From: Phycisphaerales bacterium
GTDB taxonomy: Bacteria; Planctomycetota; Phycisphaerae; Phycisphaerales; SM1A02
Length of the DNA stretch: 41,032 bases
Assembly: GCA_028823105.1 (NCBI GenBank)
Contig: JAPKCC010000017.1
Span: forward strand, 1 to 41,032
Direction of reading: 5' to 3'
Under the pieces are notes generated by a model that was given only the letters and a program-made list of their open reading frames with translations, was not told the origin of the DNA and searched no databases. The translations under genes were made by a program, and so were the position numbers. Of this stretch, positions 1-41,032 are shown piece after piece (within the stretch, counting starts at the first letter, position 1; each line of letters opens with the position of its first letter).

Positions 1-1608
1 GCCGACGCTGATGATGATGCCGATGCTGATGCCGACGCTGATGATGATGCCGATGTGACGACCGAGAAAGTCGCCGCGATCCCATTTACGACCGAGGATC
101 TGCAGACCGCGTATCTACGGCTTCGGAAGTTGACGAGTCTTCCTGGAAATGAAAGCCGACTCACGATGCTCCCCGCGGGGAACGCGGTGCTCTTCGACAG
201 CCGCACGTCGGCTCCTGGCGTGTCCGGTCTCTACACGGTCGCGTGGGACGGCACGGGCCGGAAACGGCTCGGGGATTCCGTCTCGATGATGGGACTCTCC
301 GAAGACGGCGGGCGATTGGTTGCGGTCGGCGCCGGGTCGGCCAAGACCATCGACGTGGGAAGCGGCAAGGCGACGGCATATCCCATCAGCATGCGAATTC
401 GACTTGATCTCGAGCAGCAGTCGAGCGAGAAGTTCCTCGAGGCAGCCGGAATCATCGGCGAGGTCTTCTACGATCCCGAGATGAAGGGGCTGGATTGGCC
501 CGTCTTGACCGATCGATATCATGAACTCGCGCGGAAGGCACGAACCGCAGATGAGTTCAACTGGGTCGCCAATCGACTCATCGGCGAACTCAGTGCGTCG
601 CACATGGGTATTCGTGCCCGCGCCGAGACGATGCCGTTGTCCCAGTCGATCGGCCGTCTTGGTGTCGATCTGGAAGCCGTCGAGGGTGGGTATCGAATCA
701 CCGGGATCATCGAGGATTCACCGGCAGTAGAAACCGAGATGCCGTTGGAGATCGGTGACGTCATCACCGCGATCGATCTCGTACCGCTTGATCTCGGTGC
801 GCTCCCTCCGGATACCGTGGGCGGCCATCTTCGCGGGAAGAGCGGTTCCGAGGTGATCGTGACCGTGCTTCGATCCGTGCCGACTGGCGAAGACGGGGTG
901 GCAAAGGAAGCGGTCGAACTCGATCTCCTCCTGACCCCGATCTCGAACAGTGCAGTTCGCGGCCTGGTGTACCGGGCGACGCAGCGCCGTCGATCGGCGT
1001 TGGTCGACGAATGGTCTGAGGGTCGACTTGGCTACACGCACATCCGTGGCATGAATCAGCCGTCGCTGGACGAGTTTGAGCGGGATATCTTCGCGGCGGC
1101 GGAGGGTCGGGACGGACTGATCGTCGATGTCCGTGACAACGGCGGGGGATGGACGACGGATCGACTGCTCGCCTCGATCATGGCCCGCCCGCACGCGTAC
1201 ACCGTTCCACGTGGTGCGGATCCAACCATCACCGGAAAGTACCCGCAGGATCGACTCTACATCCAGCGGGTTCTGCTTCCCATGAACCTACTCTGCAACG
1301 AAAAGAGTTACTCGAACGCGGAGATCATCTCCCACGCCTTCAAGACGCTCGGCCGCGGAACCCTGGTCGGCCAGAGGACGCACGGAAGCGTGATCTCCAC
1401 CGGAGGGACTTCGTTGATCGACGGCACGTCGGTACGGCTTCCCTTCCGTGGGTGGTATGTCCAGAGTGGCGAAGACATGGAGAACAACGGAGCCATCCCC
1501 GACATCGTGGTGGTGCAGACGCCGGAGGATGAAGTCGCCGGCGTCGATGCGCAGCTCAAGGCCGCGGTCGATGACCTGCTCACCCGGCTCGACGAATCGT
1601 CGTCATGA
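1..1608 (+). CDS. Tricorn-like protease, C-terminal part (C1 domain, PDZ, S41-type catalytic domain); 5' end lies outside window
   Basis: Frame is open from base 1 (ADADDDADADADADDDADVTTEK...); PDZ-like segment (VEGGYRITGIIEDSPA...GDVITAID) followed by tail-specific protease-like DGLIVDVRDNGGG and NEKSYSNAEIISHAFKTLGRGTLVGQRTHG. The supplied ORF 55..1608 is probably only an internal start. Confidence 0.85.
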   Translation, partial: ADADDDADADADADDDADVTTEKVAAIPFTTEDLQTAYLRLRKLTSLPGNESRLTMLPAGNAVLFDSRTSAPGVSGLYTVAWDGTGRKRLGDSVSMMGLSEDGGRLVAVGAGSAKTIDVGSGKATAYPISMRIRLDLEQQSSEKFLEAAGIIGEVFYDPEMKGLDWPVLTDRYHELARKARTADEFNWVANRLIGELSASHMGIRARAETMPLSQSIGRLGVDLEAVEGGYRITGIIEDSPAVETEMPLEIGDVITAIDLVPLDLGALPPDTVGGHLRGKSGSEVIVTVLRSVPTGEDGVAKEAVELDLLLTPISNSAVRGLVYRATQRRRSALVDEWSEGRLGYTHIRGMNQPSLDEFERDIFAAAEGRDGLIVDVRDNGGGWTTDRLLASIMARPHAYTVPRGADPTITGKYPQDRLYIQRVLLPMNLLCNEKSYSNAEIISHAFKTLGRGTLVGQRTHGSVISTGGTSLIDGTSVRLPFRGWYVQSGEDMENNGAIPDIVVVQTPEDEVAGVDAQLKAAVDDLLTRLDESSS

Positions 1609-2141
1609 CGGCCGTCGCCCGCTCGATCTGCCACGGTCTGGTCCCGGTGATGTGCATCGTGACCTGGGCGATTTCTGGATGTGGAGGCAAGGAGTCCCTG
1701 ATGCGAGAACCTGCGGCCACGGATGCGGATGAGGACCGAGTCGCTGGAATAGCGGCCGACTGGCGATGGAAGCATCGACTGCTCGTGGTCGCGACGGAGT
1801 CGCAGGGTGCAGAGTTGGACGGTCAGTGGATGCGGGTTGTCGAGGTGCGGGACAAGTGGCTCGATCGTGATCTCCTCCTGATCCTGCTCACCAGCGACGA
1901 AGGCTGGATCATTGACGACCCCTCTGCTGCTCGATCCGACTGGAGCAATCTCTCAGCGGGGGAGTCTGCGGCGTTCCGCCGTCGCTACGATCTCGCCGGA
2001 ACCGGATTCGAGGCGGTACTCGTCGGCAAGGACGGGGGAGTGAAGTCTCGATATTCCAAAATCGTTGATCCAGCCATGGTCTTCCCCTTCATCGATGCGA
2101 TGCCCATGCGGATGGACGAGATGCGAAAGGAATCGGAATGA
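1605..2141 (+). CDS. DUF4174-like lipoprotein/secreted protein
   Basis: N-terminal hydrophobic stretch with SGCGG lipobox-like motif; WRWKHRLLVVAT and VLVGKDGGVKSRYSKIVDPAMVFPFIDAMPMRMDEMR resemble DUF4174; ATGA overlap with upstream CDS. Confidence 0.75.
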   Translation: MTAVARSICHGLVPVMCIVTWAISGCGGKESLMREPAATDADEDRVAGIAADWRWKHRLLVVATESQGAELDGQWMRVVEVRDKWLDRDLLLILLTSDEGWIIDDPSAARSDWSNLSAGESAAFRRRYDLAGTGFEAVLVGKDGGVKSRYSKIVDPAMVFPFIDAMPMRMDEMRKESE

Positions 2142-3604
2142 TCAACGTACGTCTCTTCGCCGGTTTGGCTCTGATGATCATGATCATCATGATCATCATG
2201 GCGACCACCGCGGTTGCGGGAGTCGGGCAGGGTGACCGTCTCGTCTCGACGTCGACCGGTCCCACCATTCCGGACCGTCCCGACATTCTTCTCATACTGA
2301 TCGACGATCTGGGGTGTCGGGACCTCGCCTGCGAAGGTCATGCAACGCACCAGACGCCGAACATCGACGCACTTCGGGCGCAAAGCGTTCGATTCACACA
2401 TGCGGGGTGCAACGGTCCCAACTGTTCTCCGAGCCGGGCGGCATTGGTCACGGCACGACACGGCAGTCGCACTGGTGTGCATACGGTGGGGAACGCAGGC
2501 CGGGGAAAGGCGGCCGATCGGCGGGTGGAGCCCCCGAAGAATGGCGTCCGCATTCGTGAAGACGAGCGGACAATCGCGGAGACCCTCGGCTCGGTGGGCT
2601 ATCGAACCGGCTTCGTCGGAAAGTGGCACGTGAGCGTTGATCCCACGACTCAGGGGTTTGACCGCAATATTGCCGGGAACAAAGCCGGTCATCCAAAATC
2701 CTATTTTCCGCCGTATCGAAACGCGGATCTGAAGGACGGACCAGAGGGCGAGTACCTGATCGATCGCTTGGCCGCCGAGACGGTTGGCATGATCGACTCG
2801 TTCGAGGCCGACTCCTCCAAGGATGGTCGGCCTTGGTTTGTGATGTACGCGCCGTACGCGGTTCATTCTCCGATTCAAGCGGACCCCGCGTCGGTCGCGG
2901 CGATGAAGACTCGACATCCGCAGATGAATGAGCGGGCGGCTCGCTACGCGGTGATGGTCGAGGCGACCGATCGGGCGGTCGGCGCGATCCTGGCGGCCAT
3001 CGATCCCGCCCGCACCGTGGTGTGCTTCGCCAGCGACAATGGTGGTCTTCAGCCGGTCACCGACATGTCGCCGTGGCGAGGGGGAAAGGGCATGCTCTAT
3101 GAAGGTGGTGTGCGAACGCCGCTCTTCGTTCGGGTGCCGGGGCTTCCTCCAAGTGATGTCGAAACGCCCGTGCAGCTCTTTGATGTTCATCCGACGTTGG
3201 TCGAACTCGCCGGGGCGGCGATGCCCATCGACCGGCCGATCGACGCCGTTTCGCTGGTGCCGGCGCTTCGCGGTGATCCGCTCGATCGTGGCGCTCTCTT
3301 CTGGCACTTCCCGGCCTATCTTGAAGGGCGTGATGCCGAAAGCCATGAGCCTGGACGGCCATTCCGATCCACGCCGAGCGGTGCGATCCGAGAGGGTCGG
3401 TGGAAACTTGTCGAGTGGTTCGAAGATGGTGACGTGGAACTCTACGATCTCGAATCCGATCCGGGGGAGCGGGTTGATCGGAGCGAGACCGAACCCGATC
3501 TCCGCGAAGCAATGCTCGGAAGACTTGCGGCATGGCGGCTTCGGATGGGTTCAGCGATGCCCACGCCGATCGCCGTCGCGCCGGCCTCGCCGGTCTCGGA
3601 CTGA
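2138..3604 (+). CDS. Sulfatase (arylsulfatase-like, formylglycine type)
   Basis: ILLILIDDLGCRDLACEGH, sulfatase signature CSPSRAALVT, CFASDNGG, signal peptide; ATGA overlap with upstream CDS. Confidence 0.93.
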   Translation: MINVRLFAGLALMIMIIMIIMATTAVAGVGQGDRLVSTSTGPTIPDRPDILLILIDDLGCRDLACEGHATHQTPNIDALRAQSVRFTHAGCNGPNCSPSRAALVTARHGSRTGVHTVGNAGRGKAADRRVEPPKNGVRIREDERTIAETLGSVGYRTGFVGKWHVSVDPTTQGFDRNIAGNKAGHPKSYFPPYRNADLKDGPEGEYLIDRLAAETVGMIDSFEADSSKDGRPWFVMYAPYAVHSPIQADPASVAAMKTRHPQMNERAARYAVMVEATDRAVGAILAAIDPARTVVCFASDNGGLQPVTDMSPWRGGKGMLYEGGVRTPLFVRVPGLPPSDVETPVQLFDVHPTLVELAGAAMPIDRPIDAVSLVPALRGDPLDRGALFWHFPAYLEGRDAESHEPGRPFRSTPSGAIREGRWKLVEWFEDGDVELYDLESDPGERVDRSETEPDLREAMLGRLAAWRLRMGSAMPTPIAVAPASPVSD

Positions 3605-3625
3605 TCGCCCTGTCGGGGGATGGGT

Positions 3626-4138
3626 TTACCAATCGCCGGCGTAATCGATCTTGAAGAGGCCGGCCTTGATCGCGGTCATCTCATGGAGACGCCGAGCGAT
3701 CTGACGAAGATGAAGATCGTCATGCGCGCACCAAGCCGCGAGGATGTCTCCTGCTCGGATACTCCCGAACAATGGTTGCGTCTTCTCGATGTGGAAGTCA
3801 TCGGCGGCGACGGTCCGCAGCCAGTTCGTTTCAGTTCGACGAACGGCCTTGAACTCGCGGAGCATGGTCTGAAGGTCTCGCTCGCGATAGCCGCGTTCTT
3901 TTGCCGCGGCATTCGGGTCGATCTCTGGCCAGTCCGCATCCGGCGCTTCGAGGGTCATTCGGAGTCGTGTGCCGAAGTCATCGAGATCCTCATCGGTGAG
4001 ATGGCAGATGATCTCGAGAATGGACCAATCGGATTCGGAAGGACGCCAGCGAGCGTCATCGAGACTCAAGTCGGCGAGAAGCGTCGCCAGCGAGTCAGGG
4101 ATGCATTCGAGCCGGTCGATCATCCAGTGGACGTCCAT
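3626..4138 (-). CDS. DinB-like family protein
   Basis: 170 aa; WSILEIICHLTDEDLDDFGTRLRM and HDDLHLRQIARRLHEM match the DinB/YfiT four-helix pattern. Confidence 0.75.
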   Translation of the reverse strand: MDVHWMIDRLECIPDSLATLLADLSLDDARWRPSESDWSILEIICHLTDEDLDDFGTRLRMTLEAPDADWPEIDPNAAAKERGYRERDLQTMLREFKAVRRTETNWLRTVAADDFHIEKTQPLFGSIRAGDILAAWCAHDDLHLRQIARRLHEMTAIKAGLFKIDYAGDW

Positions 4139-4223
4139 GCCCCGAATTGAACCACGACGAGGCGAGGCGTGTCGGAGAGACGTCGATTCCGGTCATGAAT
4201 CAGGCTTTAGCCGCGAATTCGGC

Positions 4224-5168
4224 TCAATCGTCGCCGTCGCCATCGTCGGAAGGCTCGGCCTCCGGCGGAGGCTGGGACGCGGCCAGGGCAATGTCGTCGA
4301 GTTCTGCCAGTTGGGCGCGAGCGGCAACGGCAACCGAGTCGTAGATGCTCGCCAGAAGTCCGACCAGCGGAAAACGCCCGTCGAGCGGCGCATTCCCGAG
4401 TCGTCTGAGCAGCGCCTGCGGCGCGTGTTCGATTCGTCGCTCTCGCTTGAACGCCTCGAGTCCGGGTCCTGGAGTCCAGAACGTCTCCAGTGATTCTTCT
4501 ACGGGGGGAAGGCTGCGCACGGTCGCCGCGGTTCCCGGGATCGGATGAGCGCGGCTCACGCCGCTGGTCGCAAGCAGTCTTGCTTCCTGCAACCGTTCCA
4601 GGAATCGTGGACCGAAGAGTCCACGGAGCGTGAGGATCAGCAGCGGATCCCCTTCCATCCGTTCGGCCATCAGGTACGCGACGGTGACCGCATGTCGGCA
4701 TTTTGATCGACCGCAGTTGCAGGTGAAATGAATCTGCGAGGGATCGGGGAGCAGGGTGAGGCCCGCGGCGGCGAATGGTTCGGCGATCTCCGGGGAGACG
4801 TCGCCGGAGAGGAGCCGCGCGGTGTAGCGGGCTTCTCGGGCCATCGAGTTGATGATTCGGTCCCAGTCGTCGCGACTGATCGAGTCGAATTCGATGCGGA
4901 GTTCGTGGGGCCTCGCCGACACATCCTGCACGGTGGACGTGATTCGGGCTGGTTCGACGTTCAGCAGGACGGTCTGGCCCTTGCGGGCGAAGTCGAGCCC
5001 TTCCGACCGCGTGGTGTCATCGAAGCCCGAAAGGACTCTCTCAAGCCAGGGACCTGCCGGCCAGCCGAAGACGATCTCTTCGTCCTTCAAACGAAGGCGG
5101 ATGCCGTTCCTGACCTTCCGAGGCGTGTCGTCCCGGCGTCTGAATCCCTCGTCGCGGCTGGTGATCAC
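4224..5168 (-). CDS. SWIM zinc-finger protein
   Basis: FTCNCGRSKCRHAVTVAYLMAERM fits CxCx(n)CxH SWIM finger; overlaps the SNF2 gene stop by 4 nt. Confidence 0.85.
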   Translation of the reverse strand: MITSRDEGFRRRDDTPRKVRNGIRLRLKDEEIVFGWPAGPWLERVLSGFDDTTRSEGLDFARKGQTVLLNVEPARITSTVQDVSARPHELRIEFDSISRDDWDRIINSMAREARYTARLLSGDVSPEIAEPFAAAGLTLLPDPSQIHFTCNCGRSKCRHAVTVAYLMAERMEGDPLLILTLRGLFGPRFLERLQEARLLATSGVSRAHPIPGTAATVRSLPPVEESLETFWTPGPGLEAFKRERRIEHAPQALLRRLGNAPLDGRFPLVGLLASIYDSVAVAARAQLAELDDIALAASQPPPEAEPSDDGDGDD

Positions 5169-8100
5169 GATTCATCCTCCTCGACTCCGGTGTCGCGGAG
5201 TGCGAGCACGCTGCGTAACTGATTGGAACTGAGTTCGGTCAACCAGGATTCGCCCGCGCCGATGATCCGGCGTGCGAGGTCCGTCTTTTGCTCGATCATC
5301 TGGTCGATTCGTTCCTCGAGCGTGCCCGATGTGATCATCTTGTGGACGTTCACGGTTCTGGTCTGCCCGATCCGGAAGGCCCGGTCGGTGGCCTGATTCT
5401 CAACCGCGGGGTTCCACCAGCGGTCGAAGTGGATCACGTGATTTGCACTGGTCAGGTTGACGCCCACGCCGCCTGCCTTGAGGGACAGGATGAAGATCGG
5501 TGCGGCCTCTCGATTCTGGAAACGCTCGATCATCTGATCGCGTCGTCCCTGAGGCGTGCCGCCGTGAAGGAACAACGGCTCCATGTCGAACTCCTGCCGC
5601 ATGATCGTGGTCAGGAGGTGCCCCATCTGTCGGAACTGGGTAAAAATCAGCGCCTGATCGCCGGCGGCGACGACCTCTTCGAGAATCTCGACGAGCCGGA
5701 TGCTCTTGCCGGAACGCCGGCTGAGTCGTTCGCCCTTCGCGGGCGCGAGATCGGTTTCTCGAAGGAAATGCGCCGGGTGATTGCAGATCTGCTTGAGTCG
5801 GACGAGTCCTGAGAGGACCAGGCCGCGACGCCGGATGCCCGTCGCCTCGTCGACCTTCCGGAGCATGTCCTGCACCACGGTGTCGTAGAGCCTGGCCTGT
5901 TCCGGCGTGAGCTGGACCTGCTGCCGGTTCTCGACCAGGGGTGGAAGATCGTCGGCGACGCCATCATCGGTCTTGAGGCGACGGAGGATGAACGGGCCGA
6001 CGAGTTGCTTCAGACGCTCTGCGCGTCGCTCATCGCGATGACGTTCGATCGGGATGGCGAAGCGCCGGCGAAAATCGCTCTGCGGTCCGAGGAAGCCTGG
6101 GAGGCAGAACTCCATGATCGACCAGAGTTCCATGAGACGGTTCTCGACCGGAGTACCGGTCAGCGCGATTCGATGACGGCTCTTGATCGACCTGATCGCG
6201 GTGGCTTGCTTCGTGGGCGGGTTCTTCACGTGTTGTGCTTCGTCGAGGACCACCCGTTCCCATGTGACCTCTTCGATCCAGGGCCGATCCCGACTGACCA
6301 GTGCATAGGTGGTGACCACCACATCGCAGGCGTTCGACTTCTCCACGAATCCTTCGCCGACCGGTCGATTCGGTCCGTGCTGGACATGGACCCGAAGTTC
6401 GGGAGCGAAGCGTTCCAGTTCGCGTCGCCAGTTGCCAGCGACCGACATCGGGCAGACCAGGAGCGTCGGAGAGACGGCCCCGGGTCGGACTTCGCGTTCG
6501 TGCTGAAGCAGGGCGATCATCTGGATCGTCTTGCCGAGACCCATGTCGTCAGCAAGGCAGCCCCCGAGACCGAATCGGTCCAAGAAGGCGAGCCAGGCAA
6601 GGCCTCGTTCCTGATACGGACGCAGGGTTCCATTGAAGTTCGCCGGGACCTTCACGGGGCTCGCCGAGTCGTCGGGAATTCCGTCCTCGCCGAGCAGCTC
6701 AGAGATCCAACCGTCGGTACGGACGCCGGTGATCGGTGGCATCTCGCCGTCTTCTTCGCCGACCGATGCCAAGCGAAGGACCTCACCGAGGGTCGCCGCG
6801 CCGCCGGGATGCTTGTCGAGGAAAACCTTCGCTCGCTCGAAGTCTTCGGCGCGGATCTCGACCCATGTATCGCCCACCCGAACCAACGGCACGCCGTTCT
6901 CCGCGAGTCGGCGGAGTTCTTCGAGTCCGACGTTCTGATCTCCGATCGAGATTTCCCACGAGTAGTCGACGAGGCTTGAGAGGCCCATCGCCGGCGGTGC
7001 CTCTGCATCCCCATTTGGCTCGATGATCATTCTCACGCCGATGCGACTCGTGGTGCTTCCCCACCAGGAGGGGGCCATTACTTCGATGCCCGCTTCCTGC
7101 AGAATCGGACGTGCCTCCTGCAGGAATGCATGAGACTCGGCGGTGCTGAGTTCGATTCCGGTGGGATCGATCTCTTCGAGGACTTCCTTCAACTTGGGCC
7201 AGATTCGTTCCGCCCGTCCGAGTTCGGCGAGCAGAAGGTCACCGGGGGTCTCTTCGGAACCGACGACCGACGCGAGACGACCGCCTCCACCATCGGCCCA
7301 GATGTCCGCGGCGTCCACGATGATCGGTGGGTCGTCGGTGACCAGGAGATGGAATCCCAGAGGCCAGCGGGCGTTCTGGAGATCCTCTGGCGTCGCATCG
7401 AGCACACCGTCCATCGGCTCCGCGAGTTGCAGGCACAGGCGGACGGCACGTCCTTCGACCGGATCGATGAGTCCGCCCAACCACAGTCGGGCGCCTCGGG
7501 TCACGTCGACGAGGGTCTCCCGCGAGGCTTGGATTTTCCGGCCATCACCGAGCAAGCCGGTGAGCAGGGCGACCTGTCGATCACCTTCGGCATCTCGATC
7601 CTCGATCGCATCGAGATAATCCTCGCCGATGAGGGTTCTTCGGACGAGCGCATCCACCATCGACTCCAAGGCCGACTCGATCACCGTCCAGCGATCGGTC
7701 GCGGTGGCGTCAGAGGTGGAGAGTGCGATCGGGGGGATGGCGGAAGCGAGATGGCCAAGCGGCTCCGCGAGTTCGGCATCCGCGAGCCAGGGGACCCACC
7801 GACCTCTCGGCGGTCCGCCTTCGGTCTGGATCACCGACGGCACGAAGCGCTGGTCGGCAAGCAGTTCGAGTGCGAAGGTGGAGACTTCCGACCAGAATCG
7901 GATGTCGTGACCGAGCATCACGTGGTCGATCGGTTGTTCGACGATACGGGTAAGTAGATCGACGGCGGTGGCCGCGTCGATCTGCAGACAGGGGACCTCG
8001 GTCTCGGCGAGAATCAGGTCGTCGCTGTCTGGAACCGCGAGCCCCAGTCTCGTCGCCACGACGAGTCCAGGCACGGGTTGTCGTGATTCCCCGCCGCCTC

Positions 8101-8443
8101 GGTGCGGGAGACGAAGACGAAGAACGTGCTGCTCTAAAGGTTCGCAACCCTGAAGAGAGGAACCGAGTCGATCGCGGAGATCTTCGAGCGACGCCGCGAA
8201 CGGGTGGAGCGGGATCGCCCGAGGTTCGGTCGCCACGACGACGGGTGAACCCGAAGCGCCGGTAGGGTCGACGGATGGAACCCGAGCGACTTCAGGGCTG
8301 GAGGTTCTCCAAGTCGAATCGTCGTAGAGATCGATTCGTTCACCCCAAAGAAACCATGCGTCGCCGCTGGTCACTCCGTGCAAGACAATCGTCGGAATTC
8401 CGGAAATGACTGCCGACCTCCATGTCGCGACAACTTGTCGCAA
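5165..8443 (-). CDS. SNF2-family DEAD/DEAH helicase with N-terminal bacterial SNF2-associated region
   Basis: LADDMGLGKTIQMIALLQ, VVLDEAQHVKNP, ALTGTPVENRLMELWSIMEF, FQNREAAPIFILSLKAGGVGVNLTSANHVIHFDRWWNPAVENQATDRAFRIGQ. ORF starts at TTG; GTG at VTSGDAWFLWGER is an alternative start. Confidence 0.93.
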   Translation of the reverse strand: MRQVVATWRSAVISGIPTIVLHGVTSGDAWFLWGERIDLYDDSTWRTSSPEVARVPSVDPTGASGSPVVVATEPRAIPLHPFAASLEDLRDRLGSSLQGCEPLEQHVLRLRLPHRGGGESRQPVPGLVVATRLGLAVPDSDDLILAETEVPCLQIDAATAVDLLTRIVEQPIDHVMLGHDIRFWSEVSTFALELLADQRFVPSVIQTEGGPPRGRWVPWLADAELAEPLGHLASAIPPIALSTSDATATDRWTVIESALESMVDALVRRTLIGEDYLDAIEDRDAEGDRQVALLTGLLGDGRKIQASRETLVDVTRGARLWLGGLIDPVEGRAVRLCLQLAEPMDGVLDATPEDLQNARWPLGFHLLVTDDPPIIVDAADIWADGGGGRLASVVGSEETPGDLLLAELGRAERIWPKLKEVLEEIDPTGIELSTAESHAFLQEARPILQEAGIEVMAPSWWGSTTSRIGVRMIIEPNGDAEAPPAMGLSSLVDYSWEISIGDQNVGLEELRRLAENGVPLVRVGDTWVEIRAEDFERAKVFLDKHPGGAATLGEVLRLASVGEEDGEMPPITGVRTDGWISELLGEDGIPDDSASPVKVPANFNGTLRPYQERGLAWLAFLDRFGLGGCLADDMGLGKTIQMIALLQHEREVRPGAVSPTLLVCPMSVAGNWRRELERFAPELRVHVQHGPNRPVGEGFVEKSNACDVVVTTYALVSRDRPWIEEVTWERVVLDEAQHVKNPPTKQATAIRSIKSRHRIALTGTPVENRLMELWSIMEFCLPGFLGPQSDFRRRFAIPIERHRDERRAERLKQLVGPFILRRLKTDDGVADDLPPLVENRQQVQLTPEQARLYDTVVQDMLRKVDEATGIRRRGLVLSGLVRLKQICNHPAHFLRETDLAPAKGERLSRRSGKSIRLVEILEEVVAAGDQALIFTQFRQMGHLLTTIMRQEFDMEPLFLHGGTPQGRRDQMIERFQNREAAPIFILSLKAGGVGVNLTSANHVIHFDRWWNPAVENQATDRAFRIGQTRTVNVHKMITSGTLEERIDQMIEQKTDLARRIIGAGESWLTELSSNQLRSVLALRDTGVEEDES

Positions 8444-8575
8444 ATCGAATCTCCAAAGCCCGTTCCTGGGCGTTGAAGGGTTCCCACGTGTCCGGGATCG
8501 TCATGCCGTGAGGCGTAGGACGATCATCAAGTGACCCGAGCCACCGTGCTCCGTGGGCGATCACGGGACTCGGAG

Positions 8576-8648
8576 TGATTCCGCTGGGGCTCGAACCCAG
8601 GACCTGGCGATTAAAAGTCGCATGCTCTACCAACTGAGCTACGGAATC
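8576..8648 (-). tRNA. tRNA-Lys (anticodon TTT)
   Basis: Reverse complement GATTCCG-TA-GCTC-AGTTGGTA-GAGC-A-TGCGA-CTTTTAA-TCGCC-AGGTC-CTGGG-TTCGAGC-CCCAG-CGGAATC-A folds as a cloverleaf; 73 nt, 3' CCA not encoded. Confidence 0.95.
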
Positions 8649-8659
8649 CCGAGTCCCAA

Positions 8660-8665
8660 AGTGTA
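8660..8665 (-). promoter_or_regulatory. Putative -10 element (TACACT) of tRNA-Lys
   Basis: TACACT on minus strand, 11 nt upstream of the mature tRNA 5' end. Confidence 0.4.
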
Positions 8666-9039
8666 GTGGAGACCGCGTCCTCAACGGGCCGCTTGTCACG
8701 CGATCCTGAATTCGTCCACAGGTCTTCGGCCAACGATGACGTGTGTCACCGAGTCCACGAGGCTTCAGGATCTTCGCGATCTCCATTTCGAGGTCCGCAT
8801 GTGTTTCGAGCGTACTCCTTAGGTCGCCATATTGGCTACAAAAAGGCATTATTATCGGATGTGCATAGTGGTTACGTGGTGATGCAGCATCGATGGTGGA
8901 GATTTCAGACGGTTCGGTCAGCGATATGCCGGCGTAATCCCCCCAACATGCAAAATTCGGAAGGTCGGAGTGAATAGGCGCCGTGTAGACGCCGATGGCT
9001 CTCTCGCGGCGGACTCATCGTCGCTCGGAGACCTCGACC

Positions 9040-10407
9040 ATGTTCACGACTTCCACTTCTCGATCGTCCGCCTCCACCAAGCAGTCCGGTGCGGGTTCCC
9101 TCGTCCTCTCAGTGATCACCGCGATGGGCACCGCTGCCGTGGTGATCCAGCTGGGCGGCTGCGTCAGTGGGCCCGAAGAGGCGAAGTCGCCGGTGGCCAA
9201 CACCGGGTCGTCGCTCGCTGCTTCCGAAGAGATGGACGCGGATGGACAACCTTGGGCATCGCCGACGTACCGAAACGGCTGGTACGAGGACTTCTCTAAC
9301 CTCGACACCGAAGATGCGTCCTCGACTGACCGCCCGGTGGTTTCGTCCGGTTCCGCACGATCTCAGGTGGTCTTCACCGCAACAAATCAACCGGTCGCTG
9401 ATCGCTCTGTGGTTCGGGTGAGCATGCTTGCAAACTTCGGCGCCAACGCCGGTGCGAGCGAGTGGTCCGGCGGTGACACCAATCTCGCCCAGATCAGTTT
9501 CGCCGCCGAGGGCGCCGATTTCGATCCCGACGTGTCTACCGGCGGAGACTGGGTCGTCTTCGCGTCCACCCAGCATCGCACCGATGCAGATATCTACCGA
9601 AAGTCGGTCGATGGCCGCGTCGTCACACAGTTGACCACCGATCCCTCGCAGGACGTGATGCCCGAGATCGCCCCGAATGGCGAGCGAATCGCCTTCACCA
9701 GCGATCGAAATGGCAATTGGGATGTCTTCGTCATGTCCGTCGATGGCGGACCGGCGATGCAGGTCACCTTCGACGGCGCTCATGAACTTCACCCCACCTG
9801 GTCGCCCGACGGCACCAAGCTCTGCTATTGCCGATTCAATGATCGGACGGCGCAGTGGGAACTCTGGACCGTCGCGCTCGATCGCCCCGGCATGCGGTCA
9901 TTCATCTGCGAAGGCATGTTCCCGCGATGGTCGCCCGATTCGTCGCAGGATCGCATTCTTTTCCAGCGATCCCGGAAGCGAGGTAGCCAGCTCTACGGCG
10001 TCTGGACCATCGACCTCTCTGAGTTCGGCGGTTTCAATCCGACTGAGATCGTGGCTGCCGGTGATGCCGCCATTATGCATCCCGCCTGGTCCCCAGACGG
10101 AAGCCGGATCGCCTTCACCTCCGTCGATCGTCCCGAAGTGGCCGAAGACGGCATGCCCGTCGAGAGTGACATCTGGGTGATTAACGCCGACGGGACGGGC
10201 CGGATGGCCCTGACGTCAGGCGGATTTCGGAACATGCGTCCCACCTGGGCTTCGGACGGCCGGGTCTACTTCACCAGCAACCGAGGTGGCTTGGACGTGA
10301 TCTGGGCAGTTGCCTGCGGATCCTCGATGTTCGCGCCGGAATTCGGAACCGGGCTTTCCGACCCGAATGCAGTCGCCGGGGCCGGAAACGACTTCGACGA
10401 AGACTGA
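9040..10407 (+). CDS. TolB-like / PD40 beta-propeller lipoprotein
   Basis: Repeated PD40 motifs (APNGERIAFTSDRNGNWDVFVMSVDGG, SPDGTKLCY, SPDGSRIAFTS); lipobox-like QLGGCVS; ATG at 9040 preferred over 8995 because of upstream GGAG. Confidence 0.8.
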   Translation: MFTTSTSRSSASTKQSGAGSLVLSVITAMGTAAVVIQLGGCVSGPEEAKSPVANTGSSLAASEEMDADGQPWASPTYRNGWYEDFSNLDTEDASSTDRPVVSSGSARSQVVFTATNQPVADRSVVRVSMLANFGANAGASEWSGGDTNLAQISFAAEGADFDPDVSTGGDWVVFASTQHRTDADIYRKSVDGRVVTQLTTDPSQDVMPEIAPNGERIAFTSDRNGNWDVFVMSVDGGPAMQVTFDGAHELHPTWSPDGTKLCYCRFNDRTAQWELWTVALDRPGMRSFICEGMFPRWSPDSSQDRILFQRSRKRGSQLYGVWTIDLSEFGGFNPTEIVAAGDAAIMHPAWSPDGSRIAFTSVDRPEVAEDGMPVESDIWVINADGTGRMALTSGGFRNMRPTWASDGRVYFTSNRGGLDVIWAVACGSSMFAPEFGTGLSDPNAVAGAGNDFDED

Positions 10408-10450
10408 ATCCTTTCTCGATTCGTCCACAGACACTTCAATTGATTTTGAT

Positions 10451-10496
10451 CTGCGGGGAGGGGCCTTCCATGGCCCCTCCCCGCAGTCTTCTTTTT
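10451..10496 (+). terminator. Intrinsic terminator after TolB-like gene
   Basis: CTGCGGGGAGGGGCC-TTCCAT-GGCCCCTCCCCGCAG, 15-bp perfect stem, followed by TCTTCTTTTT. Confidence 0.93.
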
Positions 10497-10663
10497 CAGC
10501 CCCGGAAGCCTCGGACTCGCGGCGACATGGGCCGACTTGGGGGAACCGCGTGGACGGATCTTCCTTTTCTCCCGTTCCACCGAGAGATCGGCCGATGAAA
10601 CCGATCGTATGGATGGGAGACATCCAGACATTGCTCATCGCGAAGTCACACAGGCAGGACGCC

Positions 10664-11491
10664 ATGGCAACCGTATTCGTCTCAGATCGCCGACCGGCTT
10701 CGCGCCGTGCCGACCGAAGGCCTCGACATTCCTCAACGGAATTCCAGGGGCGTCTCCGGTTCGCTCGGCTCGCCGGTCTTGTGCTGCTCGCCGGATCAAC
10801 CGGTTGCAGTACGAAACCCGAGCGGCTGGCGGCTCCTCCGACTCTCATGGCGCCGTACGCAGCCGTTCTGATGGTCGCGCCCTTCACGAATGAATCGGGC
10901 GTGGACATGGGGCTTGATCTCCGGGCGTCCGTCTCCGACAAAATCATCACCTCGCTCAACTCGGTGAAGGGATGGCAGGCCGTCCCGCTCAACCGCACGC
11001 TTCAGGCGATGCAACAGCTCGGGTTGGCTGAGATCCGATCCGTCGAAGAGGCTCGAGCCCTATTGCAAGTCGTTGGAGCGGACGGAATCATCGTCGGCAC
11101 CATCACCGCATGGGATTCGTACGACCCGCCGACCTTCGGCGCCAACATCCTGTTGGTCGCCGACGAGGGTGAAATCCAGTCGTCTTTCGAAGCCAGGACC
11201 CTGACGGGTCGCACCGGTGATGCGGTGCAGATGGCATCAACGTCGCCCACCACACTCACCGACGTCGTCGGCGACTACGACGCGACCAGACACGATGTCC
11301 GCCAGAGCGTCCGGGACTACGCGATGAGCCACAGCGATGTCACTGGAGGATTCGAACCTCCCGAACGGTACTACCTGATGGTCTTCGATCGTTGGCTCGA
11401 CTTTGCGGCTGATCAGCTGGTCGATGCCATGCTCCTGAAGGAACACGCTCGGGTCTCACGAGCCGCCGCGGCCCGAGCTTCGTCCGGGTGA
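10664..11491 (+). CDS. Lipoprotein with TolB-N/CsgG/PelC-like fold (tentative)
   Basis: Lipobox LLAGSTGC; VLMVAPFTNESGVDMGLDLRASVSDKIITSL...VPLNRTLQAMQQLGLAE...LLQVVGADGIIVGTIT resembles CsgG-like/TolB-N proteins. ORF opens at 10310 but the extension overlaps the preceding gene and terminator. Confidence 0.6.
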   Translation: MATVFVSDRRPASRRADRRPRHSSTEFQGRLRFARLAGLVLLAGSTGCSTKPERLAAPPTLMAPYAAVLMVAPFTNESGVDMGLDLRASVSDKIITSLNSVKGWQAVPLNRTLQAMQQLGLAEIRSVEEARALLQVVGADGIIVGTITAWDSYDPPTFGANILLVADEGEIQSSFEARTLTGRTGDAVQMASTSPTTLTDVVGDYDATRHDVRQSVRDYAMSHSDVTGGFEPPERYYLMVFDRWLDFAADQLVDAMLLKEHARVSRAAAARASSG

Positions 11492-11804
11492 TTTCCAGGC
11501 CTCCCGCGAAGGGAAGGCCACCGAAGACAGATTGAGAATGACTGAAACGCCGACTTTCTTTTGAGTCGACGAAACCGCCTGGAACCGCCTTTTGGGGCCG
11601 CCAGGGGGGGTTGTCACGGAGACGATTACGTTTTTTTTCAGAAGTCCGGTAAGGGGCTGAACCTAGCCCCTTCCCGCGTCGATATCGGAACGGCGAGATT
11701 CGGGTTCTTCGGCCTCTTGGAGGTCGCTTGAATTCGACGAATTCCCATTGAGGCCAGGGTCGGTTCGAGATCGAATCACCCAATCAGACTGAGGTTTGAA
11801 CAAC

Positions 11805-12809
11805 ATGCGCAACTCTCTTCCCCTCGTCCAGCAGTTCCTTGACTACTTGGTGGATGAACGGCACTTCAGCCCGTACACCGCCCGTTGTTATGGCCTTGAC
11901 CTTCGTCAGTACGGCGAGTTCCTCGGCGATGAGTTCGGCACCGATGTGTCCGCCGAGTCCGAAGCGACCAGTCTTGCCGCGCGGCAGAGCGATCCAAAGT
12001 CGCCCAAGGACGAGACGTCCGTCACCGGGCTGATGCTCGCGGCCGATGTCGAACGAATCCGAGGATTTCTCGGTTGGATGGCCGACCGCGACTACTCAGC
12101 CGCGACCACCGCTCGCAAGATCGCCACGCTGCGTTCCTTCCACAAGTGGATGGAGAAGCGGGGGCTGGTTGGAGAGAATCCCATGCTCGGGATCCGAACG
12201 CCCAAGCAGGCCAAGCGGCTTCCCAAGGCGGTCTCCGTCGAGCAGATCGAACAACTTCTTGCCGCGCCCGACGATAGCGCCCTCCTTGGGGCCCGAGATC
12301 GGGCGATCCTCGAGACGCTTTATTCCACCGGCATCCGGGTGAGTGAGGTCGTCGGAATCAATCGAGGCGACCTCGACGACTCCGGCGAGGCCATCCTGAT
12401 TCGTGGCAAGGGCCGCCGGGAACGCATCGTTCCTCTGGGCTCGCACGCGTTGGCCGCACTTCGTCATTACGTGGGTTTTCACGACACCGAACTTGCGGAA
12501 GCCGGGATGAAGGCGGGATCGGATTCGGCCCTCTTTGTGAACAAGCATGGTGGTCGGCTGAGCAGTCGTTCCGTTCGTCGGAAGGTCACCAAGTACCTGG
12601 AGCAGGTCGGCCTCGATCCCGAGATCAGCCCGCACACCATCCGGCACAGTTTCGCCACCCATCTTCTGGACAACGGAGCAGATCTGCGATCAGTGCAGGA
12701 GCTGCTCGGGCATCAGTCGCTGTCGAGCACTCAGGTCTATACGCACCTCTCGACTCGCCGCGTGCGGGACTCCTACGACAAGGCTCATCCCAGAGCCGAG
12801 GCCGGTTGA
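11805..12809 (+). CDS. Site-specific tyrosine recombinase, XerC/XerD type
   Basis: R...HxxR...H...Y catalytic set: TLYSTGIRVSEV, PHTIRHSFATHLLDNGADLRSVQELLGHQSLSSTQVYTHLS; C-terminal HPRA. ATG 11805 preferred over TTG 11796. Confidence 0.92.
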   Translation: MRNSLPLVQQFLDYLVDERHFSPYTARCYGLDLRQYGEFLGDEFGTDVSAESEATSLAARQSDPKSPKDETSVTGLMLAADVERIRGFLGWMADRDYSAATTARKIATLRSFHKWMEKRGLVGENPMLGIRTPKQAKRLPKAVSVEQIEQLLAAPDDSALLGARDRAILETLYSTGIRVSEVVGINRGDLDDSGEAILIRGKGRRERIVPLGSHALAALRHYVGFHDTELAEAGMKAGSDSALFVNKHGGRLSSRSVRRKVTKYLEQVGLDPEISPHTIRHSFATHLLDNGADLRSVQELLGHQSLSSTQVYTHLSTRRVRDSYDKAHPRAEAG

Positions 12810-12850
12810 TACCCCGCGAGACCGGCCGTCCAGCCGATCAATGCCACTGA

Positions 12851-12899
12851 AATAAAGACGACGCCCCGTGAAACAGATTCACGGGGCGTCGTCTTTATT
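12851..12899. terminator. Bidirectional intrinsic terminator between convergent xer and membrane-protein genes
   Basis: AATAAAGACGACGCCCCGTGAA-ACAGA-TTCACGGGGCGTCGTCTTTATT, 22-bp perfect stem with A-rich and T-rich flanks. Confidence 0.93.
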
Positions 12900-12910
12900 C
12901 CGAGCGTACT

Positions 12911-13660
12911 TCAGGCGATGACGACTCCTGCGAAGAGCTGTTCCTGTCGCCATTGCATGCTCTCGGATCCTCGTTGCCGCACGGCGCGAGGGATCGCAAG
13001 ATGAATTTGAACGGGATCAGTCAACTCTATTTCGTCCGAGGTTTCATGGACTCCGAGTCGGAAGGGGGCGCCGGCCCAGTCCACTCTGACCGCCCCGCAT
13101 GGCACCCCCTCGTTGCTTCGAAGTCTTCCGCCGTGACTTCTCGGATATCGACTGGTCGCGGCGAGTTTCAGGTCGATCACTTCGCCGCGAAGATGGGTCG
13201 GTACACGAATCGGCTGATGAATGATGCCGAAGTCGCCACCACCGCAGGTGAACGCGATGTGAATGTCCTCGCCACTGTTGCGGACGGAGAAACACTCGCC
13301 CATCGGACGAAGGTGCACCACGGCGTGGGCCGGATTCTCGAATCGATTTTGGTAATAGAGGCGGAGCTCGGCGGCGCCGCTGGAGTCGAGTCGCACCAGC
13401 GGCATGAAGCACACGCCATCGGCTTCGTAGTAGATCGATCCCACGGCTTCCGCGAGTTGATCCTGCAGCCGGTCGGTGAACCAGAGTGTCCGAATCAAGA
13501 AACCACCCAGCCCGAGCATGAGGGCCATGCTGATCACCCGTTGCGCCCAGATTCCGCCGTCACCCTGTCCGATCTGTCCGGATGCCATCCAGGCGATGCT
13601 CGCCCAGATCGTCACTGCGGCGAAGACTAGGACGAGTATGAAATTTCGCTTCTCATGCAT
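12911..13660 (-). CDS. Hypothetical membrane protein (two N-terminal TM helices)
   Basis: MHEKRNFILVLVFAAVTIWASIAWMASG...VISMALMLGLGGFLIRTLWF; start at 13660 preceded by GGAGG; the upstream extension to 13930 has no protein-like character. Confidence 0.7.
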   Translation of the reverse strand: MHEKRNFILVLVFAAVTIWASIAWMASGQIGQGDGGIWAQRVISMALMLGLGGFLIRTLWFTDRLQDQLAEAVGSIYYEADGVCFMPLVRLDSSGAAELRLYYQNRFENPAHAVVHLRPMGECFSVRNSGEDIHIAFTCGGGDFGIIHQPIRVPTHLRGEVIDLKLAATSRYPRSHGGRLRSNEGVPCGAVRVDWAGAPFRLGVHETSDEIELTDPVQIHLAIPRAVRQRGSESMQWRQEQLFAGVVIA

Positions 13661-14235
13661 GACCGCCTCCTCTTCGGAGAGCCAGATGCTCGGGGCCGAT
13701 CGAGTCCGTGGACTCGATGGATACCGTGCATGGCCGGTCGTCGCGGAACGCGGGCGAAGTGGAACGGACGTGACTTCGTCTTGAAGGTCTCGAAGGAACG
13801 AAACTTGAATCGAGACCGGCGCGAACCGTGGCGCGACCTTGCATCGGTCGTGACCTCGAAACGCCGTACTCTCCTCTTTAGGGTGTGTTGAAACGAGATC
13901 GGCGCCGCGGCACACGCCACGACACGACAAAAAATCTGGAGATCAACGGGCTCTCGGAAGAACATCGAGACCCGGGAAGTTCAAGCCTGTCGGCGAATGG
14001 GGCGTCGAGTCCGAGCAGTCGACTCGTCTCGGCCATCAGCATCCGTCGGCGCAACTCCGGACTTCTAAAGCGTACCGCGCGATCGAGGCTCACCCCGGTT
14101 CGGGAAGCGATTTCACGAAGTATCGTCGGTCGACCATCCCCAACCGCCACTGCGGTACGATCGGCCGGGAGCGGGCGAGCTGGCTTCTCGGTGAATCCCC
14201 GCGTCGAGCGTTCGGTCGCTCGCGGAGTCCGAATC

Positions 14236-15021
14236 GTGATCGACACAGGCGACAACGAAGTGCCATGGCGGCTGCTGGAGGCGGACTGCGGCGAGGTATT
14301 GGACGATTTACCGGCGGGAACCGTCGATCTTGTCTATGCCGATCCTCCATTCGCGACCAATCAGGTCCAGAAGGGTCGATCCGAGGGGCTTGCCTACGAC
14401 GACCGCTGGCCCGATCTCGACTCGTATCTGGGTTTCATGGCCGGACGGCTCGAACAGTTGCATCGGGTTCTGGCACCTGATGGGGCCATTCTGCTGCATG
14501 TCGACTGGAGGACGTCGCATCATCTGCGGCTACTTCTGGATGAGATCTTCGGTGCTGGGAGATTTGTGAATCACCTCATCTGGCAGTACGGCCTCGGTGG
14601 TTCGAGCCCGAGTCGTTTCGCGCGAAAACACGATGACATTCTCTATTACGCCCGTGGTGACGAGCGGTGGTTCGAGCCGCCGCTGGTTCCCGCCACAAGC
14701 CGCCGAATGGCTGGAATGATGAAGAAGGCGACCGACGTGATCGCGATCCCGGCGATCAACAACATGGCAACCGAGCGTACGGGGTGGCCGACCCAGAAGC
14801 CGGTCGCCCTGCTTGAGTTCCTGGTGGGCGCCTGCGCGAAACCTGGTGGCACGGTGCTCGATCCGTTTTGCGGAAGCGGTACAACGTTGGTGGCAGCGGT
14901 CCGACTGGGCCGTCGAGCGATCGGCATCGATCGGCATCCGGAGGCGATTCGAATCGCGGAGCAGCGTTTGAAGGAACTTGGTGATCCGATCGCCGCGGCC
15001 GATCGACGAGCCGAGGGTTGA
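14236..15021 (+). CDS. DNA methyltransferase, beta-class N6/N4 type (solitary)
   Basis: Motif IV DLVYADPPF precedes motif I VLDPFCGSGTTLVAA; WPTQKPVALLEFLV. Start (GTG 14236) is a best guess; ORF opens at 13885. Confidence 0.85.
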   Translation: MIDTGDNEVPWRLLEADCGEVLDDLPAGTVDLVYADPPFATNQVQKGRSEGLAYDDRWPDLDSYLGFMAGRLEQLHRVLAPDGAILLHVDWRTSHHLRLLLDEIFGAGRFVNHLIWQYGLGGSSPSRFARKHDDILYYARGDERWFEPPLVPATSRRMAGMMKKATDVIAIPAINNMATERTGWPTQKPVALLEFLVGACAKPGGTVLDPFCGSGTTLVAAVRLGRRAIGIDRHPEAIRIAEQRLKELGDPIAAADRRAEG

Positions 15022-16191
15022 TCAGTCGTCGGACGCCGGCTCGGTCGCCGAGGATCCGGGAATCACGGTGATCAACTGATCCACCCAAGCGCCGGGAGCC
15101 TCCTCGGAGACGGCGGTGAGATGGCCGACCTTCCGACCCGGACGCGGTTTTTTTCGATAGTCGTGATAGACCGCGACGCCGTCGGTCGCCTCGGCCGACG
15201 CGATGCCGAGGTCATCTACCGTTGCGATGCGGTCGGCGGCCAGATCAGGGTGGACCGGCGAGGCGCCGATGGCATTGAGCATCGTTGCGTGGCGATGACG
15301 GGCCGCGGTGGATCCGAGGGGGAGTCTGGTCACGGCACGGACATGGTTTTCGAACTGGTCTGTTTCGGCGAATTCGATCGTGAGGTGGCCGCTGTTGTGA
15401 ACGCGAGGCGCGATTTCATTGGCGAGCACATCGTCACCTCGGACGAAGAATTCCACCGTGAGCACGCCACAGTGGTCGAGTGCTCGGGCGAGCTTCTCAG
15501 TGTGCGCCAGCATGGCGGAGGCCGCCTTCGGTGAGACATTCGGGGCTGGGCAGTCGCTCCGGCGGAGAATGCCTCCCGCATGTTGATTCCGGATCGGTCC
15601 CCAAACCTCGGTCGCGCCGTCGTCGCCTCGGACCACGAGCACGCTCGCTTCGAGATCGAAATCGATCATCGATTCAAGGATCGCGGGCCTTTCGCCGATC
15701 GCGGCAAATCCTGATTCGAGGTCCTCAGGATGCCGGAGCACCGCCTGGCCCTTGCCGTCGTAGCCACCCCGCCGTGTCTTGAGGATCGCGGGAAGCCCGA
15801 CTTTGGCGACCGCCGCCGCGAGTGACGTGAGATCCTCGACCGCGGCGAATGACGCCACTGGAACGCCATGAGCCGCGAGAAAAGACTTTTCGACCAGTCG
15901 ATCCTGAGAGGTCTCGAGTGACTTCCAACCAGGTCGGACATCGACTTCCTCGGCGAGGCGAGCCGCCGATGCGGCCGGGACGTTCTCGAATTCATAGGTG
16001 ACGACATCGCAGCGACGGGCGAGTTCCGACAAGGCCTCGGCGTCGTCGTAGGCGGCTCGAATTCGATTGCCGACCAGATCCGCGGTGCAGTGTTCGGCCG
16101 GATCGAGGAACACGCACTCGATACCGAGTCGCCGAGCGGCGGTTCCGAGCATCCAGCCGAGTTGCCCTCCTCCGAGGATTCCAAGGATCAC
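15022..16191 (-). CDS. purK: 5-(carboxyamino)imidazole ribonucleotide synthase
   Basis: [65 protein letters not shown] are PurK hallmarks. Confidence 0.96.
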
Positions 16192-16724
16192 GAAGTCTTC
16201 GCTCCATCATTCCCATCGAGGCCCGGGATCGGGTTCTCGAGCACTCGATCAGTCTGCGCACGTCGCCATTCGATGAGCTTCGATCGTACTTCGGTATTCT
16301 CGATCGCGATCACCGATCCGGCCAGGAGCCCGGCGTTGACGGCTCCCGCCCGTCCGATCGCGAGGGTGCCGACCGGAATGCCAGCGGGCATCTGAACGAT
16401 CGAGAGGAGGGAGTCCATGCCGGAGAGCGTCTTCGATTGCACGGGGACGCCAAGGACTGGAAGGTGGGTCTTCGAGGCGACCATTCCGGGCAAATGGGCG
16501 GCCCCGCCCGCGCCGGCGATGATCACTCGGATGCCGCGGTCGGCGGCGGTGGACGCATATTCGAACAGCAGGTCCGGGGTGCGGTGGGCGCTGACCACTC
16601 GGCACTCGTGCGAGACGCCGATCGCGGTGAGTGTCTCTGCGGCGTGCTGCATGGTCTCCCAGTCGCTCTGGGATCCCATGATCACGCCGACGAGCGGATT
16701 CGTGACGGTATCGGCCTCATTCAT
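16188..16724 (-). CDS. purE: 5-(carboxyamino)imidazole ribonucleotide mutase
   Basis: [57 protein letters not shown] overlap with purK. Confidence 0.96.
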
Positions 16725-16731
16725 GGCGGGA

Positions 16732-16737
16732 ATCGTA
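16732..16737 (-). promoter_or_regulatory. Putative -10 element TACGAT, 7 nt before purE ATG
   Basis: Minus strand TACGAT-TCCCGCC-ATG; no Shine-Dalgarno in the spacer. Confidence 0.45.
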
Positions 16738-16868
16738 CCGCGGACCCAGCTTGAGAAGGATGTGACCCCCGCCGACCCCGGCTTCTCCGCCCGTCTGCCG
16801 GTTCTGCCGGTCGGTGTGCCGGATTCCGAAGTTCGGACGAAGGCCCGATCAAGAACCGCCGAGGCGAG

Positions 16869-16874
16869 TAGCAT
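16869..16874 (+). promoter_or_regulatory. Putative -10 element TAGCAT, 8 nt before ATG of 16883 gene
   Basis: TAGCAT-TCGGAACC-ATG. Confidence 0.45.
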
Positions 16875-16882
16875 TCGGAACC

Positions 16883-17728
16883 ATGCCCAACATCATCATC
16901 AATCAAGAATCCGTCTCGCTCGTCGACCAGGAGCGGGTGACCTTCCAGCGATTCGCCGAACTGTCGTTCCCCCAGTGCGTCACGCTTCTGGGGATTCCAC
17001 GTGAACGGCGGTTCATTTCGATGCTTCCCGCCTCGTACGTCTTGAAGCGACGAGAGGACGGCGTCGACTGGGATGACCCGATGGTTCAGGTCGCCCTCTG
17101 GAATCTTCATGATCTCGGAGTCGTCGAGATGAGTCTCGCGGCGGATCCGGAGGGTGGGGATGGTGACCCGCAGATTCGGTTCGATCGCGCGGAAGCGACC
17201 GACATGGCGCTTGGACGCGACTCGTCGATCAATTTCTCCACCGTCAAGAGCGGACGGGCATTCATCGCCGCGCTGAACAATGTCGTTCACCGTTCCTTCT
17301 TCTTCAACGGCGTCGAGCATGAGATTGGCATTCAGCCTCGGCCGGAGATCGAGAAGATTGCGGAGCTGTCCCTCCAGGGCCGGAAGAATGAAGAGGGGCT
17401 TATCTTCGCGATCTCGCGGACGTTCGCCAAAATGGTGCAGCAGGGATTGACGGTCGAGGATATTGAAGTGAAATCGGGGATGGAACTCCTGGCCAACCTC
17501 GGTTGCATCGGAATATCCGTCGTTCCCAACGAGGGTCGGATCGTCTTTAATAGTTTCAGCATCATGTCTGCGATGTCCAGCGGGCTGCTTCAGGGACTCA
17601 ACTGGGATAATCTGAAGAAAGTGAAGGGCAGTGTCCAGATGATGATCGACCAGATCGAAACCCGGGCCGAAACCCCGATCGTCCAGCAATCGAACCGACC
17701 GGTCGCCAAGCGTCGTCGACGGGATTGA
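16883..17728 (+). CDS. Conserved hypothetical protein
   Basis: 281-aa ORF from [24 protein letters not shown]; protein-like composition; divergent from purE. Confidence 0.75.
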
Positions 17729-17764
17729 GTCGGGATCAGTTTCGATTCGAAGGCCTTCATGCGG

Positions 17765-17770
17765 TAGCAT
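17765..17770 (+). promoter_or_regulatory. Putative -10 element TAGCAT, 6 nt before ATG of 17777 gene
   Basis: TAGCAT-CGAGGG-ATG. Confidence 0.45.
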
Positions 17771-17776
17771 CGAGGG

Positions 17777-20716
17777 ATGAAGACCATGCACTGGCTCCTC
17801 GTCGCACTCTCGCTTCTCGTTTCAGCATCCACGGGCTTCGCGTCTGGGGATTCGCCTCGCTGGATCTGGATCTCCGCTGCTCCGGGGGTCGGAGAACACG
17901 CGATCTTCGATGTCGATATCGAGATCCCATTGGGATCGAAGAATCTCGTGGTCCGAGCGGTGGTCGACAACGAATTCGTGCTCCGTCTGGATGGCGAAGA
18001 GGTGCTTCGAGGAGATGACTGGTCATCGCCTTCGATTCTCGACCTCTCGAAGCCGGAACCAGGCCGCCACCGGCTCTCGTTTGAGTGTCGCAACGAGAGT
18101 GGGCCGGCGGGGCTCGCCGCGATCATCGAAATTGATACGCCGTCGGGCGTGGTGCGGAAGGTCTCCGGCCCTGACTGGATGGTCAGAGGCACCGGAGAGA
18201 CAACGGATGACGCCCGGACGCCGATCGACTTCGGTTCGACCGAAGCCCCCGACGGACCCTGGAAGAATCCTTTTGAAGAGAAGATCGCGACGCCGGTCGA
18301 GGCGATCACCGTTCCCGATGGTTTCGAGGTCGAACTGCTGCACTCAGCGCAGCCGGGCGAAGGATCCTGGAGTTCGATGACCGTCGACGATCGGGGCAGG
18401 GTCATCCTCTCCGCGCAGTACGGCCCGCTTCGGCGGATCACTCCGGCGGATTCGCCGGGAGGACAAGCACGGGTCGAGCGACTTCACGAAACAGTCGGTC
18501 GTGCCCAAGGGCTGCTGCTGGTTGGTGACGATCTCTACGCGAGCGTCGTCGACGATCCAGACCGGAGCGGGGGGCTCTGGCGACTCCGGGATGCCGATGG
18601 GGATGATCTCTTCGAAACCGCGGAACGTCTCGCCGCCTACGGGAATGGTTCCGAGCACGGCCCGCATGGTCTGGTGCTGGGGCCGGACGGGATGATCTGG
18701 ACGGTGATCGGAAATTATTCCAGGCATCCGCAGCCGATTCTGGAGACCAGTGCTCACGCCAACTGGGCCGAGGACACCGTGCTCGAACGGATCTGGGATC
18801 CGCGAGGACATGCGGTGGGCAAACGTTCTCCCGGTGGCCTGGTGCTGCGAACCGATCTGGACGCCACCGGATGGGAGATTGTTGCAGGCGGTTTCAGGAA
18901 CCCCTACGACCTCGATTTCACGGCCGATGGCGAACTCTTCACCTACGACGCCGACATGGAGTGGGACATCGGTACGCCGTGGTATCGAAGTCCGAGGTTC
19001 ATCCACGTGGTCTCCGGCGGCGAGTACGGATGGCGAGGCGGCAGCGTGAAGTGGCCCGTCGATTCACCTGACGCAAGGCCGGCCGCCCTTGAGATGGACG
19101 CGGGCAGTCCAACCGGCGTGGCGAGTGGCCATCGGTCGAACTTCCCCGAACCCTGGAAGAGTCGGATGTTCCTCGGCGACTGGGCGTACGGCCGGGTGCT
19201 TGCAGTCGATCTCGAAGCCGATGGCGCGAGCCACGTTGCAACGGCGCACTCATTCCTGCAGGGGCGGCCATTCAACGTGACCGACTTTGCCTTCGGGCCG
19301 GATGGGGCGATGTATCTCACGACCGGTGGACGAGGATCGCAGTCGGGCCTCTACCGCGTTCGATGGACCGGTCCGATGTCTCAGGATGCGGCCACGCCGA
19401 CGAAGATCACGACCGCGATCCTCAGGCGACGTTCGCTGGAAGCCTCGCATCGGGATGCCAATGCGGTCTCTCACGAGGCGCTCTTTGACGGTCTTGGGGA
19501 CGCGGATCCCGCTATTCGATATGCCGCCCGAATCGGCGTGGAGCGTGCATTGCTTGCGGCGAGAGACGGTGAACCCGGCGCCTTCACAGAGTCGGACGAC
19601 GATGTCGTCGAGGCGCTGCTTGAACTTCCCGCCGATGCGGGCGGATGGGATGCCGCGATCGCGATGATGCGGGTCGGTGACCGTGCAGATGCGATCGGTA
19701 GCATCGGTCGGATTCAAGAAATGGCGGAGGAAGACGACTCCGATTCCGGGAGGCGTCAGCTCGCCCGCGTGCTTGGGTTGCTCCTCACCCGTCACGGTCC
19801 TCTCGAGCCTGAGCCCGCTTCGAAGGTCATCGATTCGGTCGAGTTGATCTATCCGTCCGGCGTCTTCGAGACCGATCGAGTTCTGGTCGAAGTTCTCGTG
19901 GCGCTCGACGCCCCGTCGGTCATCGCCAGAACGTTGCCGCTGATCGAGGCGGCCGACCGGCAGGAGACGGCCATCATCTTTCTGCATGCCCTTCGGTTGC
20001 AGAAATCTGGTTGGGATGAGGACTCCCGGGGTCGGGTCATGTCGGCCCTTGATCGAGCGAAGTCGTACTCGGGCGGCGCGAGCCTTCCGGGGTTCGTCGC
20101 GGCGATCAGATCCGACTTCGCAGACACCCTCGGACCGGCCGCTGCCGAAACACTGGCCGCTCGAGAAGCCGCCATGAAGGAAGCCGCGATTGAAACGGAA
20201 GTCCGTGCGTTCGTGCGAGCCTGGTCGGTCGACGATTTTTCGACGCACCTCGCGCGGGTTCATGCAGGGCGAGACCATGCTCGGGGAGCGATGATGTTCG
20301 AAGCCCTGCAGTGTGCCGCGTGTCACAAAGTGGGCGACGTGGGCATTGCCTACGGGCCGGACCTCACCGGCGTTGGCGGTCGATTCTCAGCCCATGATCT
20401 GCTGGTCGCGATCATCGAGCCTGCACGAGATCTTTCGGATCAGTACGCGGGGGTCCTTGTCGAGCGCGGCGATGCCGATCCGGTCATCGGACTTCCCATC
20501 GTCGAGGAAAATGGAATGCTCGCCGTCGCGCCTGATCCGCGAACCGGCACGCTCCGGGTCGAGATTCCGTTGTCGGAAATCACTGCTCGAACTCCCGTGA
20601 CTCCGATGGCCGCGGGGCTTGTCGACACGGCGAGCATGGACGACATTCTCGATCTGCTCGCCTACATGCGGTCGGCGGGAGATCCTACGGATACGGCATT
20701 CAAGCGTCCGCCGTGA
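17777..20716 (+). CDS. PVC-type membrane-bound dehydrogenase/heme-binding protein (sorbosone-dehydrogenase-like propeller plus c-type cytochrome)
   Basis: Signal peptide; propeller-like GLVLRTDLDATGWEIVAGGFRNPYDLDF...; single CAACH heme motif in ALQCAACHKVGDVGIAYGPDLTGVGGRF. Confidence 0.85.
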   Translation: MKTMHWLLVALSLLVSASTGFASGDSPRWIWISAAPGVGEHAIFDVDIEIPLGSKNLVVRAVVDNEFVLRLDGEEVLRGDDWSSPSILDLSKPEPGRHRLSFECRNESGPAGLAAIIEIDTPSGVVRKVSGPDWMVRGTGETTDDARTPIDFGSTEAPDGPWKNPFEEKIATPVEAITVPDGFEVELLHSAQPGEGSWSSMTVDDRGRVILSAQYGPLRRITPADSPGGQARVERLHETVGRAQGLLLVGDDLYASVVDDPDRSGGLWRLRDADGDDLFETAERLAAYGNGSEHGPHGLVLGPDGMIWTVIGNYSRHPQPILETSAHANWAEDTVLERIWDPRGHAVGKRSPGGLVLRTDLDATGWEIVAGGFRNPYDLDFTADGELFTYDADMEWDIGTPWYRSPRFIHVVSGGEYGWRGGSVKWPVDSPDARPAALEMDAGSPTGVASGHRSNFPEPWKSRMFLGDWAYGRVLAVDLEADGASHVATAHSFLQGRPFNVTDFAFGPDGAMYLTTGGRGSQSGLYRVRWTGPMSQDAATPTKITTAILRRRSLEASHRDANAVSHEALFDGLGDADPAIRYAARIGVERALLAARDGEPGAFTESDDDVVEALLELPADAGGWDAAIAMMRVGDRADAIGSIGRIQEMAEEDDSDSGRRQLARVLGLLLTRHGPLEPEPASKVIDSVELIYPSGVFETDRVLVEVLVALDAPSVIARTLPLIEAADRQETAIIFLHALRLQKSGWDEDSRGRVMSALDRAKSYSGGASLPGFVAAIRSDFADTLGPAAAETLAAREAAMKEAAIETEVRAFVRAWSVDDFSTHLARVHAGRDHARGAMMFEALQCAACHKVGDVGIAYGPDLTGVGGRFSAHDLLVAIIEPARDLSDQYAGVLVERGDADPVIGLPIVEENGMLAVAPDPRTGTLRVEIPLSEITARTPVTPMAAGLVDTASMDDILDLLAYMRSAGDPTDTAFKRPP

Positions 20717-20777
20717 TCCACCGATTGCCGTGACGTCGATTGGAACGTTCCCTCGCGCCGGAGCAACTGGAAGCCAG

Positions 20778-21440
20778 ATGTCGAAGGAGAATCGAATCTC
20801 GAAGACCGGGCCGCCGGCTCACCTCATCGGCGCGGAGGGTGTTGCCCATCAGGTGTTCCATGACGCCTACCGCGAGTCGAAGGCCTCTTGGGTGACGGCG
20901 CGGCCTCAGCCAGCGGTGATGACCGCGTTGTCGAGGGGGTGGTTCGATGACGGCCCGCTTCTCGATCTCGGGTGCGGCACCGGCGAGAACGCCGCAGCCA
21001 TCGCGACGGCACGAAAGAAGTTGCGGATTCTGGCAGTCGATGCGGTTCCGCAGGCGGTTGAGCAAGCGCGACTGGTGATCGCCGCGGCTTCTCTGACGGA
21101 TCGCGTGCACTTTGAGGTCGCAGACCTTCGCGATTTCAAAGCGATGGAACCGTTCGGAACGGTGCTTGACGCCGGAGTGCTTCACGTGTTTTCTGATCAG
21201 GATCGAATCACCTATCTCGAGATGGTCACCCGGGTGCTCCGGCCCGGCGGCACCGCGATCTTCATCGAATTCAGCGACGCGGAGACCCGCCCTCGAGGGC
21301 CTCGGCGGCTTACCCGCGGCGAACTCTGTTCGGCGTTGTCTCTGGCCGGCTTCACGATCGACTCGATCGAGCCCACCAGATACGAGACCACGGTGCATTC
21401 CGGCGGCGCCGCGGCGTGGCTCACGAGGGCCATCCGTTGA
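20778..21440 (+). CDS. Class I SAM-dependent methyltransferase
   Basis: LLDLGCGTGENAAAIA motif I; VLRPGGTAIFIEF. Confidence 0.88.
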   Translation: MSKENRISKTGPPAHLIGAEGVAHQVFHDAYRESKASWVTARPQPAVMTALSRGWFDDGPLLDLGCGTGENAAAIATARKKLRILAVDAVPQAVEQARLVIAAASLTDRVHFEVADLRDFKAMEPFGTVLDAGVLHVFSDQDRITYLEMVTRVLRPGGTAIFIEFSDAETRPRGPRRLTRGELCSALSLAGFTIDSIEPTRYETTVHSGGAAAWLTRAIR

Positions 21441-21522
21441 TTTTACCGCCGCACTCGGCGATTCCGTTGAATCGCCCCCCGATCTGTCGGCGAAACGGTT
21501 TCGTTCGAAGCTCCTGGTGACA

Positions 21523-21528
21523 TAGGAT
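21523..21528 (+). promoter_or_regulatory. Putative -10 element TAGGAT, 6 nt before ATG of 21535 gene
   Basis: TAGGAT-CAACGC-ATG. Confidence 0.45.
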
Positions 21529-21534
21529 CAACGC

Positions 21535-23010
21535 ATGCCGAATCGCTCCCGAGTACCCGTAGGTCTCTCCGCATCGAATTCAATCCGAGCCAAGCTTCCC
21601 TTGAATGTGCTCCTCGTGGCACTGGGTGCGTGTGGCGGCCTCCTCGGGGGGTGTGTCAATCGTCAGGTCAAGGTGGAAATGCAAGCCGGCGCCGAAGGTC
21701 CGGTGCGGATCTTCGAGACGAATCGAGCCGATCGAGACGAGATCGGGCGACTGTCGGAGACCTACGAAGCGGCGCCGTCTAGACGGAGTGACGGAAAGGA
21801 CGGCGTACGGTTCGAAGGCGTGTTCGCGGAACGCGACCTGCCCAGCGAGATTGGCAATCGCAATGGGTGGTCGACGCTGCCGGGAACTTTCGGGACGGCG
21901 TTCCTCTATGTCGAGCAATTTGGCGCTGCCCGCGACGACTGGGGCGCGTTCCGTGATCGCATGAACGCGGGGGAGCTGTGGATTCGAATGGCGATTCGAT
22001 TCTTCGAGTCACGCATCGAGGATGAGGAGGCGCGGACGGAATGGAGGCGGGTCGCGAACGAAGAATTGCTTCCAGATGCCATGAGCGCCTTCCTCAGGTT
22101 CAACGCAGGTGGGTACGTCCAACAGGGTCAACGAGTCGACACTCGATTCCGCCCGCCCGAGGAACGAGGCCCGCGAAGCGATGATGAGTGGTTCCAACTG
22201 CAGGTCTTTGCGCCGCTGGTCGCATTTGCGGTGGAGAGATCCTGGATCGAGCCTTGGGAGGCGCAACTCGTCCTTCTCTCCGGCATCGACGGCTGGGTAT
22301 CCGCTGGTGAACGAGCGTGGACCCGGAAGGAACTCGCGGATCCGATCGTGAAACGAACCGTCCAGAAGTTCGTTCCGGGCGCCGATCCGGGCGAGATCGG
22401 CCCCAGCAACCAGAAACTGATCTTCACCGGCCTTTCTTTCCTGTGGTGGGTGAACACCTCGAAGGAGGCGGTCGAAGTCATGCTCGACTCGCCCGCGATC
22501 ACGGACGCCGACAAGGCGAAGCTCCGCTCGGGGAATCGCTCGATCGATCTGCCCGGTCCGTTCGGCATTCCGATCGGGGGTGGCGAGCAACCGTTGGAAA
22601 GTGAAGTCGTGCTCCGAACCGACGCAGCACCGTTCCTGACCAACGGGAACTGGGACGAGAGTCTGGGAACGGTCAGTTTTGGAACCCGTATCTATCCGGC
22701 GGACCAACGCCGACGAATGACCCCGCCGGTTTTCCACGCGAGTTGGGCGGTGCCCGACGAAACCACGCAGACGGAAATCTTCGGTGCGGTCGTGTTCGTG
22801 GGCCAGGATCTGGGCGAGGTCGTCTTCTGGGAACGGACGCTCGACGACGACACCGCGAAAAAATGGCTCGCGGCGATCGAAGCGGCCAGGCTTGCCGGTT
22901 CGCCGGAGGTCTTGCGCGACATCCTCGACCGCGTAGAGGGAGAAGCCGCGACCAACCGGCCCGCGCCGACGGCGCTCCGCAACGCAGTGTTTGAGGCGCC
23001 CGGCGCATGA
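21535..23010 (+). CDS. Hypothetical lipoprotein
   Basis: 491 aa; lipobox GGLLGGC; no family recognised; ATGA overlap with the DUF1592-type gene. Confidence 0.8.
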   Translation: MPNRSRVPVGLSASNSIRAKLPLNVLLVALGACGGLLGGCVNRQVKVEMQAGAEGPVRIFETNRADRDEIGRLSETYEAAPSRRSDGKDGVRFEGVFAERDLPSEIGNRNGWSTLPGTFGTAFLYVEQFGAARDDWGAFRDRMNAGELWIRMAIRFFESRIEDEEARTEWRRVANEELLPDAMSAFLRFNAGGYVQQGQRVDTRFRPPEERGPRSDDEWFQLQVFAPLVAFAVERSWIEPWEAQLVLLSGIDGWVSAGERAWTRKELADPIVKRTVQKFVPGADPGEIGPSNQKLIFTGLSFLWWVNTSKEAVEVMLDSPAITDADKAKLRSGNRSIDLPGPFGIPIGGGEQPLESEVVLRTDAAPFLTNGNWDESLGTVSFGTRIYPADQRRRMTPPVFHASWAVPDETTQTEIFGAVVFVGQDLGEVVFWERTLDDDTAKKWLAAIEAARLAGSPEVLRDILDRVEGEAATNRPAPTALRNAVFEAPGA

Positions 23011-25472
23011 TGGCGGGCGATGAGATGCGAACGTTTCGGCCGGCGCGTCTGGCTCGACTCGTTTTGATTCTCGCCTTCCCGGTGCTTGTTCTTCCATCTC
23101 TGGCGGTCATGACGCCTTCTCCGAGCGCCGTCGCTTCGAGATGGATTGCCGACGGCGAGATTCCGGATCTCTCGTCATTCGCCGAAGTGGTGGACATTCA
23201 CTGTCTGGAATGTCATCGCAACGCGGAAGACGATGGCGGTGTGGATCTTCGAAGCCTTGCGAAGTCAGGGGAGATCGCGTCCGTCGACCCGGTCCTCCTT
23301 CTCGCGGTGCGGGATCGACTTCGGGCTCGGGACATGCCGCCCCGAAAGCCGGTATCTGAAGACGCGAATCCGGTCGTTGCGCGACCGACGGAGGCGGAGT
23401 ATCGCGAGGGGATCACCGTATTGGGCGGCCTGCTCGCCGAGCAAGCGGTTGATGCCGGCGTACCCGGCGTCGTCCTGCGTCGGTTGAATCGGTTCGAGGT
23501 CGCCAATGCCATCGAGGATGTGTTCGAAATTGCCATCGACATTTCGACGCTGCCCGCAGACGATGTCGGCCATGGGTTCGATCATCTCGGGGAGGTTCTG
23601 GCGACTTCGCCGCTGCTCTTTGAGAAGATCGTGGACCTCGCGGAATCAGTTGCCCGGCGTTCGGTCTTCGATGCCGCCACGGCCCTGCCCGAGATCCAGA
23701 TCGCGGCGGGTGACACGCTCGAGGGTGGTCGGGCGATGCGAGGTGGTCGATGGCTGTCGACCCGCGGCGAGGTCTCCGCCGAGATTCCACTCCCACGCCC
23801 CGGCCGGTACCGCGCCGAATTTGACCTCGCCGGACAACAGGCTGGACCGGAGGCGGTGCGCTTCGAACTTCGGGTGGACGATGTCGCCGTCGATCGCGTG
23901 GAGGTCTCCGAGCCACCCGCCGCGCCGGCCACCCATACCGTCGAGTTCGAGCACGCGGGGAACGCGAGAGATGGAGTGAGGCTTTCGGCGTTCTTTCTCA
24001 ACGACTACTACCGCAAGGACGATCCGGATCCGAAGAACCGAGATCGAAACGCGCTGGTAGCCGAGATTCGACTGGTCGGCCCGCTCGATCCGGGCGAACC
24101 GAGTCGGATGCAGCGATCCCTCGCGGCACGGATGAATCGTGGCGATCGTCGTACCGGACTGGCGAGGGCCGCCAGATGGCTCTTGGAGCGGTGCTGGAGT
24201 CGCCCGATCGCATCGGACGAAGCAATGGCCGTGGCCGATGTGGCGATGGCTGCCGCCGGATTTGATCCCGACGCTGATCAAGGAGCCGGGGGAGACGGCA
24301 GAGCCGAGATGATGCAGGCACTGATCGTCTATGCCATTGCGAGCCCGGAGTTTCTTTTCAGAATCGAACGGCCGAGGGAAGGCGCGGCGATCGCCGCCGA
24401 CGATTCGATCCCGCTCGACGGGCATTCGATTGCGGGGCGTCTCGCGGCGTTTCTGAAAGCGAGCATCCCGGACGCGGCGTTGCTTGAATCGGCCAGAGCC
24501 GGCCGGCTCGACTCGGGGCGGGGAATCCTTCGGGAGGTCGACCGGCTTCTCCGACAAGGTGGCTCCAGATCGTTGGCAGAACGATTCGCAACTCAGTGGT
24601 TGCATGTGGAGGGGCTGGAACGACTCGAACCGGACCCGGGAAGATTCGGAGATATCCCGACCACGTTGCTCGCCGACATGCGGGAAGAGACGATCCGCGT
24701 CTTCGAAGAACACGTTGAGAATGAGCGGAGCATTCCATCCCTGTTTCATGATTCGACTTCTTGGTGGTCTCCCGCGCTGGCGATTCACTACGGGATCGAC
24801 CCGATCGAACTGGAACTCGAGCCGTCGGGATTCAGCCGGGTGGATCTGTCGAGGGTCGACTTTCCACAAGCTGACCTCGGGCTCCTCCGCCATGCGAGCG
24901 TGCTCGCGGTGACCAGCAATCCGACGCGAACCTCCCCCGTGAAGCGAGGAAAGTGGGTGATGGAGTCGCTTCTGGACTGCCCGCCGCCCCCACCTCCGCC
25001 CGGGGTCGCACAGTTGCCCGACGATCTTGCATCGGATGGCGAGGCGCAGTCACTGCGGCAGATCCTCGAAATCCATCGAAGGGATCCGGACTGCGCGTCC
25101 TGTCACCTACGAATGGACGCATTGGGATTCGCGCTGGAACCACTTGACGCCGTGGGTCGGTGGCGCGACGAGGAAGACGGGCGACCCATCGATGCGGCGG
25201 CGACGCTGCCGGATGGCAGGCGGATCGAAGGGCCGCGTGGATTGAGGGATGTGCTGGTTGAGGATCCAGCGTTGCTCCGGTCATTCGCGAAGCACCTCTT
25301 GATCTATGCCCTCGGTCGAGGCCTCGAGTGGCGGGACGAACCATTGCTCGACGGGCTGGCGGTCAAACTTCAAGACCGCCCCACTGTGCGTGCGGCGATT
25401 GAATTCATCGTGACGAGCGACGCATTCCGGCGGATGCCTCGACCGGTGGACGGCGGCGCGGAACCCGAATGA
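23007..25472 (+). CDS. DUF1592-type (DUF1587/1592/1588/1585) planctomycete cytochrome-like protein
   Basis: Two CXXCH motifs (CLECH near N-terminus, CASCH near C-terminus); GVVLRRLNRFEVANAIEDVF, LLDCPPPPPPPGVAQLP, AIEFIVTSDAFRRM. Confidence 0.9.
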   Translation: MMAGDEMRTFRPARLARLVLILAFPVLVLPSLAVMTPSPSAVASRWIADGEIPDLSSFAEVVDIHCLECHRNAEDDGGVDLRSLAKSGEIASVDPVLLLAVRDRLRARDMPPRKPVSEDANPVVARPTEAEYREGITVLGGLLAEQAVDAGVPGVVLRRLNRFEVANAIEDVFEIAIDISTLPADDVGHGFDHLGEVLATSPLLFEKIVDLAESVARRSVFDAATALPEIQIAAGDTLEGGRAMRGGRWLSTRGEVSAEIPLPRPGRYRAEFDLAGQQAGPEAVRFELRVDDVAVDRVEVSEPPAAPATHTVEFEHAGNARDGVRLSAFFLNDYYRKDDPDPKNRDRNALVAEIRLVGPLDPGEPSRMQRSLAARMNRGDRRTGLARAARWLLERCWSRPIASDEAMAVADVAMAAAGFDPDADQGAGGDGRAEMMQALIVYAIASPEFLFRIERPREGAAIAADDSIPLDGHSIAGRLAAFLKASIPDAALLESARAGRLDSGRGILREVDRLLRQGGSRSLAERFATQWLHVEGLERLEPDPGRFGDIPTTLLADMREETIRVFEEHVENERSIPSLFHDSTSWWSPALAIHYGIDPIELELEPSGFSRVDLSRVDFPQADLGLLRHASVLAVTSNPTRTSPVKRGKWVMESLLDCPPPPPPPGVAQLPDDLASDGEAQSLRQILEIHRRDPDCASCHLRMDALGFALEPLDAVGRWRDEEDGRPIDAAATLPDGRRIEGPRGLRDVLVEDPALLRSFAKHLLIYALGRGLEWRDEPLLDGLAVKLQDRPTVRAAIEFIVTSDAFRRMPRPVDGGAEPE

Positions 25473-25583
25473 GGCCATTGGAGGCCGGTCAGTAGTCTGA
25501 GATTAAGAAATTCGGCATTGCCTCGTCTGGGTCCAGCCGATACCGTCGAGCGTCGGGCCTGCTTGACTCCGGAGACTCACCAG

Positions 25584-26948
25584 ATGGCGAAGACGCTTCA
25601 TCGACGTACGGTTCTTCGTGGGATTGGGACCGCCATCGCGCTTCCCTGGCTTGAGGCGATGTCACCCGGGACGATCACCCGGACCGCTCGAGCGGCGACC
25701 CGAAATTCCACGCCGACGCGATTGGCGTTCCTCTTCGTCCCGAACGGCGTTCACGCCCCGGAGTGGCTGCCAACCCCGGGAGCTCCAGGCGCATCGTCGA
25801 TTCTGGCCGAGTTGCCGCCCTTGCTCCGTCCCTTGGATCGAGTCCGTGAACACATCACGCTTCACAGCGGGCTCTCGCATCGAAACGCGACTGCCCTCGG
25901 TGATGGCCCCGGTGATCATGCTCGAAGCGCGGCTTGTTTTCTGACCGGCACTCATCCCAGAAAGACCGCGGGCAGCGACATTGTGAATGGAGTCTCCATC
26001 GATCAGGCGGTCGCGGCGGGCAACCGAGGGCGAACTCGGTTCGACAGTCTGGAGATCGGATGCGATCCGACGCTGACCGCGGGCAATTGCGACTCCGGGT
26101 ATTCCTGCGCCTATAGCGCTAACATCGCGTGGCGATCGCCGCGGACACCCGTGGCGAAAGAAACCAGCCCTCGAGCGGTCTTTGAACGTCTCTTCATGGC
26201 GGGCCCGGTCGGTGAGTCCATGGAGGCAAGAGGCCGTCGTCTGAGCCGCCGGCGAAGCATTCTCGACGCGGTGCGCGGTGATGCGGTTCGACTCTCCAGG
26301 GATCTCGGTGGACGCGATCGAGCCAAACTCGAGGAGTACCTCGATGGCGCGAGAGAGCTCGAGCGTCGCATTGAACAGGTGGAGCGATCCGAGCAGGATT
26401 CATCGGGGTGGGGAATCGATCGACTTCCGCCCGGAGTGCCGGGAGACTACGGGGACCACCTTGCATTGATGGGGGACCTGATGACGCTCGCGTTCCGATT
26501 GGATCTGACTCGCGTCTGCACGTTCATGTGGGCCAACGAGGGTTCCAATCGGACATTCCCGATGGTCGACGTCCGAGAGGGGCATCACCATCTCTCGCAC
26601 CACGCCGGCGATCACGCCAAGATTGACGCGATTCGGCGGATTAACCTGTGGCAGAACGAACGCTTCGCGGATCTGATCGCTGGCCTGGCCGGCATCGAGG
26701 GCGAGCACGGGGGATCGCTCTTAGACGACACGCTGGTGCTCTACGGAGGGGCCATCTCCGACGGTAACCGCCACAATCACCATGATCTGCCGATCGTGGT
26801 TGCCGGGGGTGGCGGTTCCGCAGCGCCAGGACGACAAGTGTCGCATGCGCCTCGAACCCCACTCTGCAATCTCTACCGGTCGATGGCTTCAGCCGCTGGC
26901 ACGCCGTTGGATCGTTTTGGCGATTCCAACGGCTCGGCGATGCTCTGA
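25584..26948 (+). CDS. DUF1552 protein, Tat-like signal
   Basis: HRRTVLRGIGTAIALPWLEAM twin-arginine-type start; TRLAFLFVPNGVHAPEWLP and LVLYGGAISDGNRHNHHDLPIVVAGGGG typical of DUF1552. Confidence 0.9.
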   Translation: MAKTLHRRTVLRGIGTAIALPWLEAMSPGTITRTARAATRNSTPTRLAFLFVPNGVHAPEWLPTPGAPGASSILAELPPLLRPLDRVREHITLHSGLSHRNATALGDGPGDHARSAACFLTGTHPRKTAGSDIVNGVSIDQAVAAGNRGRTRFDSLEIGCDPTLTAGNCDSGYSCAYSANIAWRSPRTPVAKETSPRAVFERLFMAGPVGESMEARGRRLSRRRSILDAVRGDAVRLSRDLGGRDRAKLEEYLDGARELERRIEQVERSEQDSSGWGIDRLPPGVPGDYGDHLALMGDLMTLAFRLDLTRVCTFMWANEGSNRTFPMVDVREGHHHLSHHAGDHAKIDAIRRINLWQNERFADLIAGLAGIEGEHGGSLLDDTLVLYGGAISDGNRHNHHDLPIVVAGGGGSAAPGRQVSHAPRTPLCNLYRSMASAAGTPLDRFGDSNGSAML

Positions 26949-26981
26949 AGACGACTGCGACATCGAAGGCGCTCTCGTCTT
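26948..26981. terminator. Possible hairpin terminator between convergent DUF1552 and tetR genes
   Basis: AAGACGA ... TCGTCTT (7 bp) plus inner GCG/CGC; weak T-tract. Confidence 0.4.
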
Positions 26982-26989
26982 GATCTCGG

Positions 26990-27598
26990 TCAGGCCGGCT
27001 TGAGAAGAAGCGTTGTGCCGAGGGCTGCGATTTCATCCACGAAATTGGTAGCGGGACCCGCCAGCTTGCCGAGATGGATGTCCCGGGGGGGACCAAGAAG
27101 CAACCCGCGGAAAGCTGAGAAGCTTGCATCGGTGAGATTGAGCAGGGATCCCGGTGGCGGCGTGATTTTCTTGAAGCATGCGACGAACAAGTCCGAGTTT
27201 GCGGTGAAGGCAGCATGGTCGATCGGCATCACCGGGGGAAACGTGAGCAGCACGAATGAGAAAGCATTCGGTCGTTCGTCGTAGAAGCGGTAGCTCGACT
27301 CCACCCATGATCGGATGAACGTGCCGAGATCCGTCTCATTGGTGGCCGACGCTCGCCGAGTCGCCGCCAATTCAAAGACGAGGCTTGAGAAGACCTCCTC
27401 CTGCATCGCATTCTTGTTCTCGAAGTGATGGTAGAGCACCGCCTCGTTGCAATCAGCTTCGCGTGCAATCGCTCGAACACTCGCGTTCTGAATTCCGTCG
27501 CTGCCCACGACCTTGATCATTGCGTCCATCAGTCGTTGCTTTGTGCGGGCACCAGTTCGCTTCGGTGATTTCGTGGGAGACGTCATTGTTGAGTTCAT
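26990..27598 (-). CDS. TetR-family transcriptional regulator
   Basis: TKQRLMDAMIKVVGSDGIQNASVRAIAREADCNEAVLYHHFENKNAMQEEVF is a TetR HTH. Confidence 0.9.
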   Translation of the reverse strand: MNSTMTSPTKSPKRTGARTKQRLMDAMIKVVGSDGIQNASVRAIAREADCNEAVLYHHFENKNAMQEEVFSSLVFELAATRRASATNETDLGTFIRSWVESSYRFYDERPNAFSFVLLTFPPVMPIDHAAFTANSDLFVACFKKITPPPGSLLNLTDASFSAFRGLLLGPPRDIHLGKLAGPATNFVDEIAALGTTLLLKPA

Positions 27599-27708
27599 TT
27601 TCTCGTGGTTGCGTGTTGTAGAGGTTCGGGCGGGAATTTGGCGGCTCAGAATCGGCATGTCTTGGGTCTGACGGTCGAGGAGTCACAACGTTGCGTCGAA
27701 TCTAAAGG

Positions 27709-27796
27709 TTGTCAGGAGGGGTGTTTTGGGGTCAATGTCACTGAGTCCAGAAAAAGACTTGTTTTATTTTGTCAGGAGCGGTGTCTTGGGGTCAAT
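27709..27796 (+). repeat. Imperfect direct repeat, two 28-nt copies with exact 60-bp period
   Basis: TTGTCAGGAGGGGTGTTTTGGGGTCAAT (27709-27736) and TTGTCAGGAGCGGTGTCTTGGGGTCAAT (27769-27796), 26/28 identical. Confidence 0.9.
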
Positions 27797-27897
27797 AAAA
27801 TGCAGAAGAACGGTCTTTTCCATATTGACAGGCAGCATTTAGGCGGAAATTGGCGGTTTTGGCTTTGAGTGTGTTCGGCTTTGGATATTATTGAATT

Positions 27898-27920
27898 GAG
27901 CGTTTATAGAACGAACGCTC
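27898..27920. promoter_or_regulatory. Dyad GAGCGTT-N9-AACGCTC, candidate operator
   Basis: 7-bp perfect arms around TATAGAACG in the tetR/oxidase divergent intergenic region. Confidence 0.4.
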
Positions 27921-27984
27921 TCAAATTTGACTCTTTCGTCCGGGGTTTTAGTCGGCGTTTCGACTCTTGCTAGAACCCCCTTTA

Positions 27985-28016
27985 GAACTCCCTCGGTTTT
28001 CCGAGGGAGTTCTCTT
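27985..28016 (+). terminator. Orphan intrinsic terminator
   Basis: GAACTCCCTCGG-TTTT-CCGAGGGAGTTC, 12-bp perfect stem followed by TCTTT; no called gene ends upstream of it. Confidence 0.75.
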
Positions 28017-28131
28017 TCATCTACGGGCGTTCTTGGGCAAGCGTTGGGGTTGGACTTGCATCTGGTCGAACGGCGGTCCTTCGTTGGTTCTTTAGAAATC
28101 GGCGGGGCAGCGTAACCCGCATAATGCTCGT

Positions 28132-29298
28132 ATGGAAAAGAGGCGGTTCGTAGTCGTGGGGCTGGGTGGTATCGGCGCGGCGGTACTGAATGAGTTGTCA
28201 ATTCGTAGGGTTCGCCCGTTAGGGCTAGACGGTTGCACGATTGGTCATGATCTCGGAAGTTCGCATGGGGGCTCGCGAGTCGCGAGGCAGGCGTACTTCG
28301 AACACGCAGATTATGTGCCACTGTTGAAATCGGCCTTCGACGGTTGGGACCGCCTCGAAGCGGAGACCGGAATCCGGTGTCTGCACAGGATCGGCGTGCT
28401 GCTGGCGGGCGGGATCGACTCGATGCTTCTGAAGGCATCGCTTGCGAGTGCCAGGGCCCACGGGATTTCGATCGAGTCTCTCGAACCCTCCGAACTTCGT
28501 CGTCGGTTTCCCCAGTTCACGCTTCCAGACGGAATGCACGGGGTGTTCGAGCCTGGGGCGGGCTTCGTTCGCCCGGAAGCCGGCATCGACGCAAATCTCC
28601 AGTCGGCGGTGCGGAGCGGCGCCGAAATTCGACGCCCGTCAAGAGTTCTTGGCATCGATGCCGATGACGACGGTGCCTTGATCAGGACGAGCCAGGGGGA
28701 GATTCGAGCCGAACGGGTGGTGGTGGCCGCGGGTGCCTGGACGAGCCAACTTCTCGGAGAAATCGACCCCCGCATCACGCTCGTTCCCCAGCGGAAGGAA
28801 ATGGTCTGGTTCGCCAACCGCGGAGAGAGGGCGTGTTCGTCTGCCGGAATGCCCGCCTGGCTGATCGACGACGACGGTGCCTGCGGAGATGGTGTCTATT
28901 ACGGCGTTCCGACCTGGAGAGGCCAAGAAGGCCCTCTGGGGATGAAAATCGGCTTTCACGGGCCTGGTATACCGGTTGATCCGAACGTGAAGCAGGCGGT
29001 CCCTCAGGAGATCGTCGATCGCTTTTCAAGAGACATGAAGCGGTACCTTCCCGACGTGCTCGGCGAACCGATTGCCGCCCAGTCCTGCCTCTACACGATG
29101 AGTCCGGACGAGCACTTCGTGATCGATCGGCTCCCCGGGCGGGCGGCCGTCGTCGTGGCGGCCGGATTCAGCGGTCATGGCTATAAGTTCGCCCCGGCAA
29201 TCGGCGAGATCGCGGCGGATCTCGCCATGAAGGGGGAATCCTCGCTTCCGGCAGGGTTCTTGGGGTTCGCCAGATTTGGAACCAAGGCTGAATCGTGA
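28132..29298 (+). CDS. FAD-dependent amine oxidase, monomeric sarcosine oxidase / N-methyltryptophan oxidase-like
   Basis: FVVVGLGGIGAAVLNELSIRR FAD motif; LGSSHGGSRVARQAYFE; SCLYTMSPDEHFVIDRLP includes the Cys expected for covalent FAD; GFSGHGYKFAPAIGEIAADL. Confidence 0.9.
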   Translation: MEKRRFVVVGLGGIGAAVLNELSIRRVRPLGLDGCTIGHDLGSSHGGSRVARQAYFEHADYVPLLKSAFDGWDRLEAETGIRCLHRIGVLLAGGIDSMLLKASLASARAHGISIESLEPSELRRRFPQFTLPDGMHGVFEPGAGFVRPEAGIDANLQSAVRSGAEIRRPSRVLGIDADDDGALIRTSQGEIRAERVVVAAGAWTSQLLGEIDPRITLVPQRKEMVWFANRGERACSSAGMPAWLIDDDGACGDGVYYGVPTWRGQEGPLGMKIGFHGPGIPVDPNVKQAVPQEIVDRFSRDMKRYLPDVLGEPIAAQSCLYTMSPDEHFVIDRLPGRAAVVVAAGFSGHGYKFAPAIGEIAADLAMKGESSLPAGFLGFARFGTKAES

Positions 29299-29376
29299 TT
29301 CCGCTATTCTCAGTCTTCGCGTTCCCACTTCCCCGGCGACTCGCCGGGACCTCATTCGCCTTGGAAATCCCTGCTC

Positions 29377-30243
29377 ATGATTCTTATCTCTCACCTTCTC
29401 GATCGTCGTCTCCCCCGGGCGATCTGGGCTCGATTGATTCCGGTTCTGATCCTCGCGAATCCAGCGGTCGGACAATTGGGGAACGACTTCTCGCCCCGGG
29501 CGTTCAACGGGAAACCGTTAGTGGCGAGTGTCCGGGGGGTCCCTGCGAGTTCGGACGGGTTGAGCGTCTTCCGCAACTACCGATTCAACTCGGAAGGACG
29601 GCTCCTCCGGATCGAGCAGGGGTCGAGCACGCTCGGAGTCACGCTCGAGGTCACCTTCGAAGCGGATCCCGAGGGGCGTCCGGTGAAGGCTTCCGCCATG
29701 TTCATGGGCAATCTTGGTTGGACGGAGACCTACTCCTACGATGAGAAAGGGCGACTCGAAACCTGGAAGAAGTTGAATCCACGGACCGGCGTCGAGACCG
29801 TCTCCCGACGACACGTCTATGACGAGGAGGGGCGTCAGTTAAAGACGATTCTTGTTCGGGCAGGACGTCCGCCGGAAGAGACAGCCAGGACGTTCGATGC
29901 CTCGAATCGAGTGCTTCAGGAAGAAAGCACTTCCGAGGGGAAGTTGGTCCGCCGAACCGAATTCGAATACGACGCTTCCGGGTGTCTGGCAAAGCAGGTG
30001 TCGGTGCTCAGCAAGGGACAGGTGGAGGTACGCGAGTGGACCCACGGAGCAGATTGCCAAGCGAACCAGTTGAGGATCCGAAGCTTCGGTGGCAAGACCA
30101 ACGTGGTCGAGATGACCTACGACGGCAAGGGAAATCTCGTCGCCGAATCAACCTTGCGAGAGGGTCGCTCAACCCCCGAGGTGCAGCAATGGACCTACGA
30201 ATTTGCGGAAGCGGTGTCCGAAAAAGCCGAGGCAAGTGAATGA
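29377..30243 (+). CDS. Secreted protein with YD/RHS-like repeats
   Basis: Signal peptide; YDEKGRLETWKKLN, YDEEGRQLKTILV, YDASGCLAKQV, YDGKGNLVAEST. Confidence 0.75.
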   Translation: MILISHLLDRRLPRAIWARLIPVLILANPAVGQLGNDFSPRAFNGKPLVASVRGVPASSDGLSVFRNYRFNSEGRLLRIEQGSSTLGVTLEVTFEADPEGRPVKASAMFMGNLGWTETYSYDEKGRLETWKKLNPRTGVETVSRRHVYDEEGRQLKTILVRAGRPPEETARTFDASNRVLQEESTSEGKLVRRTEFEYDASGCLAKQVSVLSKGQVEVREWTHGADCQANQLRIRSFGGKTNVVEMTYDGKGNLVAESTLREGRSTPEVQQWTYEFAEAVSEKAEASE

Positions 30244-30280
30244 TCCTGCCGGGTTCGGCCTCGGCCAGTCAGAGGCCTGA

Positions 30281-30336
30281 CGCAAGCTCCGCAAATCGGT
30301 AACATCGCGATTCGCGACATCGCGGAGCCGCTTGCG
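30281..30336. other. Intergenic stem-loop
   Basis: GCAAGCTCCGC (30282-30292) pairs with GCGGAGCCGCTTGC (30322-30335) apart from a 3-nt bulge; inner TCGCG/CGCGA. Confidence 0.55.
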
Positions 30337-30399
30337 GGCGGCAAGGCCATGTAGACGCCTAGTAACCGACTTGACGGCACACCAAAGAGAGATGGAATC

Positions 30400-30834
30400 A
30401 TGAACAGAACCTCGACCATTCGTTGCCTCTTGGGCGCCCTCGTTCTTCCATTGGCATTCGTCGGTGGGTGCGCGATGGGATCCGCGAATTCCCACGACGG
30501 AAGAGTCGAGTCGCTTCATCCGGATGCTCGGAGTGAGATCACCGAAAAAGTGGGCTCGCCGATCACGCTCAAGCTCCCAGGTAACGCAGGGACTGGGTAC
30601 GAGTGGGTCATCGCAGGTGATCTTCCGCCGTTTGTCAGCCAGCGGGGCCAGTCGAGTTTCGTGCCCAACGATTCGGATAAAGTTGGTTCTGGAGGCGATT
30701 CAGAATTCGTTTTCGTCGCAAGAAAACCAGGAAAAGGTGTGATCCGCTTCCACTATCTTCGGTCTTGGCAGAAGGATGCTCGGCCGGCTCGGTGGGCCGA
30801 GGTCGAGTTGACGGCGAACCCCAGCGGTTCCTGA
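30400..30834 (+). CDS. Chagasin-family (I42) cysteine-protease inhibitor, lipoprotein
   Basis: VGSPITLKLPGNAGTGYEW, VGSGGDSEFVFVARKPGKGVIRFHYLRSWQ; lipobox-like FVGGC. Confidence 0.8.
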   Translation: MNRTSTIRCLLGALVLPLAFVGGCAMGSANSHDGRVESLHPDARSEITEKVGSPITLKLPGNAGTGYEWVIAGDLPPFVSQRGQSSFVPNDSDKVGSGGDSEFVFVARKPGKGVIRFHYLRSWQKDARPARWAEVELTANPSGS

Positions 30835-30965
30835 GCCGGATCCCGAACCTCCGCCTTGGTACATTCCGGTGCATTTCATAGCCAGGTCCGAAAGAAACCA
30901 GTCGTTCCTTGATTCGCTTTCAGGTCTTCCTGAACCAGAACCGAGAGAAGAAGGGGATATGGGCG

Positions 30966-31181
30966 ATGCCATTATTTGATGTACTTGGAAGCGAGGTCGA
31001 AGGACCTGAGGGGCCGGTGCTGGTCGAAGCGACGTTCGCATCGCTCCCGCCGGGTCACGGTGGTCCAGCCATCTGCACTCGGGAGCGATTCCTCGGCGAG
31101 GTGGTCGACCGTCACGGACGCCGTTGGCATGCCATGATTGAGAACAAGAGCGCTCGGTATCTCGGGCCGGCGGACGACTGA
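30966..31181 (+). CDS. Small hypothetical protein
   Basis: 71 aa from ATG 30966 with upstream AAGGGG; no homology recognised. Confidence 0.4.
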   Translation: MPLFDVLGSEVEGPEGPVLVEATFASLPPGHGGPAICTRERFLGEVVDRHGRRWHAMIENKSARYLGPADD

Positions 31182-31218
31182 GCGACGTATCCGTCCGGGG
31201 GTCCGCCTCGATCACGAT

Positions 31219-31749
31219 TCACTCGGTACCGGATATGGATGCCCCTTGGGGCGACCCGGCAGCGCCGAACCAGTACACCAGTCGCCCTCCTTGATCCGCG
31301 ACGCTCACGGTCCAGAGCGCCGTTGCGAGCGTGAGTCCGAACGCGAGTGCTCCGGCGCCCCATCGAACCATGGGACGGGGGATGGTGGACACCAGCACCA
31401 TCGCGGCGATCGCCGTCAGGAGAAGCGGGACACGCTCGCCATCTTGATGATGATCTTCCAGAAGCGAGATTCCGGTCACGCCGAGATTCGTGCGGGCCAG
31501 ATTCTCGGCGGCCTCGCCCGCTTCGCCAGCCTGCCAGGCGATGACGCCGGTCGCAAAGATCGTCGCGGCGAGAAGAAGGCGATAGGCGAGGGCTCGGCGG
31601 CGATGCATGAACAGCAGGACGAGGGTGAATGGAATCGCAAGAACGCTGAATGCGATCGGAAAATGAACCAGAATGGCGTGCCGAGTCGGTGGGTCCGCGA
31701 GTGAAAGTCGGATGTTCTCAAGCAGGTCGGTCACGAGGCGGGCCTCCAT
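31219..31749 (-). CDS. DUF2231-like membrane protein
   Basis: RHAILVHFPIAFSVLAIPFTLVLLFMHRR and four hydrophobic segments. Confidence 0.75.
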   Translation of the reverse strand: MEARLVTDLLENIRLSLADPPTRHAILVHFPIAFSVLAIPFTLVLLFMHRRRALAYRLLLAATIFATGVIAWQAGEAGEAAENLARTNLGVTGISLLEDHHQDGERVPLLLTAIAAMVLVSTIPRPMVRWGAGALAFGLTLATALWTVSVADQGGRLVYWFGAAGSPQGASISGTE

Positions 31750-31863
31750 CTGTCGTCGATCATTCGGTTCAGGCCGGCAAGGGGCGGTACGCTCCTTGGA
31801 GTCGCCGGGTATCCGGAGCCACGATAAGTGATGCATCCCAGACCCGTCGCGGAGATTCAGCAT

Positions 31864-32925
31864 ATGAACCCGAGCCGCGTCCATTACCGAAGTTCATGCC
31901 TCCTGCTCGGCGCAGCCTTCCTCGCAGGGGCCGCTCAGGCACAGGATCAACCCTCGCCCGACCACCCCTTCGTATTCGCCAGAGAGATCTGGCGGGTCCC
32001 GGTGACGGCGGCGGCCTTGCACGACGACTCGACCTTTGCGAAGACGCCGGATCGCGTCGAGATCGTCTCGCGCCCGGTGGGCGCCGATGATGCGGGGGAC
32101 CACTTCGTCCAACGGATCCGCGGATGGATCGAGGCTCCACGAACCGGCTCGTATCGTTTTTCGATCACTTCGGATGACGATGGGTTGCTCTTCCTTTCCC
32201 CGTCCGAGGCTCCCAACGAACGTGCCTTGGTGGCGGCGGTGACTGGTTTCACCGGGGCGGGAGAATTTAATCGTCAGCCGAAGCAGACCTCGAGGCCGTT
32301 GACCTTGATCAAGGGCCAGCGGTACTACCTGGAAGCCCGGCACCGAGACCAGGATGGTCTTGACCATCTCTCGATCGCCTGGAGAGGGCCGGGAATGCCG
32401 TCGGGCGTGTCTATTCCGATCGGGATGTCCTTGGTTCCGGAATTCACGCTGGAGACCTGGGAGAACACCGCTCGAGGTGATCCGTCGAGTCTCCCAGTCT
32501 TCGAGACACCTCCAGATCGAGTGCAACGATTGTTTTCCATGGGCTCCAATGACGTGGGGGTGAATGTGGCCACGCGGCTTCGGGGCCAATTCTTGCCGCC
32601 CAAGGACGGTGAATACCGGTTTCTGGTGACCGCGGACGATCTGGCGGAACTTCGGATGCTCGACGCCACCCAGCCCAAGGGCTGGACCCGGCTCGCAGGA
32701 TTGACCGGCTGGACCAGCCCAAACGGCTGGGATGAGCGAGCCGAGCAGATTTCATCGCCCATTCGGTTGAAGGCGGGAATTCCGGTCCTGCTTGAGGCCC
32801 GACACTGGCAGGGCACCGGGCCCGGACATATCGGGATCGGGGTCATCGGACCCGGTGGCCTGGATCTTCGTCCGATCAAATCGATTCCGAAGTACGAAGA
32901 AACAGTGGAATCCGGAACCCGGTGA
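31864..32925 (+). CDS. Secreted protein with two PA14-like domains
   Basis: GSYRFSITSDDDGLLFLS...LIKGQRYYLEARHRDQDGLDHLSIAWRGPG and GEYRFLVTADDLAELRML...LKAGIPVLLEARHWQGTGPGHIGIGV. Confidence 0.8.
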   Translation: MNPSRVHYRSSCLLLGAAFLAGAAQAQDQPSPDHPFVFAREIWRVPVTAAALHDDSTFAKTPDRVEIVSRPVGADDAGDHFVQRIRGWIEAPRTGSYRFSITSDDDGLLFLSPSEAPNERALVAAVTGFTGAGEFNRQPKQTSRPLTLIKGQRYYLEARHRDQDGLDHLSIAWRGPGMPSGVSIPIGMSLVPEFTLETWENTARGDPSSLPVFETPPDRVQRLFSMGSNDVGVNVATRLRGQFLPPKDGEYRFLVTADDLAELRMLDATQPKGWTRLAGLTGWTSPNGWDERAEQISSPIRLKAGIPVLLEARHWQGTGPGHIGIGVIGPGGLDLRPIKSIPKYEETVESGTR

Positions 32926-33094
32926 ACCCTCGAACTCGTTCTTCGTAAGACCTGAGAGAAGGGCAACCGCCTGGAAATCCATCGGTATTCGTGGAAGCCC
33001 CGTATCCTCTCAGCAACGGATACCGGCAGCGTCTCAAGATTGTGCAGTACGTCTGCCGTCAATGAATCATTTTCCGCTTTGGAGACTCAAACTC

Positions 33095-35875
33095 ATGGTT
33101 CACCCCCGAACCCTCGTCCTCGCCGGTGTGACCGGCCTTGCGGCCCTCGTCACCACGCTTCCGGCGACCGCAATGCAAGGTCCACCACCGTCGGCCAAGC
33201 CTGGTGCCAGCCAGGACTTCCCGCCATTCGCCAAGATTTCCGAAGGTTTCACCGAGGTGGCGCCGGCGGACGGCGGTCGAGGTCTGTATCGACTCTGGAT
33301 CAATAAGAAGACTCAGAAGACCCTCGCCGAGCTTCCCCGGAGCTTCGAGAAGCAGGATCTCTTCCTCGCCTGGACGGTCGCGGCCGGTGTCGAGACCTCC
33401 GCGGTCCAGACCGGTGATCAAGATGCGAAGTGGAAGCGATTCGGAAAGCGACTCGCACTCATCGAACCGAACTTCGCGGTCGTTTCCACCGGCGACAAGC
33501 AGAGCCAGGATGCGACGCAACGTGTCTTTACCGATCGCGTCATCCTCGAGGTGCCGATTCTCACGATGGGTCCGGGCGGTGGTCCGGTCATCGATCTGAA
33601 CGGTCTCTTCGTCAACCAGGCGAGCCGCTTCTTCGGTGGTGTCGTTGCTGGCGCGAACACTCGGCTCGTGACCATCGAGAAGGCCAAGACCTTCCCGAGC
33701 AACGTCGAACTCTGTTACGAGATGCCGCTCTCCAGCGGTCGGTTTGCGAAGTTCTACTATTCGATCGCCGCGATTCCCAGCAACACGGGCTACAAGCCTC
33801 GCGAGGCGGATGACCGAGTCGGCTTCTTCACGACGAGCATTCAGGATCTCGGGGATCCAGCGGCGGATACGCCGTGGAAGCGATATATCAATCGCTGGCA
33901 GCTTGAGAAGGCTGATCCCAAGTTGAAGATGAGCCCGCCGAAGAAGCCGATCGTCTTCTACATCGAGCACACCGTTCCGGTGAGGTACCGCCGGTGGGTC
34001 CGTGACGCGATCCTCGAGTGGAACACCGCCTTCGAAGAAATCGGGATCGTCAACGCGGTCGAGGTCTACCAGCAGGACGCCAACACCGGTGCCCACATGG
34101 AGAAGGACCCCGAAGATGCCCGCTACAACTTCATGATCTGGACCAACGCGAACATGGGTTTCGCGATCGGGCCTAGCAGAGTGAACCCCCGTACCGGTCA
34201 GATTCTCGATGCAGACATCGTGATGGACGAGGGATTCGTGAGTTCCTGGGTTGACGCCTACGAACGTCAGATTCCTCACGCCTCCATGGAAAGTCTCGGT
34301 TCCGAGACCATCGAATGGCTGGTCGAACACCCCGAGTTCGATCCCCGCGTGATTCTCGCCGCTCCCCAGGATCGCGAGCAGGTCACCACGGAGATCGCGG
34401 CCCGATTCGAAGAACTCCGAGGCGAAGGGCTTCGGGCGATGCATCCGAGTCTCGACGGTGCTGGTCGACTCATCGCGGGCGGTGGCCCGGATGGTAATGC
34501 CATCGAGAGCAACGTCAACGCCTGCACCGCGTGCCAGAACGCGATGCGAAAGTCGATGGACGTGGCCTTCATGCGGATGAACGCCGAACTCCTCGGAATG
34601 GTCAATCCTGAGGACAACGACGGACAGATGCTTGATGGCGTTCCCGAAGAGTTCATCGGTCCTCTCCTCAAGGAGGTGATCATGCACGAGGTTGGACACA
34701 CCCTTGGCCTCCGGCACAACTTTGTGGGTTCTGAACTCGTCTCGTACGAAGAGATGAATAGCGAAGGCTTCGACGGTCCGATCTCCTCATCCGTGATGGA
34801 CTACCTGCCGGTCAACATTGCATTCGGCGATAACGTCGAACAAGGACCCTGGACCACGACGGAGCTCGGTCCGTACGACCTCTGGGCCATCTCTTACGGC
34901 TATACCTCCGGCAAGACGGACGCCATCCTCGCCCGTTGCGGAGAGCCCGAACTTCGGTATCTCACCGACGAAGACACCATGGGACCGGATCCCATGGCAC
35001 GCCGATTCGATCACGCCAAGAACCCGCTCGACTACGTCGATGCGCAACTTGCGATCGTCAAGGAACTTCGGGGCCGGATCATCGATGACATGGTCGAAGA
35101 CGGCGAGAGCTGGGCGAAGGCTCGCCAGGCGTACCTGATGCTTCTGTCGAAGCACCGCAACGCCGTGGGGACCGCCAGCAACTGGATCGGCGGCAGTACG
35201 GTCAATCGCGTCAAGAAGGGCGCCGAACTCGACCCGATCTCTGACGTCCCCGCGGATCAGCAGCGTCGTGCCCTGGCCATCGTTCTTGATGCCACCACGC
35301 CCGACGCCGCCTACGGTCTGAATTCGGAACTCCTCCGGAAGATGACGGTCGAGAAATGGTTCGACGGCGGTGGCATGCGGGCGGCTATGACGGATCCGAC
35401 CTTCGATGTGCATAATCGCATCGGCGGGGTTCAGCAGACCGCGCTGACCCTCATCCTCAACCCGACCACCTTGAACCGGATGTACGACAACGAGTTCCGG
35501 GCGGAGCAGGGCGAGGACGTGCTCACCATTCCCGAGACCATGGAAGCTGTGAGGGCTGCAGTCTGGACCGAGCTTGATGCCCGTCCGGACGGCAAGCAGA
35601 CGAACAGCGATCCGTATATCTCAAGTCTTCGTCGAAACCTGCAGCGGGCTCAGCTCGAGCGTTTGGTTTCGCTCGCCGGTGAGAACAACCGTTTCGGGGC
35701 TTCCTCGACCGCGGTCAGAAGCCTTTCGCGGCAGCAGCTTCGGCAGCTCGACGAGCAGATCAGCGAGGCTTTGAGTCGTGACGGAAGTCGGCTCGACGGG
35801 TATTCGAAGGCTCACCTCAACGATGCGAAGGCGGTCATCGATCGCGTTCTCAACGCGGACTACGTCTACAACTGA
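33095..35875 (+). CDS. Zinc-dependent metalloprotease (DUF5117/DUF4953-type metzincin)
   Basis: HEVGHTLGLRHNF zinc site and Met-turn-like SSVMDYLP; signal peptide; ATG 33095 preceded by GGAG. Confidence 0.92.
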   Translation: MVHPRTLVLAGVTGLAALVTTLPATAMQGPPPSAKPGASQDFPPFAKISEGFTEVAPADGGRGLYRLWINKKTQKTLAELPRSFEKQDLFLAWTVAAGVETSAVQTGDQDAKWKRFGKRLALIEPNFAVVSTGDKQSQDATQRVFTDRVILEVPILTMGPGGGPVIDLNGLFVNQASRFFGGVVAGANTRLVTIEKAKTFPSNVELCYEMPLSSGRFAKFYYSIAAIPSNTGYKPREADDRVGFFTTSIQDLGDPAADTPWKRYINRWQLEKADPKLKMSPPKKPIVFYIEHTVPVRYRRWVRDAILEWNTAFEEIGIVNAVEVYQQDANTGAHMEKDPEDARYNFMIWTNANMGFAIGPSRVNPRTGQILDADIVMDEGFVSSWVDAYERQIPHASMESLGSETIEWLVEHPEFDPRVILAAPQDREQVTTEIAARFEELRGEGLRAMHPSLDGAGRLIAGGGPDGNAIESNVNACTACQNAMRKSMDVAFMRMNAELLGMVNPEDNDGQMLDGVPEEFIGPLLKEVIMHEVGHTLGLRHNFVGSELVSYEEMNSEGFDGPISSSVMDYLPVNIAFGDNVEQGPWTTTELGPYDLWAISYGYTSGKTDAILARCGEPELRYLTDEDTMGPDPMARRFDHAKNPLDYVDAQLAIVKELRGRIIDDMVEDGESWAKARQAYLMLLSKHRNAVGTASNWIGGSTVNRVKKGAELDPISDVPADQQRRALAIVLDATTPDAAYGLNSELLRKMTVEKWFDGGGMRAAMTDPTFDVHNRIGGVQQTALTLILNPTTLNRMYDNEFRAEQGEDVLTIPETMEAVRAAVWTELDARPDGKQTNSDPYISSLRRNLQRAQLERLVSLAGENNRFGASSTAVRSLSRQQLRQLDEQISEALSRDGSRLDGYSKAHLNDAKAVIDRVLNADYVYN

Positions 35876-35924
35876 TCACACCAGCGGTCGATTTCGGCCG
35901 CGGTGAATATCGATGAGAACACAC

Positions 35925-35959
35925 CAGGGGGCCGTCTTCGGACGGTCCCCTGTTCCTTT
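35925..35959 (+). terminator. Intrinsic terminator after metalloprotease gene
   Basis: CAGGGGGCCGTC-TTCG-GACGGTCCCCTG, 12-bp stem with one G-U, TTCCTTT tail. Confidence 0.88.
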
Positions 35960-36052
35960 GGATCATGTAGCGGATGCTGCGTGGTGCCAGGGCATTCCGG
36001 GGCCTCCCCGGCGGAAGGCGATCGACGCGTTTCAATTCGTCGACGGGACTGC

Positions 36053-36490
36053 CTACGGTTTCTTGACGGGGGGGTTGGCGTAGAAGACGGCTTCGAAGTC
36101 GTACCACTTGAAGGCCTTTTCGCCGAGTGCCGGTCCGAAGGCGGGCGTTGATCCGACCATTCCGTCTCCTGCACCCATCCTCGCGGATTCGTCCGAGGCC
36201 GAAAAAGTGGGTGCGTATCGCCACCAGTAGGCGCTGGCCCCGACTTCTTCGGCCGTCGCGAGTGCTTCGTCGTCACCGGGAAGTTGCCCGATCTCCATCT
36301 TCTTGGAGAACTTACTGACGCCGAGTCGAGTCGACTTGATCTCCTTGAACACGCGTACCGGCGTTCCTTCTAGCTCCTGGCGACCGCCGACGTAGTTGTC
36401 CATGAACGGGTTCGCGCATCCCGCGAGGGCCATCGTGGAGATCACGAGGAGGGAGCGGAGGGAGCGAAGGCTTCGGGGTGTTGATCGCAT
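36053..36490 (-). CDS. Hypothetical lipoprotein
   Basis: MRSTPRSLRSLRSLLVISTMALAGCANPFMDNY, lipobox LAGC. Confidence 0.75.
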   Translation of the reverse strand: MRSTPRSLRSLRSLLVISTMALAGCANPFMDNYVGGRQELEGTPVRVFKEIKSTRLGVSKFSKKMEIGQLPGDDEALATAEEVGASAYWWRYAPTFSASDESARMGAGDGMVGSTPAFGPALGEKAFKWYDFEAVFYANPPVKKP

Positions 36491-36534
36491 GTCCGGGGAT
36501 TCTCTCTTCTGAGGGCGACGTGGCTCGGAAAGGA

Positions 36535-36933
36535 TCAACTCGGCTGGCGGAGCATCCAGAACATGGCTCGCCGTTGCTCCGGCGTGATCGCTTCGTCATA
36601 CATGATGACATTGAGCCGATGGCGCTCTGTGCCGCACTCGGAGTCGAGTGTACGCCACGCGTCGACTTCCGTTTCGGTGATGGTGCCTGACGAGAACTTC
36701 TGCTCGAGGGGGAGCAATTGCGCCCGCATGGCGAGATAGGACGCGGCTTCGATCTTGAATTTGGCGACCCGCGGGTCATCGTCCATGGTCGAAGGAGCGC
36801 CGAGCTTTCCGAGGCCACCATCGGATCCTTGCGGTACCGGTGGCGCGATGTCCTGATCACAACCTATGAAAACGGTTGCAATGAGGGCTAGAACACCAAG
36901 TCCCAGAGGTGATCGAGGGTTTTTTGTGACCAT
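36535..36933 (-). CDS. Hypothetical lipoprotein
   Basis: LGLGVLALIATVFIGCDQD lipobox; 9 nt from upstream prepilin-like gene. Confidence 0.7.
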   Translation of the reverse strand: MVTKNPRSPLGLGVLALIATVFIGCDQDIAPPVPQGSDGGLGKLGAPSTMDDDPRVAKFKIEAASYLAMRAQLLPLEQKFSSGTITETEVDAWRTLDSECGTERHRLNVIMYDEAITPEQRRAMFWMLRQPS

Positions 36934-36942
36934 TCGGCCGGC

Positions 36943-37758
36943 TCACCAGTCGCCGTAGAGGGCGACGCTTCCGGGGAAGAGTCGCTGAGAGACCCAGTCC
37001 CAGTCCGGCCCGGGGTAGTACACATTCGTGAGTTGCCCCGGATCGTTGAAAGCAACTTCGATGGGATCTGGGTCGGTGTAGCTCTCGCCGGCCCACTTGT
37101 ATCGTTCGACGTGACCGTCGGCGAATGCGAAGTTGAAGTATCCGGTGTCGTAGGTCATCAACTGATCGATCCAGACCGGGGTGTAGGGATCGATTCCCCA
37201 GCCGTTGATGTTGTGGCCCCGGCGATCGTTCTCCGCGACCATGGTGATCGTCTCGCTTGGCTTGGGAATCCTGCTCCGCGTGCCGATGCTCCAACTCGGC
37301 GGCCCGTTCCAGTCGCTCGTTCCTTCGCCATCGGTGAAGAAGGCGCTCAGCGAGTAGGTTCGTGGACGAAGAAGCGGATCCGACTCGTCTACGGGTGATC
37401 GATAGAGGCGGACGTCACCGACGTAGGGGTACAACCGGCCTTCAGTCAGCGCCGCGATTCTTTCGGTGTTTCCAGGCCCCATGTTGTTCCCGACGGAACG
37501 AACCCAGTCCCAGACGTGCCGATTCGTGTCCGGAGCGACGTATCGTCCCGCGTTGTCCGTGGCATAGGCGTCCCAGGACAGCATCATTTGCCGCTGGTTT
37601 GACAGGCAAGTCAGGCCTCTTGAAGTCTGCATGAGAACGCCGGTGGCAGAGATGACAAGGCTAATCAGGACCGCAATCATCGCGATCACCACGAGGAGTT
37701 CGACAAGGGTAAATCCGCGGGGTTCACGGACGTGGTGGTATCTGGATCTGGTCGGCAT
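36943..37758 (-). CDS. Prepilin-like (pseudopilin) protein, planctomycete DG-domain type
   Basis: RGFTLVELLVVIAMIAVLISLV type IV prepilin N-terminus; C-terminal FNFAFADGHVERYKW; GGAG upstream of ATG 37758. Confidence 0.88.
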   Translation of the reverse strand: MPTRSRYHHVREPRGFTLVELLVVIAMIAVLISLVISATGVLMQTSRGLTCLSNQRQMMLSWDAYATDNAGRYVAPDTNRHVWDWVRSVGNNMGPGNTERIAALTEGRLYPYVGDVRLYRSPVDESDPLLRPRTYSLSAFFTDGEGTSDWNGPPSWSIGTRSRIPKPSETITMVAENDRRGHNINGWGIDPYTPVWIDQLMTYDTGYFNFAFADGHVERYKWAGESYTDPDPIEVAFNDPGQLTNVYYPGPDWDWVSQRLFPGSVALYGDW

Positions 37759-37947
37759 TTGAACGGCTCCGTTGATGCTGCACGGGAAAGACCGTTCGAT
37801 ATCGGCACAATCCCGGAGATTCGTCTCTGTAACACGATACCCCGCCCGAGGAAGCTTCGGAAGAACGATCTTCATGAGAGGAGTCCTCATTCCAGGTTCC
37901 AAGTTGGTTATCGACCGTGAGATCAGACCGCTCCAACCCGAATGCCT

Positions 37948-38949
37948 CTATTGCGAAGGGGCGATTTCGCCGGTTCCCGCCGGTGAAGCGATCGATTCCG
38001 GGGTCTGATTCGGTCTGAAGTTCCCGATGCCGGAGTTCGGGGGTCTCCAGTCGTCGGTCGGTCGGATGGCGATCCCCGCGGCCGGAATGGAGGCCTCTTG
38101 ACCCAACGCCCAGAGGAGCCCCTGCACGAGCAAGCGTCGGCACGATTCAGACCGGAAGTCGTACGGGTGGCCGAGGGTCGTGAAGAACACCCTTGATGGT
38201 CTGCCGGACTTCGGATCATTCTCGTAGATCCAGGCGACGGGATTTGAGGCGGGGAAACGATCGTGCCTCTCCGCGTGATAAGACTTGAGGGTTGTACCGG
38301 TGGCGAGCGAGGTTGGTTCGCCGGAGAGGGAATCTCCGCCACCCTCGACGTGGTAGAGCCACGAGTACGCGTCGAAGGGTGCCACGCCGCGGAGGATTGG
38401 ATGCGTCGAGCCTTCCACGGGTTCGATGTGAGTCAGCGGCGACTTTCCATCGTCGAAGTGGCCGTGATGCGTGATCCATCGCTGTCCAAAAAGCTGGCGC
38501 GGCCACTCTCCGTTGAGCGGAGCATGCTCGAGATCGTCATCCGGATACCGGAAGGCATGGGTCGCGGTTCGGAGTCCGACGATCGGACGCCCCGACTTCG
38601 CGTAATCGAGGATCGGCGCGAGTTGCTCGTCGGGGAGGGCTCGGAATCTGGTGAACATCACCACCAGGTCCGCCGTCGCCAGGACATCCGTCCCCGGGAT
38701 GTTGTCCAACGCGTTCGGGTCGATGAGGCCGTTCTCGTCGAGGCTATAGAGGACGGTGGTTCGGACCCCGTGATCCCGAGCGAGGATCGAGGCCAGCAAT
38801 GGGAGCGATTCCTCGCTTCGGTACTCCTCATCACCAGCAATGAACACGACGTGCGGCGTATCCGGTTCGTCGGGCGGGTGACCGGTGGTCCGCGGTGCTG
38901 CCTGGGCCAGCAGAAGCGCGGGGAGGATGACGAGGGAGATGGTAAGCAC
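37948..38949 (-). CDS. ThuA-like domain protein
   Basis: HVVFIAGDEEYRSEESLPLLASIL..., IVGLRTATHAFRYPDDD, ITHHGHFDDGKSPLTHIEP, FFTTLGHPYDFRSESCRRLLVQGLLWALG. Confidence 0.85.
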   Translation of the reverse strand: MLTISLVILPALLLAQAAPRTTGHPPDEPDTPHVVFIAGDEEYRSEESLPLLASILARDHGVRTTVLYSLDENGLIDPNALDNIPGTDVLATADLVVMFTRFRALPDEQLAPILDYAKSGRPIVGLRTATHAFRYPDDDLEHAPLNGEWPRQLFGQRWITHHGHFDDGKSPLTHIEPVEGSTHPILRGVAPFDAYSWLYHVEGGGDSLSGEPTSLATGTTLKSYHAERHDRFPASNPVAWIYENDPKSGRPSRVFFTTLGHPYDFRSESCRRLLVQGLLWALGQEASIPAAGIAIRPTDDWRPPNSGIGNFRPNQTPESIASPAGTGEIAPSQ

Positions 38950-38955
38950 GTCCGA

Positions 38956-38961
38956 AACGTA
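38956..38961 (-). promoter_or_regulatory. Putative -10 element TACGTT, 6 nt before GTG of ThuA-like gene
   Basis: Minus strand TACGTT-TCGGAC-GTG. Confidence 0.4.
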
Positions 38962-39089
38962 TCCGATGGGACCGTTGGTCGTCGAATTGGCCTATCGAGG
39001 GATCGTGTCTCGAGCCGGTAAGGAGCGATTCGGACTCGCCGCGTACGATGGGGATCGGCCGAACGATCTTCAAGAACCACGATCCATCG

Positions 39090-41032
39090 ATGGAGCACAC
39101 TCCGATGTCATTCCTTCCCGCGATCAGTCGACTCCTTTCTGTCGGAGTCTTTATGGCTCCCACCCTCGTCGTCGGTGCACCACCGATCGCGGATGGAGCT
39201 CCGGTCGATTCACGTTCGATTTCGATCGACCAGGTCGAGTCTCGACGGTGGATTGGTTCGGCTTGGCAACCGAGTCGTCTTCAGGACTGGAGGCTGGAGG
39301 AAGGCAACCTGATCAATGACGATAGTCGCCTGCCGATTCGCACCGCGCATGTTCTTTCACTGCGGCTGGAGCCGTCGTCGCCGACGTCGCCGTTGGTCAT
39401 TCGAGCCAACGTCCGACCGCTGGGCATGCCGGTCGAGGATGGCGCCTTCGCCGGAATCTTGATCGGTGCAGGTAATTCAGAAGTCGATCCGCGGCTTTCC
39501 GCATTGGTGCAACAAGTACCCGCGCCGGATGGCGGACTGCTTGCGGTGGTGGATGCCTCCACCACGCCGCGACTGATTGATTTCTCGACCGAGAAGAAGG
39601 GCGGTTTCAGTTGGTCGCTCCCCAACAAGATGAAGTTTGCCGATCTCAAGCCCGTGAAAGGCGAGCAGATCGAATTAGCTTCCAGCGTCACGACTCAGGG
39701 GCGCATGACGGTCATTCTGCAGATCACTCCGAGAGAAGGTCTCTTCGATCTCGATCTAGAGATTCGCGATGGCGATGCGATCTTCGGAATCACAACAGTG
39801 CGAGGGCTCGGTGCGGATCAGATCGATGGCAGCATCGCATTGGTCTCACATCGAGAACTTCGAAAGGACGGAATCGGATGGGTGTTCGATGGTCTCGATC
39901 TCCAGTCGCGAGATCTTGATCGATGGATCGACGAGACGGATCATTCCTGGGGGCCGGTTCTCGGGGTCACCTACACGTTGGACCGCCAGGACGACGGAAT
40001 TCATGCCCTGAAGCTCAACGCGTTGTTTCCGCCCGTGTCGGATGGCGATCTTGGTGAGGTCGCATTGGATTTCGAAACTCGTGATCACGCGTGGCGGCGG
40101 GTTGCGAAAGGTACGCTGGAAGACCTGAGTTTCACTGTTCCGTTCGCGGTCGACGATGTCGAGGAGTATCTCGGTCGTCGGTATCGAGTGGCCGGTTCGA
40201 TGAATGGAGTTCCCTACGAATGGGTCGGGGAGATCCACGCCCCGCCGACCGACCGCGATCTCCGGATCGCCAGTCTGAATTGCGTGAAGAACGTTACTGC
40301 TCATTCCGCCTGGAATCGGGCGGGCGTCTGGTTTCCGCACGAGGATCTGACCGAACGGGTCGCGGCACATGACGCCGATTTCCTCTTCTTCGCGGGAGAT
40401 CAGATCTACGAAGGCGACATCAACGGGGTGGATCGTCGGAAGATCATGCTCGACTACCACACCAAGTACCACCGCTGGCTTCGGGCGTTCGCGGAACTGG
40501 TGCGTAATCGGCCTTCCGTGATCATCCCCGACGACCACGACGTGTATCACGGAAACATCTGGGGAGCTGGCGGCATCCTCGCCAAGGCGAAAGACGGGTT
40601 CACGGTGCAGGACGCCGGGGGCTACAAGCTTTCGGCGGAAGTCGTCAATGCGATTCATCGGACCCAGGTCGGGAACCTCCCGGCTCGGATGATCCCCGGT
40701 CCAATCGGCCAGGGAATCGAACCCTATGCGACCCGGATTCGATACGGCCCCGCAGACTTCGCGGTGGTCGCGGATCGGATGTGGAAAGACTCTGCGAGTG
40801 TCATGGTGCCGGAAGGCAAAGTTCGAAACGGGTGGTTCCGAAATCCCGACTTCAATCCACGAGACTCCGACGTCCCGACGGCGGAGTTCCTCGGGCCGAC
40901 GCAAGAAGCGTTCCTCGCGGCGTGGGCCGCCGAGCGTGACCCCATGAGTCCGAGGAAGATCGTGCTTTCCCAGACCCCTTGGGTGAACGCCGCCACGCTC
41001 CCACCGGGGAAGGACGATGGCGTGGTTCCGGG
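39090..41032 (+). CDS. PhoD-like alkaline phosphatase/phosphodiesterase, 3' end outside window
   Basis: Open frame to window end from ATG 39090 or 39105 (MSFLPAISRLLSVGVFMAPTLVVGAP signal); DFLFFAGDQIYE, VIIPDDHDVYHGNIWG, FAVVADRMWKDS. Not in the ORF list because it runs off the end. Confidence 0.88.
   Translation, partial: MEHTPMSFLPAISRLLSVGVFMAPTLVVGAPPIADGAPVDSRSISIDQVESRRWIGSAWQPSRLQDWRLEEGNLINDDSRLPIRTAHVLSLRLEPSSPTSPLVIRANVRPLGMPVEDGAFAGILIGAGNSEVDPRLSALVQQVPAPDGGLLAVVDASTTPRLIDFSTEKKGGFSWSLPNKMKFADLKPVKGEQIELASSVTTQGRMTVILQITPREGLFDLDLEIRDGDAIFGITTVRGLGADQIDGSIALVSHRELRKDGIGWVFDGLDLQSRDLDRWIDETDHSWGPVLGVTYTLDRQDDGIHALKLNALFPPVSDGDLGEVALDFETRDHAWRRVAKGTLEDLSFTVPFAVDDVEEYLGRRYRVAGSMNGVPYEWVGEIHAPPTDRDLRIASLNCVKNVTAHSAWNRAGVWFPHEDLTERVAAHDADFLFFAGDQIYEGDINGVDRRKIMLDYHTKYHRWLRAFAELVRNRPSVIIPDDHDVYHGNIWGAGGILAKAKDGFTVQDAGGYKLSAEVVNAIHRTQVGNLPARMIPGPIGQGIEPYATRIRYGPADFAVVADRMWKDSASVMVPEGKVRNGWFRNPDFNPRDSDVPTAEFLGPTQEAFLAAWAAERDPMSPRKIVLSQTPWVNAATLPPGKDDGVVP

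What the first reader, a model, noticed from the sequence alone, without database searches (positions are those of the whole stretch)
27898..28016. Orphan terminator and tandem hairpins between divergent genes: candidate small RNA or attenuator
tetR runs left and the oxidase runs right, so no gene should end here, yet a strong terminator (27985-28016) is present. It is preceded by GGGGTT...AACCCC (27942-27979) enclosing AGTCG-GCGTTT-CGACT. This fits a ~100-nt structured RNA ending at the terminator, or a leader that attenuates the oxidase. The oxidase's own -10-like CATAAT at 28120 would leave the upstream RNA independent.
Basis: partly seen in the sequence, partly recalled or inferred. Interest (0 to 1): 0.6.

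Follow-up and report, generated by a model that had tools for sequence, protein, structure and literature searches.

The report
Conserved two-hairpin RNA before oxidase
A short stretch of DNA in front of an amino-acid oxidase gene in a group of marine Planctomycetes-type bacteria encodes a previously undescribed folded RNA that has kept its shape and a 17-letter signature across ten species, and it probably acts as a switch that decides whether the oxidase gene is transcribed.

Summary
Window 27929-28013 folds into two tandem hairpins, the second terminator-like (fold z = -6.3). The element occurs once per genome in 10 species of two genera of one Phycisphaerales family, always between a divergent TetR gene and the same oxidase gene wherever the contig reaches that far. 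It was found in no sampled genome of other families. A 17-nt block (GACUCUUUCGUCCGGGG) is invariant in all ten while the DNA upstream does not align. Hairpin I pairs in 130 of 130 cells, with compensatory changes in 6 of 13 pairs. Hairpin II has largely different stems that still pair. G-U pairs place the RNA on the + strand. In one relative (G068) hairpin II is missing, hairpin I runs straight into U5, and the oxidase ATG with an SD-like GGGAG lies 27 nt on, so there the element is very probably a 5' leader. I judge it an attenuator-type leader with a default terminator; an independent sRNA is the main rival. The signal is unknown: no conserved antiterminator, leader peptide, Rfam membership or trans target was found. 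It is a new RNA family of a known kind. The N-methyl amino acid ligand idea is untested.

The parts
27929..27945 (+). Invariant 17-nt block GACTCTTTCGTCCGGGG; 5' part can form GAC-UCUUUC-GUC mini-hairpin, last four G start hairpin I
   Evidence: Identical in 10 of 10 species while DNA upstream does not align
27942..27979 (+). Hairpin I: 11-bp stem, 4x4 internal loop, 2-bp stem closing a UUCG loop
   Evidence: 130/130 cells paired in 10 species, 6 of 13 pairs with changes on both sides, slid controls 42-60%; U-G pairs at columns 21/46 and 24/43 would be A-C on the other strand
27984..28013 (+). Hairpin II, terminator-like, 13 bp, UUUU loop, tail CTTTCATC
   Evidence: in 9 of 10 species a 10-14-bp stem at the same place, differing in sequence between clades, most with U-rich tails; absent in G068
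27864..27891 (+). Possible promoter TTTGAG-16-TATTAT of the RNA (TSS near 27898)
   Evidence: Same place and spacing in G003, G001 and G115 (TTTACA-16-TATTAT, TTTACA-16-TAAACT, TTGATT-16-TATCTT); not better than shuffles in the window itself. Weak
27898..27920 (.). Inverted repeat GAGCGTT-N9-AACGCTC just after the possible -10: TetR operator or 5' hairpin
   Evidence: Sequence reading; several relatives have an inverted repeat of different sequence there; function not tested
28132..29298 (+). FAD-dependent oxidase, DAO family, above cut-off for N-methyl-L-tryptophan oxidase; presumed controlled gene
   Evidence: PF01266 E 1.4e-49; NF008425 353 bits, cut-off 257
26990..27658 (-). Divergent TetR-family regulator (most homologues align from residue 25, so the true start is probably near 27598)
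   Evidence: PF00440; TetR next to the element in every species whose contig reaches that far

Best explanation
A cis-acting 5' leader of the oxidase gene that works by transcription attenuation. A promoter in the TetR-oxidase intergenic region makes an RNA that folds into a small conserved domain (invariant GACUCUUUCGUCC plus UUCG-loop hairpin I) followed by an intrinsic terminator (hairpin II; in G068 hairpin I itself). By default transcription stops there. Something that recognises the conserved domain, a metabolite, a protein or another RNA, changes the fraction of polymerases that read through into the oxidase, adding a second control to the divergent TetR regulator. Shown by comparison: the RNA structure, its strand, its conservation, its single copy, its fixed position before this gene, and a terminator-like second hairpin in 9 of 10 species. 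Inferred: that it is transcribed, that it terminates, that read-through is regulated, and by what.
For: Fold z -6.3. One strong match per genome in 10 species, each directly upstream of and on the same strand as the oxidase; secondary CM matches are weak (E 0.06-1) and look like chance. 100% pairing with 6 compensated pairs. Hairpin II keeps pairing through sequence change, most copies with U-rich tails. In G068 the oxidase ATG is 27 nt after the hairpin I stem with GGGAG between, leaving little room for another promoter. 21 other oxidase loci of the order's relatives lack both TetR and RNA.
Against: No alternative antiterminator fold is conserved: pairing of the 5' block with the terminator's 3' arm is strong only in four related species, and pairing between the two 5' arms is significant only in G004. 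The whole gene block is syntenic, so position alone does not prove cis action. In the window's species the terminator lies 118 nt before the ATG and its U-tract is poor. A promoter is not statistically clear in most species.
Confidence: 0.55

Rival explanations
1. An independent trans-acting sRNA of about 90-120 nt, ending at hairpin II; the pyrimidine-rich invariant block (UCUUUCGUCC) is its seed for mRNAs. The oxidase has its own downstream promoter (CATAAT 28120).
For: Tandem-hairpin layout with terminator is typical of sRNAs; Rfam's best hit is an sRNA (ncS54, 30.2 bits). CATAAT six nt before the ATG in both G000 and G006. No antiterminator is evident.
Against: The Rfam hit is below its gathering score (43) and agrees in layout, not in sequence. 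Exact 11-nt complements of the block elsewhere are few, mostly inside coding frames, and none exist in G001, G003 or G114. In G068 the element sits 27 nt before the oxidase ATG with no second terminator. Shorter seeds were not tested.
Confidence: 0.25
2. The element is bound by a dedicated or general RNA-binding protein as an autoregulatory or antitermination site, with no small-molecule sensing by RNA.
For: A UUCG-capped hairpin with an internal loop and an invariant flank resembles protein-binding RNA sites; no classical switching fold found.
Against: No candidate protein: the neighbour is a TetR DNA-binding protein; no other copies of the site exist in the genomes.
Confidence: 0.12
3. A plain tandem terminator or insulator with no regulatory role.
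For: Two stable hairpins in a row, the second terminator-like; in G068 hairpin I itself carries the U-tract.
Against: Does not explain 17 invariant letters at the 5' side, which pure terminators do not need, nor the conserved loop. No gene ends there.
Confidence: 0.08

Closest known systems
Intrinsic-terminator attenuators and riboswitches in bacterial 5' leaders
   Same: Conserved RNA domain followed by a terminator-like hairpin upstream of one metabolic gene, same strand, single copy
   Different: No antiterminator fold found; no known aptamer consensus; no leader peptide; known from only two genera
Rfam RF02871 ncS54 (Burkholderia sRNA 54)
   Same: Layout: interrupted hairpin, short linker, terminator; 30.2 bits, full-length match
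   Different: Below gathering score 43; almost no shared loop or 5' sequence; other phylum; relatives' loci give no ncS54 hit
Terminator-ended trans-acting sRNAs
   Same: Size, pyrimidine-rich 5' block, terminal terminator hairpin
   Different: Tied to one gene; G068 has no room for a separate unit; no conserved target found

Membership tests
Transcription-attenuating leader/riboswitch | Conserved secondary structure with compensatory changes | tested here: met
   130/130 cells paired, 6 pairs with changes on both sides, 0 of 500 shuffles reach the covariation score
Transcription-attenuating leader/riboswitch | Located in the 5' UTR of the controlled gene | tested here: inconclusive
   Very likely in G068 (27 nt to ATG, SD-like GGGAG); in the other species the gap to the ATG is longer (118 nt in the window) and the transcription start is unknown
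Transcription-attenuating leader/riboswitch | Terminator plus mutually exclusive antiterminator | tested here: not met
   Terminator-like hairpin II in 9 of 10; no conserved antiterminator
Transcription-attenuating leader/riboswitch | Direct ligand binding changes expression | not testable with these tools
   Needs in-line probing or in vitro transcription
Rfam families (4227 models) | Score at or above the family's gathering threshold | tested here: not met
   none over the element; best ncS54 30.2 of 43 bits
Leader-peptide attenuator | Conserved short ORF across the hairpins | tested here: not met
   No conserved start; G006 has TAA in frame directly before the block; frames stop at different places
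Trans-acting sRNA | Conserved antisense targets for the invariant block | tested here: not met
   11-nt exact complements not shared between species; shorter seeds not tested

The most novel reading that the evidence does not exclude
A new, very small riboswitch class whose aptamer is the invariant GACUCUUUCGUCC plus the UUCG-loop hairpin, sensing the oxidase's substrate or product (an N-methyl amino acid, sarcosine or glycine), working alongside a TetR regulator.
Probability: 0.13. Interest if true: 0.8.

Novelty: new member of a known kind. Interest (0 to 1): 0.5.

Why it matters
It is a well-supported, undescribed structured RNA in a lineage (Phycisphaerales) for which the literature search returned little on regulatory RNA. 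It sits at a locus where a TetR regulator and an RNA occur together and are missing together. If it binds a metabolite it would be a new riboswitch class for N-methyl amino acid metabolism; if it binds a protein or acts in trans it would still be a new regulatory RNA family. The sequence is short and cheap to test in vitro.

Tried and rejected
Leader peptide: no conserved start, in-frame stop in G006. Built-in antiterminator: 5' block with terminator 3' arm pairs far better than shuffles in G000, G006, G003, G001 only; hairpin I 5' arm with hairpin II 5' arm significant only in G004; not conserved. The terminator background set contained some of the element's own hairpins, so only the per-species shuffles are relied on. 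Known RNA families: none at threshold. Minus-strand RNA: G-U pairs argue against it. Wider distribution: CM searches of order, class and phylum samples gave only weak matches outside the two genera; the best (G429, 29.8 bits) lacks the signature. Eight pattern hits in other phyla score 13-19 bits with the model and are about what chance gives for that pattern by my own estimate. Viral contigs: none. Plasmids: none. Trans targets: none conserved. G007 cannot be judged: its contig ends 160 bp before the oxidase.

Full report
What is there. The window is one contig of a 194-contig genome (G000, 3.35 Mb). At 26990-29298 a TetR gene runs left and a DAO-family oxidase runs right. Between them lies 27929-28013: an invariant block, hairpin I and hairpin II. 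The + strand folds 6.3 standard deviations better than shuffles.

Relatives. A DNA search showed the same stretch at 83-87% identity in G003, G001 and G006, where the downstream oxidase is 56-57% identical in protein in G003 and G001 and 81% in G006. A covariance model of 57 positions built from eight species then searched 181 genomes of the family, 400 of the order, 397 of the class and 392 of the phylum. It found 10 species at 65-83 bits, seven of the window's genus (g1) and three of a second genus of the same family (g55); the next match anywhere is 29.8 bits and lacks the signature. Each of the ten genomes has one strong copy. The eighth member of the window's genus, G007, has a contig that ends 160 bp before the oxidase.

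Structure. In the ten-species alignment the first 17 columns are identical in all, while upstream DNA does not align. The conserved fold is an 11-bp stem, a 4x4 internal loop and a 2-bp stem with a UUCG loop (the loop differs in G005, G001 and G115). All 130 cells pair, six pairs change on both sides (for example column 22/45 A-U:5, G-C:5; column 30/37 U-A:6, C-G:3, A-U:1), no shuffle of 500 reaches the pairing, compensatory or covariation measures, and slid partners pair in 42-60% of cells. Several rows are close relatives, so this counts sequences rather than independent events, but changes fall in both genera. The frequent U-G pairs (columns 21/46 and 24/43) would be A-C on the other strand, so the RNA is the + strand. 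Hairpin II is present in nine species with stems that differ between clades and still pair (AGAACUCCCUCGG, AAGCCUCUCGGUUC, GCCGGCUCCGCC, CGACCGACCCCGCC and others), most followed by a U-rich tail; the window's own tail is one of the poorest.

Context. The order PSD / HXXSHH / TetR (divergent) / element / oxidase / I42 is kept in both genera as far as contigs reach. In G004 and G005 three TetR genes stand in a row. Of 21 other oxidase loci examined from genera without the RNA, none has a recognisable TetR neighbour of this type. So TetR and RNA occur together and are absent together, which points to joint control of the oxidase locus.

Cis or trans. G068 is the most telling: hairpin II is missing, hairpin I is followed by UUUUUCGUUUUG, and the oxidase ATG begins 27 nt after the stem with GGGAG before it. 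A transcript for the oxidase there very probably passes through the element. In the other species the gap from hairpin II to the ATG is longer (118 nt in the window). A promoter upstream of the element is plausible (TTTACA-16-TATTAT in G003, TTTACA-16-TAAACT in G001, TTGATT-16-TATCTT in G115, TTCGCA-17-TATATT in G002), but in the window itself and several others it is no better than shuffled DNA. An exact 11-nt complement of the invariant block is absent elsewhere in G001, G003 and G114, and the few copies in other genomes lie mostly inside coding frames, which does not support a conserved trans target of that length.

Mechanism. The best reading is an attenuator leader: default termination at hairpin II, with the conserved domain as receiver of a signal. 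I could not find the switching partner. The 5' block can pair over 10 bp with the 3' arm of the terminator in G000, G006, G003 and G001 (-12.5 to -15.6 kcal/mol, at most 1 of 500 shuffles as strong), but not convincingly in the others, and the local terminator is stronger (about -25). Pairing of the two 5' arms is significant only in G004. So the switch, if any, may depend on a bound ligand or protein rather than on a simple strand exchange. This is the main reason the confidence is 0.55.

Relation to known families. No Rfam family reaches its threshold over the element. The best, ncS54 of Burkholderia (30.2 of 43 bits), shares the layout of an interrupted hairpin plus terminator but not the sequence; that RNA is listed at 128 nt among candidate sRNAs of B. 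cenocepacia biofilms (PMC5688073). Literature searches found no described RNA leader of a sarcosine/N-methyl amino acid oxidase and no such RNA from Phycisphaerae among the papers listed, within an open-access library only.

Noticed in passing
27710-27736 and 27770-27796: Two 27-bp direct repeats TGTCAGGAGNGGTGTNTTGGGGTCAAT exactly 60 bp apart in the TetR-oxidase intergenic region; found nowhere else in the genome with up to 3 mismatches. TGTCAGGAG recurs upstream in G006. Candidate operator pair.
   Followed up: partly
27841-27868: GGCGG-N5-GGCGG followed by CTTT, conserved in G000, G006, G003 and nearly so in G001 and G115 just upstream of the possible promoter; possible activator or TetR site.
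   Followed up: partly
L037 and L039, around the oxidase start: Perfect inverted repeat CATTCGC-N9-GCGAATG overlapping the oxidase start codon in G003 and G001.
   Followed up: no
L111 and L112: Three TetR-family genes in tandem upstream of the element in G004 and G005, where other species have one.
   Followed up: no
28120-28137: CATAAT six nt before the oxidase ATG in G000 and G006, which would give a leaderless mRNA; not seen in other species.
   Followed up: partly
8576-8648: A tRNA gene on the - strand is the only Rfam match above threshold in the window.
   Followed up: no
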